From Nitrosarchaeum sp. (GTDB lineage Archaea; Thermoproteota; Nitrososphaeria; Nitrososphaerales; Nitrosopumilaceae), in NCBI GenBank assembly GCA_021414365.1, contig JAIOOR010000006.1, positions 62,001-126,000 of the forward strand: a stretch of 64,000 nt of DNA, in the 5' to 3' direction. Both the position numbers and the translations under genes were made by a program. The notes beneath the pieces were generated by a model, which saw only the letters and a list, made by a program, of their open reading frames with translations, was not told the origin of the DNA and ran no database searches. The stretch's first letter is position 1. Each line of letters starts with the position of its first letter. This document shows positions 1 through 64,000 of this stretch, piece after piece.

Positions 1-123
1 TTTGATATTGAAGGGTGGAATCTTGATGATGATAACAAATGCAAGTTTTGTGGAAATCAAATTCCAATAATTGGGAAATTATCAAAAAATTATAAAAAAC
101 AAAGATTTCATTTTGTACGTTGA
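1..123 (+). CDS. C-terminal end of an AmrS-like radical SAM protein (partial)
   Basis: Frame 1 is open from the first base to a TGA at 121-123, giving the last 40 residues of a protein that begins outside the window. The segment FDIEGWNLDDDNKCKFCGNQ followed by IPI resembles the C-terminal tail of AmmeMemoRadiSam-system radical SAM enzymes (AmrS), which end with an aromatic-D-x-E-G stretch and a CxxCG zinc-like pair. The radical SAM cluster motif itself lies upstream and cannot be seen. The 3' end overlaps the convergent gene at 108-761 by 16 bases. The family call rests on a short tail only. Confidence 0.55.
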   Translation, partial: FDIEGWNLDDDNKCKFCGNQIPIIGKLSKNYKKQRFHFVR

Positions 124-761
124 ATAGCTATTGCTCTAACAGGTGAACCAGTTGCGTCCTCAAGTTTTAATGGTAAAATTATAAAATCAAATTGTTTTGA
201 AGAAATTTTATTCAAGTTTGATAGATTTTCAACAATTAAGATGTTATTTTTTGCAAGTATTTTATGAACTCTGAAGATTTTATCTTTTCCTAGATCTATA
301 CTTGGTGAATCGATTCCGACTAAATTGATCTCTCTTGATACAAGATATGCGGCAGCTGATTCAGATAATCCCGGATTACTAATAAAATAAAAATTACTCT
401 TAAGATTTTTTTGCCATCCAGTATGAAAAATTATTGATGAGTGTTTTGGAATATCACCATATTTTTTTTCAAATGAAACCAAGTCATTTTTAGTAATTGA
501 TTGATTTTTTCCTTTTTTTATTTTTATCAATATGGCATTTCCTAGTAGCCTATCAAGAGGTATTTGATGTATTTTTATTCCATTTTTTACAAAATGATAT
601 GGTGCATCAAGATGAGTTCCAGTATGAGAACTAAGAAATAATAATTCTAGATTGTATCCATCATCTTTTAGAGTTGACCAAAGAATGAATTGGGGTTTTG
701 GAGAACCGGGAAAAGTAGGAATAGATTGAGATATGATCAGTGAAAGATCTATTAGTTTCAC
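108..761 (-). CDS. Putative cyclase / kynurenine formamidase-like metal hydrolase
   Basis: This 217-residue protein carries the cyclase-family metal motif HTGTHLDAPYHF at residues 46-57, the HxxxDxPxH signature of the family that includes kynurenine formamidase (KynB). An N-terminal LIDLSLIISQSIPTFPG stretch matches the usual start of the family, and a C-terminal PLKLEDATGSPVRA segment matches its conserved end. The fold is expected to bind Zn or Mn and hydrolyse an amide, ester or lactone. No tryptophan-degradation genes lie beside it, so the substrate is unknown. Length is normal for the family and the ATG start sits just before the conserved block. Confidence 0.85.
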   Translation of the reverse strand: MKLIDLSLIISQSIPTFPGSPKPQFILWSTLKDDGYNLELLFLSSHTGTHLDAPYHFVKNGIKIHQIPLDRLLGNAILIKIKKGKNQSITKNDLVSFEKKYGDIPKHSSIIFHTGWQKNLKSNFYFISNPGLSESAAAYLVSREINLVGIDSPSIDLGKDKIFRVHKILAKNNILIVENLSNLNKISSKQFDFIILPLKLEDATGSPVRAIAIQRTK

Positions 762-823
762 AATAATGAATTCTAATAGTAATTAATCAGTTTTGAGATC
801 TCTGAAAGGTTAAATAGTGTTTT

Positions 824-1096
824 ATGAAAATCTGCAATGTGCCTACAGCATATGTTTTATTGAATTCTGATCTTGGATCTGATGAATCAATTATAGCTGA
901 TATCAAACGTATTCTTTCAAATGAAGAAGTGGAATATGAGGTTCAAGGAGTTTATGGAGTATATGATATAGTCTTGAAATTGTCTTCTAAAGATGCTGAA
1001 AAATTAAGATCATTAATCACAAATAAAATCAGAAAAGTTGGTAAAATACAATCAACCTTAACAATGATGGTAATAGAAGAGCAGGAAAATCTATAA
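824..1096 (+). CDS. Stand-alone Lrp/AsnC ligand-binding (RAM) domain protein
   Basis: A 90-residue protein consisting of one alpha-beta domain like the C-terminal effector-binding half of Lrp/AsnC regulators: the AYVLLNSDLGSDESIIADI start, a central GVYGVYDIVLKLSS strand and a final TLTMMVIEE strand are typical. No DNA-binding helix-turn-helix is present. Such stand-alone RAM proteins are common in archaea and may assemble with full-length Lrp proteins or sense amino acids alone. The stop overlaps the 3' end of the convergent aminotransferase gene by six bases. Confidence 0.85.
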   Translation: MKICNVPTAYVLLNSDLGSDESIIADIKRILSNEEVEYEVQGVYGVYDIVLKLSSKDAEKLRSLITNKIRKVGKIQSTLTMMVIEEQENL

Positions 1097-2242
1097 ATTT
1101 TTTATTGCATCAATAACTCGAAATATTTCAGATTCTGTATTAAAAAAGTGTGGTGACGCTCGTATAATTTTTTGTTCTAGAATTTCTCTAACAGCTAAAA
1201 TGATATTTCGTTTTTCTAATTTTTCTATGATTATTTGTGGATCATAACCAGCAATATTGAAAGAAACTATACTGGTTCTTTCTTCAGAAGTTTCTGGTCC
1301 ATAAAGAATAATATTTTTTATTTGAGATAATTCTTCTCTTAAAAGATTTGAAAGGTAAAGATCTTTTTCACGTATGTTTTCCATACCAAATTTAAGAAGA
1401 TAGTTTGCAGATGATTCTAGACCTACCATCCCTACATAATTACGAAATCCTGTTTGGAATTTATCAGGAATATCTTTGAATGCGAGATTTGTATTATCAT
1501 AGATCATTGCTGATTCTCCACCAATTGTTATAGGTTCAAGTAATTCGTGGGATTTTTTATTGCAATAAAATAATCCTGTTCCCATAGGTCCACATAACCA
1601 TTTGGAACCGTTAAAAGACATAAAATCACATTTGGTTTTTGTTACATCAAAATTACCAATGCATCCAATTGTTTGTGCACTATCAATAAAAAATGAAGTG
1701 TTATTTTCAAGTATATTTCCAATTTTTTCAACTGGCAATATTGAACCAGTATTGTATAATGCATGACTAATAGCAACTAATTTTGTATTATTATCAAGAA
1801 GTGTTTTGAATTCATCAAAATTAAAAAATCCGTTTTTATCTATAGATAAATTTTTAATTTTAGTTTTATTTTGTAATCTAAGCCAAGGATAAAAATTTGC
1901 ATGATGCTCATGGGATAATCCACGAATAATAATATTCGAATTTTTTTCAAATGAGAGACCGTTTGCAACTATGTTTATTCCATCAGTAGTACTTTGAGTT
2001 AAAATAACTTCTTCAGGTTGACAGTTGATAATTTTTGCAACAACTTTTCTGGTATTTTGTAATTTCTCAGTAACAAATTGTTGGGAATCTGTCGAATCTG
2101 GTCCCATTGAATTATAAGATATCAGAAAATCTTTCATTGCTTCAATACTTTGTAAAGGCATTAGAGAAACAGAGGCGTTATTGAGATAAATTTTACCAGA
2201 ACTAGGAAAATCCTCTGAGATGTCTTTAGAAGTCAAATTCAT
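1091..2242 (-). CDS. Class V aminotransferase (cysteine desulfurase / isopenicillin epimerase-like)
   Basis: This 383-residue PLP enzyme has the fold-type I layout of class V aminotransferases: N-terminal IYLNNASVSLMP, a central SHALYNTG, the cofactor aspartate in FFIDSAQTIG (near residues 185-195) and the Schiff-base lysine in FNGSKWLCGPMGTGLFY. It could be a cysteine desulfurase-like or selenocysteine lyase-like enzyme. I see no clear mobile catalytic cysteine loop, so sulfur donation to Fe-S clusters is unproven. The gene is divergent from the gene at 2269 with only 26 bases between start codons, so both transcripts should be nearly leaderless. Confidence 0.85.
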   Translation of the reverse strand: MNLTSKDISEDFPSSGKIYLNNASVSLMPLQSIEAMKDFLISYNSMGPDSTDSQQFVTEKLQNTRKVVAKIINCQPEEVILTQSTTDGINIVANGLSFEKNSNIIIRGLSHEHHANFYPWLRLQNKTKIKNLSIDKNGFFNFDEFKTLLDNNTKLVAISHALYNTGSILPVEKIGNILENNTSFFIDSAQTIGCIGNFDVTKTKCDFMSFNGSKWLCGPMGTGLFYCNKKSHELLEPITIGGESAMIYDNTNLAFKDIPDKFQTGFRNYVGMVGLESSANYLLKFGMENIREKDLYLSNLLREELSQIKNIILYGPETSEERTSIVSFNIAGYDPQIIIEKLEKRNIILAVREILEQKIIRASPHFFNTESEIFRVIDAIKNL

Positions 2243-2268
2243 TATTATATCTGTTAAATACTAAATGA

Positions 2269-2889
2269 GTGTTGGATAAAAATCATGAACAGATTTTAGA
2301 TAATGATTTAACATGTATAAAAAAAGAATTTTCAAATAAAAATCCAAACATAATTTTATGTTCTGATCCTTTTCTTAAAACTGAGTTTCTAAAAGAATTA
2401 ATTGATTCTAATGATTATCCTGTAATTTTTTTAGATTTTGATCTACTTTATAGTGGTTATATTGTTTCAGAAATGATTAAAAAAAATAGTGGTGTGGGTA
2501 TCTGTCAACCAAGTAAGGAAGATTGGAAAAAAAACATTACAGAGATAGCTGATATAATATCAAGTGAGAAAAATTTGATAGTAATTGATTCGTTTAATGG
2601 GTTTTATAGTATTTTTGATGAGAAGGAATCTGGGAGATTCATAAATGCATCATTAATGTTGCTTTCATTCATAGGAAGAGAGAGTAACTCTTCTGTGATA
2701 ATTACTGCAATGGTACGAAAAAATGATAGTAATGAGTGGGTTCTATCACCTGGAGGTAGGCATATTATTGATTCAAAAAAATCCGGAATGTATAGTCTAA
2801 GTAAAATGGATGATAGTTTGATTCTTAGATCATTAAATCAAAATGGGGTTACTGAAAAAACATTCAAGATCGAATATTTTGATATATGA
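2269..2889 (+). CDS. RecA-superfamily-like protein lacking a recognisable P-loop
   Basis: A 206-residue protein of uncertain function. The GTG start at 2269 is followed directly by TTG. The order of elements resembles a RecA/RadB/KaiC core: an N-terminal strand-turn NIILCSDPFLKTEF where a Walker A would sit, a hydrophobic strand ending VIFLDFD, then LIVIDSFNGFYS (residues about 105-116) that looks like a Walker B, and later VIITAMVRK and the GGRHIID-SLILRSL end. The glycine-rich GxxxxGKT loop is absent, so ATP binding is doubtful. The family assignment is an inference from pattern only. Confidence 0.45.
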   Translation: MLDKNHEQILDNDLTCIKKEFSNKNPNIILCSDPFLKTEFLKELIDSNDYPVIFLDFDLLYSGYIVSEMIKKNSGVGICQPSKEDWKKNITEIADIISSEKNLIVIDSFNGFYSIFDEKESGRFINASLMLLSFIGRESNSSVIITAMVRKNDSNEWVLSPGGRHIIDSKKSGMYSLSKMDDSLILRSLNQNGVTEKTFKIEYFDI

Positions 2890-2907
2890 AAAAGCGATCA
2901 AAAGTTT

Positions 2908-2968
2908 AAACGGTGTTATAAAATTTGAAACGCCGTTATAATTCAAATTTTTTAGGTAAATTATATTA
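2908..2968 (+). promoter_or_regulatory. Ferredoxin promoter region with paired AAACGNNGTTATAA repeats
   Basis: Two direct copies of AAACGNNGTTATAA start at 2908 and 2928, exactly 20 bases apart, or about two helical turns. They differ only at the two N positions. A TATA-like TAAATTATATTA follows at 2957-2968, roughly 25-35 bases before the ferredoxin ATG at 2994. The spacing suits an activator or repressor bound just upstream of the TATA box. The binding protein is unknown. Confidence 0.4.
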
Positions 2969-2993
2969 AGATCAAAAGATAAGAAATTTCGTT

Positions 2994-3293
2994 ATGCCAG
3001 TAGGAATTATTCCAGACATCAGCGAACAAATGTGTATCGGATGTGCACTATGTGTAGAAATCTGTACAACATTGGGACCAGATGTACTTAGAGTAAAACC
3101 AGTCGAAGGCTGGAAGAGAGGTAAAGCATTTGTATTTTATCCAGAAAGATGTATCTCCGATGGAGCATGCATTGGCGTTTGCCCAACAAAGGCAATCTTT
3201 TGGATGAGACCAATGGACTTTACCGTTGGACAACCAGTTCCACTCTACAAGAACTCAGTCTTCGTTAAAGGTTGGACCGAATTAATCGATTAG
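2994..3293 (+). CDS. Ferredoxin with two cysteine clusters
   Basis: A 99-residue ferredoxin. Cluster one is CIGCALCVEIC at residues 14-24 (CxxCxxCxxxC); cluster two is CISDGACIGVCPTKAIFW at residues 43-60, with a C-x5-C-x3-CP spacing that departs from the standard CxxCxxCxxxCP. This suggests two [4Fe-4S] centres, or one [3Fe-4S] and one [4Fe-4S]. It is a soluble electron carrier, probably for 2-oxoacid oxidoreductases or biosynthesis. Codon use is noticeably richer in C-ending codons than in neighbours (ATC, GAC, ACC), consistent with high expression. Confidence 0.9.
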   Translation: MPVGIIPDISEQMCIGCALCVEICTTLGPDVLRVKPVEGWKRGKAFVFYPERCISDGACIGVCPTKAIFWMRPMDFTVGQPVPLYKNSVFVKGWTELID

Positions 3294-3327
3294 ATTAGGT
3301 CATCATTTTTAATTTCTTTTTATTATT

Positions 3328-4392
3328 TTAGATATTAACACTGCCATATTTTGTTTCAGAACTCTTTGGTTTTTTCTTCATCCAAAATATTGCTACAATA
3401 AAAAGTGCTGCTGGAGCTAATATTATGACTAGAAGTAATTCATAATAGAATTCCAAACGTTGTGCAGGTTTTACGTGTATTTGTTCATGAGTGGTTTTAT
3501 CAGGGTTATCATAAACAATAGTAGAAAATTCTGTTGTTCTTGCAGCCTTTGTTGAGATACCGCTAATAGATTTTTCGTCAACTGTACCTGCAGTATTTGT
3601 TATTCCTTCAAATCTGATTATTATCGGACCAGAATTATCAAATGCAAAATTTCGATAATCTCCACCAATTTGAGTTAATCCGGTATCACGATAAATCTCT
3701 TTACCATTTTGAATTAAGATAAAATCATATTTCATTTTAGCAAGATTTGTATTTGATGCAGCATTGTAAAATTGATAGATAAATTTTACATCCTCATGTG
3801 TTTTAATTACAGATGGCTCCCATGTAAGATCGACTTCAATCATTTGATCTGGAGTATCTCGTACAATAGGAAATTTTTCAATCTTATTTCCAAGTGCATC
3901 ATGAGGATAATCCAATAGTGATTCTTTAACAATCACATTGCCCTCCATCCAAGGATGAATTGTACAATAATATGAAAATGAACCAGATTTCTCAAATGTG
4001 TGTGACCACGACTCATTTGGCATGAATCTATCACTATCAAACAAACCATCAGGAGTTCCAAAATTTTTGTTCATCCAACCAAATCTTCCAGAACTATGTC
4101 CGCTTGTAACAGTATGTCCTTCTTTGTCATTATTTATCCATGTAACAGTATCACCAATGTTAACAGATATGACTGGTGGATCATACCATACTTCTGTAGG
4201 TGTATTTAATTCTGGATTATATGCCCCAAATGGGATACTAACTGTATAATCTTCTGCATATATGGAAGAAAACAAGCCCAATATTCCGACCAGAATTATG
4301 AGAATTAGATAATACACAAGGTAATTATGATTTAAATTCCATTTAATGTTATCATGATTTTCAATAATGATATTTAATTTTAGTATAATCAA
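3328..4392 (-). CDS. Membrane-anchored blue-copper (cupredoxin) protein
   Basis: A 354-residue protein with a signal/anchor helix at about residues 27-46, a plastocyanin-like domain at about 50-155, a second beta-rich domain of unknown family, and a C-terminal membrane helix at about 322-342 followed by a lysine-rich tail. The type 1 copper ligands are visible: His in GHTVTSGH and the Cys, His and Met of YYCTIHPWM. It should face the outside of the cell and move electrons in the copper-based respiratory chain of ammonia oxidisers. The only in-frame start before the signal helix is a TTG at 4392, so the true N-terminus is uncertain. Confidence 0.85.
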   Translation of the reverse strand: MIILKLNIIIENHDNIKWNLNHNYLVYYLILIILVGILGLFSSIYAEDYTVSIPFGAYNPELNTPTEVWYDPPVISVNIGDTVTWINNDKEGHTVTSGHSSGRFGWMNKNFGTPDGLFDSDRFMPNESWSHTFEKSGSFSYYCTIHPWMEGNVIVKESLLDYPHDALGNKIEKFPIVRDTPDQMIEVDLTWEPSVIKTHEDVKFIYQFYNAASNTNLAKMKYDFILIQNGKEIYRDTGLTQIGGDYRNFAFDNSGPIIIRFEGITNTAGTVDEKSISGISTKAARTTEFSTIVYDNPDKTTHEQIHVKPAQRLEFYYELLLVIILAPAALFIVAIFWMKKKPKSSETKYGSVNI

Positions 4393-4447
4393 AAATCAGT
4401 GATAATTTGAAGTGCATTTTTAAATTACTAGAATATAGTGTTTAATA

Positions 4448-4774
4448 ATGAAACGAATAGAAATAATTGTACAAAGTGAAGTATCAAAGCAAGTAATAAG
4501 AGCAATAAGAAAAGTGGGAGTTGGTGGAGTCACGTTGACTCAATCTTTGGGGCAAGGAGCAGGTGAACGACCTGAAATTGGAGGACGTCAAATTGAATTT
4601 AATTCAACGGATGTAATAGTTACTGTAATTCATGACTCGATGGTAGATTCTGTCGTTTCTGCTGTAATGGGTGTTGCTCATACTGGAGAAAAGGGAGATG
4701 GAAAAATTTTTGTTTCAAAGATAGAAGAATCATATGATATTAGTACTAAAGAAAAATCAACCGAATTGATTTGA
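4448..4774 (+). CDS. P-II nitrogen regulatory protein (GlnK/GlnB family)
   Basis: A 108-residue P-II protein: it starts MKRIEIIVQ, has a T-loop region after GGVTLTQSLGQGAGERPE, and a canonical C-loop TGEKGDGKIFVS at about residues 79-90. P-II trimers bind ATP, ADP and 2-oxoglutarate and control partners such as Amt and glutamine synthetase. The T-loop has no tyrosine at the position uridylylated in bacteria, as is common in archaea. The gene stands alone, convergent with the cyclase at 4777. Two further P-II genes lie at 58-59 kb. Confidence 0.93.
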   Translation: MKRIEIIVQSEVSKQVIRAIRKVGVGGVTLTQSLGQGAGERPEIGGRQIEFNSTDVIVTVIHDSMVDSVVSAVMGVAHTGEKGDGKIFVSKIEESYDISTKEKSTELI

Positions 4775-4776
4775 AT

Positions 4777-6525
4777 TTATAATATTACATTCTTTTTGAG
4801 AACGAGATATACAGAATAATCAGATTTTGTTTCTGTAACATCATCAATTTTTTTAAATATATAATCATCAAAAATTTTGGCACTATCATAGAAGTCTTGT
4901 CCTATTACCAATTTATTTGCAGGAGCAATTCGATTTATCTTGGCACAGCGATTGACAGTATTTCCAAAAATATCATTAACAGAAGATATCGATGTTTTTG
5001 CTATTCTCACAATTCCATAAGTAGAACTAATTCTATAATTAAAAATAGGTAAATTTTGTTTTTCGAGTTTTTGTACAATATCTTCATGTGATTCACATAA
5101 AGTCAAGCAACAATCAAGACATTTTTTTAATGCAGATTCTTCGGAGAGTGTAACTGGAAAATAAAACAATAACGCATCTCCAATGTTTTTAACTACTATA
5201 CCACCAAAATTCTTTACAATTTCAGCAATAGAATTAAGAAAAATTTTATAAAATTCACTAGTTTCTGATTCGGATAATTTGAGGGTAATTTTTGTTGAAT
5301 TCATGATATCTATCATACATACACAATATTTTTCACTATGACTAGAAAATTGTAATAAAATATTTTCTTGTTGTCTTATGACATCTTCTTTTTCCTTAAT
5401 TTCAATTAATGATTTCTGGAGCTTTTCAGTCATGGAATCAAATGCATGGGATAATTCACCGATTTCATCTCTTGTTGTAATATTAGTTCGAACATGGAAA
5501 TCTCCTTTTGCAACCTGATTTGCAGCATTTTTTAGTTTATTTAGAGGTCGTGAGATAGTTTTTGAAACTATGAATGCAACAAAAATCATTATAGTAGTGA
5601 TCACAAGTCCGGTTTGAAAAATTCTATCTTGCAGTATTAGAATTGGTTGAATCGTTTCTGCTTCATCAATTTCTGCAAGTAAAACAAATCCTAAATCTTT
5701 AGCACAGTATGAAGAACCATGAATGTTGATTTTTCTATAATCAGGATAAATTCCTGTAAAATCTTCTCCTTCTCGAAAACATTTTTGAACAGGAATAGTG
5801 TCAACTTTTTGTTTAAAGATAGCATTATTTATGAATCGAGATTCAGATAACATTAAAAATCCATCATTTACGATGTAAACTTCTCCAGTTTCTCCTAAAC
5901 CACTTCTATCAACTAATATGTTATCTAGTGACTCAGTTCTCATTCTTGAAATAATTACACCTATAGGATTATCATCTTTTTTACTATCTTGAGCAAAAAT
6001 TGGAGAAACTACAATCATTTTTTTGCCAGTAGGAGTTGGTTCAAAATCAACAATTGATTTTTTTAATCCATTTTGAAATAATGGATCTTGAAGGAAACTA
6101 TTATCAGTTAGCTTACCAAGTGAAAAGAAAACTTTACCATTTGTTCCAATAATTTTAACATCTTCAAAACCAATTGAAAATCCTACAAGTGTTTGAAATG
6201 CTTGAATTTGAGTGAGAAAATCTCTACGTTTACTATCTCTTACTTTGTCAAATTCATCTTCAGGTGTATTATCTAGTTCTGTGACTAGAATTTTTATCAT
6301 TGGATCATTTGCTATGATTTTATTCTGTTCAATTCTAGATTCAAAAAGAAGGCGAATAGCATTACCACGTACTGTGGATTCACCAAGTAGTTGATTGCTA
6401 GCTCTATCTGTTAGAATTTGTTCAGCATAATTAAAACTCAGATAAGCTGTAATCACGATAGTAATTATAGATACCATAATTACCAAAAGAATCAATTTTT
6501 TATCCATATTAAATGAAATTTGCAA
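4777..6525 (-). CDS. Membrane sensor with Cache-like domain, HAMP and class III nucleotide cyclase
   Basis: A 582-residue receptor. A membrane helix at about residues 10-29 is followed by an extracytoplasmic sensor domain of Cache type (to about 290), a second membrane helix at about 300-320, a HAMP domain (SRPLNKLKNAANQVAKGDF) and, after a short coiled segment, a class III adenylate/guanylate cyclase domain. Both metal aspartates are present (MIDIMNST and KNIGDALLFYF). The late VN..A.R signature reads VNRCAKINR, so the transition-state arginine position holds lysine. It may make cAMP or a related nucleotide. An alternative ATG at 6507 would shorten the N-terminus by six residues. Confidence 0.88.
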   Translation of the reverse strand: MQISFNMDKKLILLVIMVSIITIVITAYLSFNYAEQILTDRASNQLLGESTVRGNAIRLLFESRIEQNKIIANDPMIKILVTELDNTPEDEFDKVRDSKRRDFLTQIQAFQTLVGFSIGFEDVKIIGTNGKVFFSLGKLTDNSFLQDPLFQNGLKKSIVDFEPTPTGKKMIVVSPIFAQDSKKDDNPIGVIISRMRTESLDNILVDRSGLGETGEVYIVNDGFLMLSESRFINNAIFKQKVDTIPVQKCFREGEDFTGIYPDYRKINIHGSSYCAKDLGFVLLAEIDEAETIQPILILQDRIFQTGLVITTIMIFVAFIVSKTISRPLNKLKNAANQVAKGDFHVRTNITTRDEIGELSHAFDSMTEKLQKSLIEIKEKEDVIRQQENILLQFSSHSEKYCVCMIDIMNSTKITLKLSESETSEFYKIFLNSIAEIVKNFGGIVVKNIGDALLFYFPVTLSEESALKKCLDCCLTLCESHEDIVQKLEKQNLPIFNYRISSTYGIVRIAKTSISSVNDIFGNTVNRCAKINRIAPANKLVIGQDFYDSAKIFDDYIFKKIDDVTETKSDYSVYLVLKKNVIL

Positions 6526-6691
6526 TTCAGTTTTTGTTAATTTTATAAGAATATCAATTCTTCGAGGATTTTATGACCATATTGTATTTTACATGAATAA
6601 AATTGTATATGAATAACTAAATTCCATTAAAATATTTTATTTCTAAAACACACTATATTTAGGAATGAGTAGAATTTAGATTAAATTTTCT

Positions 6692-7843
6692 TTATCTTCG
6701 AAAGAATCCAAATTTAGAATTACCTTTAGTATTTCGATTTTTAGTAGGTTTTTTTGACAAATTATCTAACATTTCATAAGTAATAGTAAATCCATTGCCT
6801 ACCATTGTAGCATCTTTATCAAATTCATTTTTGTTAGGTACAAATTCATCTGCTAAATCTTTAATTTTTTTGGTTTTTATATCAAATAATCTTATTTCTT
6901 TACCACTATCAAGTTGAATAATTGCATCATTACTAAGACTTTGAATTGAGAAATTTTCAAAAAATCTTATTATACCATTTTTTTTTAATTTAATTATTAC
7001 ATTATAGGTAATTTTGTTTCCGTACAATAAAATTTCTCTTGCATTAATCTGAATATCATCTTCCAGATTAAGAACCATAATAGAATCAGCCTCAAGTAAT
7101 ACTGTATTAACAATATTTTCAGCTATAATTTTTCCTTTTGGAGCAGATATATGAGTTCGTTGTTCTCTAGTTTCATAAATTCCAACTTTTACTGGGTCTG
7201 GGATTTTATATTTTCTACCAAAAATATTTCCAACTACAACATCTCCATTATCAACAATTATTTTGGCACCATTCTCAATTTTATATTTATTTTCAAGTGG
7301 ATTAACAAATTTGAAATTACCTTTTGTGAGATGAATGTTTGTTCTAAATTCTTCAGTCCAAGTAGGACTTGTGATATTTCCTTGCATGATAATAGAACCG
7401 TGATAAGTTAGATTACCTGCCATGAAATTACCTTTGATTGAAAGTGTACCGTTGGCTTTTCTTTCAAGTTCAATTTCTCCAAGAGTTTTTGAACCAAATA
7501 GTCTAGTACCTATAGAATTTGTTTTATTCAAATTTGCTGCCCAATCTTCAGCGGTTTTCATTTCTTTGAATAGCTCTTGGCCTAAAATCTGATTTTTTCT
7601 TCGAATATCTTCATCAGAATCACCTGAATAAACTCTTGAATTTCTAAGTTTTTCTAAATCTGTTTCAGGATATTTTTTACCAATTTTAAGATCTTCGTAT
7701 GCTTGTTTGATTTTAATGAATTGTTCATTTTCTCCTCCTCTATCAGAATGATATTGAAGTGCCAATCGTCTAAACGCATTACGTATATCTATCTCTGTTG
7801 CATCTTCAGGAATTCCTAATATGTTATAGTTATTTTCTACCAT
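6692..7843 (-). CDS. J-domain protein with a long beta-rich C-terminal region
   Basis: A 383-residue protein. Residues 5-58 form a J domain (YNILGIPEDATEIDIRNAFR and following). The signature HPD tripeptide needed to stimulate Hsp70 ATPase reads HSD here (ALQYHSDRGG). Residues about 120-340 are a run of short alternating strands (GNLTYHGSIIMQGNIT, GAKIIVDNGDVVVGN and similar), which suggests a stacked beta-helix of the polymer-forming/bactofilin kind, although I cannot name the family. The Gly/Phe and zinc regions of a true DnaJ are missing, so this is a J-like adaptor rather than the housekeeping chaperone. Confidence 0.75.
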   Translation of the reverse strand: MVENNYNILGIPEDATEIDIRNAFRRLALQYHSDRGGENEQFIKIKQAYEDLKIGKKYPETDLEKLRNSRVYSGDSDEDIRRKNQILGQELFKEMKTAEDWAANLNKTNSIGTRLFGSKTLGEIELERKANGTLSIKGNFMAGNLTYHGSIIMQGNITSPTWTEEFRTNIHLTKGNFKFVNPLENKYKIENGAKIIVDNGDVVVGNIFGRKYKIPDPVKVGIYETREQRTHISAPKGKIIAENIVNTVLLEADSIMVLNLEDDIQINAREILLYGNKITYNVIIKLKKNGIIRFFENFSIQSLSNDAIIQLDSGKEIRLFDIKTKKIKDLADEFVPNKNEFDKDATMVGNGFTITYEMLDNLSKKPTKNRNTKGNSKFGFFRR

Positions 7844-8019
7844 ATTATCTCAGATTTTGGTTATTCTTTTCATATTTCCTATACTTTTATGTTTCACAAT
7901 ACGAAATATCAAGGATACTCATTAGATGAATCTATATCAGATCTTTTAAAAACACAGTAAAATTATAGAACAAAATTATCTGGAAAAATTAAAAAAATTA
8001 ATTGAATTATCCACTTGGA

Positions 8020-8442
8020 TTACTTGACCACTAAAACAGGAATTTTTGTTTTATGCATCACATAATTTGAAGTGCTACCAAGAAAAGCTTCTTTAGCACC
8101 ACCCATGCCTCGAGCACCAATAACAATCATGTCATATTTTCCTTTACTTGCAAATTTGACAATTTCAGAACCAGTATGACCGCCTCCAGTTTTGTACTTG
8201 AACATAGCTCCCGATTTTTGAGCACGTTTCATAGCAGGTCCAATTGCTTTGATAGCTTTTTCTTGTGCATCATCTTTCATTTTTTGTGTATATTTTATTC
8301 CTGCAGCCAGTGGCAAATGAAATACATAAAATCCAGTAATTTCAGCACCACTATCTTTTGCAATTTCAATTGCTCTATCTAATCCCCTGTTGGAATTAGG
8401 AGAACCATCTAGTGGAACAAGGATTTTATTAAATTTTGCCAT
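8020..8442 (-). CDS. Universal stress protein (UspA family)
   Basis: A 140-residue single Usp domain. It opens FNKILVPLDGSPNSNRGLDRA and ends with the nucleotide-binding GARGMGGAKEAFLGSTSNYV segment (GxxG-x9-GS/T), so ATP binding is expected. Usp proteins form dimers and act in stress adaptation. It lies between the J-domain gene and a divergent CBS protein gene, the same mix of families as at 50.9-57.4 kb. Its sequence differs clearly from the four Usp copies there. Confidence 0.93.
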   Translation of the reverse strand: MAKFNKILVPLDGSPNSNRGLDRAIEIAKDSGAEITGFYVFHLPLAAGIKYTQKMKDDAQEKAIKAIGPAMKRAQKSGAMFKYKTGGGHTGSEIVKFASKGKYDMIVIGARGMGGAKEAFLGSTSNYVMHKTKIPVLVVK

Positions 8443-8587
8443 GTTAATTATTCTAATTAATCAAATATAAAAAAACAGTATGATTACCATATGTGATATT
8501 CTTATTTTGATAACTAATTGAACATTTTACATTCATTCTTGAAAATTATATCATCTGTTTTTATAGAAATCATATTTGTATCATATA

Positions 8588-9415
8588 ATGTCAGTCATCG
8601 ATATTTCTAAAAAGCCAATTTCAATTCTAAAGAATTCGACAGTGTCAGACATTATTAAAAAGCTATTGGAAAATAATCTTAGTAGATTAATTATTGTAGA
8701 GAATGGAAAACCAGTTGGAATCATAACTGAAAAAGATGTGGGATTGTTTCTTTTTTCTGAAACTACTAAGCAGGGATTAGACGATATAATGATTAATAAA
8801 ATTATGAAACCAATTTTATTTATAGAGGATAATTCAACCCCTGAAAAATCAGCAGAGATGATGCTTGAAAAAGGAGTTAGCTCTTTAGCAATAGGAACAA
8901 AAAATGAAATTGATGGAATTTTTACAAAAACAGATCTTGTAAAATATTATTTTGAAAATTATTCAGGAATTGATAAAGTGGTTGATTTTATGACACATGA
9001 ATATGTATTCACCCATACAGCAGCACCGCTATTTAAAGTTGTGAGAAAAATGTTAGAAAATAAAATATCAAGAATTATTGTAAAGGATCAAAATGAAAAA
9101 CCTGTAGGAATAATTTCATTTAGAGATTTATTTAGAATCTCAATAGAGTTAGGTAGTGAAGAAGATGATTCGGGTTTTACTATTTCAGAACAAATAAGGA
9201 AAGGATTTCTTTCTGAGGAAGGATTTGGTGGTATTTCATTGGCACGAGATGTTATGAGTAAAGGAATAATATCAATAAGATTCGATAAGGATTTGAAAAG
9301 TGCCTGTAAACTGATCATAGAAAATAACATTAGCGGTTTGGCAGTACTTGACGGAAATAATTCAATTGTAGGAATAATAAGTAAAACAGATATCATAAAA
9401 GCTATTAAAATTTGA
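8588..9415 (+). CDS. Four-CBS-domain protein
   Basis: About 275 residues with two Bateman modules (four CBS repeats). The repeats are marked by segments such as GKPVGIITEKDVGLFL, GIFTKTDLVKYY, KPVGIISFRDLFRI and IVGIISKTDIIKAI. CBS pairs bind adenine nucleotides or S-adenosylmethionine and act as energy sensors. No catalytic domain is attached. A TTG twelve bases upstream (8576) is also in frame, but the ATG at 8588 directly precedes the first domain. It is divergent from the Usp gene at 8020-8442. Confidence 0.9.
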   Translation: MSVIDISKKPISILKNSTVSDIIKKLLENNLSRLIIVENGKPVGIITEKDVGLFLFSETTKQGLDDIMINKIMKPILFIEDNSTPEKSAEMMLEKGVSSLAIGTKNEIDGIFTKTDLVKYYFENYSGIDKVVDFMTHEYVFTHTAAPLFKVVRKMLENKISRIIVKDQNEKPVGIISFRDLFRISIELGSEEDDSGFTISEQIRKGFLSEEGFGGISLARDVMSKGIISIRFDKDLKSACKLIIENNISGLAVLDGNNSIVGIISKTDIIKAIKI

Positions 9416-9463
9416 ATATATTTTAAAAATATATGAAGTCAAAGAATATTCTAAATTACAAGT

Positions 9464-10147
9464 ATGAAATTTGATTTTGAGGGTTTTATTTATGGTTCTA
9501 TTGATGGTGCAGTTACAACTTTTGCAGTTATTGCAGGAGTTGTTGGTGCATCATTATCTCCAACTATTATTTTGATTCTTGGTTTTGCTAATTTATTTGC
9601 AGATGGGTTTTCAATGGCTGCAGCAAATTTTCAGTCAGCAAAAGCTAGAAATCAATTCATTGAAATGAAAAGAAAACAAGAAGAGTGGGAAATTGATAAT
9701 AAGACAGAGCAAGAAAAAGATGAGATTAGAGAGATTTACAAAAAGAAAGGATTCAAAGATGAATTTTTAGAGGAAATAGTTCGTATAATTACATCTAGAC
9801 GAAAAGTTTGGGTAGATACAATGATGAAAGAAGAATTAGGATTAATCGATGATGGGAAAAAACCATTAGCTAGTGCAGTCAGTACTTTTATTGGATTTAA
9901 TTTGGTTGGATTAATTCCATTAATCCCATTTATGATTTTTATTTTTATTGAAAATACTACAAACTCAGATGCTTTTATTTATTCAACAATATCTGTAATT
10001 GCTTCATTTTTTCTGGTAGGTATGATTAAAGGAAAAATAGTTAAAAAACCAAAAATAAGATCAGGATTTTATACATTAATTATTGGTGGATTAGCATCGT
10101 TAGTTGCTTATTTTGTAGGATATGGATTAAACTTTATAGTAAAATAA
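9464..10147 (+). CDS. VIT1/CCC1-family metal transporter
   Basis: A 227-residue membrane protein with the VIT1/CCC1 signature: DFEGFIYGSIDGAVTTFAVIAGVVGA in helix 1, GFANLFADGFSMAAANF in helix 2, a charged cytosolic loop (about residues 60-125, rich in E/K) containing the paired MMKEELGL helix, then three more helices. Family members move Fe2+ or Mn2+. The acidic loop residues (KRKQEEWE, EEIVRIITSRRKVWVDTMMKEE) fit the metal-binding domain known in VIT1. Likely role is divalent metal export or homeostasis. Confidence 0.92.
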   Translation: MKFDFEGFIYGSIDGAVTTFAVIAGVVGASLSPTIILILGFANLFADGFSMAAANFQSAKARNQFIEMKRKQEEWEIDNKTEQEKDEIREIYKKKGFKDEFLEEIVRIITSRRKVWVDTMMKEELGLIDDGKKPLASAVSTFIGFNLVGLIPLIPFMIFIFIENTTNSDAFIYSTISVIASFFLVGMIKGKIVKKPKIRSGFYTLIIGGLASLVAYFVGYGLNFIVK

Positions 10148-10155
10148 TTTTTTGG

Positions 10156-11058
10156 TTAAAGTGATTCTATATAATTTCGTATAGTTTGAGATGATTTTTT
10201 TAATAATTCATTTTCGGATTCATCTAATTTAATTCCTATAATTTCTTTAACTCCGTCTTTGTTTATTTTTAGAGGAATTCCGATTGAAATATCATTTTCA
10301 CCATATTCGCCGTTTAATACAATTGATGCTGGTATGATCAGCTCATCATTTTTGATAATTGATCTAATAACATCAAAAGTATTCTTAGCAATTCCAAATT
10401 GTGATCTGCTTTTGAAAAGCCTTAAAGATTTCCAGTAATTTTGAATTTCTTTTGAAATTTTCTCTTTTTCTGAGTTAGTTAGCATTTCTACCACTTTTTT
10501 TCCGTTAATTTTTACTCTTGAAAATATTGGTACCATAGAATCTCCATGTTCTCCTATTACTAATGCATCTGAAATTTGAGATTGTTTAATATTGAATTTT
10601 TCTGAAAGTAAATATCTAAATCTACTAGTGTCTAAACTTGATGCAATTCCAATTACTTTATTTCTTGATAACTTGGTTTCTTTTTGAAAAACATATGTAA
10701 GAACATCTAAGGGATTTGAAACTACTAATACGATTGCAGAAGGACAGTATTTTTTTATTTTATTTGCAATTTCTTTAATCATGTTAACTTGAGCACCAAT
10801 CATTTCAGTTCTATCTTTTAGATATACTCCTGTACTAGCTGTAATTACAATAATATCAGAACCACTTATTTTAGAGAAATCATCTGTACCATGAATTGAA
10901 ACATTAGAATTTACAGGTATTGCATTAGATATATCTAAAGCCTCACCGATTGCTTTATCCTTTGTACGATTTACTAATAGAACATCATCTAATTCATTAG
11001 ATATACAAAGAAAAGCAATTGCACTACCAACTTGACCACTACCTATTATAGAGATCAT
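10156..11058 (-). CDS. mdh: Malate dehydrogenase (LDH/MDH superfamily)
   Basis: A 300-residue NAD(P)-dependent 2-hydroxyacid dehydrogenase. It has the N-terminal dinucleotide loop IIGSGQVGSAIAF, an active-loop arginine region STGVYLKDRTEM, the VVSNPLDVLTYVF strand and the catalytic histidine in IGEHGDSMVP. Malate rather than lactate is the likely substrate from known thaumarchaeal metabolism, supplying the tricarboxylic acid and 3-hydroxypropionate/4-hydroxybutyrate cycle intermediates; the sequence alone does not fully separate the two. The start ATG sits directly at the Rossmann strand. Confidence 0.87.
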   Translation of the reverse strand: MISIIGSGQVGSAIAFLCISNELDDVLLVNRTKDKAIGEALDISNAIPVNSNVSIHGTDDFSKISGSDIIVITASTGVYLKDRTEMIGAQVNMIKEIANKIKKYCPSAIVLVVSNPLDVLTYVFQKETKLSRNKVIGIASSLDTSRFRYLLSEKFNIKQSQISDALVIGEHGDSMVPIFSRVKINGKKVVEMLTNSEKEKISKEIQNYWKSLRLFKSRSQFGIAKNTFDVIRSIIKNDELIIPASIVLNGEYGENDISIGIPLKINKDGVKEIIGIKLDESENELLKKSSQTIRNYIESL

Positions 11059-11171
11059 TTTAGTTCATTCCTTTTGTTTTAAAATACAGATAAGACAATT
11101 GTTTAAAACAACAAAAATGTTCAATTTAAATCCCATATAATATTTTTAGAGCAATTTATAGTTAAAATGAG

Positions 11172-11191
11172 TGCATTGTCTTGCATTGTGT
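11172..11191 (+). repeat. Tandem TGCATTGT direct repeat upstream of an HTH gene
   Basis: TGCATTGTCT and TGCATTGTGT sit back to back with a 10-bp period, one helical turn, about 38-57 bases before the ATG of the regulator at 11229. This is the spacing expected for an operator bound on one face of the helix. Autoregulation by the adjacent regulator is an inference. Confidence 0.4.
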
Positions 11192-11228
11192 ACTTACTTG
11201 TTATAAGAAAAATTAACAATATGGGTAT

Positions 11229-11558
11229 ATGCAACAATTAATTTCAGGAAGAAAAATAGAAGATGACTCCAAGAAAGACGCTATTCTTGAAGTGATATCT
11301 GATAAATATTGTAGAGCTATTTTAGAAAACTCTATGGAAAAACCAAAATCTGCAATGGAGATAAGTGCTGAAACTAAAATTCCAATAAGCACTGTTTATA
11401 GAAGACTACAAACTTTACATGACAACAAATTGCTTGGAATTTCTGGCTCCATTAGTGAAGATGGTAAGAAATATTTTCTATACAAGAGTAGAATCAAGGC
11501 TATAGCTACATCATTTAATGGTGGTAACATAGAAGTTGAAGTTGTTTCCAATATTTGA
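11229..11558 (+). CDS. Winged helix-turn-helix transcriptional regulator
   Basis: A 109-residue ArsR/TrmB-like regulator. The helix-turn-helix is clear: AILEVISDKYCRAILENSME, then KSAMEISAETKIPISTVYRRLQTLHDNKLL at about residues 40-69, followed by a wing (GSISEDGKKYFLYKSR). No effector domain is attached. The upstream region has two TGCATTGT repeats that could be its operator. The next gene downstream, 84 bases away, is a CBS protein. Confidence 0.85.
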   Translation: MQQLISGRKIEDDSKKDAILEVISDKYCRAILENSMEKPKSAMEISAETKIPISTVYRRLQTLHDNKLLGISGSISEDGKKYFLYKSRIKAIATSFNGGNIEVEVVSNI

Positions 11559-11641
11559 CAAATAAACTTCTTTTCATTTTATTATAATCATGATTGATAA
11601 TCAAAGATCAATTTTAAATCAGAAAAGAAGCAAGAAATGAT

Positions 11642-12493
11642 ATGAGAAGTAAGTATTCATCGCCAGTAATTACAGTTCAACCAGAATCATCAATTTTTGA
11701 TGCCTTATTACAAATGCAAACAAATTTTATTAAACACATAGTTGTTGCCGTTAAAAATATTCCTGTTGGAATTGTTACTGAAAGAGATATCAATAGATTT
11801 CTTGGAGATGATAAAACTGCACGTGCTTTAGATGAAATTCCAATTAAGCATGTAATGCAAAAAAATATAATTAGTATAACTGATGGAACAGAAGATCATT
11901 TTGATCAGTGTGCAGCAAGAATGGAAACTTTCAAAATTGGATCAGTTGTTCTAGTCAATGATGATGGAGAATTGATAGGTATTGTTTCAAGAACAGATTT
12001 GACAAAATCTTATGCAAGTGTATTTGGAGGAAAATATTTGGTGAAAAATTTTATGAATAAAAAAGTAGTCACTTGTAGAAGATCTGATTCTATTAAATTT
12101 GCATTAAGTTTGATGAATAAAAATCAAGTTTCAAGATTGGTTGTAACTGACGAAAATGGAAATCCTGTAGGGCTCATTAGTACAAATACATTGTTGACAC
12201 ATAGTGATTATTTTAGTAAAGGCAATACAAGATCTAGGGATTATTTACTTCCATTAAACAGAGAAAAAATGACAGTGAATGATTTATTGTCTGATGAACT
12301 TTTAACTGTAAATGAAGAATATGATCTTGCAATAGCAGCAAGTAAAATGATAAAAAATAGGGTAGGGGGAGTTCCGGTAGTAAATTCAAGCCACAATTTG
12401 GTCGGAATTGTGAGTAAAACTGATGTAGTAAGAGCTTTTTCTATTGTAGGATCTCATGAAGAAATAAAGTCAAAGTATAAGGAATTGTATTGA
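11642..12493 (+). CDS. Four-CBS-domain protein
   Basis: A 283-residue protein of four CBS repeats: VGIVTERDINRFL, LIGIVSRTDLTKSY, GNPVGLISTNTLLTHS and NLVGIVSKTDVVRAF mark the repeat ends. It is likely a nucleotide-sensing Bateman protein without an enzyme domain. It lies 64 bases before an APC-type permease on the same strand and could regulate it, although no direct evidence is visible. It is related to the proteins at 8588 and 54143. Confidence 0.9.
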   Translation: MRSKYSSPVITVQPESSIFDALLQMQTNFIKHIVVAVKNIPVGIVTERDINRFLGDDKTARALDEIPIKHVMQKNIISITDGTEDHFDQCAARMETFKIGSVVLVNDDGELIGIVSRTDLTKSYASVFGGKYLVKNFMNKKVVTCRRSDSIKFALSLMNKNQVSRLVVTDENGNPVGLISTNTLLTHSDYFSKGNTRSRDYLLPLNREKMTVNDLLSDELLTVNEEYDLAIAASKMIKNRVGGVPVVNSSHNLVGIVSKTDVVRAFSIVGSHEEIKSKYKELY

Positions 12494-12557
12494 ATAAAGA
12501 TTAATTTTGTATTAAAAATTGAATTGATTAACTTGCTTTACAAATTTGGAGATTAAA

Positions 12558-13856
12558 ATGTCTGAACTAAAGCGAGGGATGGGACTTTTTCATCTTACTA
12601 TGTATGGAGTAGGATTGATTCTAGGTGCTGGAATTTATGTATTAATTGGAGAAGCTACAGGTTTAGCTGGAAATGCTGTATGGGCTGCATTTGTTTTAGG
12701 ATCTATCGTTGCATTATTTGCAGGACTGAGTTATGCAGAGCTATCATCAATTTTTCCTAAAGCAGCTGCAGAGTATACATTTGTAAAAAATGCGTTTAAA
12801 AATAATTTTTTTGCTTTTATTATTGGATGGTTAACAGTCATTACATCTATGATTACGGCAGCAACTGTTGCCTTGGGATTCGGGGGTTATTTCACAGAGT
12901 TTTTGAATATTCCAATAGTTATATCTGCAATTGTACTAATAGGAATACTCTCAATAGTAAATTTCATAGGGATTAAAGAATCATCTTGGACAAATACGGT
13001 TTTTACAATCATTGAAGCTTCAGGATTAATTCTAGTTATCATAATTGGTTTTACTATTAGTGAGCCAGAACCAGTTAATTATTTTGAAAGTCCAACAGGA
13101 TTTACAGGGGTAATTATTGCGTTTGTACTGATTTTTTTTGCATTTATTGGATTTGAGGATATGGTAAATGTTGCAGAAGAGGTACAAAATCCCAAAAAAA
13201 TAATCCCCAGAGCAATAATTTTGGCAGTTATGATATCAGGAATAATTTATGTGTTAGTTTCATTAGCAGTGGTCAGAGTAATTAATTGGGAAGATCTTTC
13301 ATCATCATCTGCACCATTAGCGGATGTAGTGAAACGAGGATTGAGTACACAAGGTCATGCGGTATTTTCCGGTATTGCACTTTTTGCTATTACAAATACA
13401 GTTTTGATTACATTGATAGCTGGTTCGAGAATGATGTATGGGATGGCAAGAGAGAAATCATTTCCAAATATTCTTGCAAAAATTCATTTTAAAACAAAAA
13501 CACCATGGATGGCGATTATTGTAATTATGATGATATCTATTGGATTTTCTTTTATTGGTGATATTGTAATTGTAGCGAACATAACGGTTTTTGCAGTTGT
13601 GATTACTTTTGCAGTGGTTAATTTGGTTGTGATTGTTCTTAGATTCACCCAACCAGATATTGAACGAAAATTCAAGGTTCCTATCAATATTGGCAAATTT
13701 CCAGTTTTACCAATGTTTGGATTAGGAATTTCAGTTTACATGGCAATCCAATTTGAAATAGACGTTATTTTGATAGGATTGGGAATCATTGCAGTGGGTG
13801 CATTGTTTTATGTAATTTTTAATAGAAAATCATTACAAAATAAAAAAGATTCATAA
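12558..13856 (+). CDS. APC-family amino acid permease
   Basis: About 432 residues with 12 predicted membrane helices. The N-terminal GVGLILGAGIYVLIGEATGLAGNAVW matches the first unwound helix of APC/CAT amino acid transporters, and FFAFIGFEDMVNVAEEVQNPKKIIPRAI is the family's conserved helix 6 region. It should import or exchange amino acids or amines by cation symport. The substrate cannot be told. A TTG start at 12546 would add four residues; the ATG at 12558 is preferred. Confidence 0.9.
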   Translation: MSELKRGMGLFHLTMYGVGLILGAGIYVLIGEATGLAGNAVWAAFVLGSIVALFAGLSYAELSSIFPKAAAEYTFVKNAFKNNFFAFIIGWLTVITSMITAATVALGFGGYFTEFLNIPIVISAIVLIGILSIVNFIGIKESSWTNTVFTIIEASGLILVIIIGFTISEPEPVNYFESPTGFTGVIIAFVLIFFAFIGFEDMVNVAEEVQNPKKIIPRAIILAVMISGIIYVLVSLAVVRVINWEDLSSSSAPLADVVKRGLSTQGHAVFSGIALFAITNTVLITLIAGSRMMYGMAREKSFPNILAKIHFKTKTPWMAIIVIMMISIGFSFIGDIVIVANITVFAVVITFAVVNLVVIVLRFTQPDIERKFKVPINIGKFPVLPMFGLGISVYMAIQFEIDVILIGLGIIAVGALFYVIFNRKSLQNKKDS

Positions 13857-13943
13857 TATTTTTAATTTTTAAAAAGTATTCAATATATTGATATGAACCT
13901 TATATGTTATAATTTGATAGATCAGATAAATTATAAAGCATTA

Positions 13944-14633
13944 TTATTTTCTTTTTGATTTAGAAAGAGCGATTGATGCAATTACAATTCCTAAAATACC
14001 AACCCCTAACGAAATATAACCAATATTCATTTGTTGATTTGATTGTTCTAATTTAGTAATTGAGTTCTTCATATCATTTATTTCTCCAACAAGTGCAGTA
14101 TGTCCATCAATTAATTGGGATAAAGTGAGATCAGATGGTTTTGGGAATTCAATGTATGAGCGTTCATCAACTTTGGGCGGATGCATTGATAGACTAATTG
14201 GAGTTTCTCCGATGTTTCCCAAAATATTTGCTTGATAATATCCTGATACAGTAGGAGTAATAAATGCATAATATTTCCCTAGAATATTATGATCTGGAGA
14301 TAGATGAAGTATGATGTTCTGATCTTTATATAATAATTGCATTTTTAGTGTTTTTTCAAGCCCAGATATACCATCTTTGAATTTTTGGTCTTTTAGTTCC
14401 ACACCAGGTTCAAGAGGACTAACAAATAACTCAATTCCATTAGTTTCTCTTGAAACAACAGGTTCATTCATCCAACCAATTTCTAATCTGTATTCACCTA
14501 CAGAATCAAGTGTATGAGCAAATGCGTTACCAAGGAATCCTGAAAGTATCAACAATATGATAAAAATTTTAAAATTCAATGAAGAAAAAATTAATTTATG
14601 TTTTAAAAAGGTTCTATTAATTATCTTCATCAA
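13944..14633 (-). CDS. Secreted, C-terminally membrane-anchored beta-domain protein
   Basis: A 229-residue protein of unknown function. A signal peptide (hydrophobic about residues 22-38, ending FAHT) leads to a beta-rich extracytoplasmic domain with the striking SVGEYRLEIGWMNEPVVS segment and VSGYYQANIL. A short helical stretch (about 175-200, LVGEINDMKNSITKLEQ) looks like a coiled coil, and a single helix at about 205-222 with an SKSKRK tail anchors it. The architecture suggests an envelope protein. I cannot assign a ligand. Confidence 0.7.
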   Translation of the reverse strand: MMKIINRTFLKHKLIFSSLNFKIFIILLILSGFLGNAFAHTLDSVGEYRLEIGWMNEPVVSRETNGIELFVSPLEPGVELKDQKFKDGISGLEKTLKMQLLYKDQNIILHLSPDHNILGKYYAFITPTVSGYYQANILGNIGETPISLSMHPPKVDERSYIEFPKPSDLTLSQLIDGHTALVGEINDMKNSITKLEQSNQQMNIGYISLGVGILGIVIASIALSKSKRK

Positions 14634-14708
14634 GATTGCAATTTAGATTAAAGAGATCTCAATCTAAAACCCTCAAAATTTAAGAACCCCTTCATTATCG
14701 TTGAACTA

Positions 14709-15587
14709 TTGACAAAATTTACTGTCTTATCTGGAAGTTCGTCTGAAGATTTAGCGAAAAAATTAGCGAAAAAATTAGGAGCAAATTTAATAAAATCACA
14801 GTTAAGGATTTTTCCTGATGGTGAAAGTAAAATTACACTTATGAAAAAACCTCAAAAAAATAAAATTATTGTCATTCAGTCTACATATCCACCAGTAGAT
14901 GAAAAACTTATTCAAACATTGGCAATAATTTCAAAAGCAAAAGAATATGGAATTGAAGTGGTTGCAGTGATACCATACATGGGTTATGCTCGTCAAGATA
15001 GAGAATTTCTACCTGGGGAAGTAATTACAATGAAAGTAATTGCAAATTTATTCAAAAGTGTGGGAACATCAAAGATTGTTGTAGTAGATATTCACAGTAT
15101 GATGGGATTGAAGTATTTTAATATAAAAACAAAAAATGTTTCAGCAATTCCAGATCTAGCAAAATATTTTTCAAAATTAAAATTAAAAAATCCTTTAGTT
15201 GTTTCTCCAGATCAAGGTGGAAAAGAAAGAGCAAGAGAATTTGCCAAGTTTCTTAAAACAGAATCTATATCTCTTGAAAAACGACGTGATCGTAAAACTG
15301 GAAAAGTAAAAATCAAGTCTACAAGTTTTGATGAGATAGCTGATAGGGATTTAATTTTAGTAGACGATATGATCAGTACGGGTGGAAGTATTATCAAAGC
15401 TACAGAATTTCTTAAAAAGCAAAAATGTAGGCGTGTATTTGTTGCTTGTACACATGCTTTACTTAGAAACGATGCTGAAAAGAAAATTAAAAAAGCAGGA
15501 GTAACAAAAATAATTAGTACCAACACAATTCCTGGAAAAACATCTTTGGTTGATGTTTCAAGCACAATTGCAAAGGCAATAATATAA
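14709..15587 (+). CDS. prs: Ribose-phosphate pyrophosphokinase
   Basis: A 292-residue PRPP synthetase that makes 5-phosphoribosyl diphosphate from ribose 5-phosphate and ATP. The motifs are complete: IFPDGESKITL near the N-terminus, the flexible ATP loop YMGYARQDREF, VVDIHS for metal and the PRPP-binding loop LILVDDMISTGGS at about residues 216-228. Length matches archaeal enzymes. The start codon is TTG. The stop overlaps the ATG of the next gene (TAATG), so the two are co-transcribed. Confidence 0.96.
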   Translation: MTKFTVLSGSSSEDLAKKLAKKLGANLIKSQLRIFPDGESKITLMKKPQKNKIIVIQSTYPPVDEKLIQTLAIISKAKEYGIEVVAVIPYMGYARQDREFLPGEVITMKVIANLFKSVGTSKIVVVDIHSMMGLKYFNIKTKNVSAIPDLAKYFSKLKLKNPLVVSPDQGGKERAREFAKFLKTESISLEKRRDRKTGKVKIKSTSFDEIADRDLILVDDMISTGGSIIKATEFLKKQKCRRVFVACTHALLRNDAEKKIKKAGVTKIISTNTIPGKTSLVDVSSTIAKAII

Positions 15588-16534
15588 TGCCAGAAAGTTT
15601 TTTTGTTTTATCTAAAGATAATCTTGAAATTGCAGTTGACGAGGTAATATCAATTGCAAAAATGTATGATAGATTTGCAAAAGTTAGAGTGTTATTAAAT
15701 TTAGTAATAATTCAATCAAAAACAAATTGGGAAAAAATTACAAAACGTGCAACGTTTGTAAAAATTTCTGGTCAAATTCTACGTAAAATGTCAGGATTAT
15801 TTTTAGATGAAGAAAATTTTGAAGTTTTAAAAAATGCAAAAACTTTTGTTTGTAGAGTTATTAATTTATCTTCAAATCAATTTAATGTTCCTGAATTAGA
15901 AAGATCGATGGGAGATATGATATCAAAATTTTCTAAAGCTCAAGTATCTCTTGAAAATCCAGATATTACCATATATTTGATTTTGACAAACCAAGATAAT
16001 TTTTTTGGGTTCTCAAAAAGATTCGAAACTGAAAACAGACCGATAAAAATTAAAAAATATCCACATGAATTGGACTGGAAGCTTACAAGAGCGATGATAA
16101 ATTTAATTGGTTTAAAAGAAGGTGAAGTTGTTTGTGATCCATTTTGTGGGACTGGAACTACATTATTAGAAGCTGAATCCATGGGAATTCATGCAATTGG
16201 ATTAGATTTTGATGACAAAATGTATAAAATTTCTAAAAATAATTTAGAGGCAAATGGTTACAAATCAAAAATAATCAAGGGGGATTTTAGTCAATTAACA
16301 AAGATGGTAGATGAGTTTGATGGAATTGTTACAGATCTACCTTATGGAACAGCATCTAAATCATCAGAAAACCCCGAAGATTTATTAAAAAAATTTGTAT
16401 CAATTTTACCTAAACGTAAGAAATTAGCTATTATGTGTAAAAAGGGGTTTGAAAAAAAATTAAACATTAATCCAATAAAGAAATATGAGATCTATAGGCA
16501 TAAAAGCTTGACAAGAATAATTTTGATAAAATGA
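15587..16534 (+). CDS. tRNA (guanine-N2) methyltransferase, Trm11/TrmG10 type
   Basis: A 315-residue SAM-dependent RNA methylase. The N-terminal half (to about residue 150) fits a divergent THUMP-type RNA-binding region. The C-terminal Rossmann domain has the SAM loop [15 protein letters not shown] (about residues 182-196), the acidic GLDFDD and the catalytic motif TDLPYG, a variant of N/DPPY. This pattern fits archaeal enzymes that modify G10 of tRNA. It is translationally coupled with prs upstream and RNase Z downstream (ATGA overlap), a compact RNA-processing operon. Confidence 0.87.
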
Positions 16535-17430
16535 AATTAGTATTTTTAGGAACTTCAGCTGCCCAACCTACTGAAAATAGGGGGTTGACATGTATTTGTC
16601 TAGAAAGAGATGGTGAAATTCTGATGTTTGATGCAGGAGAAGCAGCACAAATTTCTTACTTAAAATCAGGTTTGGGTTGGAATAAGAAAATGAAAATTTT
16701 TGTTACGCATCTTCATGGTGATCATTGTGTTGGATTATTAGGACTGCTTCAAACAATGACAATGCAACATAGAACTGAACCTTTAGAAATCTATGGACCA
16801 AATGGAATTGAAGAGTTTATAGCTGCAAATATCAAAGTGTTGAATTTTGGATTATCATTTCCAGTGATTATCATAATTGTTAATGAAGGAAAAATATTTG
16901 ATTCAAAAATTTATTCAGTATATGCTTGTAAAGCAAATCACTCGGTTGTCACATATTCTTATCTATTTGAAGAAAACGATAAGCCTGGTAGATTCAATCT
17001 AGAAAAAGCAAAGGCGTTAGAAATTCCTGAAGGTAAATTATGGAATCAATTGCAAAATGGAAATGAAATCAAAATTGGAGAAAGAACTATCAATCCAGAA
17101 CAAGTATTAGGAGAAAAAAGACCAGGTAAAAAAATTGGAATTTCAGGAGATACGATGCCAACCAAAGAATTAGAAAATTTTTTTGAGGGTTGTGATTATC
17201 TTGTGTTTGATTCAACTTTTTTAGAAGAATCAAAGGAGAAAGCTGAAGAAACGTGTCATTCTACAGCAAAACAAGCAGCTGTATTAGCTAAAAATGCAAA
17301 AGTAAAAAATCTAATTTTAACACATTTTTCTGCTAGATATAAAGATGAAACTAAACATTTGGAAGAAGCTAAGCAAATTCATGAATCAGTTATCACAGCA
17401 AAAGATTTTTTAGAAATTGAGATTAAATAG
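16531..17430 (+). CDS. rnz: Ribonuclease Z
   Basis: A 299-residue metallo-beta-lactamase-fold endonuclease that trims tRNA 3' trailers. The zinc motif [13 protein letters not shown] (about residues 63-75), a KANHSV histidine, GISGDTMPT and a late TH.SARY give the full ligand set. The one tRNA in this window encodes no CCA, so RNase Z followed by the CCA-adding enzyme at 19742 would mature it. The ATG overlaps the stop of the methylase by four bases. Confidence 0.95.
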
Positions 17431-17436
17431 ACAAAA

Positions 17437-18156
17437 ATGTTTGAATCGATTAGGGGGAAAATACTAGATTCTAGAAGGATTGTTTTTGTTACAGGTGCAG
17501 GAATCTCTCAAGAAAGTGGAATACCTACTTTTAGAGGAAAAGATGGATTATGGAAGAATTATGATGTAATGCAATTAGCAACAATTGAAGCATTTTATGA
17601 TCATCCGAAATTAGTTTGGGAATGGTATAATGAAAGAAGGAAAAATATTTTTTCGACAGAACCTAATTTAGGGCATAGGGCAATATCGGAGTTAGAAAAA
17701 TTTGTAAAAGTTACTGTATTAACTCAAAATATAGATGGACTTCACCAAAGAGCAGGAAGCACTGAAGTGTTAGAATTGCATGGTAGTATTGTAGAAATAA
17801 AATGTACCAATTGTAATTTTAAAAGTGAGATTTTATCCGAATTTACGCGAATACCGCCTTTATGTCAATGTGGGAATATTCTCAGACCAAATGTAGTATG
17901 GTTTGGAGAATCTCTTCCTCAAGATGTTTGGCAAAAGTCCATTATTCATGCAAGTACATGTGATATGATGATAGTTGTAGGTACATCATTAGTTGTATCA
18001 CCTGCAAATACTTTACCAATTTACGCCAAACAAAATAATGCAACTATAATTGAAATCAATCCAGTAGAAACAGCAATGTCATCATATATGGATTTGTCAA
18101 TTAGGGGTACTAGTGCATTGATTTTACCAGAATTTGTTTCGATTTTTAAAGAGTAA
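17437..18156 (+). CDS. Sir2-family NAD-dependent protein deacylase
   Basis: A 239-residue sirtuin. GAGISQESGIPTFRG binds NAD, TQNIDGLHQRAG is the catalytic loop, and the acid-base histidine lies in LELHGS. The zinc site uses CTNC and CQCG. RPNVVWFGESLP and VGTSLVVSPAN complete the pattern. Archaeal homologues deacylate lysines on proteins such as Alba and metabolic enzymes. It starts seven bases after RNase Z and is probably in the same operon. Confidence 0.95.
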   Translation: MFESIRGKILDSRRIVFVTGAGISQESGIPTFRGKDGLWKNYDVMQLATIEAFYDHPKLVWEWYNERRKNIFSTEPNLGHRAISELEKFVKVTVLTQNIDGLHQRAGSTEVLELHGSIVEIKCTNCNFKSEILSEFTRIPPLCQCGNILRPNVVWFGESLPQDVWQKSIIHASTCDMMIVVGTSLVVSPANTLPIYAKQNNATIIEINPVETAMSSYMDLSIRGTSALILPEFVSIFKE

Positions 18157-18172
18157 AATCTGAATTTAATTT

Positions 18173-18592
18173 TTAGTATATGGATTGGTTTTCAAGAATT
18201 AACCAGTCTATAATTCCATCAATATTAGATGAAGTTAAGATTACTTTGATAGGACCTAAAGGTGATTCCTCTACTTCTTCGCAAAGAGCTGTAGTACCAA
18301 TAAAAGCTGCTTGCTTGTTAAGATAAAACCAAGTAGAATCATTTTCTAAATTCTTTTCAAGTTGTCGTCGGTAGATTTTTTGTGATTTATTAGAATGAAT
18401 TACATCATAGATTTTCTCAAGCAAATGTAGATCTTTAGAGGTAGATGTCATAGAAAAATCATCAGATTTGATTTTTGCATTTGGAAATATATTCAAAATT
18501 GCAGTTTCAACTTTTTTTGGATCTTCTGATGGATTAATTGAAGAAAAAATTTCTATTTTACAACTAATATTAGGAAATCTCATTCTATCCAA
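18173..18592 (-). CDS. UPF0201 family RNA-binding-domain protein
   Basis: A 139-residue protein of the archaeal UPF0201 type, a ribosomal L5-like alpha-beta fold sometimes described as an exosome-associated RNA-binding protein. Visible features are the opening CKIEIFSSINPSEDPKKVETAI and the conserved segment FYLNKQAAFIGT. It overlaps the upstream kinase-like gene by 13 bases, and the UPF0200-UPF0201 pair is a conserved archaeal arrangement. Molecular function is not established. Confidence 0.85.
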   Translation of the reverse strand: MDRMRFPNISCKIEIFSSINPSEDPKKVETAILNIFPNAKIKSDDFSMTSTSKDLHLLEKIYDVIHSNKSQKIYRRQLEKNLENDSTWFYLNKQAAFIGTTALCEEVEESPLGPIKVILTSSNIDGIIDWLILENQSIY

Positions 18593-19131
18593 CTTTCAAT
18601 AATTTTAAAGGCATGTTCAATCAATTCATCTTTTGTTAAATTGTTGTTAGAAATTGTTTCATCAGATAAGGCAATTGAATTTGAAATGCCAACGCCAATT
18701 TCTCTGTTATCTCTTTCTTCAAAATTTTCTTTTGTTTGTGGATCATCTGATCTGCCTCGATGTTTTAAGAATTGAAATCTTGTATCAATGGATGCATGAA
18801 TCGCAAGAAGTTTGACTACTCCATATTTACGTAAAACTTCTATTTCAGCATTTGATCTTATTCCGTCAATAATTATTACATTTGATTTTGAATTTGTAAT
18901 TTGTGGTACTACTAATTCTGCTACTGCGCCTTGGCCATTTTTCTCTCGTAATTCCAGCATTAGTTTACCAAGATTAGGTCCGGATGGTTCAAGATTTCTG
19001 TTTTTAGCTTCTTCTCTTACTACATTTCCCATGTTAATTATTTTATAACCTTTGTATTTTAGACCATCAGCAATTGTTGATTTACCTGCTCCAGGCATAC
19101 CAGTTAAGCATACAATTAGTTTTGTCAACAT
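18580..19131 (-). CDS. UPF0200 family P-loop nucleotide kinase
   Basis: A 183-residue P-loop protein with Walker A GMPGAGKST at residues 11-19 and an adenylate/dephospho-CoA kinase-like layout: MGNVVREEA, IIDGIRSNAEIEVL for the NMP side, and a lid-like RGRSDDPQTKENFEERD. This is the archaeal UPF0200 family, whose substrate is not known. It is translated together with the UPF0201 gene downstream, which overlaps its end. Confidence 0.88.
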   Translation of the reverse strand: MLTKLIVCLTGMPGAGKSTIADGLKYKGYKIINMGNVVREEAKNRNLEPSGPNLGKLMLELREKNGQGAVAELVVPQITNSKSNVIIIDGIRSNAEIEVLRKYGVVKLLAIHASIDTRFQFLKHRGRSDDPQTKENFEERDNREIGVGISNSIALSDETISNNNLTKDELIEHAFKIIESWIE

Positions 19132-19202
19132 TAGAAGAAAAATCTGGCTGGTCTATGAAGCTACCGGAAATTATTATAAAACATAATTAAAACAAAAACA
19201 TA

Positions 19203-19745
19203 ATGCGAGTTTTTGTAGCAATTGAAATATCATCTGACAAAATAATTAATTCAATTTCTAAATTTCAATCTGAAATTAACATTAGTGCTAAACCTATAGA
19301 ACCTCAGAATCTTCATTTTACATTACAATTTTTGGGTGAAATATCAGAAGATATGGTTAAGAGAGTAATGATTGCATTGAATTCTGTTAAATTCTCAAAT
19401 TTTATTGTAAATTTGAAAGGTATTGGTGTTTTTCCTACATTAAAATTTCCAAAGATTATTTGGATTGGAACTGATGAAAATGGGGGGAATTTATTGATAG
19501 AATTAGCAAAAAAAGTAGAAAATACATTAACACCATTAGGTTTTACCATCGATAAACCGTTTAAACCTCATATCACAGTGTTTAGAATTAAAAATAAGAT
19601 TGGAGATATTGGTAAAGAAATGGATAAATTCAAATTAATTGATTTTGGTATGCAAGAAATTACAGGATTCAAACTTAAACAAAGTATCCTTAGTTCAAAA
19701 GGTCCAGTTTATTCTGATTTGATGGAGATAAAGTCTTCATTATGA
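19203..19745 (+). CDS. thpR: RNA 2',3'-cyclic phosphodiesterase (2'-5' RNA ligase family)
   Basis: A 180-residue 2H phosphoesterase. The two HxTx motifs are HFTLQFLG (about residues 43-50) and HITVFR (about 124-129). It opens cyclic 2',3'-phosphates or joins RNA by 2'-5' links in vitro. It overlaps the cca gene downstream by four bases, and the thpR-cca pairing is common in archaea. Confidence 0.93.
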   Translation: MRVFVAIEISSDKIINSISKFQSEINISAKPIEPQNLHFTLQFLGEISEDMVKRVMIALNSVKFSNFIVNLKGIGVFPTLKFPKIIWIGTDENGGNLLIELAKKVENTLTPLGFTIDKPFKPHITVFRIKNKIGDIGKEMDKFKLIDFGMQEITGFKLKQSILSSKGPVYSDLMEIKSSL

Positions 19746-21073
19746 AACAAATAATATCTAAAATTGAAAAATCTGTTATACCATCTAAAAATACAATAAA
19801 ATTAAAAAAACAAATTGCCGATGAAGCTTTTACTTTAGTTAAAAATCAAATTAATAATTATTCTGAGATAGTAGGACTAGAATTTGGTGGGTCTTATGCT
19901 AAAGATACTTGGCTATCAAAAGAAGCAGATATTGATATTTTTATCAAATTTAAAAAATCAGTTAATGATGAAAAATTTGTAGAGATTTCAAAAAAAATTG
20001 GATTTGATTCAATGAGAAAGTATAATCCTTATGTTAGATATTCTGAGCATCCTTATGTTGAAGCCAGAATAAATAAAACTAAAATAAACATAGTTCCTTG
20101 TTATGATGTAAATTTAGGAGAATGGAAAAGTTCTGCAGATAGATCACCTTTTCATACAAAATTCATGCAGAATACGCTTACTCCTAAGATGAAAAATGAA
20201 GTAAGAATTCTCAAAACATTTCTAAAATTAACTAAAATTTATGGTGCTGAAATCGCAAAACAAGGTTTTAGTGGATATGTATCAGAAGTTTTAATTTTAA
20301 ATTTTGGTAGTTTTGAAAATGTAATAAAATCAATTGCAAAAATTCAACAAAATCAAATAATTGGAAATACATCTAAAGTGTTTGAAACATCAATTGTAAT
20401 TATAGATCCTGTTGATAGTAATAGGAATTTAGCTGCTGCAATTTCTAATGAGAATATAGGAAAATTTGTTCTTGCTTGTAGATCTTTCCAAAAAAATCCC
20501 AGATTACAATTCTTTAGACCTAAAATATCAAAAACATCAAAAAAGAATTTAGAAAATGTTCTGGTGGTTAAATTTAATTTTAAAACAAGAAGTCCAGATA
20601 TAATTTGGGGACAAATTAAGAGAGCAGCAACATCTCTTGAAACCCAATTAGAATTAGGAGGTTTCAATGTTTTACGAAGTAAAACATATTCAGATGAGCA
20701 GAATAAAGCATATCTTTTTTTCCTTTTAGAATCAACTAAAATTGCAAAAAATTATTTGAAAAAAGGTCCAGAATTTTTTAGAGAAGATGATTGCAATAGT
20801 TTTATTTCAAAAAATATTACAAAAACTGAATTAATGTGGATTGGAGATGATAAAAAAATTAATTCTCTTGAAAAAAGGAAACATAATGAAGTAATTAAAT
20901 TTACAACAAATTTTCTAAAAAATAATCTCCAAACAGGCATTCCTAAAGGATTACAAAGTGATTTTAAGAAAGGATTCAAAGTTTTTATCGGTAGTAGAAA
21001 TTTAAGCAAATCAATTAAAGAGGCAATTTCAGATCTAATTTCAACTGATGGAAAGATCTTTTATTCCAATTAA
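19742..21073 (+). CDS. cca: Class I CCA-adding tRNA nucleotidyltransferase
   Basis: A 443-residue archaeal CCA enzyme. The nucleotidyltransferase signature is FGGSYAKDTWLSKEADIDIF (about residues 49-68), with the GS and the D-x-D metal pair. EARINKTKINIVPC provides the third acidic strand region, followed by the central and C-terminal tRNA-binding parts. Full length for the family. The C-terminal coding sequence overlaps the next ORF by 26 bases. Confidence 0.95.
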   Translation: MKQIISKIEKSVIPSKNTIKLKKQIADEAFTLVKNQINNYSEIVGLEFGGSYAKDTWLSKEADIDIFIKFKKSVNDEKFVEISKKIGFDSMRKYNPYVRYSEHPYVEARINKTKINIVPCYDVNLGEWKSSADRSPFHTKFMQNTLTPKMKNEVRILKTFLKLTKIYGAEIAKQGFSGYVSEVLILNFGSFENVIKSIAKIQQNQIIGNTSKVFETSIVIIDPVDSNRNLAAAISNENIGKFVLACRSFQKNPRLQFFRPKISKTSKKNLENVLVVKFNFKTRSPDIIWGQIKRAATSLETQLELGGFNVLRSKTYSDEQNKAYLFFLLESTKIAKNYLKKGPEFFREDDCNSFISKNITKTELMWIGDDKKINSLEKRKHNEVIKFTTNFLKNNLQTGIPKGLQSDFKKGFKVFIGSRNLSKSIKEAISDLISTDGKIFYSN

Positions 21074-21809
21074 GAAACTTGTAAAAGAACCATATTCAAA
21101 AATTATTGGTTATCCAAAAGCAACTTTACGTCAACTTAAATCAAGAATTTCAGAGTTAGAAAAATTAAAAATAAAATCAATATCATTTACTGGGCATACC
21201 ACAATTGGTAGTTTACAAATTTTAGGAAAAGGCTATGTAGGTGTAGTAGTTTTAGCAAAAAAAAGAAACAGTGTAATTGCATTAAAGATCAGAAGAATGG
21301 ATTCTCAAAGAAATGAAATGAAAAGTGAAGCAAAACTTCTTAGATTAGCAAATTCGGTAAATGTTGGACCAAAATTATACGATGTTAGCAAGAATTTTTT
21401 AATAATGGAGTATCTAGAAGGAGATAAAATCGAAGATTGGATTTTATCTCTTAAAGGTGTAGGGAGTACTAAGAAATTAAAATCAGTAGTTAGAACAATT
21501 TTAGAAGACTGTTATAGATTAGATCAGATAGGATTTGATCATGGTGAATTGAGTAGTATTTCAAAGCATGTAATTGTAGGAAAATCGAGATCATCTTTGA
21601 TCGATTTTGAAAGCTCAAGTGTTAATAGAAGAGTATCAAATGTAACGTCAATAACTCAGGCTATTTTTATTGGTTCAGGTATAGCTAAAAAAGTTCAGAG
21701 AATATACAAGATTCCTGAAAAACAAAAAATTATTGATGTTTTAAGAAAATACAAACAAGAGCAAACAAGAACAAGTTTTGATGATATTTTAAAGATCTTA
21801 AAGGTGTGA
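21048..21809 (+). CDS. Predicted serine/threonine protein kinase (COG2112-like)
   Basis: A 253-residue small protein-kinase-fold protein. The glycine loop is LGKGYVGVVVLA, the ATP lysine is in IALKIRR, and LIMEYLEGD is the hinge. The catalytic-loop position reads FDHGELS, with glutamate in place of the usual aspartate, and the metal-binding motif reads LIDFES rather than DFG. This matches the atypical archaeal COG2112/RIO-Bud32-like group. It overlaps cca, so it may act in tRNA or ribosome biology. Its activity is uncertain because of the altered catalytic loop. Confidence 0.75.
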   Translation: MERSFIPIKKLVKEPYSKIIGYPKATLRQLKSRISELEKLKIKSISFTGHTTIGSLQILGKGYVGVVVLAKKRNSVIALKIRRMDSQRNEMKSEAKLLRLANSVNVGPKLYDVSKNFLIMEYLEGDKIEDWILSLKGVGSTKKLKSVVRTILEDCYRLDQIGFDHGELSSISKHVIVGKSRSSLIDFESSSVNRRVSNVTSITQAIFIGSGIAKKVQRIYKIPEKQKIIDVLRKYKQEQTRTSFDDILKILKV

Positions 21810-21883
21810 TGGGGCCGGCAGGAATTGAACCTGCGACCACTAGTCCCCCAGACTAGTATCATACCAAGCTAGACTACGACCCC
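21810..21883 (-). tRNA. tRNA-Pro (GGG anticodon)
   Basis: On the minus strand a 74-base cloverleaf can be drawn. The acceptor GGGGTCG pairs with CGGCCCC with one T-G wobble. The anticodon stem CTAGT/ACTAG encloses the loop CTGGGGG, giving anticodon GGG for proline. The T arm contains GGTTCAATTCC. The discriminator is A and CCA is not encoded. No intron interrupts the anticodon loop. The gene lies directly after the kinase stop codon on the opposite strand. Confidence 0.93.
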
Positions 21884-21939
21884 TCATGAGAGAAGCACAA
21901 AATGAAATTATTAAATCGTCGGGTTATTATCTATAATTA

Positions 21940-22155
21940 ATGAAAATATGTAATATTTGTCACAGAATTTCTGCAACTGATCAAGATCATCTTGATTGTA
22001 TTCAAAAAATAAGAATAGAGAATGAAGATGAAAATTTTAAACAAAGTATTCCCGAAAAATTAGATTTATCAAAAGATTCTATAAATTTAGGTATTGAGGT
22101 AAGAGCTATTTTAGAACATCTTACAAAAAAAAATAAAAAAGAAGATTTATCATAG
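21940..22155 (+). CDS. Small zinc-knuckle-like hypothetical protein
   Basis: A 71-residue protein beginning MKICNICHRISATDQDHLDC, giving a CxxC pair followed by His and Cys that could form one zinc site. The rest is charged and helical (GIEVRAILEHLTKKNKKED). I do not recognise the family. Its 3' end overlaps the convergent oxidoreductase by six bases. Confidence 0.6.
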   Translation: MKICNICHRISATDQDHLDCIQKIRIENEDENFKQSIPEKLDLSKDSINLGIEVRAILEHLTKKNKKEDLS

Positions 22156-23298
22156 CCATTTTGTGAGTCGTTCTTTCTCAAAGCGTATCTTTTCATCAAG
22201 ATGTTCAGATGTGGATTCAGTTAGATTTGTTAATGGTTTTGTTCCAGAAAACATATCTACTTCAATTAAAGATGCTGTATTTCTTCCTGATTCAATAAAA
22301 CAACTTCCTTTTCCATCAAATAATGAAGATTCTTTTTTTGATTGAATTTTTGATATAATATTTTGTGCTGCAATTATTGCTTCTCCTTCAGCAAATACTC
22401 CTGCTTTTGGAACAGATGCAGTATCAGTAACTGCTAAAGTGGTAACATCTCCTACTGCAAATACATTTTCAAATGAAGTTTTACATTCTCTATCAATTGG
22501 AATAAAACCACCAGCTTTTGCTAATCCAGATTCATAAATTACTTTAGGTGCAATATGTGGAGGTATAGCAAGTAATAAATCAAAAAAAGCTTCTCCATTT
22601 TCAAAAATTAATTTATTTTTTTCTACTGTTTTTATTTTACATGAATCATGAAAAACAATGTTTTCAGAGTTTATCAATTCAAGAATTTTTTGACTAATTT
22701 CTACTCCAGCTACAGGTAATGTTACTGGAGCTGGACTATAGAAGTGAATTTGAATTGATTCTCTAACTCCTTCTTTTCTTAGCATTGAATCAACTAGTAA
22801 ACTAGCTTCAAATGGTGCAGGAGGACATTTGTAGGGCATTCCCATAATAGATATAACAATATTTCCAGATTTTATTTTTTTTAGTTTGTCACGAATTTCA
22901 ATTAGTTGATTATGATCATATAGATTCATTCCATGTTCAGATAAACCTAAAATTTTTTCAGGAGCTAACACAGCACCCATTGCAATAATTAGAAAATCAT
23001 ATGTTAGCACTTTAGTAGTAGTTTTAATGTATTTATTCTGAAGATCAATTTGTAGAATTTCTTCTTTTATAAAATCAATTTCTTTTTTTGCAAGTTCATT
23101 AAGTGAACCTATTGAATTTTCAAATGTTCTAGTTCCATTAATAATCCAAAGTTTGGCAAATCCTACCATGAACCAATCTTTTTTGTCAACAATTGTAATC
23201 TTAACTTGTGATGATGTAAGATTTTTTCTCATCTCATTTGCAGCTGATAGTCCTCCAAAACCTCCCCCAAGAATTATCACGTGAGGAATATCAGGCAA
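22150..23298 (-). CDS. NAD(P)/FAD-dependent oxidoreductase (sulfide:quinone reductase / NDH-2-like)
   Basis: A 382-residue flavoprotein with an N-terminal FAD loop ILGGGFGGLSAANEM, a mid-protein IAMGAVLAPE, and the C-terminal FAD contact VFAVGDVTTL. This is the layout of the sulfide:quinone reductase and type II NADH dehydrogenase group. The cysteine pair of true sulfide:quinone reductases is not obvious, so the substrate is open. It is followed after one base by a start of the SDR gene on the same strand upstream (23300), suggesting one transcript. Confidence 0.82.
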   Translation of the reverse strand: MPDIPHVIILGGGFGGLSAANEMRKNLTSSQVKITIVDKKDWFMVGFAKLWIINGTRTFENSIGSLNELAKKEIDFIKEEILQIDLQNKYIKTTTKVLTYDFLIIAMGAVLAPEKILGLSEHGMNLYDHNQLIEIRDKLKKIKSGNIVISIMGMPYKCPPAPFEASLLVDSMLRKEGVRESIQIHFYSPAPVTLPVAGVEISQKILELINSENIVFHDSCKIKTVEKNKLIFENGEAFFDLLLAIPPHIAPKVIYESGLAKAGGFIPIDRECKTSFENVFAVGDVTTLAVTDTASVPKAGVFAEGEAIIAAQNIISKIQSKKESSLFDGKGSCFIESGRNTASLIEVDMFSGTKPLTNLTESTSEHLDEKIRFEKERLTKWL

Positions 23299-23299
23299 T

Positions 23300-24040
23300 T
23301 TAACGATCTTGAGTAGTTGGTCTAATTAGAATTTCATTGACATTAACATGATTTGGTGATTCTACAGCATAAACAATAGCATTTGCAATGTCTTCAGCTT
23401 GTAAAGATTCCATCTTTTTAGCACTTTCAACAAATGTTTGTAATGATTCATCAGTAATTGTGTTTGTTAGTTCTGTTGCAACTACACCTGGTTCAATACA
23501 GGTTACACGAATGTTTTTTCGTACACTGAGTTCTTGTCTCAACCCTTCACTGAAAGCGGTAATGGCATGTTTTGTTGCACAATAAACACTTCCTGCAGGA
23601 AAAACTATTCTTCCAGCTACTGAAGAGATGTTAATTATATGACCGGATTTATTTTCAAGCATATTTGTAACAACTGCTCCAGTACAATATAGTACTCCTT
23701 TGATATTGACGTCTATCATTTGATCCCATTCATCAATCTTCAAATTTTTGAAAAAACTGAGAGGCATTAATCCAGCATTATTTACTAAGATATCCACTTT
23801 GCCCCATTTTTTCAAAACATTTTCAACAAAGGAATTACACTCATTTTTTTTGGTAACATCTAATTTTTGAGAATATACTTCTCCACCATTTTCTTTAATT
23901 ATTTTTTCTAATTTAGAAAGCATGTCAGTTCGTCTTGCACCTATTGCAACTTTTGCTCCTGCTTTTGAAAGAGCTAATGCTGTAGCGAAACCTATTCCAC
24001 TGCTTGCTCCAGTAATGATTGCTACTTTATTTGTAATCAT
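23300..24040 (-). CDS. Short-chain dehydrogenase/reductase
   Basis: A 246-residue classical SDR. TGASSGIGFATAL binds the cofactor, NNAGLMPLSF is the NNAG motif, serine in INISSVAG and the YCATK pair form the catalytic triad. The arginine in IGARRTD after beta-2 favours NADP(H). The C-terminal IANAIVYAVESPNHVNVNEILIRPT matches the YdfG/serine dehydrogenase-like subgroup. It precedes the FAD oxidoreductase gene with one base between them. Confidence 0.92.
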   Translation of the reverse strand: MITNKVAIITGASSGIGFATALALSKAGAKVAIGARRTDMLSKLEKIIKENGGEVYSQKLDVTKKNECNSFVENVLKKWGKVDILVNNAGLMPLSFFKNLKIDEWDQMIDVNIKGVLYCTGAVVTNMLENKSGHIINISSVAGRIVFPAGSVYCATKHAITAFSEGLRQELSVRKNIRVTCIEPGVVATELTNTITDESLQTFVESAKKMESLQAEDIANAIVYAVESPNHVNVNEILIRPTTQDR

Positions 24041-24162
24041 TAAAATTCACTTAATTATTTTTAATTTCAACATTGTAAAAACGTTTACTTGAGTTTTTTT
24101 AAAAAATATAATATGAAATTAGATGTTAGCTAGTTTATTAGAAGAAAAAATATAGAATAATT

Positions 24163-24390
24163 ATGAAGCCTGAAAAGTGTGCTTATTGCGGAGATATGGC
24201 AGATATGCCTTTTCAGTGTAATTATTGTAAGGATCCATTTTGTGCTGAACATAGACTTCCTGAAGAACATAGATGTGTAAAATTAACTCAAATCAGAGCT
24301 CGTAGATTTGGGGAGAAAAAAGTAATTAGAGATGGTGGACCAAACAAACAAAACGTATTCAAACGAATATTTCGAAGATTCAAAGATTGA
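24163..24390 (+). CDS. AN1-type zinc finger protein
   Basis: A 75-residue protein dominated by an AN1 finger: CAYCGDMADMPFQCNYCKDP followed by FCAEHRLPEEHRC, with the expected C2-C2-C-H-H-C spacing for two zinc ions. AN1 fingers in eukaryotes bind ubiquitin or proteasome partners. In archaea the role is unclear. The C-terminal tail is basic (RRFGEKK, KRIFRRFKD). Confidence 0.9.
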   Translation: MKPEKCAYCGDMADMPFQCNYCKDPFCAEHRLPEEHRCVKLTQIRARRFGEKKVIRDGGPNKQNVFKRIFRRFKD

Positions 24391-24394
24391 AAAT

Positions 24395-24679
24395 CTAATA
24401 TGGACTTTTGTCTGGAGATATTTTTGCACGTCTACCTTGATAAATTAATGCTAAAGCAAGTGCAAACATAACCATTGCAGTTAATGGAAAATTTTGAGGT
24501 GCAGGCAATACAAACCAATAGTAAATTCCAAATCCTATAGATACAACAGCTTGAGACCAAAGCTTAATCCATTTTGGAGCTTTAATGACTCTACTAATTG
24601 CTTCTACAATAAAGATGCCAATAACTGGATAAATTGTATAAAAAAGAAAATCTATAACGTCTACCCCTGTATGTGTCAT
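24395..24679 (-). CDS. Small three-helix membrane protein
   Basis: A 94-residue hypothetical membrane protein. Three hydrophobic segments are visible (about residues 10-27, 42-58 and 65-82), followed by a basic end YQGRRAKISPDKS. No family was recognised. It lies between the AN1 finger gene (convergent) and the GINS gene. Confidence 0.65.
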   Translation of the reverse strand: MTHTGVDVIDFLFYTIYPVIGIFIVEAISRVIKAPKWIKLWSQAVVSIGFGIYYWFVLPAPQNFPLTAMVMFALALALIYQGRRAKISPDKSPY

Positions 24680-24709
24680 AAATCAGAATAATTGAGGTAT
24701 AATTTCTAT

Positions 24710-25267
24710 CTAATCTTCCCAACGAACTTTGGTTGCTATATTTTTAGCAATTAATGCTTGGGCATTTTCATATGGTATTGTTGCAATATCCTCTATTTTG
24801 AAAGGCCCATATTTTTCTAAATCAGCTCCTATAATTTCATCAACTTCCTGGAGAAATCTAATTACAACGGTTTTGGTTTTGTGGTTTTGTGAAATTGATT
24901 CAAGAAATTTTGATTTTCCATTAATTGTTGCAGAGAGAATCATTTCAGTTCTTTCTCTTTGTTCCTCTTCTGCATCAAGGATGAATTTTTCTTCATCTAA
25001 AAGATTTTTAAAATCAATGTTATTTAATTTCGAGATTTTGTCTAATCTAATTTTAATTAAAAGTGATGTTAATTCTGTGGCTGTATTAATTATGGTTTCT
25101 TTGATTTTACTTTCTACTCCATCAAATTCTTGTTTTTTTAAGTCACCAATAAAATCTGAAAGATTTCTATAAAAATCAGGATCGATTTCTTGAATTGTAT
25201 CACTTTCAGTTTCTCGCAGTACTATATGGTGTAATTTGTTTAGATCGATTTCATTTGTTTCTGACAT
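24710..25267 (-). CDS. GINS complex subunit (Gins51/Sld5-like)
   Basis: A 185-residue protein. The N-terminal two thirds are helical (A domain: NLSDFIGDLKKQEFDGVESK and following). The last 55 residues form the small B domain, with RFLQEVDEIIGADLEKYGPF and IATIPYENAQALI matching the C-terminal B domain of archaeal Gins51. GINS links Cdc45/RecJ-like protein and MCM in the replicative helicase. It lies about 11 kb from the predicted origin and DNA polymerase D genes. Confidence 0.8.
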   Translation of the reverse strand: MSETNEIDLNKLHHIVLRETESDTIQEIDPDFYRNLSDFIGDLKKQEFDGVESKIKETIINTATELTSLLIKIRLDKISKLNNIDFKNLLDEEKFILDAEEEQRERTEMILSATINGKSKFLESISQNHKTKTVVIRFLQEVDEIIGADLEKYGPFKIEDIATIPYENAQALIAKNIATKVRWED

Positions 25268-25321
25268 TTCTTACCTAATCCTTAAATCTCGGATGTATTT
25301 GTGTTTGATTGAAGTATAAAA

Positions 25322-26782
25322 TTGCCCTATAAAGTTAGTCATGGAAAAGCACTCCAAGTTACATATTCCCCTGATGAAGTTTTTGCTAGAATTCAACATG
25401 AAGGAATTCAGTTCATTGATCTTCAATTCACTGGTCTTACTGGCCGTTTTCATCATACTACAATCTCAGCTATTACCTTTACACCTGAGCAAATGAGAGA
25501 TGGACTGCCAAAATTAGATGGATCATCTATAATTGGTTTTGCTGAAGTAGATGATTCAGATCTTATTTTGAAACCAGATCCCAATACTTTTGCCATTATT
25601 CCATGGATGACTGAAAATAAAACTGCTAGATTACTGTGTGATATCTATTGGGGTGGAAATAGAGGAAGATTATCAAGAGATCCTAGGGGAATATCACAGA
25701 GAGCTGAAGAGTATGTAAAAACTCAAGGATTTGATTATAGTGCATGGGGTCCAGAAGTAGAGTTTTTTGTTTTTGATAAAGTCCATTGGGATGTTTTAAC
25801 TCCTTACAAAGGACAATCTTATTCAATTGAATCAAAAGAGGCTCCATGGAATAATGAAGGTTCTGGATATCCCATGGGTCTTCAAGAGGGATACTATCCA
25901 AGTACGCCTTCAGATACTTTGACTCCATATAGAAATGAATGTGTTAACATATTGAATAATGATTTTGGCATATTATGCGATAATCATCATCATGAAGTTG
26001 CTACTGCTGGTCAATGTGAGATTGATATCAAATATGATTATATGACAAATGCTGCTGATGCTGCTCAGACTTACAAGTATGTAATAAAAAATGTAGCACA
26101 AAAATACGGAAAGGTTGCAACCATGATGCCAAAACCAATTGCGATGGATGCAGGTTCTGGTATGCATGTTAATGTAAGTTTATGGAAAGGAAAAGAGAAC
26201 ATGTTTTATGATCCTGATGATAAAGATGAATTAAGTCAAACTGCAAAATATTTTTGCGGTGGAATTATCAACCATGCAAAAGCATTATCTGCAATTTGCA
26301 ATCCTACTACTAACTCTTATCATAGACTTGTTCCAGGTTATGAAGCACCAGCGTATATTGCATGGAGTGCAGGAAATAGATCTGCAATAGTAAGAGTTCC
26401 TCAACATATGACAGGGAAAAATTATGCTAGTCTTAAGAGACTTGAATTTAGAGCTCCTGATCCTTCATCAAATCCATATCTTGTGTTTGCAGCTGTTACA
26501 GCAGCTGGAATGGATGGTGTTAAGAAAAAAATTGATCCTGGTGATCAAGTTCATGATGATATTTTTAAAATGACAAAATCAGATAGAGCTAAAAGAGGAA
26601 TAGGCGTACTACCAAAAAGTTTGGGTGAAGCACTTGATGAATTAGAAAGTGATAGAAAATTCCTTACTCCAATTTATACAAACGATGTAATTGATAAATT
26701 AATAGAGTTGGGAAAGAGAGATCAGCGTGAAATTTCTATTAGACCTCACCCACATGAATTTTACCTGTATTTTGATATCTAA
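25322..26782 (+). CDS. glnA: Glutamine synthetase type I
   Basis: A 486-residue glutamine synthetase, ATP-dependent ammonia assimilation into glutamate. Motifs present are VEFFVFD (metal site), DAGSGMHVNVSLW, the glutamate-site NRSAIVRVP and LEFRAPDPSSNPYL. Length fits GS-I without the extra insertion. The start codon is TTG at 25322. P-II proteins at 4448 and 58-59 kb are likely regulators. The last four bases overlap the convergent small membrane gene. Confidence 0.96.
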   Translation: MPYKVSHGKALQVTYSPDEVFARIQHEGIQFIDLQFTGLTGRFHHTTISAITFTPEQMRDGLPKLDGSSIIGFAEVDDSDLILKPDPNTFAIIPWMTENKTARLLCDIYWGGNRGRLSRDPRGISQRAEEYVKTQGFDYSAWGPEVEFFVFDKVHWDVLTPYKGQSYSIESKEAPWNNEGSGYPMGLQEGYYPSTPSDTLTPYRNECVNILNNDFGILCDNHHHEVATAGQCEIDIKYDYMTNAADAAQTYKYVIKNVAQKYGKVATMMPKPIAMDAGSGMHVNVSLWKGKENMFYDPDDKDELSQTAKYFCGGIINHAKALSAICNPTTNSYHRLVPGYEAPAYIAWSAGNRSAIVRVPQHMTGKNYASLKRLEFRAPDPSSNPYLVFAAVTAAGMDGVKKKIDPGDQVHDDIFKMTKSDRAKRGIGVLPKSLGEALDELESDRKFLTPIYTNDVIDKLIELGKRDQREISIRPHPHEFYLYFDI

Positions 26783-27057
26783 GATCTTCCAGTAATCTGA
26801 AAGATATAGAATAATGAAATAGCAATTAGTCCAAAACCTCCCCCAAGAAATAATCCACGTCTTTTCTCAGATATTGCTGATTTGTAAAGCAAAACACCGC
26901 CTGCAAGACCTACAAACAATACCATAGTTCCAAGAATTACAACATCAAAGCTTGTGTTAGAAATTAATGGATGAAAAAATCCTGAAAGTAGTACGAAAAA
27001 AGCTATCAAATAGATATACTTGAATCCTGAAATTAGTTTTAATGTTGTTTTATTCAA
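26779..27057 (-). CDS. Small three-helix membrane protein
   Basis: A 92-residue hypothetical protein with three membrane helices (about residues 14-28, 35-55 and 68-86) and basic ends. The GGGFGLIAISLFYIF helix is near the C-terminus. No family recognised. It sits convergent to glnA and upstream of nothing obvious on its strand, with thermosome on the same strand 61 bases away. Confidence 0.65.
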   Translation of the reverse strand: MNKTTLKLISGFKYIYLIAFFVLLSGFFHPLISNTSFDVVILGTMVLFVGLAGGVLLYKSAISEKRRGLFLGGGFGLIAISLFYIFQITGRS

Positions 27058-27118
27058 TGAAGTTCGTAAATTTGATTATCAAATAAACTTTTGAAAAATA
27101 ATTTGTTTTCAAAAAAAT

Positions 27119-28795
27119 TTACATCATTCCGCCCATATCAGGCATTCCGCCCATTCCAGGCATACCACCCATTCCGCCTTCTGCTCCAGGTGGTGGTCCA
27201 GAGGATTTTTGTGTGGCAATAACATCATCAATTCTAAGAATCATACAAGCTGCCTCTGCTGCTGCAGAAACAATTTGAAGTTTAACTGCTAATGGCTCAA
27301 TAATATCACTTGATTTCATATTTCCAATTTTTCCTTTCATAACATCAATACCTGTCCATTTTTCACCTTTCATTTGTCTAGAGCGAAGAACTGTAAGTGT
27401 ATCAATTGGATCCATTCCAGCATTTTCTGAAAGTGTTAAGGGAATTGATTCTAAAGAGTCTGCAAATTTTTCAGCAGCTAATTGTTCTCGTCCTTCTAGT
27501 GATTTTGCCCAACTTCTTATTTTAGTTGCAGCAAAAGTTTCAGGTGCACCACCACCTGCAACAATTTGTGGTTTTTCAATTACGTCTTTTACTACCATTA
27601 GTGAATCATGGACAGAACGTTCAACTTCATCTACTACTCTTTGAGAACCACCACGGAGAAGTAAAGTAACAGATTTTGGATGTTTGCAACCTTCAATGAA
27701 TACCCATTTATCTTCTTCAATCTTTCTTTCTTCTACTAATTGTGCTCCACCTAAATCTTTTTCAAATATATCATCTAAATTATTTACAATTCTAGCACCG
27801 GTTGCTTTTGCAAGTTTTGTAAGATCGCTTTCTTTAATTCTTCTAACTGCAATAATACCTGCTTGTGCAAGATAATGTTGAGCCATATCATCAATTCCTT
27901 TTTGACATAATACTACATTTGCTCCAGAACCAATTACTTTATCTACCATATTTTTTAGCATTCTATTTTCTTCATCAAGAAATGATTTCAATTGTTGTGG
28001 GTTTGAGATGTTGATTTTAGCATCAGTTTCAGTTTTACTAATTTCAAGTGCTTTGTTAATTAAGGCTATTTTTGCATCAGCAATTTTTCTTGGCATACCA
28101 CCATGAACAATTTCTTTGTCAAGTACAATACCTTGGATAATTGCAGAATCTTTGATTGAGCCTCCTGCCTTTTTTTCTACTTTAATATCATCAATGTCAA
28201 CAACATATTTTTCACCTTCTTTCTCAGCAACTGCAAGAACTGCTTTTACAATAATATCTGCTAACTGATCTGAATCTTTTCTTACTAATTTTGTTTGCAT
28301 AGATGTTTTTGCAATTTTATTAAGAATTGTTTTATCACTTGCAGATACAGTTTCAGCAATTTCTTGAAGGAATTGTTTTGCCTTTTTAGCTGCTTTTCTA
28401 TATCCATCAACGATTATTGTTGGATGAACATCTTGATCTAAAAGTGATTCAGCGTTTTCTAAAAGGGCGCCTGCTAAAATGACTGCGGATGTAGTACCAT
28501 CGCCTACTTCATTATCAGTAGTTTTTGAGATTTCAACTAGCATCTTTGCTGCAGGATGTTGAACGTCAATTTCTTTTAGAATGGTTGCGCCGTCGTTGGT
28601 AATAGTAACATCTCCTAAAGAGTCAACAAGCATTTTATCCATACCTCTTGGACCCAGACTTGTGTGAACAATTTCAGCAATTATTTTAGCTGCTGCAATG
28701 TTATTTTTTTGTGCGTCGCGTCCTTTGGTTTCAGACCCTCCTTCTTTTAGTAATACAACTGGCATTGTACCTTTAGAAGTTGCTTGCATACCCAT
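27119..28795 (-). CDS. Thermosome (group II chaperonin) subunit
   Basis: A 558-residue chaperonin subunit. Group II marks are [10 protein letters not shown], the ATPase motif [12 protein letters not shown] (about residues 97-108), NDGATIL, and GGGAPE in the hinge region. It ends with the flexible GGM-rich tail typical of thermosomes. It folds cytosolic proteins in a double ring. A strong promoter (TATAAAAGG on the minus strand) sits about 25 bases before the start. Confidence 0.97.
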
Positions 28796-28816
28796 AGATG
28801 GAAAAATCTCTTATTC

Positions 28817-28829
28817 CCCTTTTATACGT
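28817..28829 (-). promoter_or_regulatory. Thermosome promoter TATA box
   Basis: On the minus strand ACGTATAAAAGGGG lies 22-34 bases before the ATG at 28795. Position and sequence match an archaeal TATA box with the transcript starting at or just before the start codon. The glyA promoter is divergent, with GTTTTTAAAT near 28872-28881 about 25 bases before its ATG. Confidence 0.65.
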
Positions 28830-28903
28830 TGCATATCAAAAATTCAGCTGTAAGATGCCCCTAAAATCGGTGTTTTTAAATTGGGAAAATTCTTCCGCAA
28901 ATC

Positions 28904-30226
28904 ATGGTCAAATCAGCAAACAAAGAATCTTACAATAAAATTTTCTCAAAATTAAAAGAACATCATAAATGGTTTGAAAATTCTATTCCTTTAATTGCAA
29001 GTGAAAATATACCTAGTCCGGCAGTTAGAGAGGCAATAATATCAGATTTTGGAAATAGATACGCTGAAGGCTGGCCTGGTGAGAGAGTCTATGCAGGGTG
29101 CGTGTACATTGATGATGTTGAGTTTGAATGCATGAAGCTTGCAAAGAAGTTGTTTAAAGCAAAATTTGCAGATGTACGTCCTATTTCTGGGGTAGTTGCT
29201 AATCTTGCAGTATATTCTGCTTTTACAAATCCTGGCGATGTAATGTTAGCACCATCTATTCCTGCTGGAGGTCATATTTCACATGGAAAAAAGGAACATT
29301 CTGGAACAGCGGGATTAGTTCATGGATTAGAAATTGAATTTTATCCATTTGATGCTGAAGAAATGACAATTGATGTAGATAAGACTAAACAAAAGGTAGA
29401 GGAGTTAAAGAAAGCAAATCATTTGCCAAAGATGGCAATGTTTGGCGGATCATTGTTTTTGTTTCCACATCCTGTAAAAGAATTGTCAGATTTTCTAAAA
29501 AGTTTTGGCATGCATATCAATTATGATGCTGCACATGTTGCAGGATTAATTGCTGGTGGAAGGTTTCAGGATCCATTACGTGAAGGCGCAGATACGATGA
29601 CTATGAGTACCCATAAAACTTTGTTTGGACCTCAAGGTGGACTTGTTTTAGGTTCTGAAATACATGAAGATGCTATAAAGAAAGCAACATTTCCTGGATT
29701 AACTAGTAGTCACCACATTCATCACATGGCTGGAAAAGCAGTAGCATTTACAGAAGCATTAGAATTTGGAAAGGATTATGCAAATCAAGTTATAAAAAAT
29801 GCCAAAGTATTTGCTGAAGCTCTTCATGATGAAGGTTTCAAAGTATTAGGAGAGAGTAGAGGGTTCACAGAGTCGCATCAAATTGCTGTAAATGTTTTAG
29901 ATTATTCTGATGGTGGAAAGGTAGAGGCAGATTTAGAAAAAGCCAACATTATTGTAAACAGACAACTTATTCCAGGTGATATCAAAGCTGGTCGTAATTA
30001 TTTTCATCCTGGTGGAATAAGATTAGGAGTTTCTGAAATTACAAGATTAGGTATGAAACAAAATGAAATGAAAGAGATTGCATCATTTCTCAAAGAAGTT
30101 GTTATTAAGAAAAAGGATCCAAAGAAAATTCTTTCAAAAGTAAAATCTTTTAGAAAAGATTATCAAAAAGTTCATTATTGTTTTGACAATAAACTTGGTG
30201 CATACGAATATGTCAAGTTAAGATGA
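28904..30226 (+). CDS. glyA: Serine hydroxymethyltransferase
   Basis: A 440-residue PLP enzyme that interconverts serine and glycine with a folate-type one-carbon carrier. IPLIASENIPSP and GNRYAEGWPGERVYAG form the substrate site, INYDAAHVAGL holds the cofactor aspartate, and the PLP lysine lies in MSTHKTLFGPQGG (about residues 229-241). FHPGGIRLG is near the C-terminus. Length is normal for archaeal enzymes. Confidence 0.96.
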   Translation: MVKSANKESYNKIFSKLKEHHKWFENSIPLIASENIPSPAVREAIISDFGNRYAEGWPGERVYAGCVYIDDVEFECMKLAKKLFKAKFADVRPISGVVANLAVYSAFTNPGDVMLAPSIPAGGHISHGKKEHSGTAGLVHGLEIEFYPFDAEEMTIDVDKTKQKVEELKKANHLPKMAMFGGSLFLFPHPVKELSDFLKSFGMHINYDAAHVAGLIAGGRFQDPLREGADTMTMSTHKTLFGPQGGLVLGSEIHEDAIKKATFPGLTSSHHIHHMAGKAVAFTEALEFGKDYANQVIKNAKVFAEALHDEGFKVLGESRGFTESHQIAVNVLDYSDGGKVEADLEKANIIVNRQLIPGDIKAGRNYFHPGGIRLGVSEITRLGMKQNEMKEIASFLKEVVIKKKDPKKILSKVKSFRKDYQKVHYCFDNKLGAYEYVKLR

Positions 30227-30228
30227 GA

Positions 30229-33200
30229 TCAAGTATAATCAGTTAATAGTGATTGATCGCCTTCATTCTTTCCAAAAACTAAATCAATTTCATCAGATAA
30301 TGCATGAATTCGTCCTTTTTGGTATTCACCAACATTATATTTTTCAACTAATTTCTTTGCTAGTTTAAGATATTTTTCAACAGAACCTCTGGTAATAGTC
30401 GCAATTAAGTTATGACCGCAAATACATGTTTGAATCAGCGGCATTCTACGATATGATTTTCCACATGCAGTACACCTAAAGTTTTGTCTGGCATAAGCAC
30501 GAAGATTTCCCATAATATCAGGAACTAAATGTGTTGAGATTACATTTGAGACAATTTCAGATGTATCTACTGCATCAATTAATTCAGCATTTTTAATTTG
30601 CATATCAAATTTATCAAGCATTGAGCCAAGAGTAGAATACGCACTACGTGATTTTGATGTAGTTAGAGAAGATGTAGAGTGTGTAAAGTAATATCCAAAA
30701 AATTGTCTTTCTGTTTCAAGACGTGATTTAATAATTTCTACACAATTAATGTCTGAGGCTTTGTTTTGTTCAATTGTTGATTTAAAGAATTCAAGTGGTA
30801 GAAATTTAACAACTTCCAGATTATGTGCTTGTGGTTGTGATTCATGTGGTAATACAAGTGGTTGAATCAATAATGGTGCATCCATTAATCCACCAATTCT
30901 ATCAGAAAGAAATTGTCTTGAAAAATTTAGGAGACTATCCATTAAGAGCATTATAGAATCAGCATCTCCATCAGCATCTCTTCTTTTTGCAGAATGCCAA
31001 TTTGGAGTAGCAAAACAGACATGTGTTTCAGTATAACCGATTATTCTTCCTACAATACCTACAGATGTATGAGGTGCTAATCCAATAATTAGATGACCAA
31101 CTAATTCGTCTGTATTTTTAACGTTGTAGAATGTTGATTTTTCATAAAATTTCTCTAAGATGGTATCGATGTATTTACAAGTAGATACAAGATACCTTGC
31201 ACTCTCATTTGGAATAATAATATCTTGCATTCTAAGTTCAACTATCTGATCTGTGTTTATCAGTGGTTTTCCATCAATATCATGAGTATAACCAAGACTG
31301 TTTAGTTTTTCAATAGATGTTCCAATCCATAATGGTTTGAATTGAGTGAGTGGAGAGTTTGTTGCATCAAAGCGTACAGTTCCATCTTTGAAAACTGTAA
31401 GACCAAAATTTTGACGAATTAAGCCTTTTTCTAGCGGTTCTGCAATTCTATCTTGATTAATTAATTCCTTAACTCCTTTGAATGGCTCTTGTGCACGTAA
31501 ACCTGTTTTTTCCTGTGCAAGTAATAATTTTGCCTTTAATGGAAATGCTTGATGAGAATGTGATGATGCTTTTCGTTTACATTTTTCACAGTATGGGTTA
31601 TCAATTTTATCTCGACAGTTATTACAGCGATAAATTATTGATGTCTTGACTCCACATTTTGAGCATTTTATTCCAATTGATGGTTCATTACACTCCTTGC
31701 AATATCTGTTGAAAATATTAGTAAAAAAATTATCTTGTCTTGAAGCCTTTAGAAGATCTCTAGTTGGTCCACCTTTATCATTAATTGGAAATAAGACATG
31801 TGTGGGAGGTTTCATTTGTCTAGGAGCAGCTTTTTCAGGTCTTCCAATTCTAACTCCAATTGAAGTTGAGAATTTGTTTCTAATTTCGATTCCCGATGAT
31901 TCTGAGATAATTTTTGGTGTTGATGAATTATTAATTTGTGGTTTGTTTCTAAATAGTAAATTATAGAAAATTTTTGCCTCTATTTTTTCAAGAGTTATTT
32001 GCATGTTATTCATTTTGTGTGGAACTCCAAGTTTTTCAAGAATATTTTTTATTTCTATAGAATATTCTATAGAATCTTCGTTGATTTTGAAAGGATTGAG
32101 AATTTTTGAGAGTTCATCAGGAGATATCTGATCCCAATAATACAGATATTGTGGATGTAATGGAATTTTAAAATCTAATGATAGTTTTAGTGCTTCATCT
32201 AAAGTAGGAATTTTACTTAAAAATTGGATCAGAAATTCATCATCAGGAGCATATTTTGCTAATTTTTCTTTTAATTCTTCAATCCAAAATTCTTCTACAT
32301 ATCCAGTTGGTACAAGTTGAGAGTTATTTTCTAAGAAATCTCCAAATGAAATTAAAATATCTCCTAAATGAAGAATTTTTTCAATATTATTTTTAATTTC
32401 AATTCCATGTTTTACATCTTTTATTTTTACAACATCACCATTTTTTAGTCGAACAATTGGGGTGTCAATAGAATCTACAAAAGCAACAGTTGCCCCTTTA
32501 CCTGGAATATCAATTTTAATTTGAGTTCCTACAGCAATTGTGTGATCTAGGATCTCAGCAATAACAGGATTGATTCCTACAGCTGCAAATCCAGTATTAC
32601 AAGATCTACCATATCTTAAACGAAAACCACCAAGTTTGGTAGGCATGGATAGAACAGATCTTCCTGTAATTACCTCACGCATTCTCTTGGCTGCTGCATC
32701 TTCCTGATTATCCCCAGTCTGAATTGCTCCTTTTAGATCTCCAAGCCATTCCCAACCGTCTAATTGATACAGTTCAATTCTTTTGAGTAGTTTTTTAGAA
32801 CGTCCAATTAATCCGTCATTTAGTACTCTTAATGCACCTCCTCTTACCCTATCTGTTTTAATGCGAGTCATTCCTTTGTGATTTACAACTTCAAAAGGAT
32901 CTGTATCTACACCATCTAATTCTACAGGTAGATTAGATATAACACGTTCAATATCTTCATCTAGAATATGAAATTGGAAACTACTTGCTTCTCTTTCATA
33001 AATTCGAAGCTCTTCTACAAATCTACCAGTTTCATCATCAAAACAATTTGCCTGATATTTTGATAAACCAACCGTTTTTCGTACATGATCAGCAATGAGT
33101 ATTGTTACTGCCGATTCAGTTCCTCCAGCTGAACGCATGGGTCCAGCAATCGATACAGAAAGATATTCACTACCATCTTTGTTTTTCTTTATCTTAACTT

Positions 33201-33606
33201 CACTAATTCCTTGTAATGGAGCTATTGTAACTCCTTCTGTAACTATAGCTAAACCTACTCTAACTGCCAAATCCAGTTTTTGTTCTAAAGTAGCATCAGA
33301 AAGTGAATATTTCCCTAATGCTATTTCTTTTGATATAATTAATGCTGATAATTCTTTTCCATGAATTCTTAATAATTCTCTTAAAGGATCAGCAATGTCA
33401 ATGTCGTGCATTTTGGCAACCCGATCAGCTAAATCAAATGCGATTTTAGGTTCAATTATTCCTGAAGAGTCAACTAGAGTTGATTTTGCTAATGCTGCAT
33501 GCTCAAAAATAGTATAGGTGTCTTTTGAAAGATTAGAATAATAATCAAGATAGTAATTTGGCATCTTAATACTACTAATACGAGAAATTGCATCATTTTC
33601 AGACAT
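30229..33606 (-). CDS. polC: DNA polymerase D large (catalytic) subunit DP2
   Basis: An 1125-residue PolD large subunit, a replicative DNA polymerase unique to archaea. The catalytic aspartates are in RRDADGDADSIML (about residues 886-898). Zinc motifs are visible at about 650-700 (CKECN, CSKCG, CNNCRD, CEKCKRK) and near the C-terminus (CTACGKSY, CICGHN). The AGPMRSAGGTESA segment lies in the N-terminal core. No intein interrupts the usual insertion region. It works with DP1 at 37877 and GINS at 24710. Confidence 0.97.
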   Translation of the reverse strand: MSENDAISRISSIKMPNYYLDYYSNLSKDTYTIFEHAALAKSTLVDSSGIIEPKIAFDLADRVAKMHDIDIADPLRELLRIHGKELSALIISKEIALGKYSLSDATLEQKLDLAVRVGLAIVTEGVTIAPLQGISEVKIKKNKDGSEYLSVSIAGPMRSAGGTESAVTILIADHVRKTVGLSKYQANCFDDETGRFVEELRIYEREASSFQFHILDEDIERVISNLPVELDGVDTDPFEVVNHKGMTRIKTDRVRGGALRVLNDGLIGRSKKLLKRIELYQLDGWEWLGDLKGAIQTGDNQEDAAAKRMREVITGRSVLSMPTKLGGFRLRYGRSCNTGFAAVGINPVIAEILDHTIAVGTQIKIDIPGKGATVAFVDSIDTPIVRLKNGDVVKIKDVKHGIEIKNNIEKILHLGDILISFGDFLENNSQLVPTGYVEEFWIEELKEKLAKYAPDDEFLIQFLSKIPTLDEALKLSLDFKIPLHPQYLYYWDQISPDELSKILNPFKINEDSIEYSIEIKNILEKLGVPHKMNNMQITLEKIEAKIFYNLLFRNKPQINNSSTPKIISESSGIEIRNKFSTSIGVRIGRPEKAAPRQMKPPTHVLFPINDKGGPTRDLLKASRQDNFFTNIFNRYCKECNEPSIGIKCSKCGVKTSIIYRCNNCRDKIDNPYCEKCKRKASSHSHQAFPLKAKLLLAQEKTGLRAQEPFKGVKELINQDRIAEPLEKGLIRQNFGLTVFKDGTVRFDATNSPLTQFKPLWIGTSIEKLNSLGYTHDIDGKPLINTDQIVELRMQDIIIPNESARYLVSTCKYIDTILEKFYEKSTFYNVKNTDELVGHLIIGLAPHTSVGIVGRIIGYTETHVCFATPNWHSAKRRDADGDADSIMLLMDSLLNFSRQFLSDRIGGLMDAPLLIQPLVLPHESQPQAHNLEVVKFLPLEFFKSTIEQNKASDINCVEIIKSRLETERQFFGYYFTHSTSSLTTSKSRSAYSTLGSMLDKFDMQIKNAELIDAVDTSEIVSNVISTHLVPDIMGNLRAYARQNFRCTACGKSYRRMPLIQTCICGHNLIATITRGSVEKYLKLAKKLVEKYNVGEYQKGRIHALSDEIDLVFGKNEGDQSLLTDYT

Positions 33607-33618
33607 AATACAATCTTA

Positions 33619-34371
33619 TTACTTGCTTCTTTGAATTGCTTTTGCTATTTCTGCAAGTTTCTTAATACTTCCACCTTTCTCTAGAAAGGTTCCAATAACT
33701 AGTGCATTAGCACCTGCTTTAACTAGATTGGTTGCGGTTTTAATATCTCTGATTCCACCTCCTACTATTAAGAATCCATTAAACGCTTTTCTTACAGTTT
33801 TAACCATCTCAGGTGTAACACTAGATTTTGCTCCTGAACCTGCTTCCAAGTAGACAAATCTCATTCCAAGAAATTGTGCTGCAAGTGCATATGCTGCAGC
33901 AATTTTTGGTTTTTCAAAAGGAATTCCTCGAGCAGAACCTACAAACCAGGCAGAAGTTCCATCTCCAATAACCAAATACGCCGTAGGTAATGGCTCTAAT
34001 CCAAATTTGAGAACACTTGGTGCTCCCAATGCTTGTGCCTGAGTTATAAAATATGGATTTTCTGAATTCATTAATGAACTAAAAAGAATTGCATCAGCAT
34101 CAGGTACAACTCCAGTGACATTTCCAGGAAAAAGTATAATTGGTATTTTAATGCCTTTTTTGATTCCTTTGACTACTTCAGCCATTTCGATTTGATCTGT
34201 TGCAGACGAACCGCCAACTAGTATTGCAGATGCTCCTATTTTTTCTACATCTTGAGCAAGTTTACGTGAAGATGTTAATTTTGAAACCTCAGAATCAATT
34301 AATACAAATAATAATGCATTTTTCTTTTTTAGTTCAGATTTTAAGAATGATTCAACTTTATTTCCAGTCAT
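33619..34371 (-). CDS. Geranylgeranylglyceryl phosphate synthase
   Basis: A 250-residue TIM-barrel prenyltransferase making the first ether bond of archaeal membrane lipids (sn-glycerol 1-phosphate plus geranylgeranyl diphosphate). Marks are ILVGGSSA, ILFPGNVTGVVPDADAILFSS, YLEAGSGAKSSVTPEM and the phosphate loop IVGGGIRDIKTA. Length fits the archaeal group. It lies 12 bases from the start of DP2 on the same strand, so the two may share a transcript. Confidence 0.93.
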   Translation of the reverse strand: MTGNKVESFLKSELKKKNALLFVLIDSEVSKLTSSRKLAQDVEKIGASAILVGGSSATDQIEMAEVVKGIKKGIKIPIILFPGNVTGVVPDADAILFSSLMNSENPYFITQAQALGAPSVLKFGLEPLPTAYLVIGDGTSAWFVGSARGIPFEKPKIAAAYALAAQFLGMRFVYLEAGSGAKSSVTPEMVKTVRKAFNGFLIVGGGIRDIKTATNLVKAGANALVIGTFLEKGGSIKKLAEIAKAIQRSK

Positions 34372-34435
34372 AAAAGAGGTTTGTACATGACGTTTTAAAG
34401 TTTAATTGTAGTGTGGTATACAGATTTGTATAGCT

Positions 34436-34798
34436 ATGGCAGAGTTTGATCAATCTAATTTTAATAATATTATACGTCAAATTATCAAAAAATCATTGTT
34501 TACTGAACGACAAATTGAAATTATTTTAAATCAGAAAGATCTCTTAAACTCTAAATTCAGCATCACTAAAGGTGCGTATTATAGACAAGTTGGTCAGTCT
34601 AGAGACAAATTAATAGCATTTTTTTATTCAATTATACTTTTACGAGGTTTAGGCATACTTTTACCTGATGATATAGATGTGATATCTAAACTTTCAGAGC
34701 AGATACGTGTGATAAATGAGAGTGATATATTTCCTGAAAGAGAAGACGAAGTCATTGATGTGATTGATAGATTGATACGTCAGGCATGTAATGTGTGA
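34436..34798 (+). CDS. Conserved-looking hypothetical protein
   Basis: A 120-residue helical protein of unknown family. It is rich in I, K, Q and D with segments RQIIKKSLFTERQIEIILNQ and YYRQVGQSRDKLIAFFYSII that suggest a DNA- or RNA-associated helical fold. No cysteine pairs are present. It lies between GGGP synthase and a membrane HTH gene near the replication origin. No function is claimed. Confidence 0.6.
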   Translation: MAEFDQSNFNNIIRQIIKKSLFTERQIEIILNQKDLLNSKFSITKGAYYRQVGQSRDKLIAFFYSIILLRGLGILLPDDIDVISKLSEQIRVINESDIFPEREDEVIDVIDRLIRQACNV

Positions 34799-34924
34799 TG
34801 TTTTAGTTTAGAACATATGATATTAAGAGATAATTTGTGATTATGATGTGTGTCAGTGTTAATCCAAAGTGTGAAATAATGTTGTTCAATTATGATAAAT
34901 CACAACATATGAATAATTTTTGTG

Positions 34925-35530
34925 ATGTTAATAGAAATTCCTGATCCTGAAGTGATTTTAGTTGTGATAGTTTCATTTGTTATAGGATTGGTAGGTCTGT
35001 ATAGTTACTACAAGATACGTCCGTTTATCAAAACTAGGAGTGACATGATAGATTCATCACAATTAGAACGTTTGGAGTATTATGAAAGGCAATTAATTGA
35101 TATGAAAATACGCCTGGATTCGATGGAAATGCAGGGTATTGAACAAAAATCTGAAGAGCCTAATTTAGAATTGAAACAATTCCTAGAAAACTTTGCTAAA
35201 AATCAACAAGTTATAGAAAAACCAATTGAAACCATTAAAATTGAAGAAAAAAGCAAGGAAGAGCCTATTTCTACTCATCGTATGCCTAATTTAGATCATA
35301 ATAATGCTGTAGATTATGTGTTGCATCTAATCACAGACAAAGCTATGACATCACGTGATATACAAATCACATTAAAACGAAGTAGAGAGCATACTTCAAG
35401 GTTGATGAAGAAGTTATTTGATGATGGATATGTTAAGAGAAATACAAATACAAAACCATACACCTATTCAATAACAGAGAAAGGTAAAGAGAAAATCAGA
35501 ACATTACAAACAAATTCTTTAATTGCATAA
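34925..35530 (+). CDS. Membrane-anchored winged-helix regulator
   Basis: About 201 residues. One membrane helix (about residues 9-27, VILVVIVSFVIGLVGLYSYY) leads to a coiled-coil/charged linker (QLERLEYYERQLIDMKIRL, then E/K-rich). The C-terminal domain (about 125-195) is a winged helix: AVDYVLHLITDKAMTSRDIQ then SREHTSRLMKKLFDDGYVKR and PYTYSITEKGKEKI. This is a possible one-component regulator tethered to the membrane. A GTG three bases upstream is also possible as a start. Confidence 0.72.
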   Translation: MLIEIPDPEVILVVIVSFVIGLVGLYSYYKIRPFIKTRSDMIDSSQLERLEYYERQLIDMKIRLDSMEMQGIEQKSEEPNLELKQFLENFAKNQQVIEKPIETIKIEEKSKEEPISTHRMPNLDHNNAVDYVLHLITDKAMTSRDIQITLKRSREHTSRLMKKLFDDGYVKRNTNTKPYTYSITEKGKEKIRTLQTNSLIA

Positions 35531-35664
35531 ATCATTTTTAGTAATTTTATTAGTTCGTTATTTGTTTATTTAACAAAAATATGTCTAAAATATGTTATTT
35601 TTATTATATTTTATAGAAATGATAAAATATTAAATTATATATATTATTAAATTATAATAGTATT

Positions 35665-35826
35665 ATGTCAGTTCAAGAAAATGAGGTCTTGGTAAAGATC
35701 ACTTCTGCTGGAACAATTTCAATCCCAAAACAATTTCGAAAATATATGGATATACAAAAGGGGGAATATGTTAAAGTAATTTTAGGAAAAGATCGTCTAA
35801 TTGTACGAAAAATTATAATTACTTAA
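35665..35826 (+). CDS. Small SpoVT/AbrB-type DNA-binding protein
   Basis: A 53-residue protein from ATG 35665 to TAA 35826. The sequence VLVKITSAGTISIPKQFRKY, then GEYVKVILGKDRLIVRK, is a swapped-hairpin AbrB fold: the strand, the I-P-K-x-x-R turn and the KGEYVKV strand are all present. Such proteins bind DNA as dimers and often serve as antitoxins or stand-alone transition regulators. No toxin gene is adjacent: the downstream gene on the opposite strand (35828) is another small DNA-binding-like protein. It stops one base before that gene ends. Confidence 0.8.
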   Translation: MSVQENEVLVKITSAGTISIPKQFRKYMDIQKGEYVKVILGKDRLIVRKIIIT

Positions 35827-35827
35827 T

Positions 35828-36214
35828 TTATTGATGTTTTTGACTTAGTTTTATGGTTTGATACGTCCATTCACGACCAGTCCTTATTCTGTCTATCTTA
35901 CCTTTAGAAGAAAATCTAGACAAATATGTAGAGATAATACTTAGTTTTACAGGCTCGTTATATTCATCTTCATACTTTTCTAGTATATTTGTAGATGTGA
36001 ATTTTCCCATAGGGAAGAATTTATCAACAATATGCCATATTTTTGAGCCTGTAGAATCCATATTGGTGGTTTCTTGCTCTTCTTCAATATTCATCAAGTC
36101 CATCATTTCAAATATTTTTAAGACCTTTTCACGAGTAACATTACCTTCTAATTTAATGTCATACCGTGCTCCATCAGCATCTTCCATATCAATTCTAATG
36201 CGTTTTTTAGCCAT
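35828..36214 (-). CDS. Winged-helix-like hypothetical protein
   Basis: A 128-residue protein. The N-terminal part has a short beta pattern (KRIRIDMEDADGARYDIKLEGNV), followed by an acidic linker (NIEEEQETTNMDS). The C-terminal half resembles a winged helix: IWHIVDKFFPMGKFTSTNIL, KLSIISTYLSRFSSKGKIDR and a WTYQTIKL wing. DNA binding is therefore likely. It reads away from the origin region, whose left edge is its promoter. Confidence 0.6.
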   Translation of the reverse strand: MAKKRIRIDMEDADGARYDIKLEGNVTREKVLKIFEMMDLMNIEEEQETTNMDSTGSKIWHIVDKFFPMGKFTSTNILEKYEDEYNEPVKLSIISTYLSRFSSKGKIDRIRTGREWTYQTIKLSQKHQ

Positions 36215-36374
36215 CTTTGAGATCTATGAGGATCGAATGTTAACAGTTGAATTGATCCCAGAATATTTGTTAACTAAGAGGTTTGTTAACATTGACTGCC
36301 TAGGTCACGCCTAGCCATTTTTTTGTTATTAACATAGCTAATTATTCAATATTTTAGTTTATTAGATATATCAT

Positions 36375-36403
36375 GCCTGGAGTGGAAATGAGGGGGTCAA
36401 AAT
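36375..36403 (+). repeat. Origin recognition box (ORB-like) copy 1
   Basis: Twenty-nine bases beginning GCCTGGAGTGGAAATGAGGG and ending GGTCAAAAT. The core G/AGTGGAAAnnA.GGGGT resembles the archaeal ORB, with its G-rich string at one end. It shares 26 of 29 bases with copy 2, and lies 62 bases start to start from it in the same direction. Confidence 0.75.
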
Positions 36404-36436
36404 AAGGATATTCATATTGTTAACATCCATCTTAAC

Positions 36437-36465
36437 GCCTGGAATGGAAATAAAGGGGTCAAAAT
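36437..36465 (+). repeat. Origin recognition box (ORB-like) copy 2
   Basis: Direct repeat of copy 1, beginning GCCTGGAATGGAAATAAAGG and ending GGTCAAAAT, with three base differences, all G to A. The long near-identity, well beyond a short core, argues for functional constraint or recent duplication. Confidence 0.75.
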
Positions 36466-36528
36466 GACCTTTTTTGGAGTTTTTTTAACACAAACTTAAC
36501 AATTTGTTAATATGGTAATTCAGGTTAA

Positions 36529-36555
36529 CTCACACACCTATCTTTCCACTCTATC
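36529..36555 (-). repeat. Origin recognition box (ORB-like) copy 3, inverted
   Basis: On the minus strand it reads GATAGAGTGGAAAGATAGGT then GTGTGAG. It shares the GAGTGGAAA core with copy 1 and the GGTGTGTGAG end with copy 4, with which it forms an inverted pair around the AT-rich segment. Confidence 0.65.
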
Positions 36556-36668
36556 TTTTTATTTAATTTTTTTTATGAAAAATCTAAAATCTAACTAAAA
36601 ATAATTAATTACAAACTAAACTAGAATAACTATTCTATTCTTTACTCTCTACTACTAAGTATCATTAT

Positions 36669-36696
36669 GTTAGGAGTAGAAACAAAGGTGTGTGAG
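36669..36696 (+). repeat. Origin recognition box (ORB-like) copy 4, overlapping the orc1 start region
   Basis: Reads GTTAGGAGTAGAAACAAAGG then TGTGTGAG. It ends one base before the orc1/cdc6 ATG at 36698 and includes the alternative GTG. Orc1 binding here could both open the origin and repress its own gene; this autoregulation is an inference. Confidence 0.65.
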
Positions 36697-36697
36697 T

Positions 36698-37900
36698 ATG
36701 TCTGATCCAATTGATAGATTACTTGATGCAGCTGAATCTGGAAAATCAATAATAAAAAATAGAGATATTCTTCATTTTACATACATTCCCAATATTATCC
36801 AACATAGAAACTCCGAACAAGAACAAGTAACACAATCATTACTACCCATTCTTAAACACTCAAGACCATCCAATCTATTAGTATATGGCAAACCTGGAAT
36901 TGGAAAAACACTTGTTGTGAAAAAAGTATTAAACAAAATTCAAGAGAGAGTAGAAAAATCTAAATTTCCAATTAAATTAATTTATTCAAACTCTAAAGAG
37001 GAAACAACTCTTTATGGATTATTGGTAAGTTTTGGAAGGCAGTTAGGCATGACTGATAAAGAATTACCAGGAACAGGCCTAGCAATTAGTGAGGTATTTA
37101 AAAGAATATTGAATAATATAGACACATCTAAAATCAATGCAATTTTTGTTATTGATGAAATTGACTATCTTGCGCAACTAGTCTCTAAAACAGGGAAAGA
37201 CATCTTATACCAACTTACAAGAGCAAACGAACGCCTAAAACAAGGTTCTTTGACTTTGGTAGGAATCTCAAACGATCTTACATTTAAAGAAAAACTTGAT
37301 CCTAGAGTAATTAGTAGTCTAGGCGAAGAAGAGATAATATTTACAAATTATGATAGAGACCAAATTTATAAAATATTGGAGGAACGAATCAAAGAGGCAT
37401 TTATTCCTAATTCTGTTGAAGAGTCAGCTTTGAATCTTTGCGCAGCTTTGGCTGCTGCTGAACACGGAGACGCTAGAAGGGCAATTGATTTAATTCGTGT
37501 TGCAGGAGAAATTGCCGAAAGACAGCAATCAGACAAAGTAACACAAGATCATGTAAGAGAAGCATCTCTAAAAATTGAAGAAAATAAAGAAGAAACATCT
37601 TTAAAATCATACCCACTTCATGAGAAACTTGTTATTCTTGCAATAATGAAGGCAGGAGGCTCTTCTACAGGAGAGATTTATTCATCTTACAAAGGACTAT
37701 GCAAAGTAGTAGGGCGAGATGAATTAACACAAAGGCGAATAACTCAAATGCTTAGTGAAATTGAATTATCTGGAATTATCACTGGAAGATTAATTCATCA
37801 AGGAATACATGGAAGAACAAAAAAATACAAACTTACAATTTCTCCTGAAACGATAAAAAAAACCTTCAAAGACGATCTAACTTTGCAAGATATTGTTTAA
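36698..37900 (+). CDS. Orc1/Cdc6 replication initiator
   Basis: About 400 residues. The AAA+ domain has Walker A YGKPGIGKTLVVKK (about residues 65-78), Walker B IFVIDEIDYL, sensor 1 TLVGISNDLTF, and sensor 2/arginine region HGDARRAIDLIRVAG. A C-terminal winged helix (about 305-395, ending RTKKYKLTI) binds ORB sites. It recognises origins and loads MCM. The ATG at 36698 is preferred over the GTG at 36692. Its 3' end overlaps DP1 convergently by 24 bases. Confidence 0.96.
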   Translation: MSDPIDRLLDAAESGKSIIKNRDILHFTYIPNIIQHRNSEQEQVTQSLLPILKHSRPSNLLVYGKPGIGKTLVVKKVLNKIQERVEKSKFPIKLIYSNSKEETTLYGLLVSFGRQLGMTDKELPGTGLAISEVFKRILNNIDTSKINAIFVIDEIDYLAQLVSKTGKDILYQLTRANERLKQGSLTLVGISNDLTFKEKLDPRVISSLGEEEIIFTNYDRDQIYKILEERIKEAFIPNSVEESALNLCAALAAAEHGDARRAIDLIRVAGEIAERQQSDKVTQDHVREASLKIEENKEETSLKSYPLHEKLVILAIMKAGGSSTGEIYSSYKGLCKVVGRDELTQRRITQMLSEIELSGIITGRLIHQGIHGRTKKYKLTISPETIKKTFKDDLTLQDIV

Positions 37901-39331
37901 TTTATTAGAGTTATAATTTTCATGATAAACTTTGAAAGTCTTCAAATTTACCATAAGAGCTATTCCTGGATTTGGGGTCATTCCAACACTTGCTTGAAAT
38001 GGAGTCTGTTTTTGCCAAGAACCTGAATTCAACAAAAGAATTCCTTTGTACATATCTAATTCTGCTCGATGAACGTGACCAACATGAAAAATATCTGGTA
38101 TCTCATCAATTACCATCAAATCTTCAATTTCAGGTGCAATTGGAGTTTGACTACCATAAATTGGACTAAGATGTCTTGCTTTTAGTAGATGTTTCATAAC
38201 ATTTGTAGGCTTGTCATAACTTAATCCAGGCGTGGTTTTTACAATATCATCTATACTTTGACCATGAAACATCATTACCTTTACTCCATTCAAAGAAACA
38301 ACAGCAGGATTTCCTAACATAAACACATTTTCTTTCTCCCATAATCCGGAATTGTATTTTTTTGGAATAGCTGGTTGTGGTAATGCTCTACGTCCAGGAT
38401 CATGATTTCCTGGCATAATGAAAATTTTGATATAATTAGGAATTTTATCTATTAACCCCTCAACTTTTTTTAGTTGCTCTTCAATTGTTTGACATACTAA
38501 TTCTTTATCCTGATTTGGGTAAATGCCAACTCCATCAACTAAATCCCCACAAATTAACACAAAACGAATTTTTCTGGCTATTGGATCAGGACTAGATAAC
38601 CAAGATACAAATTCTGTAAATTCCTCTTCCATAAAGTACTTGCTACCAATATGTAGATCTGAAAGAAAAACAGCATATGTTTCAGTTTCAGACCTATTTG
38701 AGGCTTGATCAGGCATATCTGGCGAAATCAAATCTTTTATTATAAAACCGGCATTTTTTCCAATACCTATACGTGCCATGATGAATTGATCATTTAGAAG
38801 TGAACCTGCTGTTTTTTGTAATTCAGCATCAAAAACAATACCTTCAAACAAGCCTGATGGATCTTCTAAGACTAATTTTGTTATATTTCTCTCAGTAATT
38901 CTAGTTGTTACAAGACCACAGATGTACATATCATCATTAGTTTTTGCAGTTTTGACTGAAGCAATTGATTTTAACATTCTTGATTCAGGTCTGTCTGAAA
39001 TTATTCGTTTTAATTTACTAAAACGACTTGAAAAAAGAGCATTATACCCATTTACCCCCTCACCAGTAGTAATTTTTGAAGTTGGATCAAAGATAATTTT
39101 ATGTTCATTTTGTAAAGTTTGATCCTCTTTAATTCCTAAATAAATCTCAAGATCATCTTGATTAATTTGAAATAATTTTTGTTTTGTTTTTTCACGAACA
39201 ATCTCTTTAATGATTTTTTCTAGTTTTTTCACATCTACATTTTCTAAAAATTTGAACGCATTAGGATGAATTTGAAACCCTTTATTCAGAGCATAATTCA
39301 AAGCAAGAGTAAGTTCCTTTTTCATCATCAA
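37877..39331 (-). CDS. polB: DNA polymerase D small subunit DP1
   Basis: A 484-residue PolD small subunit with a calcineurin-like phosphodiesterase domain that acts as the 3'-5' proofreading exonuclease. Metal motifs are all present: LSDLHIGSKYF, LICGDLVDGVG, IMPGNHDPGRR, MFHGQSIDD and HVGHVHRAEL. The OB fold precedes them, and the N-terminal helical region (about 1-75) ends in a flexible linker. It partners DP2 at 30229 and faces orc1/cdc6 tail to tail. Confidence 0.96.
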   Translation of the reverse strand: MMMKKELTLALNYALNKGFQIHPNAFKFLENVDVKKLEKIIKEIVREKTKQKLFQINQDDLEIYLGIKEDQTLQNEHKIIFDPTSKITTGEGVNGYNALFSSRFSKLKRIISDRPESRMLKSIASVKTAKTNDDMYICGLVTTRITERNITKLVLEDPSGLFEGIVFDAELQKTAGSLLNDQFIMARIGIGKNAGFIIKDLISPDMPDQASNRSETETYAVFLSDLHIGSKYFMEEEFTEFVSWLSSPDPIARKIRFVLICGDLVDGVGIYPNQDKELVCQTIEEQLKKVEGLIDKIPNYIKIFIMPGNHDPGRRALPQPAIPKKYNSGLWEKENVFMLGNPAVVSLNGVKVMMFHGQSIDDIVKTTPGLSYDKPTNVMKHLLKARHLSPIYGSQTPIAPEIEDLMVIDEIPDIFHVGHVHRAELDMYKGILLLNSGSWQKQTPFQASVGMTPNPGIALMVNLKTFKVYHENYNSNKLNNILQS

Positions 39332-39403
39332 AGAATATTTTTTGCTTTAATTAAATCTGCGCCTATAACCAACCCTCAAATATTGTTTCTAATAAAATAT
39401 CAT

Positions 39404-39940
39404 ATGTTTAAGATTAGAATTATTACATTTTTTGTATTTATGGGATTATTTTCAGCAGTTTATCAAATTGGATCAATGTCTGAAGTTAGTGAAGAAGAAG
39501 CAAATACATTCATGTCTGAATTTAAAAAATTAGTTACAAATATTGATGCAATAGGAATTTTCCTTCACAACTCCTCTGTATCATTACCTATGTTTATTCC
39601 TGGATTTGGGATTATATGGGGATTATTTTCAGCTTGGTCTACAGGATTTGCCTTTTCAGCAATAGTTTCAATTACACCTGAGATAGCCAAAATTCCACCT
39701 CTTGCAATTCTTTTTCTTTCACCATTTGGAATTATGGAACTAACTGCATATTCTATAGCAACATCTAGAAGTTTTATGTTAATCAAAGCAATTTATAAAA
39801 AATCTAATCTAATTCCATTGCTTAAACCAACAGTTATAGAAATTGGCATAGTGATAGGACTCCTTTTGGCAGGAGGATATATAGAAGATTTTATGATGAA
39901 ACTAGTTCAAGAAAAAAACATCATCATGCCTGTTCTTTAA
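39404..39940 (+). CDS. SpoIIM-like (DUF95) membrane protein
   Basis: About 178 residues from the ATG at 39404; upstream in-frame codons overlap the DP1 start region and were not used. Four to five membrane helices are visible. The FLHNSSVSLPMFIPGFGIIWG and LSPFGIMELTAYSIATSRSF segments match the stage II sporulation protein M family, widespread in archaea without sporulation. Function there is unknown, with roles in membrane remodelling suggested. It is followed 83 bases later by a cupredoxin-like gene. Confidence 0.82.
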   Translation: MFKIRIITFFVFMGLFSAVYQIGSMSEVSEEEANTFMSEFKKLVTNIDAIGIFLHNSSVSLPMFIPGFGIIWGLFSAWSTGFAFSAIVSITPEIAKIPPLAILFLSPFGIMELTAYSIATSRSFMLIKAIYKKSNLIPLLKPTVIEIGIVIGLLLAGGYIEDFMMKLVQEKNIIMPVL

Positions 39941-40023
39941 TTTCAAAAAACTCGTAGATTTGCTCATTCAGTCTAAAATAATTTAGTAGTAAATTATAAA
40001 CCAAATTAAATGAAAAATACATT

Positions 40024-40923
40024 ATGAATACAACTATTCTTACGCTCATAGTATTACTTGCTTTTTCAGGATTTGCCTTTTGTGATTCTTTTGCAATAGT
40101 TTCTCCGTATAGCGCTTTTACTTTGGAAGGTTCTGGTTATGCAGTAACAACAGACACGATAAAAATTTCTAATATTGATTTAACACTATCTACACAACAA
40201 CAAACTGGAAGTAGTGTTCAATCCTCAATTAATGATGGACTTATAACTTTAGATGCAGAAAAATTTCTAGGCTCTGAATTAAAAACAACCCTACTCCGCC
40301 AAGGTCAATACATCAGAATAGATGGAATTGCTGATAATGATTCTGGTAATCAAGCATCCATTAAATTATTTGGAAGATTAATTGAAGAAAGTAAAAATGC
40401 ATCAATTTATGGATTTACAGGAAGAATAGCAATTAATGATAATAATTATAAAATAATATACACTGCAAAACTCTCAGAACTCTCCAAGATTAACATTTCA
40501 CCAACAGAATCCAAAACAGATCAAAAAATTGTAATTCATATTATTAAGGGTGCATCATCACAAGGAGTGGGTTCATCTATTAATCAATATGGTGCCTCAC
40601 AAGGATTAACATTCAAATTATTTTCACAAGATAGAATTTCAGTTGCTCCAGGAACAACAATCACAATTATAAATGATGATACAGTAACACATAACATTCA
40701 AAGTGGTCATGATACTAATGATCGTAAAAATAAATTTGTTGCTGATGGTAAAATCTCAACTGGTGATATTTTACCCAATCAATCAATAGATATTACATTT
40801 GAAAATGCAGGATTCTACAGATTATTTGATCCAAACTATCAATGGATGAATATTATTGCTTTTGTATTTCCTGATGTAGAAGGTAGTGTGAATCTTGGTA
40901 CAAATCAAAACCCTAAAAACTAA
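40024..40923 (+). CDS. Secreted protein with a degenerate cupredoxin-like C-terminal domain
   Basis: A 299-residue exported protein with a signal peptide (hydrophobic about residues 4-20). Residues about 25-170 form an N-terminal beta domain of unknown family. Residues about 195-290 look like a cupredoxin fold: SVAPGTTITIINDDTVTHNI then FENAGFYRLFDPNYQWMNI. In a blue-copper site the last segment would hold Cys-x-x-His-x-x-Met; here Cys and His are replaced by Phe and Asn, though the Met and upstream His remain. Copper binding is therefore doubtful. The stop overlaps cbiE by four bases. Confidence 0.7.
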   Translation: MNTTILTLIVLLAFSGFAFCDSFAIVSPYSAFTLEGSGYAVTTDTIKISNIDLTLSTQQQTGSSVQSSINDGLITLDAEKFLGSELKTTLLRQGQYIRIDGIADNDSGNQASIKLFGRLIEESKNASIYGFTGRIAINDNNYKIIYTAKLSELSKINISPTESKTDQKIVIHIIKGASSQGVGSSINQYGASQGLTFKLFSQDRISVAPGTTITIINDDTVTHNIQSGHDTNDRKNKFVADGKISTGDILPNQSIDITFENAGFYRLFDPNYQWMNIIAFVFPDVEGSVNLGTNQNPKN

Positions 40924-41636
40924 TTTTTCCACTGCCACTTATAATTAATGTATGAATCTAAAACTGATTGATTGAAAACCATTACAGATAAATCAGAAAA
41001 CTCTTTTCCTTCCAAATCTTTAACAGTTCCAACAAAACTAGTTTCATTTTCAGTAGTTAATGCTTCAAAGACATGAACTTTCATATTTCCAGTATCAAAA
41101 CCATTGTTTTTTAGATATACTGCAATCTCTGATGGCATAAAATGCTTATCAGGTTGTTTAGGCCATGGTCTTGGAACTAAAATTATACTATAACCATCAA
41201 TCAACGCTTTTTGCAATTCTAATTTCTTTTCTTCAATTGAAGTTGTTACATGCATTGTAATTATTTTAGATTTATCGAGTGGCACTCTTGCTTTTGATGC
41301 AGCAACTTGAATCGAGCTTATTCCTGGAATTATTTCTATATCTCCAAAAATCTCAATTAATCTATCTACAACTTCAGATTCTGAAAAATTTACATCACCA
41401 GTAAATGGAATTACTAATGAACGATCACCCAATTCCAAAAGAATTTTTTGATATGATTCCTCTTGATTATTCATAGTAATTTCATGGATTTCTTTACCTA
41501 CAAGTAAACTCTCAATTGTTTTTAGAGTGTATTTGTAACCAATCACAATATCGCAATTTTGTATTATCTCTCTTACAATTCCAGTGATATATTTTGGCGA
41601 ACCAGGTCCTACACCAACAGCATAAATTTTTCTCAA
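40920..41636 (-). CDS. cbiE: Cobalt-precorrin-7 (C5) methyltransferase
   Basis: A 238-residue tetrapyrrole methylase, a step in cobalamin (B12) ring synthesis. The family opening YAVGVGPGSPKYIT and the IGYKYTLKTI, VIPFTGDVNFSESEVV and IIPGISSIQVAASKARV segments are clear. C5 specificity fits CbiE best among the family, based on overall pattern rather than a unique residue. Thaumarchaea are known cobalamin makers. Two bases separate it from the start region of the next gene. Confidence 0.85.
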   Translation of the reverse strand: MRKIYAVGVGPGSPKYITGIVREIIQNCDIVIGYKYTLKTIESLLVGKEIHEITMNNQEESYQKILLELGDRSLVIPFTGDVNFSESEVVDRLIEIFGDIEIIPGISSIQVAASKARVPLDKSKIITMHVTTSIEEKKLELQKALIDGYSIILVPRPWPKQPDKHFMPSEIAVYLKNNGFDTGNMKVHVFEALTTENETSFVGTVKDLEGKEFSDLSVMVFNQSVLDSYINYKWQWKN

Positions 41637-41638
41637 TT

Positions 41639-42136
41639 TTACTTGGTAAATTTCTGCCTGTCTTTAATATATTGCACAAAAGGTGCCCAATCAACTTTCA
41701 TGTACTTTGTAGGCTCTTTAGCTGGATATTTTACCCAATCTTGGGCAATTGAATATTGATATTTTTGTTGTTTTCCATCCTTTTCATACTCTAATAGTAA
41801 AACACTTCCCCATTCTTTTTCTTCAGATGATATATTCAAAATATCATCAAATGATAATTGAACATTCTTTTCATTTTCTATATCTTCCATTAGATTACTT
41901 TCATTATAACCATCATGATGAATCATAGTGTTTTTTGATTTTAAGAAATTAATTACTTGTCTTTGTCTAATAGCTTGCCACCATTTCATTTTAGCTTCTG
42001 TTTTATGAATAAACATCAAATGTTTATCAGTTAAAACTAACATCCCTTCTTTTCCACCAAACGAAAAGAATTTTTTTGATTCCCTCCATATAGAAACTAA
42101 ATGCGCTTGAATTTTTTCATCATGTTCCATAATCAC
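41639..42136 (-). CDS. Hypothetical protein with a PH-like N-terminal pattern
   Basis: A 165-residue soluble protein. The GGKEGMLVLTDKHLMFIHKTEAK segment is the kind of strand-turn-strand found in GRAM/PH-like domains, and the rest is charged with several tryptophans and aromatic residues (WGSVLLLEYEKDGK, YQYSIAQDWVKYP). No catalytic motif was recognised. An internal ATG six bases downstream of the first could be the true start. It lies two bases upstream of cbiE. Confidence 0.6.
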   Translation of the reverse strand: MIMEHDEKIQAHLVSIWRESKKFFSFGGKEGMLVLTDKHLMFIHKTEAKMKWWQAIRQRQVINFLKSKNTMIHHDGYNESNLMEDIENEKNVQLSFDDILNISSEEKEWGSVLLLEYEKDGKQQKYQYSIAQDWVKYPAKEPTKYMKVDWAPFVQYIKDRQKFTK

Positions 42137-42202
42137 TTATCATACTAACTTGTTAAAAACTAATACAATTAGCTTTTATGTAAGATATTATGAGAAAATT
42201 TA

Positions 42203-43762
42203 TTGAAAACTATTCTTATCATTCTATTTCTATCATTATTTTTAATTAATTTGGGAAATCAATCATTTGCACAATCTGATGATAAATTAGTAATTTTACA
42301 TACTAATCTTGGAAAAATTGTAATTGAATTTTTTCCTAACGATGCACCCAATCATGTTGCGAATTTTATTAAATTATCTGAAAATGGATTTTATGATGGC
42401 ACTATTTTCCATAGAATAATTCCCGGATTTATGATTCAAGGTGGAGATCCAAATACAAAAAATGGAGATAAAAATACTTGGGGAATTGGAGGACCTGGTT
42501 ATTCTGTAAATGCTGAATTTAACACAATAAAACATAATCGTGGCATTGTATCAATGGCTAGATCACAGGATCCAAACAGCGCTGGTTCACAATTTTTTAT
42601 AGTTCATAAAGATTCAAACTTTCTTGATAAACAATACACCGTATTTGGTAGAATCATAACTCAAGAAAGTTTTGATACTCTTGACAAAATTGCTTCAGTC
42701 AAAACAGGTGACAAAGATATTCCAATAGATACAGAACAAGTTAAAATTACAAAAGTTGAAGTTGTAAACCGTTCTGATGTATCTGATCTACTTAATTTAT
42801 CAGAACCTGAGAGAACTACATCAATAGTAAATTCTTCAGGCACTCAACTTTATGAAAATAAAGCGCTAGATATTACATTTAAAGTACCAGAAGGGTGGTT
42901 ATTACAAGAACCAAAAAAAACTGATGAAAACGCTCCAGACATAGTTGCAGTAGGACCTAAAGTAGGAATTATGAATCCTGTAATTTCTTTGACTGTTTCT
43001 GATACTAAAGGAAAAACTTTTGATGACTTGATCAATGAAAAAAATGAATTTATAAAAACTGTAGTCAAGTCAGGTAATTTAGAACTTATTTCACAAGAAA
43101 AATCAACAATTAATGAAAAACAAGCATATGTTACTAATGCTAAAGGAACTTTCAAAAATAATGGAACATCATATAATGTACAATTCAGAGAAATATTAAT
43201 TTCAACTCCTGAAAAATCTTATACTTTTACATATAGTAATGGAGTAGATAATTTTGATGAAGAAATTTCTAGATTTGAAGAATCTGTAAATTCTTTTAAA
43301 ATATCATCTGAACCAACTAAAGAAACAAAAACTGATGAAGCTTCAATAAATAAAGAAACAAAATCTGATGTGAATCCAACAACTAAAGAAGAAAAAGGAG
43401 GTGGATGCCTAATTGCAACTGCAACATATGGTTCTGAGCTTGCTCCGCAGGTTCAACAATTAAGAGAGTTAAGAGATAATTCTCTATTACAAACATCCTC
43501 TGGAATATCATTTATGAAATCATTCAATACATTTTACTATTCATTTAGTCCAACAATAGCAGACTGGGAAAGAGAATCTCCAATATTCAAAGAAACAGTA
43601 AAAATAACTTTAACTCCAATGATTTCTAGTCTATCAATTCTAAATTATGTGGATATGGATTCAGAAGCTAAAGTGATAGGATATGGTATTTCTTTGATCT
43701 TACTTAATGTAGGAATGTACTTTATTGCACCTGCTATGATAATTCATAGACTAAGAAAATAA
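42203..43762 (+). CDS. Secreted cyclophilin fused to a PsbP-like domain and a CFI-box C-terminal domain
   Basis: A 519-residue exported protein starting at TTG 42203. A signal peptide (about residues 1-23) leads to a cyclophilin-type peptidyl-prolyl isomerase domain (about 28-190; FHRIIPGFMIQGGD holds the catalytic arginine, and GSQFFIV is conserved). Residues about 210-380 form a PsbP-like beta domain, followed by a charged linker (TKETKTDEASINKETK). The end has GGGCLIATATYGSELAP and following QLRELRDNSLL, the CFI-box C-terminal domain, and a final helix ending RLRK. It probably folds or anchors envelope proteins. Confidence 0.88.
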   Translation: MKTILIILFLSLFLINLGNQSFAQSDDKLVILHTNLGKIVIEFFPNDAPNHVANFIKLSENGFYDGTIFHRIIPGFMIQGGDPNTKNGDKNTWGIGGPGYSVNAEFNTIKHNRGIVSMARSQDPNSAGSQFFIVHKDSNFLDKQYTVFGRIITQESFDTLDKIASVKTGDKDIPIDTEQVKITKVEVVNRSDVSDLLNLSEPERTTSIVNSSGTQLYENKALDITFKVPEGWLLQEPKKTDENAPDIVAVGPKVGIMNPVISLTVSDTKGKTFDDLINEKNEFIKTVVKSGNLELISQEKSTINEKQAYVTNAKGTFKNNGTSYNVQFREILISTPEKSYTFTYSNGVDNFDEEISRFEESVNSFKISSEPTKETKTDEASINKETKSDVNPTTKEEKGGGCLIATATYGSELAPQVQQLRELRDNSLLQTSSGISFMKSFNTFYYSFSPTIADWERESPIFKETVKITLTPMISSLSILNYVDMDSEAKVIGYGISLILLNVGMYFIAPAMIIHRLRK

Positions 43763-45121
43763 TTACCAAACATCATCTACTTCATCAAGAACTTTGTATT
43801 CTTTTTCTGTCTCACGTTTCATAAGTTTCAGTCTTGAAATATCTCTATCAAATAATAAATCGATTGTCCAATCTAAGAAAATTCTAACTTTTTTATTAGG
43901 TAATGAAACTTTTGAAAGATACACATTTCTCCAAATAAGCCAAGCTAGAAAACCTGAAATATTCATTCCCAAAAATGTTGCAATACCGGTTCTTTTTCCA
44001 ATAATTGCCATTTGTCCCTTAGAATGATATTCAAATTTTTTCATTTCCAATTTATTGATCAAGGCATTTAGATTATGAGCAGCCACTTTGGCTTGTGCTT
44101 CTGCAATTTGTGCAGTAGGTGCAAATGGTCTTTTTGTTTGTGGATCTAAAAACAATGCACAATCACCAATTGCAAAAACTCCTGAAAAATCTGGAACTTC
44201 CAGAAAATCATTTACAATAACTTTACCTTTATCAGTTTTTAACATTGATCTTTTTATTGTATTAACAGGAGTAACACCTGCAGTCCAAATCAAAGTCTTA
44301 GTTCTAATCGCATCTATTTCAGATTTATCAATAGCATCTTTTGTATTTTCATCTAATGACTTGACAGTAACTTCTGTTCCATCAAAACTGGTAACTGCAG
44401 TTTTAAGTCTGATATCAATCCCACGTACAATCATTTTTTCTTTTGCAAACACAGCTAATTTTTCATTAAATCCAGGAAGAATCATTGGAAGAGCCTCCAA
44501 AACTATTACTTGTATGTCATCTTTGTGAATTGTAGGATAATGTTTTCTTGCATCAAATAGAAGATCCATCAACTCACCTGCAGTTTCAATTCCTGCAAAT
44601 CCTCCCCCTACTACCACAAATGTCAAAAAACTATCACGAAGAATAGGATCTGTTTCATTTTCAGCTTGTTCAAGCATATCTATTGCTCTATTTCTTAACA
44701 TTACAGCATCATTGAGAGTTTTCATTGTATATGCATTTTTTTCAACATCTGCCATCCCAAAGAAGTTAGTTTCACTGCCTAATGCAACTACTAAATAATC
44801 ATAATGAATTGAAATGCCTCTTTTATCTCCAGTACCCCATAATGTTACAAGTTTTCCAAAAGGATCTACGTTCTTTACTCTACCTTCATAAAATTTTGTC
44901 TTTTTACAAATTGCTCTAATTGGCATTACAATATGTCTTGTTTCAATCATACCTGATGCAACCTGGGGTAACATCGGAGTAAATAACAAAAAATTATCTT
45001 CACTAATCATTACTAATTCAATTTCTGAATTACTTCCAAAATACGATTCTAGCTGTCTAGCGCATTCTACTCCGGCAAACCCTCCTCCTAAAATGACTAT
45101 TTTCTTCTTATTTCTGGCCAA
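43763..45121 (-). CDS. ndh: Type II NADH dehydrogenase (NDH-2)
   Basis: A 452-residue flavoprotein with FAD loop GGGFAGVECARQLE, the NAD(P)H loop VVVGGGFAGIETAGEL (about residues 167-182), AIGDCALF near the C-terminal FAD site and AQAKVAAHNLN. The end (GFLAWLIWRNVYLSKV and a charged tail) fits an amphipathic membrane-binding segment. It would pass electrons from NADH to quinone without pumping protons. It is distinct from the shorter flavoprotein at 22150. Confidence 0.9.
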   Translation of the reverse strand: MARNKKKIVILGGGFAGVECARQLESYFGSNSEIELVMISEDNFLLFTPMLPQVASGMIETRHIVMPIRAICKKTKFYEGRVKNVDPFGKLVTLWGTGDKRGISIHYDYLVVALGSETNFFGMADVEKNAYTMKTLNDAVMLRNRAIDMLEQAENETDPILRDSFLTFVVVGGGFAGIETAGELMDLLFDARKHYPTIHKDDIQVIVLEALPMILPGFNEKLAVFAKEKMIVRGIDIRLKTAVTSFDGTEVTVKSLDENTKDAIDKSEIDAIRTKTLIWTAGVTPVNTIKRSMLKTDKGKVIVNDFLEVPDFSGVFAIGDCALFLDPQTKRPFAPTAQIAEAQAKVAAHNLNALINKLEMKKFEYHSKGQMAIIGKRTGIATFLGMNISGFLAWLIWRNVYLSKVSLPNKKVRIFLDWTIDLLFDRDISRLKLMKRETEKEYKVLDEVDDVW

Positions 45122-45198
45122 TTATGCTATTATCAATGAAAATACTGAATATATCCTATGAGATCAAATTTCTTAACAAATCATAATTAATTCATTAT

Positions 45199-45867
45199 TT
45201 ACCCAATTCTGACTATATCAGAATGAAGAATTTCATATGCTCTAGAGGCATCTCTTTCATTTAGAATAATGATTATGCTCTCTTGACTGAAAAACGCATT
45301 TACTAATTCTATTCCATTATCATGTAAAATCTCTGCAACATAAGATACTACATCGGATTGATTTTGGTTAGCTGGAATTGAAATTCTAATCTTTGCAAGA
45401 CCTGTACTAAACATATTTTCTCTATTTGGTATATCTTCAAATATTTGCCTAATACTTTCTATATCTTCTGTAAGGAATCTAAATGAATCTGATAATCTAA
45501 AAAATTCATAATTGCTAGTGATTTTTGAAAATTTATCCAAAATTGATATTGGATCCATTTCTGCAGATTCTCTTGTTGAAAATTTAATATCCATAATTCC
45601 ATCAGTTAATGACAATCTAGCATTTTTCAAAACAGACTCTTCTTTGACTTCTTCTTTAATTTCAAATGAATCAGCATATCGTTTTATAGCAACTACAATT
45701 GTATTGAGGTTTACAGTATTACCCAAAATCTTTTCAATTTCTGGTTGAATCTTTACTGCCAAAGCAGTATAATTTATCAAATCCATTTTCATGCAATCAT
45801 AAATCGAGCGATTTCTTGTTACAATCTCTCTTACTATTTCAGGAATGGATGTATTAGAAACTCTCAT
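45199..45867 (-). CDS. ACT-domain-like regulatory protein
   Basis: A 222-residue protein. The N-terminal part is helical and could bind nucleic acid (SIPEIVREIVTRNRSIYDCM, LNTIVVAIKRYADSF). The C-terminal part contains ACT-like repeats (GLAKIRISIPANQNQSDVVS, GIELVNAFFSQESIIIILNE). ACT domains sense amino acids. No catalytic part is attached. It is divergent from the hsp20-cdc48 unit and its own promoter shares that region. Confidence 0.65.
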   Translation of the reverse strand: MRVSNTSIPEIVREIVTRNRSIYDCMKMDLINYTALAVKIQPEIEKILGNTVNLNTIVVAIKRYADSFEIKEEVKEESVLKNARLSLTDGIMDIKFSTRESAEMDPISILDKFSKITSNYEFFRLSDSFRFLTEDIESIRQIFEDIPNRENMFSTGLAKIRISIPANQNQSDVVSYVAEILHDNGIELVNAFFSQESIIIILNERDASRAYEILHSDIVRIG

Positions 45868-45930
45868 CGTATGTAATTATATGGTGTCAGTTATAATAGT
45901 ATTATGTAATAAATATGATAAATATCCGTA

Positions 45931-45961
45931 ATATTTATATAATGTAATGTATATTACATTA
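45931..45961 (+). promoter_or_regulatory. hsp20-cdc48 promoter with a perfect 9-bp inverted repeat
   Basis: A TATA-like ATATTTATATAA (45931-45942) is directly followed by TAATGTAAT-GTAT-ATTACATTA at 45940-45961, a perfect inverted repeat with a four-base spacer. It ends 11 bases before the hsp20 ATG at 45973. A protein bound there would block transcription start, as expected for a heat-shock repressor. The binding protein is unknown. Confidence 0.6.
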
Positions 45962-45972
45962 CATAGATAAAT

Positions 45973-46470
45973 ATGACAATATTTGATGATGAATTTGATA
46001 GAATCTTCAAAAGAATGTCAAGCTCTTTTTTTGACATAGATGACATTTTTGAAGAATTCAAAGGAAATGGTTCCCAAACTGGCCCATTTTATTATGGTTA
46101 TACAATGACTGTTGGTCCAAATGGAAAACCTATTGTAAAAGAGTATGGAAATGTAAAACCTGGATTACTTCCATCTGCAGATATTAGAGAACCAATTGTT
46201 GATGCAATTGTAGATGAAAAAGAAAAACTGGTAAAACTTGTAGCTGAAATGCCAGGAGTTGAAAAATCAGACGTAAAAATTCTTGTACAAGATAAAACTG
46301 TAGATATTTCTGCAGAACATGATGAAAAGAAATATCATGTAAAAGTTCCAATCAAATACAAAGTTGATGAGAACTCTGCAAAAGCTTCATACAAAAATGG
46401 GATTCTTGAAGTTATCTTCAAATTAATTGAAGATGAAAAGCCAAAAGGCAAAAAAGTGGAGGTTGAATAA
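45973..46470 (+). CDS. Hsp20/alpha-crystallin small heat-shock protein
   Basis: A 165-residue small heat-shock protein. The N-terminal arm (about 1-65) is rich in Phe, Asp and Glu; the alpha-crystallin domain runs from about 70 to 155, with LVKLVAEMPGVEKSDVKILVQDKTVDIS and the final ASYKNGILEVIF strand, which corresponds to the conserved GxL region. It should hold unfolding proteins. It is followed 26 bases later by cdc48. Confidence 0.92.
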   Translation: MTIFDDEFDRIFKRMSSSFFDIDDIFEEFKGNGSQTGPFYYGYTMTVGPNGKPIVKEYGNVKPGLLPSADIREPIVDAIVDEKEKLVKLVAEMPGVEKSDVKILVQDKTVDISAEHDEKKYHVKVPIKYKVDENSAKASYKNGILEVIFKLIEDEKPKGKKVEVE

Positions 46471-46496
46471 ATCCTCATAATTTTTGGAGAAAAAAA

Positions 46497-48644
46497 ATGA
46501 ATGAAATTATTTTAAAAGTTATTGAAATTCCACAGCAACATGTTGGAAGAGGAAGGGCTATAGTTGATCCTAAAATTATTGAAGAAACAAAATGGAAACC
46601 AGGGCAAATTTTAGAGTTAACACATAATAAAAAAACACATGTAAAACTTTGGCCTGGATCAACTGAAGAATACGGTACAGGTATTATCAAAATTGATGGA
46701 ATGACCAGACAAAACATTGGAGCTGGAATTGGTGATAAAATTTCTATTAAATCTGTAGAAGCTGAAAATGCTGAACAAATTACTTTATCACCAACTGAAA
46801 AATTGGCTATTGATGAAGAACAATTACATGATGTTATGATTACAAATTTTCAAAATCATGTTTTTACTGTACATGATTCTATTCAGTTACCTACTCAGAT
46901 GGGTGGAAAAATCCAATTCATTGTAACTAATACAAAACCATCAAAACCAGTTATTGTAACTGAAAGTACAATATTCAAATTAGGTTCTATGACAAAAGCA
47001 GTCGATTCAACTATTCCACGAATTACATATGATGAATTGGGGGGTTTGAAAAATGAAGTTAGAAAAATCCGTGAGATGGTAGAATTACCAATGAAACATC
47101 CAGAATTATTTGAGAAAATAGGCGTGGAAGCACCAAAAGGGGTGTTATTATATGGTCCACCTGGAACTGGAAAAACTCTATTGGCCAAAGCAGTAGCTGG
47201 TGAGACAAGTGCTCACTTCATCTCCCTAAGTGGACCTGAAATTATGGGAAAATATTATGGTGAAAGTGAGGAAAGAATTAGAGAGATTTTCAAACAAGCA
47301 GAAGAAAATTCTCCAAGTATTGTATTTATTGATGAAATTGATTCAATTGCTCCAAAACGAGATGAAGTTTCTGGCGAAGTTGAAAAAAGAATCGTTTCTC
47401 AGCTTTTGACATTAATGGATGGTATGAAAAGTAGAGGTAAAGTTGTAGTGATTGCAGCTACTAACAGACCAGACTCAATTGATCCTGCTCTTAGGAGACC
47501 TGGTAGATTTGATAGAGAAATTGAAATTGGAATTCCAGATGATGAAGGAAGACATGAAATTCTCTCAATACATACACGTGGAATGCCAATCGATGATAAT
47601 GTAGATCTTAAACAAATTGCTAAAGTAACACATGGATTTGTAGGAGCAGACCTTGAAATGTTATCAAAAGAGGCAGCTTTACGATCATTAAGAAGAGTTT
47701 TACCTGAAATTAATCTCAGTGAAGAAAAAGTTTCAACAGAAATTCTCCAAAAAATTAAGATTACAAGTGATGACTTTAGAGACGCACTAAAAGAAATAAG
47801 ACCAAGTGCATTACGAGAAGTCCAAGTGCAAATTCCTAATGTCAATTGGGATGATGTAGGAGGTCTTGATGAATTAAAAGAAGAGTTACGAGAAGCTATA
47901 GAATGGCCAATTAAACATAAAGAAGCTTTTGATTATGTAAATGTTGAAGCACCAAAAGGAATTTTACTTCATGGTCCACCTGGAACTGGAAAAACAATGA
48001 TTGCAAAAGCATTGGCAACAATGACTGATTCTAATTTTATTAGCATTAAAGGTCCAGAACTACTTTCAAAATGGGTGGGTGAATCTGAAAAAGGAGTAAG
48101 AGAAATTTTCAGAAAAGCTCGTCAAGCAGCACCATGTATAATATTTCTTGATGAAGTTGACGCACTTGTACCAAGAAGAAATAGTGGTGATTCAGGGTCA
48201 CATGCAACAGAAAATGTTGTATCTCAAATTCTCACTGAAATTGATGGATTAGAAGAACTTCATAATGTATTGATAGTTGGTGCTACAAATAGACTTGATA
48301 TTGTTGATGAAGCATTACTGAGACCTGGAAGATTTGATAGAATAATTGAGGTTCCAAATCCAGATTCTAAAGGTAGAGAACAAATATTTAGAATTCATAC
48401 CAAAAAGAAACCGCTAGCAAGTGATGTTAATATTGCAAAAATTGTTGAACTAACAAATGGATTTAGTGGTGCTGAGATAGCTGCTATAGCAAACAGAGCT
48501 GCAATTCTTGCTCTGAAAAGACATGTTAACACAAAATCAAAAAATGTCAAAGACATCAAAATAACACAACAAGATATTCTTGACTCAATTGATAAGGTAA
48601 AACCAAGGAAAAAAGAGATGCCTATGACTCAATCTATAAAATAG
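46497..48644 (+). CDS. Cdc48/VAT AAA ATPase
   Basis: A 715-residue unfoldase. The N domain (about 1-180) opens [13 protein letters not shown] and carries the double-psi barrel. D1 has Walker [10 protein letters not shown] and Walker [15 protein letters not shown] (about 218-290); D2 has HGPPGTGKT and [14 protein letters not shown] (about 495-560). Both have RPGRFDR arginine motifs. It extracts and unfolds proteins for the proteasome. It lacks a clear C-terminal HbYX end (ends MTQSIK). Confidence 0.97.
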
Positions 48645-48674
48645 TCTAAATACTAAGAGGGATGACCACAAATT

Positions 48675-48893
48675 ATGAAACTCTATCTTGATTTCGAGCC
48701 ATGCAAAGAATGTAACACCATGATGAACGAACTTAGTAGTCCTGAAATGTTATTTGCAGACGCAAAGAAAAGAGCTGATGAATCTGCAAAGTTTTTACGA
48801 CATCTTACATACAATCATAATGAAGTAGTACAAGCTGTAATGGACGATCTACCTAAACAAAAAAGAGATCAAGAATTTGATTTCTTTAAATAA
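48675..48893 (+). CDS. Small CxxC hypothetical protein
   Basis: A 72-residue protein beginning MKLYLDFEPCKECNTMMNEL with one CxxC pair, then a charged helical part (FADAKKRADESAKFLRHLTYN). No family recognised. It follows cdc48 by 30 bases and may belong to the same transcript. A metal site needs more than one CxxC, so it may be a dimer or thiol protein. Confidence 0.6.
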   Translation: MKLYLDFEPCKECNTMMNELSSPEMLFADAKKRADESAKFLRHLTYNHNEVVQAVMDDLPKQKRDQEFDFFK

Positions 48894-48939
48894 CTTTATT
48901 TCATAAAATAGTTCATTCGTAATTTTTAGAGTTATCCTA

Positions 48940-49053
48940 TTAGCCTGATCTTATATGAAAATTAAAACAACAATTACATTCTTTTTTAATACATTCTAAA
49001 TCAGCGTCATGACTACACATTCCGCATTCACAATGAATTAATTTTACACTCAT
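48940..49053 (-). CDS. Tiny cysteine-rich zinc-binding protein
   Basis: A 37-residue peptide from ATG 49053 to a TAA at 48940. It contains CECGMCSHDADLECIKKECN and then CC, with seven cysteines and two histidines before FNFHIRSG. Its start lies only three bases after the TFB stop at 49057 on the same strand, so it is likely co-transcribed. A similar small gene occurs at 61202. Function unknown, but the cysteine density supports real coding. Confidence 0.6.
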   Translation of the reverse strand: MSVKLIHCECGMCSHDADLECIKKECNCCFNFHIRSG

Positions 49054-49056
49054 TTA

Positions 49057-49980
49057 CTATTCCCCTGAAATTTTGAGTGTTTTTTTAATTAATGTCACTC
49101 TATTTCTTATAGTAACATCACTCACTCCAGATTCACTTGAAAATTTCTTTTGACTAATCTTTTCCCCATTAATCATGCATGCAATATACAAAGAAGCGGC
49201 AGCTTGTGCTACAGGATGTTTTCCCGCAGTTATTTCTTTTAATTCACAACGTTTTAAGATATCAAATGCATCACGTTTTGTTTTTTCTTTCAAATTCATA
49301 TTATTTGAAATCTTAGAAATAAATGATGAAGTGTCATACTGATTTAGTTTTAATCCTAGTTTTTTGATAATTGTTCTCAAATCTCTGGATAAAATTCTTC
49401 TTTCAATATTTCCTGCATCTGCAATATCATCTAACGTTCTAGGTATGTTATTTTCTCTACATGCAGCATACAAAGATGCAGAAATCAAAGAAGCCATCGT
49501 TCTACCTCTAGTGAGTTTTGCGCTGACTGCTTTTCTGTAAATATATGCTGCATTTTCAATTACATTATTTGGTACTCCTAATTTTGTTTTCATTGCATTT
49601 AGTAAAGTAAATGCCTTGCTTAATGCTACAGTTGATCTTGATTTACTTCTCTGATCCCATGTACGAAGTCTATTAAATTCATATTTTGTTTTGCTTGATA
49701 AAGCATTACCTGAAGAATCTTTATCCGTACCAATTACAGTTGATAATCCTCTATCATGCATTGTTAATGACGTAGCAGGACCAGTTCTTACAAGTTTCAT
49801 AAAATCTTCTTGACTGTAACCATTACTTTCATGTGAAGTGTCAGATATGTTTTGCACTAGCACAAGACCGCATCCCCCACAAACCATTTCTCCTCTCTCA
49901 GAATCTGTTATTATGGGATAGGTTTTGCAAGTATCTAGTTGACACTTGACATCATAATCATTTGAATAATTTTTTAACAC
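49057..49980 (-). CDS. Transcription initiation factor TFB
   Basis: A 307-residue TFB. An N-terminal zinc ribbon (CQLDTCKTYP then CGGCG) precedes the B-finger region (TSLTMHDRGLST) and two cyclin repeats. AAYIYRKAVSAKLTRGRTMAS and YAACRENNIPRTLDDI are in the first repeat; SASLYAA-like segments and GKHPVAQAAASLYIAC lie in the second. It recruits RNA polymerase and binds the BRE. A second, broken TFB gene lies at 62901-63648. Confidence 0.95.
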   Translation of the reverse strand: MLKNYSNDYDVKCQLDTCKTYPIITDSERGEMVCGGCGLVLVQNISDTSHESNGYSQEDFMKLVRTGPATSLTMHDRGLSTVIGTDKDSSGNALSSKTKYEFNRLRTWDQRSKSRSTVALSKAFTLLNAMKTKLGVPNNVIENAAYIYRKAVSAKLTRGRTMASLISASLYAACRENNIPRTLDDIADAGNIERRILSRDLRTIIKKLGLKLNQYDTSSFISKISNNMNLKEKTKRDAFDILKRCELKEITAGKHPVAQAAASLYIACMINGEKISQKKFSSESGVSDVTIRNRVTLIKKTLKISGE

Positions 49981-50174
49981 TACTGTCCTCTATTATCATT
50001 AGTACAATAAAAATAAGTTGAAACAGGTAATTTTATTACTAATAATGAATTTTGTTTACAAAAAATTCCTCTAATTTTGTTAAGAGTGATTTCTATTTTG
50101 TATAGAAATTACATTGTAATAAACGTTAAAAAATTTGTTAATCAAAACAAAAAATTACAAAACATCTATTCTTT

Positions 50175-50357
50175 TCAAATTGACTCTAAAAAATGACCAC
50201 AACCAACAATCATCTGAATGATTACCTCAGTTGTATAATCAATTCTATGCTAATCTTCAAAATGTTCTCTTAATTTTTAAGTAATTCAATATTCTTTGCT
50301 CCATCTAAAACAAAATCACATTCAAATCCATAATCACTACATCGCAGTTTGAGTCAT
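50175..50357 (-). pseudogene. Broken DUF1059-like small protein gene
   Basis: In an otherwise empty 510-base gap, the minus strand holds a decayed reading frame. One frame gives LKLRCSDYGFECDFVLDGAK then NIELLKN, and the neighbouring frame continues REHFED, a stop, then HRIDYTTEVIIQMI. Together they resemble the short DUF1059 family, which starts with a C-x-D-x-G-x-x-C-D pattern and ends with a H-x-x-x-H pattern. Three lesions are visible: the ATG at 50357 is out of frame by one base, a shift lies near 50278, and a TAG stop lies near 50252. The rest of the gap shows only AT-rich DNA. The family match is a pattern match. Confidence 0.65.
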
Positions 50358-50491
50358 TTTACTACAAAAATAATTGAATCTATAAAAAACATAAGTTAGA
50401 TATTCAGATGGCTAAAACTAGCCTCACTTTAAATAAAATATGTAAATCACATTAATAATATCAAATAATACAAAAAATTTAGAGATTAGCA

Positions 50492-50872
50492 ATGAAAGGT
50501 TTAGAATTTATATTTTTAGCAGTGGGATCTGTCATTGGAGCTTTTTTAAGATATAAAATTACAGAATCTCCATTATTATTCAATACTTTACCGCTTAATG
50601 TTTTAGTCGTAAATATTCTAGGCGCATTTATCCTAGGAATGTTTGTGATTTTATCAGAACAATGGAATCTTGATGGAAGATATTCACTTTTAGCAGCAAT
50701 TGGTTTTTGTGGTTCACTTACTACAATGTCGTCCTTTGCACTTGATTCTAGTAATTTACTTGATAATCATCATTATGGAACTCTGGTAATTAACATAGTA
50801 GCAAATGCAGGATTATCTATTGGTGCATTAATTGGTGGAAAATCACTAATGACTGCCATAATAAATGGATAA
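50492..50872 (+). CDS. crcB: Fluoride exporter FluC/CrcB
   Basis: A 126-residue four-helix protein. The family motifs are GSVIGAFLRYKI near the N-terminus, NILGAFILGMF in helix 2 (N and G for the fluoride pore), GFCGSLTTMSSF in helix 3 (the FCGSLTT-like signature) and NIVANAGLSIGALIGG. It would export fluoride as a dual-topology dimer. The 5' region shows no sequence that I can read as a fluoride riboswitch. Confidence 0.93.
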   Translation: MKGLEFIFLAVGSVIGAFLRYKITESPLLFNTLPLNVLVVNILGAFILGMFVILSEQWNLDGRYSLLAAIGFCGSLTTMSSFALDSSNLLDNHHYGTLVINIVANAGLSIGALIGGKSLMTAIING

Positions 50873-51334
50873 TCAACTATAAGGACTATAATGTTTATAC
50901 ACTTTGATTACTGATTCATGATACATTTTTCTAATGTCCTCATCTGTTGATATAGCAAGCTGATTCACAAGATCTGTAGCTGTGATAATTCCTATAACTT
51001 GATCATCTTCTACAACTGGTAATTTTCGAATTCCTCTAGTATACATTAAATCAGCAACCTTCCACACTGATTCATCTGGACTGATTGTAATTAGAGGTGT
51101 TGACATAATCTGTTTTACTGGAGTTGAAATCTGATAAGCATGAGCAACAACCTTTATAGTAAAATCACGATCTGTAACTATTCCCACTGGTGTATTATTT
51201 TCCATAATTATAATTGCACCAACCTTAACATCTTCCATAATTTTTGCGGCTTCATTTACAGTAATTGATGAATCTACAGAAATCACTGCTTTTGTCATAA
51301 CATCTCTAATTGTAATTTTAGTTGCATCTGTCAT
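50873..51334 (-). CDS. CBS-pair protein
   Basis: A 153-residue Bateman module (two CBS repeats): IRDVMTKAVISVD opens the first, NTPVGIVTDRDFTIK closes it, and VIGIITATDLVNQL closes the second. A longer reading frame starts at GTG 51385, but the ATG at 51334 begins right before the conserved domain. It is divergent from the Usp gene at 51450 and part of the Usp/CBS island. Confidence 0.9.
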   Translation of the reverse strand: MTDATKITIRDVMTKAVISVDSSITVNEAAKIMEDVKVGAIIIMENNTPVGIVTDRDFTIKVVAHAYQISTPVKQIMSTPLITISPDESVWKVADLMYTRGIRKLPVVEDDQVIGIITATDLVNQLAISTDEDIRKMYHESVIKVYKHYSPYS

Positions 51335-51449
51335 ATTCAAGTAAATACTAAATTTTCTGTATATTAGTGACTTGTATAATCTCACGGTTGAAAATCAAAT
51401 ACGAGAATGTTGTTGTATATCTTAAACTCAGTACTTTGGTAACTTAATC

Positions 51450-51872
51450 ATGCAAAACATAAAGAAAATCCTAGTTCCACTTGATGGTTCAAAGAATTCT
51501 TTGAGAGGACTAGATGAGGCAATCTATCTTGCAAGACAATGTCATGCAACAATTACAGGTTTGTATGTAGTACCTTTAGCTAAACCTGTTACAGATTCAC
51601 AAATTTCCTACATTGAAAAACATTTACTAAATAACGCCTCTAAATTTATGTCAAAAGCAAAAACACGTGCAGCACAAAATGGAATTCTTTTTGATGATGT
51701 CATAGATTATGGTGATGAAGGACCAAAAATCACTAACTATGCAAATAAAAAATCATATGATATTATTGTTATTGGAACTAGAGGAATGGGTTCAATTAAA
51801 GAAACATTTCTTGGGAGTACTTCAAATTATGTTTTACATAAATCCCAAATTCCTGTTTTAATAGTGAAATAA
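51450..51872 (+). CDS. Universal stress protein, copy with duplicated N-terminus
   Basis: A 140-residue Usp domain with KKILVPLDGSKNSLRGLDEA at the start and GTRGMGSIKETFLGSTSNYV at the end, giving an intact ATP-binding motif. The DNA for residues 2-40 is identical to that of the Usp at 53107-53535 over 116 bases, on the opposite strand. The remaining two thirds differ, so only the N-terminal tract has been homogenised or copied. Confidence 0.93.
   Translation: MQNIKKILVPLDGSKNSLRGLDEAIYLARQCHATITGLYVVPLAKPVTDSQISYIEKHLLNNASKFMSKAKTRAAQNGILFDDVIDYGDEGPKITNYANKKSYDIIVIGTRGMGSIKETFLGSTSNYVLHKSQIPVLIVK
51454..51569 (+). repeat. 116-bp perfect inverted repeat, left arm (right arm 53410-53525)
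   Basis: Bases 51454-51569 are the exact reverse complement of 53410-53525, 116 bases with no mismatch by my alignment. Both arms lie in the 5' part of Usp genes that face each other. Identity ends abruptly: bases outside the arms differ at once. The two arms enclose about 1.84 kb (a CBS gene, a small gene and a Usp gene). Confidence 0.9.
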
Positions 51873-51946
51873 TTCATTTAATATGAGATATTTCTTTATG
51901 TGAAAATAAGGATCTCATTTATTAAAAGAAAATCATATAATATGAT

Positions 51947-52384
51947 ATGGCTCACACATTTGTAAAAGATGTGATGATTAGTGATTTAGCAGTATTAGAC
52001 ATATCTACTTCAATTAAAGATGCAGCTAAATTAATGGATGAAAAAGATGTTGGTTGTATAATTGTTACAAAAAATGAATTACCTGTAGGTATTCTGACTG
52101 AAAGAGATTTTGTTAAACGAATAGCAGCTAAAGAAAAACCATTGACATCTTCAATAGAAGAAGTAATGTCTTCACCAATAATTGATATAGACTCAAATGA
52201 AACAGTTTGGGAAGCAGCACAAACTATGAAAACAAACAACATTCACAAACTACCTGTTAAAAAAGACAATCAAATTATTGGAATAGTAACCACTACAGAC
52301 TTGGTAAAAATTTGTAGTGTTGGATCTGATTCTGAAATGAGAAGAATTTGTGATCAAATAATTACTAGAATGCAAAAAGAATAG
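51947..52384 (+). CDS. CBS-pair protein
   Basis: A 145-residue two-CBS protein: FVKDVMISDLAVL and PVGILTERDFVKRIA for the first, IIGIVTTTDLVKICS for the second. It ends in an arginine-rich helix (SEMRRICDQIITRMQ). It follows the Usp gene by 74 bases and its stop shares a base with the GTG of the next gene. The set Usp-CBS-small gene reads as one unit. Confidence 0.9.
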   Translation: MAHTFVKDVMISDLAVLDISTSIKDAAKLMDEKDVGCIIVTKNELPVGILTERDFVKRIAAKEKPLTSSIEEVMSSPIIDIDSNETVWEAAQTMKTNNIHKLPVKKDNQIIGIVTTTDLVKICSVGSDSEMRRICDQIITRMQKE

Positions 52385-52626
52385 TGAATTTAAACATGGT
52401 TTTTTCTTATCACGTCATTAAATTTGAAACAATTTCATTTTTACAAGGTACGCATTGGTCTCAATCAATAGGAGACAAAGGAATACTGTACAAATCTACT
52501 AAGGATCCGTATTCAAAGTTAATAGTTCAGACATTAGATAATTCAGAAAAACTATTTCATGTTCCAAAAGACAGAACTGTAATAGTTGTAAATAATATAG
52601 TTCACTTTCTAGGCGAATTAATCTAA
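52384..52626 (+). CDS. Small hypothetical protein
   Basis: An 80-residue protein with possible starts at GTG 52384 (overlapping the CBS stop) or ATG 52396. The sequence is soluble, with strands such as VIKFETISFLQGTHWSQSIG and RTVIVVNNIVHFLGELI. No domain recognised. Translational coupling to the CBS gene upstream is the main support. It ends four bases before the convergent Usp gene. Confidence 0.5.
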   Translation: MNLNMVFSYHVIKFETISFLQGTHWSQSIGDKGILYKSTKDPYSKLIVQTLDNSEKLFHVPKDRTVIVVNNIVHFLGELI

Positions 52627-52630
52627 AACC

Positions 52631-53107
52631 TTACCTGACTAATAATACGGGACATTTAGCTTGTTCGGAAACCTTTCTACTTACACTTCCCAATGTCATT
52701 ATTTTCCCAATTCCATGTAACCCTTGGCTACCAATAATAATTAATGAAATTCTTTTCTTTTTTGCAAAGTTCAAAATCTCGTTTGCAATATTACCTTGTG
52801 AAATATTATATGATGCAGAAATTCCATTTTTATCACATCTTTTAACAGCTAATTGTAACATCTTTTCTGTATCTGCTTTTACAGATTTTTCCCATTTTTT
52901 TATGGCATCTTTTTCAGGTTTTGTTCTGATCAACCCTAACATTCCAGGTGGTGAAATATAATCTACATATACAACAGAAAACAGAAAAATCTCTGAATCA
53001 AGATTATGTGCAAGTTCCATAGCTCTTGATAATGCTTTGATTGAATGTTTAGATCCATCATATGGAACAAGAATTCTGTTTAGCATTTTTGAAAACATTA
53101 CAATCAC
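52631..53107 (-). CDS. Universal stress protein
   Basis: A 158-residue Usp: NRILVPYDGSKHSIKALSRA at the N-terminus and IIGSQGLHGIGKIMTLGSVS at the C-terminus, with the G-x-x-G-x9-GS pattern (here with an extra residue). It begins by sharing a base with the stop of the Usp upstream at 53107, so the pair is co-transcribed. ATG codons at 53098 and 53086 are alternative starts. Confidence 0.88.
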   Translation of the reverse strand: MIVMFSKMLNRILVPYDGSKHSIKALSRAMELAHNLDSEIFLFSVVYVDYISPPGMLGLIRTKPEKDAIKKWEKSVKADTEKMLQLAVKRCDKNGISASYNISQGNIANEILNFAKKKRISLIIIGSQGLHGIGKIMTLGSVSRKVSEQAKCPVLLVR

Positions 53108-53535
53108 TACTTTATGACCAACACTGGAATTTTTGATTTATGAACTATGGCTTTTGCAACACTGCCCAAAAAAACTTCCTTTAGTCCACTCTGACCCCTA
53201 GAACCAATTACAATAATATCAAATCCTTTGTTTTTAGCCATCTCATCAATTTCCATAATTGGACTTCCAAAAACAATTTTAGATTTAAACACAATTCCTT
53301 TTTGAGCACATGTAGTCTTTGCGGATTCCATAAATTTTTTAGCTATTTTAGTGAGATGAATCTGATAAGGCATTATAATATCAATAAAATTTCTTGGGTA
53401 TATCGGAATTACATACAAACCTGTAATTGTTGCATGACATTGTCTTGCAAGATAGATTGCCTCATCTAGTCCTCTCAAAGAATTCTTTGAACCATCAAGT
53501 GGAACTAGGATTTTCTTTATGTTTTTTCTAATCAT
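53107..53535 (-). CDS. Universal stress protein, partner of the 116-bp repeat
   Basis: A 142-residue Usp. The first forty residues match those of 51450-51872 almost exactly, including identical DNA. From about residue 42 (after ITGLYV) the sequences diverge strongly (YPRNFIDIIMPYQIHLTKIA) and this copy ends GSRGQSGLKEVFLGSVAKAI. This split similarity fits partial gene conversion. It heads a two-gene Usp operon. Confidence 0.93.
   Translation of the reverse strand: MIRKNIKKILVPLDGSKNSLRGLDEAIYLARQCHATITGLYVIPIYPRNFIDIIMPYQIHLTKIAKKFMESAKTTCAQKGIVFKSKIVFGSPIMEIDEMAKNKGFDIIVIGSRGQSGLKEVFLGSVAKAIVHKSKIPVLVIK
53410..53525 (-). repeat. 116-bp perfect inverted repeat, right arm
   Basis: Reverse complement of 51454-51569. 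See the left arm for details. Flanking codons differ from the partner at the first base beyond each end. Confidence 0.9.
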
Positions 53536-53697
53536 TTATGAATAATCCACATTTTTATGATTTAATACTAAATTAAGATTATCAATAGTAGTAATCAAAC
53601 AACAATATCAGTATAATAATAAAACAATCTTAGAAAGTACCGTGTTTATGAATGGTATTTTAAAATGATTTTCAAGAATTTAGTTAAATATCGATAA

Positions 53698-54141
53698 ATG
53701 GTGAAATTTTACATGAGAAAATCTCTTTACATGAATATTTTAGTGCCACTTGATGGCTCAAAGTACTCAGAAAAAGCTCTATTACATGCATGTGATATAG
53801 CAAAAAATTACAAATCTCGATTGATACTTTTGTATGTAGTTGAAAAATCTCTCACAATCAATCTTTTAGATAAAAAAGAATATCTTGAAATTTTACGAAA
53901 ATTTGGAAATAAAGTTTTGATTAGAGGAAAGGATATAGCTACTCAACAAGGTATTGATTCAAAAATAATTATTAAAGAAGGAAACATTGTAAATGAAATA
54001 ATAAAACTTGCAAAAAATGAAAAATGTAATTTGGTTATTGTAGGCAATAAAGGACTTGGTTCAACTACAAGATTTTTCCTAGGTAGTGTCTCAAATAAAT
54101 TGGCAAATAATTCCTCATGTTCTATTTTAATAATAAAATAA
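53698..54141 (+). CDS. Universal stress protein
   Basis: Up to 147 residues, with NILVPLDGSKYSEKALLHAC at the start and VGNKGLGSTTRFFLGSVSNKL at the end, so the ATP motif is intact. Starts at 53698, 53713 or 53731 are possible; the last gives a typical family length, while the first is the longest frame. It ends two bases from the convergent CBS gene at 54143. It is the fourth Usp gene in the island. Confidence 0.9.
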   Translation: MVKFYMRKSLYMNILVPLDGSKYSEKALLHACDIAKNYKSRLILLYVVEKSLTINLLDKKEYLEILRKFGNKVLIRGKDIATQQGIDSKIIIKEGNIVNEIIKLAKNEKCNLVIVGNKGLGSTTRFFLGSVSNKLANNSSCSILIIK

Positions 54142-54142
54142 T

Positions 54143-55006
54143 CTAAGCCTCTGCAATAGCATTTATAATATCTGTCTTTGTAATAATTCCTACAAGCTTT
54201 GATTTTTTAACAACCGGCAATCCACTAATCCTATTTCTTATCATTAATAATACAGCTATTCCGACGTCTTCATCAGCTTCAATTGTAATTGGATTTGATG
54301 ACATTATATCAACAGCTTTGAAATGTAGAAGATGATTCATCTGATTTACTTGAAATTCATCAAGACTTCCTTTCATTTTATAATTTTCAACTTCTTTTGG
54401 ATCAGCCGATTGAGCTATCCAATAAGGTAATTTTGCTGGAACAAAATCTCTGTAAGTAATAATTCCTACAGGAATTCTATTACGTTGAATAACAATTCTT
54501 GCAACTCTGTTATGAATTAGCAAACTTTCTACATACAATAATGAATCTCCAGGCATGGCTGTAATTACATTTCTAGTCATAATCTTTGAAACTTTTAGGG
54601 GAGATACTGCATGCGTCAAAAAAATAGATACAAGATCAGTCTTTGTAATTAAACCTTCTAAAATACCACTGTTACCTAATACAATTATAGAACTGACATG
54701 ATTTTTTTTCATCAATTTAGCACAATTGTAAATAGAATCTGTTTTCTTTATTGTAATTAATTTTTTAGACATAAAACCAGAAATTTTGATAGATCCAATC
54801 GGCTTATCTCCAAGTGCATAGATTGTTTTTGCCATGTCTTTTTCTGTAATTATTCCTAATGGGTGTTTTTTTGAATCTGTTACTACAAGTCGTTTTAAAT
54901 TATGTCTAAGCAAAACTTGTCTGGCATCCAATATGCTTGCATTTGGACTAATAGTGACAGCTCTTTTAATTACGATTTTATTGAGATCTGCATCTTTTAA
55001 CAACAT
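54143..55006 (-). CDS. Four-CBS-domain protein
   Basis: A 287-residue protein of two Bateman modules. HPLGIITEKDMAKTI, LEGLITKTDLVSIF, RIPVGIITYRDFVPA and LVGIITKTDIINAIA mark the four repeats. It is divergent from the operon at 55129, sharing an intergenic region with a 13-bp tandem repeat, and is likely co-regulated with it. Confidence 0.9.
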   Translation of the reverse strand: MLLKDADLNKIVIKRAVTISPNASILDARQVLLRHNLKRLVVTDSKKHPLGIITEKDMAKTIYALGDKPIGSIKISGFMSKKLITIKKTDSIYNCAKLMKKNHVSSIIVLGNSGILEGLITKTDLVSIFLTHAVSPLKVSKIMTRNVITAMPGDSLLYVESLLIHNRVARIVIQRNRIPVGIITYRDFVPAKLPYWIAQSADPKEVENYKMKGSLDEFQVNQMNHLLHFKAVDIMSSNPITIEADEDVGIAVLLMIRNRISGLPVVKKSKLVGIITKTDIINAIAEA

Positions 55007-55047
55007 TATTTAAAAATTGATTTTATTAGTTAAATATATCAACTAAA

Positions 55048-55073
55048 ATATCAATCATGAATATCAATCATGA
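55048..55073. repeat. Tandem 13-bp repeat in a divergent promoter region
   Basis: Two exact copies of ATATCAATCATGA lie end to end. They sit in the 122-base gap between the start of the CBS gene (55006, minus) and the start of the CBS/HPF-like operon (55129, plus). The arrangement suggests binding of a regulator at both divergent promoters. No protein can be named. Confidence 0.5.
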
Positions 55074-55128
55074 AAATCTAGGGGTTTCTTTTAATTTAAA
55101 ATAGGGAGATTCTACACTAAGTACAGCT

Positions 55129-56295
55129 ATGATTACTGATACAATTCATACACACATGAAAGATATTCAATCTACCAAAATAAAATCTCTAATTACAAAA
55201 GCAACCACTATAGAACCAACAGACACACTTTCTCATGTAATTAATAAAATTACCAAGAACAATTCTTATGATGCTTTTTACCTTAAAGACAAAAAAATAC
55301 TTTCTACAAACATTAGAGCGTTATTAAACTCCAAAAATATCAACAGCATGAAAGTTGAATCATTTCTCTATCCAATCCCACACGTAACACAAAATGACTC
55401 TGTTCAAAAAGTAGCAAACATAATTACCCATTACAGAATCAGAGAAGTACCTGTTAAAGACAATAACAAAATAATTGGTGTGGTAACAGCCAAACGAATT
55501 ATAAAATTACTCTCCTCAATTGACAATAAATGGATAAAAGCTAATCTAATTTACACTCAAAATCCAATTACAGTTCTAGCTGATGAATCTATTAGTAATG
55601 CAAGAAGAATAATGACTACCAAACGAATTGATCATTTACCAGTATTGAATCAAGGTAAAATCAAGCAAGTTCTTACATCGTATCATATATTGCAATCAAT
55701 TATGCCATCAGAAAAACAAGGACGAGGATCTGTGGTTGCAAGAACTGAACATGCATTAGAACTGAAAATTGGTAATACTGGAAGCACTAGAATTCCTCAA
55801 TGTTCTGCTAATGATGATTTGAATAAAATTATTAATTCAATGCTTAAAGCAGATACGACATGTTGTTTAGTTAATCTGCAAGACACTCTTCAAGGTATTA
55901 TTACATATAGAGACATACTTGGTTTACTTGCATCCAAATTAGAAACCCCTATTCCATTATACATTGTTGGCATGCCAGAAGATCAACAAAATATAGATTT
56001 GATCAGTTCAAAATTTGGTAAAACCCTTAAAAGATTACAACAAGTATATTCAGAAATACATGAAGCTAGAGTTTCAATAAAACAACAAAGAACCGGAAAT
56101 AGAAAAGAAGGAAAATACGAAGTAACTATTATGATTATAACTCCTCATCATACCCCTTTGATCTATAATTCAATTGGATTTGACTTGAGTGAAGTTTTGG
56201 AAGATCTGAGTCAAAAATTATTAAAAAACTTATCTAAACGAGCAAAACATAGATCAAAAGATAGTATTAGAAAAATTGGATTACCTATATTCTAA
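55129..56295 (+). CDS. CBS-domain protein with a possible HPF/RaiA-like C-terminal domain
   Basis: A 388-residue protein. Four CBS repeats cover about residues 12-280 (IIGVVTAKRIIKLL, QVLTSYHILQS and LQGIITYRDILGLL are visible ends). The last 110 residues form a separate alpha-beta domain: EDQQNIDLISSKFGKTLKRL, then GKYEVTIMIITPHHTPLIYN and GFDLSEVLEDLSQKLLKNLS with a basic tail. The strand and acidic-helix pattern resembles the ribosome-hibernation factor domain (HPF/RaiA, S30EA). A nucleotide-sensing ribosome factor is an attractive reading but is inference. It is the first gene of a three-gene operon. Confidence 0.7.
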   Translation: MITDTIHTHMKDIQSTKIKSLITKATTIEPTDTLSHVINKITKNNSYDAFYLKDKKILSTNIRALLNSKNINSMKVESFLYPIPHVTQNDSVQKVANIITHYRIREVPVKDNNKIIGVVTAKRIIKLLSSIDNKWIKANLIYTQNPITVLADESISNARRIMTTKRIDHLPVLNQGKIKQVLTSYHILQSIMPSEKQGRGSVVARTEHALELKIGNTGSTRIPQCSANDDLNKIINSMLKADTTCCLVNLQDTLQGIITYRDILGLLASKLETPIPLYIVGMPEDQQNIDLISSKFGKTLKRLQQVYSEIHEARVSIKQQRTGNRKEGKYEVTIMIITPHHTPLIYNSIGFDLSEVLEDLSQKLLKNLSKRAKHRSKDSIRKIGLPIF

Positions 56296-56297
56296 TT

Positions 56298-57026
56298 ATG
56301 AAAGTTAGTAAAGTAACATCCCCAGAAAACACATTGATAGTTGGATTCCCAAGCAATGGTCTTATTGGAACCTTTACAATTTCTTATTTGATACATAATT
56401 TAGATATGAAACAGATTGGGGAATTAGATCATCCTGATCTTCCACCTACATTATTTGTTGAAAATGGTGAAATACTTGCACCAATTCGAATCTATAAAAA
56501 AAATAATATTTTTGCCATAATGTCAGATCTTCCATTTGATCCGTATTTAGCATATGATTTTGCTGAATCAATATTAGAATACTGTAAAAAATACGATATT
56601 CATAAAATAATTATTGTAAGCGGCATGGAAACAATTAACAAAGATCCAAAAGCACCCAAAATCTATGGATTAGTAACACACCAATCTTTAGAAGAAACTC
56701 TTTACACTAATCAAATTTCTAAATTTTTAGCAGGTTCAATTTTTGGAACAGATGCAGCATTGATAACAGTTTTTAGAAAATCGAAAATTCCTGCATTAAT
56801 ACTATACACTGAATGTCATCCATTTTTTCCTGATCCAGAAGCTTCTATTATAGCAATTACCACACTAGCTAAAATTTTGAATATTAAAGTTGATACAACT
56901 GATATTCAAAAGAAAATGGAACATCTAAGAATACAACGTAGAAATCTTATGGAAGAAACAATTCGTGCTTTACAACAACAAAACCTAGAAAATCAACCTC
57001 CTAGAGCTCCACAAATTTATCGATGA
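56298..57026 (+). CDS. PAC2-family protein (proteasome assembly chaperone-like)
   Basis: A 242-residue protein of the archaeal PAC2/DUF75 family. It opens NTLIVGFPSNGLIGTFTISY, then DHPDLPPTLFVENGEI and IIIVSGMETINK, with FGTDAALI and the end ALILYTECHPFFPDPEAS. In eukaryotes PAC2 helps assemble the proteasome core. Archaeal function is unproven. It follows the CBS protein by two bases and precedes Hsp20 by four, so the three are co-transcribed. Confidence 0.88.
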   Translation: MKVSKVTSPENTLIVGFPSNGLIGTFTISYLIHNLDMKQIGELDHPDLPPTLFVENGEILAPIRIYKKNNIFAIMSDLPFDPYLAYDFAESILEYCKKYDIHKIIIVSGMETINKDPKAPKIYGLVTHQSLEETLYTNQISKFLAGSIFGTDAALITVFRKSKIPALILYTECHPFFPDPEASIIAITTLAKILNIKVDTTDIQKKMEHLRIQRRNLMEETIRALQQQNLENQPPRAPQIYR

Positions 57027-57030
57027 TCTT

Positions 57031-57426
57031 ATGACAGAAAATAATCAAAAAGAATTTGAAATTAGAATGGTTCCATCATCAATAAGTCCATTATTTCATG
57101 ATGATATTGAACAACAAATTCTTTCTCCTTTATCATGTTTAAGAGAATATGGAACATATTGGTTACTTGAATTTGATCTTCCACTAGTTAACAAAAAAGA
57201 TATCGAAATCACATCTGATGAAAATTCTATAAGTGTAGAAGCTAAATTAAAAGAAACATATTTTGAAGAAAAATTTGGTAAAAAGACAAAATTTGAATAT
57301 TTTAAAAAAACTATTACACTTCCAGGAAAAATTAATAATAAAAGAACTTCTGCCAAGTTTGAAAAAGGTAGATTAAAAATAATAATCCCAAAAACTATTT
57401 CTAGTCGTAAAATAATTATAAAATAA
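57031..57426 (+). CDS. Hsp20/alpha-crystallin small heat-shock protein
   Basis: A 131-residue small heat-shock protein. The alpha-crystallin domain spans about residues 40-131 with LLEFDLPLVNKKDIEITSDE, a long beta5-beta7 segment and SAKFEKGRLKIIIPK, ending KIIIK. The N-terminal arm is short. It ends an operon with the CBS/HPF-like and PAC2 genes, giving a clear proteostasis and dormancy setting. It differs from the Hsp20 at 45973. Confidence 0.9.
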   Translation: MTENNQKEFEIRMVPSSISPLFHDDIEQQILSPLSCLREYGTYWLLEFDLPLVNKKDIEITSDENSISVEAKLKETYFEEKFGKKTKFEYFKKTITLPGKINNKRTSAKFEKGRLKIIIPKTISSRKIIIK

Positions 57427-57699
57427 TTACTTAAAAAATTGATCTACTTGATCTCTATATTTGAAAGCTATTTTTCCAAACTCTGCAAAATCTTCAGCAT
57501 TTGGATATTTCATTCTCATTGCATATTGATTTACAAAAACAGATAATGCACTACCTATAATTAGATTGTAAACACCATCTGCTAAATTTTTTGAATATGG
57601 AAATGCTACTTTGATAAATGGAAGATATGTCGCAGTCTGAGAAATCATTAATTTGATATTTTTTTCAACATATTCTTGAACATCATCCGGAATTGGCAT
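57427..57699 (-). CDS. Hypothetical helical protein
   Basis: A 90-residue protein with predicted helices (VQEYVEKNIKLMISQTATYL, LADGVYNLIIGSALSVFVNQ and NAEDFAEFGKIAFKYRDQVD). The middle helix is moderately hydrophobic and may touch a membrane. No family recognised. It follows Hsp20 tail to tail with no gap. Confidence 0.55.
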   Translation of the reverse strand: MPIPDDVQEYVEKNIKLMISQTATYLPFIKVAFPYSKNLADGVYNLIIGSALSVFVNQYAMRMKYPNAEDFAEFGKIAFKYRDQVDQFFK

Positions 57700-57775
57700 A
57701 TTCTTACTAGGATTGATTTCTTATAATGTTTTATTTTTACGAATAAACCATTTTTTTGGCTTGGAAACGTCACTA

Positions 57776-57991
57776 TTATCTGATCAATTGTTCAAGATAC
57801 TTTTCTTTACCTTTTCGACTTCGTGGCAAACACCTTAGTTGCCTATTACAACATGGACAAGTTATTCCCTCATAATCCACAAATACCTCACAATGATTAC
57901 ATCTTTTTTGCCCTGCTGCATATCTTCCAATTTGTGACGGCTTTGATGCCTTGTATTTTCTACATTCACCAATACAATACGTCATACACAT
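57776..57991 (-). CDS. Small cysteine-rich zinc-ribbon protein
   Basis: A 71-residue protein with four CxxC-like pairs: CIGEC, CNHC, CPCC and CLPR, in MCMTYCIGECRKYKASKPSQ and the following GQKRCNHCEVF and GITCPCCNRQL. Two zinc ribbons are likely, and the basic segments (RKYKASKPSQ, RSRKGKEK) suggest nucleic acid contact. No named family. An internal ATG at 57985 may be the true start. Confidence 0.7.
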   Translation of the reverse strand: MCMTYCIGECRKYKASKPSQIGRYAAGQKRCNHCEVFVDYEGITCPCCNRQLRCLPRSRKGKEKYLEQLIR

Positions 57992-58086
57992 CTCCCAAAT
58001 TTTCTTTTATTGCTTTCTAATTTGGTTATAAAACTTTGGAAAAATTTCATTCTTATGCATTATCTCTATCTTAAAAATAAAACCTT

Positions 58087-58105
58087 TGATTGCAATGCAC
58101 TCAAT
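58087..58105. promoter_or_regulatory. Imperfect palindrome upstream of the P-II fusion gene
   Basis: TTGATTGCAATGCACTCAA is a 19-base imperfect palindrome (TTGA-n-TGCA-n-TGCA-n-TCAA) about 110 bases before the ATG at 58215. It lies in the gap between the zinc-ribbon gene and the P-II fusion. It may be an operator, but the distance to the start is long. Confidence 0.3.
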
Positions 58106-58214
58106 TTAATATGTAATTACAGTAATCATTTTTACAGATTTTTTATGAAAAAATTTGTAACATCAATGTTGATAATCAGCTAGACTAATAAATAACCTAA
58201 TTTCATTTTTTTTT

Positions 58215-58793
58215 ATGAAAAAAATTGAGGCAATAATTAAGCGTTCTACATATCCAGATATTACAAATGAATTAAATAGCATGGGTTATTCAATAATAGA
58301 TAGAAGAAATCTAGAAGATAGTAAAATTTTCGATAAACAATCAGCTTCAAAAGTAGGTTCTACTGGCATTAAAACAATTCCTTTATCCAAAATAGAATTA
58401 GTTGTTTCAGAAAAAGATGCTAGACAAGTAATTAATTTAATTTCAAAAAAATCTGGATTTTCTGCAAAACAAGGAGGAAAAATTTTCATTTCTGAAATGG
58501 AAGAAGTTGTAGATATGGAAACTCTTAATGCTCAACAAGATCTTGAATCTGAAAAAACAATTTCTATTCATAAACCAATAATTAAAAGAAGCAGACTAGT
58601 CCCTCTTCAAAAATTTACATTAATTAAACTTGGAAAAATATATGAAAATAACAAAGAAAAATTACAAATGGATTATAGGATAAAATCATTTAGTGACTTT
58701 GTTAATCATTGTATTATGGGATATCTTCCAACTGTTGAAAAACAACTAAAGCATCCCACAATTGTTTATGAAAATTATTTTCAAGATTTTTAA
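58215..58793 (+). CDS. P-II-like domain fused to a C-terminal helical domain
   Basis: A 192-residue protein. Residues 1-95 follow the P-II fold: KKIEAIIKRSTYPDITNELN, a T-loop region with KVGSTGIKTIPLSKIELVVS, and a C-loop SAKQGGKIFISEME that replaces the GDGKIF motif with GGKIF. After a linker, residues about 128-180 form a separate unit, RSRLVPLQKFTLIKLGKIYE and SFSDFVNHCIMGYL, which could be a ribbon-helix-helix or other DNA-binding fold. This is a nitrogen-sensor fusion of a kind I do not recognise. It ends at the base before the convergent P-II gene. Confidence 0.75.
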   Translation: MKKIEAIIKRSTYPDITNELNSMGYSIIDRRNLEDSKIFDKQSASKVGSTGIKTIPLSKIELVVSEKDARQVINLISKKSGFSAKQGGKIFISEMEEVVDMETLNAQQDLESEKTISIHKPIIKRSRLVPLQKFTLIKLGKIYENNKEKLQMDYRIKSFSDFVNHCIMGYLPTVEKQLKHPTIVYENYFQDF

Positions 58794-59123
58794 TTAAATT
58801 GTTTCTTCGCCTTCTATACCACTTGCAATATCTACAGCACGCAATATTGGTGAAACAAAGATCTTCCCAACAGTTCCTTTCGTTTTAATTATGTTGATTA
58901 CCTCATCTTCTTTATTCTCCGGAATAATCACTACTATGAGATATTTTTCACTAAATTGAGGTTGAAATATGGCACTTCCTTTTGCAGCATGAAGTTGTGC
59001 TGGTGGATGTTTACCCCTTCCTCGTACTTTAGTAACTGTTAGACCGCCAATCTCTATCTTTCTTAATGCTTCACTTATTGCCATTACATCATTATTTCCA
59101 AGTAGTGCTTCAATTCTTAACAT
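58794..59123 (-). CDS. P-II nitrogen regulatory protein, atypical C-loop
   Basis: About 109 residues starting MLRIEALLGNNDVMAISEAL. The T-loop region is VRGRGKHPPAQLHAAKGSAI and lacks a tyrosine; the C-loop reads KTKGTVGKIFVSPILRAVDI where GDGKIF is usual, so nucleotide binding may differ. It is divergent from amt, the normal partner of GlnK. A TTG start at 59150 gives a nine-residue extension, but the ATG at 59123 fits the family start. Between it and amt lies a 24-bp imperfect palindrome. Confidence 0.88.
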   Translation of the reverse strand: MLRIEALLGNNDVMAISEALRKIEIGGLTVTKVRGRGKHPPAQLHAAKGSAIFQPQFSEKYLIVVIIPENKEDEVINIIKTKGTVGKIFVSPILRAVDIASGIEGEETI

Positions 59124-59165
59124 TTGATAACTCTGCAAGGTTTTTCCCAAATAATAGTTTCAGAT

Positions 59166-59189
59166 TTTGATAATCATGTGATAATCAAA
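59166..59189. promoter_or_regulatory. Operator-like palindrome between P-II and amt
   Basis: TTTGATAATCA and TGATAATCAAA face each other across TG, giving a 24-base imperfect inverted repeat with two mismatched bases per arm. It lies in the centre of the divergent promoter region (59124-59239), about 50 bases from the amt start and 43 from the P-II start. The position suits joint control of ammonium uptake and its P-II partner. No binding protein can be named. Confidence 0.5.
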
Positions 59190-59239
59190 TGGTTATCTAA
59201 TTTCGTTATTATTATTAGTTTTAGAATTTCAAAAATTAT

Positions 59240-60547
59240 GTGCCAATAGATACAGGTGATACAGCATGGATGCTTGTAGCTGGAAGTTTAGTTCTTTTAA
59301 TGATTCCTGCTCTAGGTCTTTTTGAATCTGGTTTATTGAGAAAGAAAAATACTGTATCTGTTTTCATGCAAATTTTCTTTGGATTAGCATTACTTAGTGT
59401 AATGTGGTTTGTTTTTGGTTTTAGTCTAGCATTTGGTCCTGACGAATCAGGAGGATTAATGGGTAATCTTGATTGGGTATTTCTAAAAGGAGTTCCTTGG
59501 AATGATGCACTTCATTATGCACCAACAATTCCTGGAGTGTTGTTTGTAAAATTCCAGTTAATGTTTGCTGCAATCACCCCATTACTTCTAACTGGTACTA
59601 TTGCAGAACGAATGAAATTCAGCTCATTTATCATATTCATTGCTTCTTGGTCCATTTTGATCTATTATCCATTAGTTCATTGGATATGGGGTGGCGGTTG
59701 GTTAGCACAACTAGGCGTAGTTGATTTTGCAGGTGGTATAGTTATTCACACTAGTGTTGGAATGGGCGCACTTGCGGCAGCTATGGTGCTTGGCCGTAGA
59801 AGATTCTTTGGCCCAGCAATTGAAATTCCACATAGTATACCTTTGGCAGTAACAGGTTCAGCACTTCTTTGGTTAGGTTGGTTTGGATTTAATGCTGGTA
59901 GTGCATTAGCTTCTGGTTCACTAGCTGGAAACACTGTCATTGTAACACATATGGCATCCTCTGTTTCTGCATTAATTTGGGTAGGTCTATCTTGGATGAG
60001 AACAGGAAAACCATCTGTTGTAGCTGCAGTTAATGGTGCTATTGCAGGGCTTGCAGGAATTACACCAGCATCAGGATATGTTAGTGTAGAACATTCTTTT
60101 GTTATTGGTATAGCTATAGGCATTGCATCCTACTCTGGAATTATAATTTTCAAGGAGAAACTAAAGATAGATGATGCATTAGATGTTAGTTCAGTCCACG
60201 GTGTTGCAGGAATCATAGGTTCTCTTTCAATTGGACTTTTTGCAAGTAAATTAGTCAATCCAAATGGACCTAACGGTCTGTTATTTGGAAATCCAGAACA
60301 ATTAGGAATTCAAGCTATTGGAGTTGGAGTTGCAGCAGCTCTTGGATTTTGTGGTACTTGGATAATTATGAAAGTTTTAGATTTCTTAGTTGGAGTAAGA
60401 GTATCTCCCGAAGTCGAGGATGCAGGATTGGACATTAGTGAACATGCGGAACGAGCATATGCTGATGAAGAAGAATTCAAGTTAGATATGGATGCTTATG
60501 TGGAAGATTTAGAAGAAAAAAAGGAATTTTTCTTCAATAAAAAATAA
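59240..60547 (+). CDS. amt: Ammonium transporter
   Basis: A 435-residue Amt/Rh-family channel with 11 predicted helices, starting at GTG 59240. The family markers are NTVSVFMQIFFGLALLSVMW, GGIVIHTSVGMGALAAAMV, LGWFGFNAGSALASGSLAGN, and the pore histidines in VDFAGGIVIHTSVG and VSSVHGVAGIIGSLS. The tail (DISEHAERAYADEEEF) is the cytosolic end that P-II proteins contact. It imports ammonium for energy and biosynthesis in an ammonia oxidiser. Confidence 0.97.
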   Translation: MPIDTGDTAWMLVAGSLVLLMIPALGLFESGLLRKKNTVSVFMQIFFGLALLSVMWFVFGFSLAFGPDESGGLMGNLDWVFLKGVPWNDALHYAPTIPGVLFVKFQLMFAAITPLLLTGTIAERMKFSSFIIFIASWSILIYYPLVHWIWGGGWLAQLGVVDFAGGIVIHTSVGMGALAAAMVLGRRRFFGPAIEIPHSIPLAVTGSALLWLGWFGFNAGSALASGSLAGNTVIVTHMASSVSALIWVGLSWMRTGKPSVVAAVNGAIAGLAGITPASGYVSVEHSFVIGIAIGIASYSGIIIFKEKLKIDDALDVSSVHGVAGIIGSLSIGLFASKLVNPNGPNGLLFGNPEQLGIQAIGVGVAAALGFCGTWIIMKVLDFLVGVRVSPEVEDAGLDISEHAERAYADEEEFKLDMDAYVEDLEEKKEFFFNKK

Positions 60548-60620
60548 TTTTTTTAGATTATTTTATTAAATTCCAAACTTAATATGATATCACATATACT
60601 AGATAACTAAGTTAAATGCA

Positions 60621-61208
60621 ATGAAATCTACTTCAGCTAATAAACAACCACATGCTACAAAAAAAGATCCAACACGTAGTATCACTTATAGACTCCCAAC
60701 TAAGATTGTAGAAGAATTAGAAACAGAAGCAATGATCAAAAACATATCTCAGAATGTTTTGGTAAAACAAATTCTTGAAAAATATGTTGCATGGGATCGT
60801 TTTGGTGATAAAATAGGCATGGTTCCAATTCCTAAGGCAATCTTAAACTCTCTTGGTATCGAAATGAATGGAAAAGATATTACTGAAATTATTAAAGCGG
60901 TTTTACCATTAATCAAAGATTCAGTTCTTTTTATGAAAGGAAAATATGATTTACAAAGATGTATTGAAACATTAGAAGATTACATGCGAGCATCCGGAAT
61001 GAAATCAGATCACAGAATAGAAGGAGAATTACACCATTTTATCATCCAACATGAACTAGGTATGAACTGGTCGTTTTTTACTGAACAACTATTAAAAGAA
61101 ATTTTTAATCAATTCATACCAACTAAAAACATAAAATTTCAAACAACCAAAAACACAGTAATTGCAACGATTGCATTAGGTTCAGATTTTAGTGAACATG
61201 ATTATTGA
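60621..61208 (+). CDS. Ribbon-helix-helix transcription factor with a C-terminal unknown domain
   Basis: A 195-residue protein. Residues about 18-60 form a ribbon-helix-helix: RSITYRLPTKIVEELETEAM then ISQNVLVKQILEKYV. Residues 65-195 form a further alpha-beta domain (MVPIPKAILNSLGIE, HHFIIQHELGMNWSFFTEQL) that may bind a ligand or a partner. It follows amt by 73 bases in the same direction, a good candidate local regulator. Its function and target are inferred only from position. Confidence 0.7.
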   Translation: MKSTSANKQPHATKKDPTRSITYRLPTKIVEELETEAMIKNISQNVLVKQILEKYVAWDRFGDKIGMVPIPKAILNSLGIEMNGKDITEIIKAVLPLIKDSVLFMKGKYDLQRCIETLEDYMRASGMKSDHRIEGELHHFIIQHELGMNWSFFTEQLLKEIFNQFIPTKNIKFQTTKNTVIATIALGSDFSEHDY

Positions 61209-61321
61209 TATTTATGGATATTTTGTAAACACGCATGACACAATTTTTCATCATTTTCTGAATTAAAATTACAATTTTTGCACTTACTACACTGACAAAT
61301 CTTTAAAAAATTTATTTTCAT
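61202..61321 (-). CDS. Tiny cysteine-rich protein
   Basis: A 39-residue protein from ATG 61321 to a TAA at 61202. It contains CQCSKCKNCNFN and CHACL, giving six cysteines and one histidine. A similar Cys-rich small gene follows TFB at 48940-49053. Its end overlaps the convergent gene stop by seven bases. The coding call rests on cysteine spacing. Confidence 0.5.
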   Translation of the reverse strand: MKINFLKICQCSKCKNCNFNSENDEKLCHACLQNIHKYQ

Positions 61322-61466
61322 TTGAATCAATTTGTTTAACTTTTTTTAAATTCTAATTAAACTATATTACTAATATCAAATTTGAAAAAGTAATTGCAAT
61401 GTATACACACTTCTTATCTCTTTATTCGCAGAGAATTATTAATGCATAAAATTCAATATTTAAAAA

Positions 61467-61487
61467 ATATTATATTAAATATAATAT
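61467..61487. repeat. AT-rich perfect palindrome
   Basis: ATATTATATT-A-AATATAATAT is a perfect 10-bp inverted repeat with a one-base centre, about 38 bases upstream of the TTG start at 61525. It may be promoter DNA or a chance AT palindrome in a very AT-rich gap (61322-61524). Confidence 0.3.
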
Positions 61488-61524
61488 CAAATTGAATTTA
61501 TAATACTAAATGGAGTTTTGATTA

Positions 61525-61824
61525 TTGACTGAACTAAACAAAAAAGTATTTGGAAAAATTACTATGAAAGAAATTATAGGGGCAATCCCACCTGCAATTC
61601 CTGATACAAAAAACTTACTAGAAATTGAATTTCAAAACCTGATTAATGAGCTTAAATTACAAACCAAAGATGATTTAAAAAAATTGTTAAAAGAACAACA
61701 AATAGCTAATAAACAAATCAATAGTAGACCTGGTGCCATGGCTCTAGCTCAAGACAAAATTAGATTATTCACAGAATATAATCAAAAATATATCCAAACC
61801 ATTACTGAAAAACTAGATTCTTAA
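61525..61824 (+). CDS. Hypothetical helical protein
   Basis: A 99-residue protein starting at TTG 61525. It is charged and helical (EIEFQNLINELKLQTKDDLK then LKEQQIANKQINSRPGAM and QDKIRLFTEYNQKYIQTITE) with no cysteines. No family recognised. It faces the secreted protein gene at 61828 tail to tail. Confidence 0.55.
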   Translation: MTELNKKVFGKITMKEIIGAIPPAIPDTKNLLEIEFQNLINELKLQTKDDLKKLLKEQQIANKQINSRPGAMALAQDKIRLFTEYNQKYIQTITEKLDS

Positions 61825-61827
61825 TTC

Positions 61828-62772
61828 TTATTTTTTCTTTATTGTTTTTTTTGCAGATTTTTGACTTTTTCTTATCAATAATGAAATAATTGCACCTGCT
61901 GGAATTCCAATTATTGTTCCGATACTTATGTAAGGAGCTATGAAGAAATTCCCTACCCAAATACCACCATCTATAGTTAATTCCATAAAAGTTCTAGGTC
62001 GCAATACTGTAGAAACAATCTGAGATTCTCTTTTCTCTTCTCCCATATCATCAGTGTATGTAACTTTAATTTCAAATGGTAATTTGTATTCTGCATTCAC
62101 TTCTTTAATTGGAGAAATAATTCTTGAAGTAACAGTAACTGGAGAATTTTTTTGTATGGTTGAAAACGAATGTGATGTTTCTCCCCTAAATTGAATATCC
62201 GAAGGTGGAACTATCTCAATATTGACATTTTTAATTTCAATATCTTCAGAAACTATTTCCACAATAAATGGAAATTCAGCACTTGCAAAAATCGCTTCTG
62301 GAATATTTGCGTGAATCATCACCCTAGGTTCTTTCTTTAGAATTATTGGTATTGCAATATCATGAAATATTGGTTCTTGAGGATCTTTGTTATTACTTAC
62401 TAAAACTTGAGAGTACTTTACATTAAGAAAATGAACTCCCGGATTACTATCTGATGAAATTTTAAAATCTACATTTCCTCCATATGATCCACCTTGAAAT
62501 AGTTTGTCTATTACTATGCTGTTTTTTGAAACTGGAATCATTGAATTGTCCTGACTAGTAAGGATAAATGAAATATCTTTCTTGTCTTCCCAACCATTAT
62601 TTTTTATTAATATGGAAATTGAAACTGTTCTACCAACTATGGATTGATCTGGATGAGTTATTTGAACATCCATACTTCCTTCCATGTTTTGATTTATTGT
62701 CTCTCCATACACGTTTGGTAGTAAAATAAAAACTCCCATTACAAGCAGAGGTGTAATTATAGTGAATTTCAT
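61828..62772 (-). CDS. Secreted beta-domain protein with C-terminal membrane anchor
   Basis: A 314-residue envelope protein. A signal peptide (hydrophobic about residues 4-18, ending VYGE) leads to immunoglobulin-like repeats (VQITHPDQSIVGRTVSISIL, VHFLNVKYSQVLVS, VNAEYKLPFEIKVTY) of the kind found in archaeal S-layer-associated and CARDB/NEW3-type domains. A membrane helix at about residues 278-300 is followed by a lysine-rich end (KSQKSAKKTIKKK). Likely a surface-structure protein. Confidence 0.75.
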   Translation of the reverse strand: MKFTIITPLLVMGVFILLPNVYGETINQNMEGSMDVQITHPDQSIVGRTVSISILIKNNGWEDKKDISFILTSQDNSMIPVSKNSIVIDKLFQGGSYGGNVDFKISSDSNPGVHFLNVKYSQVLVSNNKDPQEPIFHDIAIPIILKKEPRVMIHANIPEAIFASAEFPFIVEIVSEDIEIKNVNIEIVPPSDIQFRGETSHSFSTIQKNSPVTVTSRIISPIKEVNAEYKLPFEIKVTYTDDMGEEKRESQIVSTVLRPRTFMELTIDGGIWVGNFFIAPYISIGTIIGIPAGAIISLLIRKSQKSAKKTIKKK

Positions 62773-62900
62773 GATTTTTACTTGAAATTATTATTGTAAT
62801 ATTACTATTCAATATTATTATAGGCTCATAATTGGCCTAAAAATTGAGTAAAATCTTATGATTCATAAATACGAAAAATCTGAATATCCTAGAATCGTTT

Positions 62901-63648
62901 ATGGTGAGTAAGACCAAAAACCCAAAAGAGCTGTGTCCACGATGTGCTCAAGGAAAACTAGTTACTGATAATGAATCAGGTGAGATGTTTTGTTCTAAAT
63001 GTGGTTTTGTAATGACTGAAAAATTACAAGAATCTGGACCAGAATGGAGATCCTTTACACAAGATGAACATGGTGATAGGGCAAGAGCAGGTGCACCGAC
63101 ATCACTAACAATGCATGATATGGGCCTTGCAACAATTATCAATCCCATAAACAAAGATGCCACTGGAAAACCACTTTCTGCTTCAATGAAAAGCACTATT
63201 GAAAGACTAAGAACGTGGGATAATAGAAGTCAGGTTCATGAACCAGTTGACAGATCGTGATACTGAAACACCACGAAACCTCAAAGATGTAGAACAAGCA
63301 GCTAATATTAAGAGAAAAGATATTGCAAGATGTTACAGATTATTAATCAAAGAATTAGATCTAAAGATGCCCGTAACTGATTCAATTCAATGTGTTGCCA
63401 GAATTGCAAGCAGAATTGGAATTGCAGAAAAAACTAAAAGATATGCAGTCAACGTCCTTAAACAAGCACAAGAAAATGAAGTCTCTGCAGGTAAAGATCC
63501 CATGGGTCTGGCAGCAGCTGCACTGTATTTATCATGTGTCAAAAATGGAGAAGATAAAACACAAAGAGATATTGCAGAAGCAGCTAACGTAACTGAGGTA
63601 ACAATCAGAAATCGTTACAAAGGACTCAGAGATTCTCTAGACCTTTAA
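62901..63648 (+). pseudogene. TFB gene with an internal deletion and frameshift
   Basis: The first frame (62901-63260) encodes a normal TFB zinc ribbon (CPRCAQGKL, CSKCGFVM) and B-finger up to RTWDNRSQVHEPVDRS then a stop. A second frame (63238-63648) resumes with DTETPRNLKDVEQAANIKRK and a complete second cyclin repeat ending NRYKGLRDSLDL. The join at about 63252 skips the middle part of the first cyclin repeat, some 55 residues by comparison with the intact TFB at 49057, and shifts the frame. Only a truncated protein can be made. A genome assembly error is possible. Confidence 0.8.
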
Positions 63649-63802
63649 TTTTTAAAAATCTGTTATTTTTGTCTTGATAGATTTTTCTTAGGAACAAATT
63701 TTAATAATTAATGTTTTGGAGTAATATTACATCAAAAGAAAATCAACTTCAAAATGCTTTCTATCGTAAACTCTTTAAGACCTATTTAACAAATTTCAAA
63801 TC

Positions 63803-64000
63803 ATGAAACCTTTTGTTTTATGGATGACTGGTTTACCATGCTCAGGCAAAACAACAATTGTAAAAGAACTCCAAAAAGACATTCCAAATTTAGCAATGCT
63901 TGATGGAGATGAATTAAGAGAGTGGTTTTCACCAAAAGACTTTTCCAAAGCTGGAAGAGATGAACACAACAAAAGAGTAGCTCATTTGGCAAAATTGTTA
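63803..64000 (+). CDS. Adenylylsulfate kinase-like P-loop protein (partial)
   Basis: An open frame from ATG 63803 to the end of the window, 66 residues so far. Walker A is GLPCSGKTT and it is followed by MLDGDELREWFSPKDFSKAG then RDEHNKRVAHLAKLL, the pattern of APS kinase (CysC) with its LDGD substrate loop and R-x-x-N-x-x-R helix. It phosphorylates adenylylsulfate in sulfate activation. The rest of the gene lies outside the window. Confidence 0.8.
   Translation, partial: MKPFVLWMTGLPCSGKTTIVKELQKDIPNLAMLDGDELREWFSPKDFSKAGRDEHNKRVAHLAKLL

Follow-up and report, generated by a model that had tools for sequence, protein, structure and literature searches.

A probable oriC1-type replication origin upstream of orc1/cdc6 in a relative of Nitrosarchaeum

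Known archaeal origins and the orc1 locus

Origin oriC1 of Sulfolobus has inverted ORBs around an AT-rich unwinding region beside orc1 (ORB3-DUE-ORB2, with the motif ucm) and an additional ORB outside the inverted pair, and requires both ORB2 and ORB3 (PMC12141716). In Haloarcula hispanica, oriC1 requires both inverted ORBs together with their terminal G-strings, which are extended, and includes an inner G-rich inverted repeat (PMC3936714), while the four ORBs of Aeropyrum pernix Ori1 place four initiator sites around an AT-rich region (PMC8287685). MCM is thought to load between opposing ORBs (PMC6742236), and archaea are known to have replication neighbourhoods in which cdc6 lies near PolD genes (PMC2643942). 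Closer to the organism considered here, marker-frequency analysis places a single origin in Nitrosopumilus maritimus (PMC4010727). ORB repeats ahead of the cdc gene have been noted at the predicted origin of Nitrosopumilus and Ca. Nitrosocaldus cavascurensis, in passages that neither map nor orient the elements and that mention no second motif, linked gene or inversion (PMC5797428). The origin as such is thus not a novelty. The locus described below shares with Sulfolobus oriC1 the inverted elements around an AT-rich region beside orc1 and the extra element outside them, with A. pernix the four initiator sites around an AT-rich region, and with the predicted origin of its own group the ORB repeats before the cdc gene. 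Unlike Sulfolobus oriC1, it has two direct ORBs outside the inverted pair, no ucm above chance, a lost TCCA half and an array of TTAACA motifs; compared with Haloarcula, its strings read GGTGTGTGRGT and there is no inner G-rich repeat.

Here, we focus on a stretch of 64 kb (the window; G000:C2:62001-126000) from a genome of 1.88 Mb in 26 contigs, where L and G label orc1 loci and genomes, and f1 is the window's family. The orc1/cdc6 gene (36698–37900, plus strand) is the sole initiator gene above the family cut-off in the genome. Its product is 94% identical to the Orc1 of L001, the nearest genus being Nitrosarchaeum, and aligns along its entire length with two DNA-binding initiators, 2v1u and 2qby. 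A gap of 483 bp separates orc1 from a divergent gene for a 128-aa protein (35828–36214), and the PolD subunits DP2 and DP1 flank the locus, one on each side. In some relatives (G059, G080, G073 and G154) there is a further, more distant orc1-type gene, which may derive from mobile elements.

The earlier note had read this gap as an origin, and that reading is strongly supported: it is very probably the chromosomal replication origin, of archaeal oriC1 (ORB) type, in which Orc1 and MCM would play their usual parts. The evidence comprises the elements themselves, their uniqueness in the genome, a conserved geometry, a TCCA-to-TGGA change, the instability of the spacer between the inverted elements, the modular behaviour of the inverted pair with its spacer and the ORB-DUE-ORB literature. 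Nucleotide skew was examined in sampled stretches of three single-contig relatives; in G006 an AT or keto-skew breakpoint coincides with orc1 to within the 140-kb sampling, and the breakpoints of G053 and G145 lie ~0.1–0.26 Mb from orc1, a coarse placement that is off by 8–16% of the genome. These breakpoints are supportive of an active origin, not decisive.

Four ORB-like elements and their conservation

Four ORB-like elements lie next to orc1, in two classes: C1 and C2 follow GCCTGGARTGGAAATAAAGGGGT (class A), while C3 and C4 follow GAGTGGAAATATTGGTGTGTGGGT or GAKAGGAAACAAAGGTGTGTGAGT (class B) and bear the extension GGTGTGTGRGT. C1 (GCCTGGAGTGGAAATGAGGGGGTCA; 36375–36403, plus strand) was located by repeat comparison, alignment and genome pattern search, and C2 (36437–36465, plus strand) is its direct repeat, identical at 26 of 29 positions and 62 bp away from start to start, just as the earlier note had stated and the repeat comparison confirmed. 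C3 (36528–36551, minus strand), whose G/T string GGTGTGTGAGT points left, and C4 (36674–36697, plus strand) form a 24-nt inverted repeat that is 88% complementary, with their G-rich ends facing outward, away from the AT-rich spacer. The note had this inverted pair correctly but set its members 113 AT-rich bases apart, a figure that presumes longer arms; with arms of 24 nt the spacer measures 122 nt. It also had C4 overlapping the start region of orc1, and C4 does lie there, ending exactly at the ATG (36698) that it directly abuts. Not noted then were the division of the elements into two classes, the array of TTAACA motifs and the linked gene for a winged-helix protein. The AGGTG of C4 may double as a Shine-Dalgarno sequence; C4 as a plain Shine-Dalgarno was rejected, since GGTGTGTG is also found in C3, which has no such role, and C4 is retained in loci where it lies away from the start.

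When the class A and class B patterns were searched with up to three mismatches, exactly these four sites were found in 1,875,056 bp, and reversed-pattern controls in the same search gave no matches; the elements are thus not a product of chance, and they are restricted to the origin locus. The right part of the ORB, GAAAYRAAGGGGT, is matched in full by C2 and with one change (G for A) by C1, whereas the class B copies end in GGTGTGTG in its place. The left half, TCCA, is absent from all four copies in the window, which counts against the origin reading; C1 and C2 have TGGA, the TCCA half having become GCCTGGA. The motif at the head of C1 and C2, YGCCTRG, recurs in a TGCCTAG/CGCCTAG pair at 36297–36314 on the plus strand.

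Conservation was followed in 80 orc1 loci of the family, with 79 upstream regions aligned (the window's included), and in orc1 upstream regions from 13 families of the order, where an orc1-type match was found in 148 of 151 genomes and exceeded the cut-off in 138. C1–C4 rank among the most conserved positions of the family alignment, and a strict core pattern detects at least one element in 69 of the 80 loci. Wherever C1 and C2 were both matched strictly (55 loci), they are spaced by 61 bp (n = 18) or 62 bp (n = 37). Alignment of orthologous upstream regions, the check proposed in the note, bears it out: the layout recurs throughout the Nitrosopumilaceae, and further families of the order show it too. 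It is window-like in f1 and f7 and varied in f2, f8, f9 and f11; f12 retains C3 and C4 only, and the upstream regions of f6 gave no clear element set. Family f2 (L095, L096, L097, L106 and L107) has a third direct ORB 40–41 bp before the usual pair; intervals of ~41 and ~61 bp are each consistent with an integral number of helical turns. Outside the order, ORBs in plus/minus/plus arrangement occur in families such as f16, f31, f36 and f49. Element positions in L017 are odd, an assembly artefact of an N scaffold gap with duplicated origin sequence.

Family f7 provides the link to described origins. Most of its loci have C1 and C2 with no or one mismatch to the common ORB motif TCCASTKGAAAYRAAGGGGT (PMC4164010), at a spacing of 60–63 bp, and the elements of the window are therefore positional equivalents of textbook ORBs. 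The f7 positions orthologous to C1 and C2 carry TCCA. Judged from sequence comparison, TCCA-to-TGGA is a derived change, the YGCCTRG motif having replaced the TCCA half in the window's family.

The inverted pair, its spacer and rival readings

Between C3 and C4 lies the AT-rich spacer (36552–36673; 83% AT), a probable duplex unwinding element marked by composition, stability and conservation. It is among the least stable 0.3% of equal-length stretches in the 64-kb window, and its most conserved block spans 36590–36650. The suggestion of an unwinding site between the inverted elements is strongly supported by conservation, layout, uniqueness in the genome, duplex stability and the ORB-DUE-ORB literature. 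Since C4 abuts the start codon, the orc1 promoter is likely to fall inside the spacer in the window. A ucm site was rejected here: the best match to Sulfolobus ucm (ATTATACAAAC) between the inverted elements is 8/11, a score no better than chance that 85% of shuffles also reach. The spacer midpoint holds an exact TACAAACT (1.4% by shuffle), a word chosen after the fact. If at most two G are allowed, the longest plus-strand stretch in the window (36525–36658, 134 nt) coincides with C3 and the spacer; G-poverty as a conserved unwinding signal was rejected, as other genera do not retain the asymmetry (L120, L123 and L136).

The inverted pair and its spacer behave as a unit in relatives. At locus L120 (genus g4; G039:C9:418200-419500), C3-spacer-C4 is inverted in place, such that the first element is of C4 type and the second of C3 type, and its spacer matches that of L123 far better as the reverse complement (100 identities, 12 mismatches and 10 gaps) than directly. 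Four sister genomes of g4 have the usual orientation and the inversion is seen in one assembly (L120), where recombination between the inverted elements presumably produced it. In most of f1, C4 directly adjoins the orc1 start, but it is detached from it in L078, L120, L121, L136 and L164; it lies ~100 nt upstream in L120, L121 and L164, with a leader of ~100 nt between C4 and orc1 shared by L120 and L164, and in L136 an ORF of ~100 codons intervenes. Given the inversion in L120 and the separation by leader or ORF in L120, L164 and L136, the cassette looks like an autonomous core that is selected as a unit, rather than an orc1 leader.

These observations bear directly on whether the elements might serve as an operator only, with Orc1 bound to C3 and C4 around the orc1 promoter to repress its own gene and replication starting elsewhere. 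The position of C4 against the start codon, which probably places the promoter in the spacer in the window, would suit such an arrangement, and bacteria offer a precedent in the autoregulation of DnaA (cited in PMC3936714). However, the cassette is inverted in L120, removed from the start by ~100 nt at three loci and separated from orc1 by an ORF at another, and the four-element geometry kept across the order would be left without explanation; we consider an operator-only function very unlikely. Mutations in origin elements of Sulfolobus did not change Orc1-1 levels (PMC12141716). Autorepression of orc1 through copy 4, which the note had suggested, is not needed by the data, with that copy ~100 nt upstream in several lineages and behind an ORF in one; it is possible as an added function. 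The same arms, 88% complementary and with AGGTG in C4, could in principle pair as an RNA stem that masks the Shine-Dalgarno in a long orc1 leader. Against this, C3 and C4 match no better within genomes (0.755) than between them (0.758; 4691 of 5000 permutations reach the within-genome value), each arm holds its own consensus, such a stem would enclose a loop of 122 nt, and several lineages have C4 detached from the start. The hairpin was rejected for arms that do not co-vary, and we regard it as scarcely credible.

The locus might also be a dormant or secondary origin, with the active one elsewhere; Haloferax mediterranei has a dormant origin (PMC4595724), and the skew breakpoint in sampled G145 is 0.16–0.2 Mb from orc1. 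A single orc1, a single element set and strong constraint across the order all speak against dormancy, as does the single origin of N. maritimus (PMC4010727), and we hold it to be highly improbable.

A second motif, a linked gene and a proposed mechanism

In addition to the ORB-like elements, the gap contains an array of TTAACA/TGTTAA motifs (36238–36511, sites at 36238–36245, 36268–36273, 36284–36291, 36329–36334, 36418–36425, 36485–36490, 36496–36501 and 36505–36510). Eleven matches fall in the gap against 0.86 expected, a count reached by none of 2000 shuffles, and three closely spaced TGTTAA occur at just one other place in the genome. The array is strong in four families only, with means of 10.2 in f1, 8.0 in both f2 and f7 and 13 in f3 (one locus), against <1 expected; f4–f6 and f8–f13 have no clear excess.

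The gene divergent from orc1 (35828–36214, minus strand, single copy) encodes a predicted winged-helix protein of 128 aa, which has no Pfam or NCBIfam match and nothing significant among sequences of solved structures. Its model (pLDDT 76 on average and near 90 for residues 60–120) places a winged-helix fold in the C-terminal half, and winged-helix regulators make up most of its fold matches, of which none falls below E 0.001. Of 250 genomes sampled from the phylum (Thermoproteota), 159 encode the protein, and its gene is found in 78 of the 80 f1 loci, the remaining two being cut short upstream; outside the order, 30 of 63 genomes, from 12 of 24 families, have the gene near orc1 and divergent from it. 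The gene has thus kept its place next to the origin in much of the phylum. Neighbourhood alone suggests an origin role for this predicted DNA-binding protein. As a certain binder of the array it was rejected, and it is only a candidate, because the gene is also present in families that lack the array (f9, f10 and f12).

In the mechanism that we propose, one Orc1 would bind each element with fixed polarity, and the inverted pair C3/C4 bracketing the AT-rich spacer would guide two MCM helicases to that spacer, one for each fork; by analogy with characterised origins, C3 and C4 are the predicted MCM loading sites. The direct pair would supply auxiliary sites, ~six helical turns apart and so on the same face of the helix, at which additional Orc1 molecules strengthen or organise the complex. 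An oriented platform is a plausible predicted role for C1 and C2, whose ~six-turn spacing is kept in f1 and f7. The TTAACA array would most likely be the site of a second DNA-binding protein. We tentatively suggest, as a possibility about which we are rather doubtful, a two-protein origin in ammonia-oxidising archaea, in which a dedicated origin-organising protein, possibly the divergent winged-helix protein, would bind the array and play a part like that of UBP (Sulfolobus) or IHF (E. coli). No description of the array or the linked gene was found in the open-access papers that the search covered, which does not in itself prove novelty.

The result is a base-level origin map for a microbial group that ranks among the most abundant, and its geometry is kept across the order. 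To judge from the natural inversion, the core may function as a module whatever the orientation of the gene. The authors of the UBP study ask if origin proteins of an analogous kind exist in other archaeal lineages (PMC12141716); a countable, conserved array and a candidate gene make this question testable in Nitrosopumilus or Nitrososphaera.
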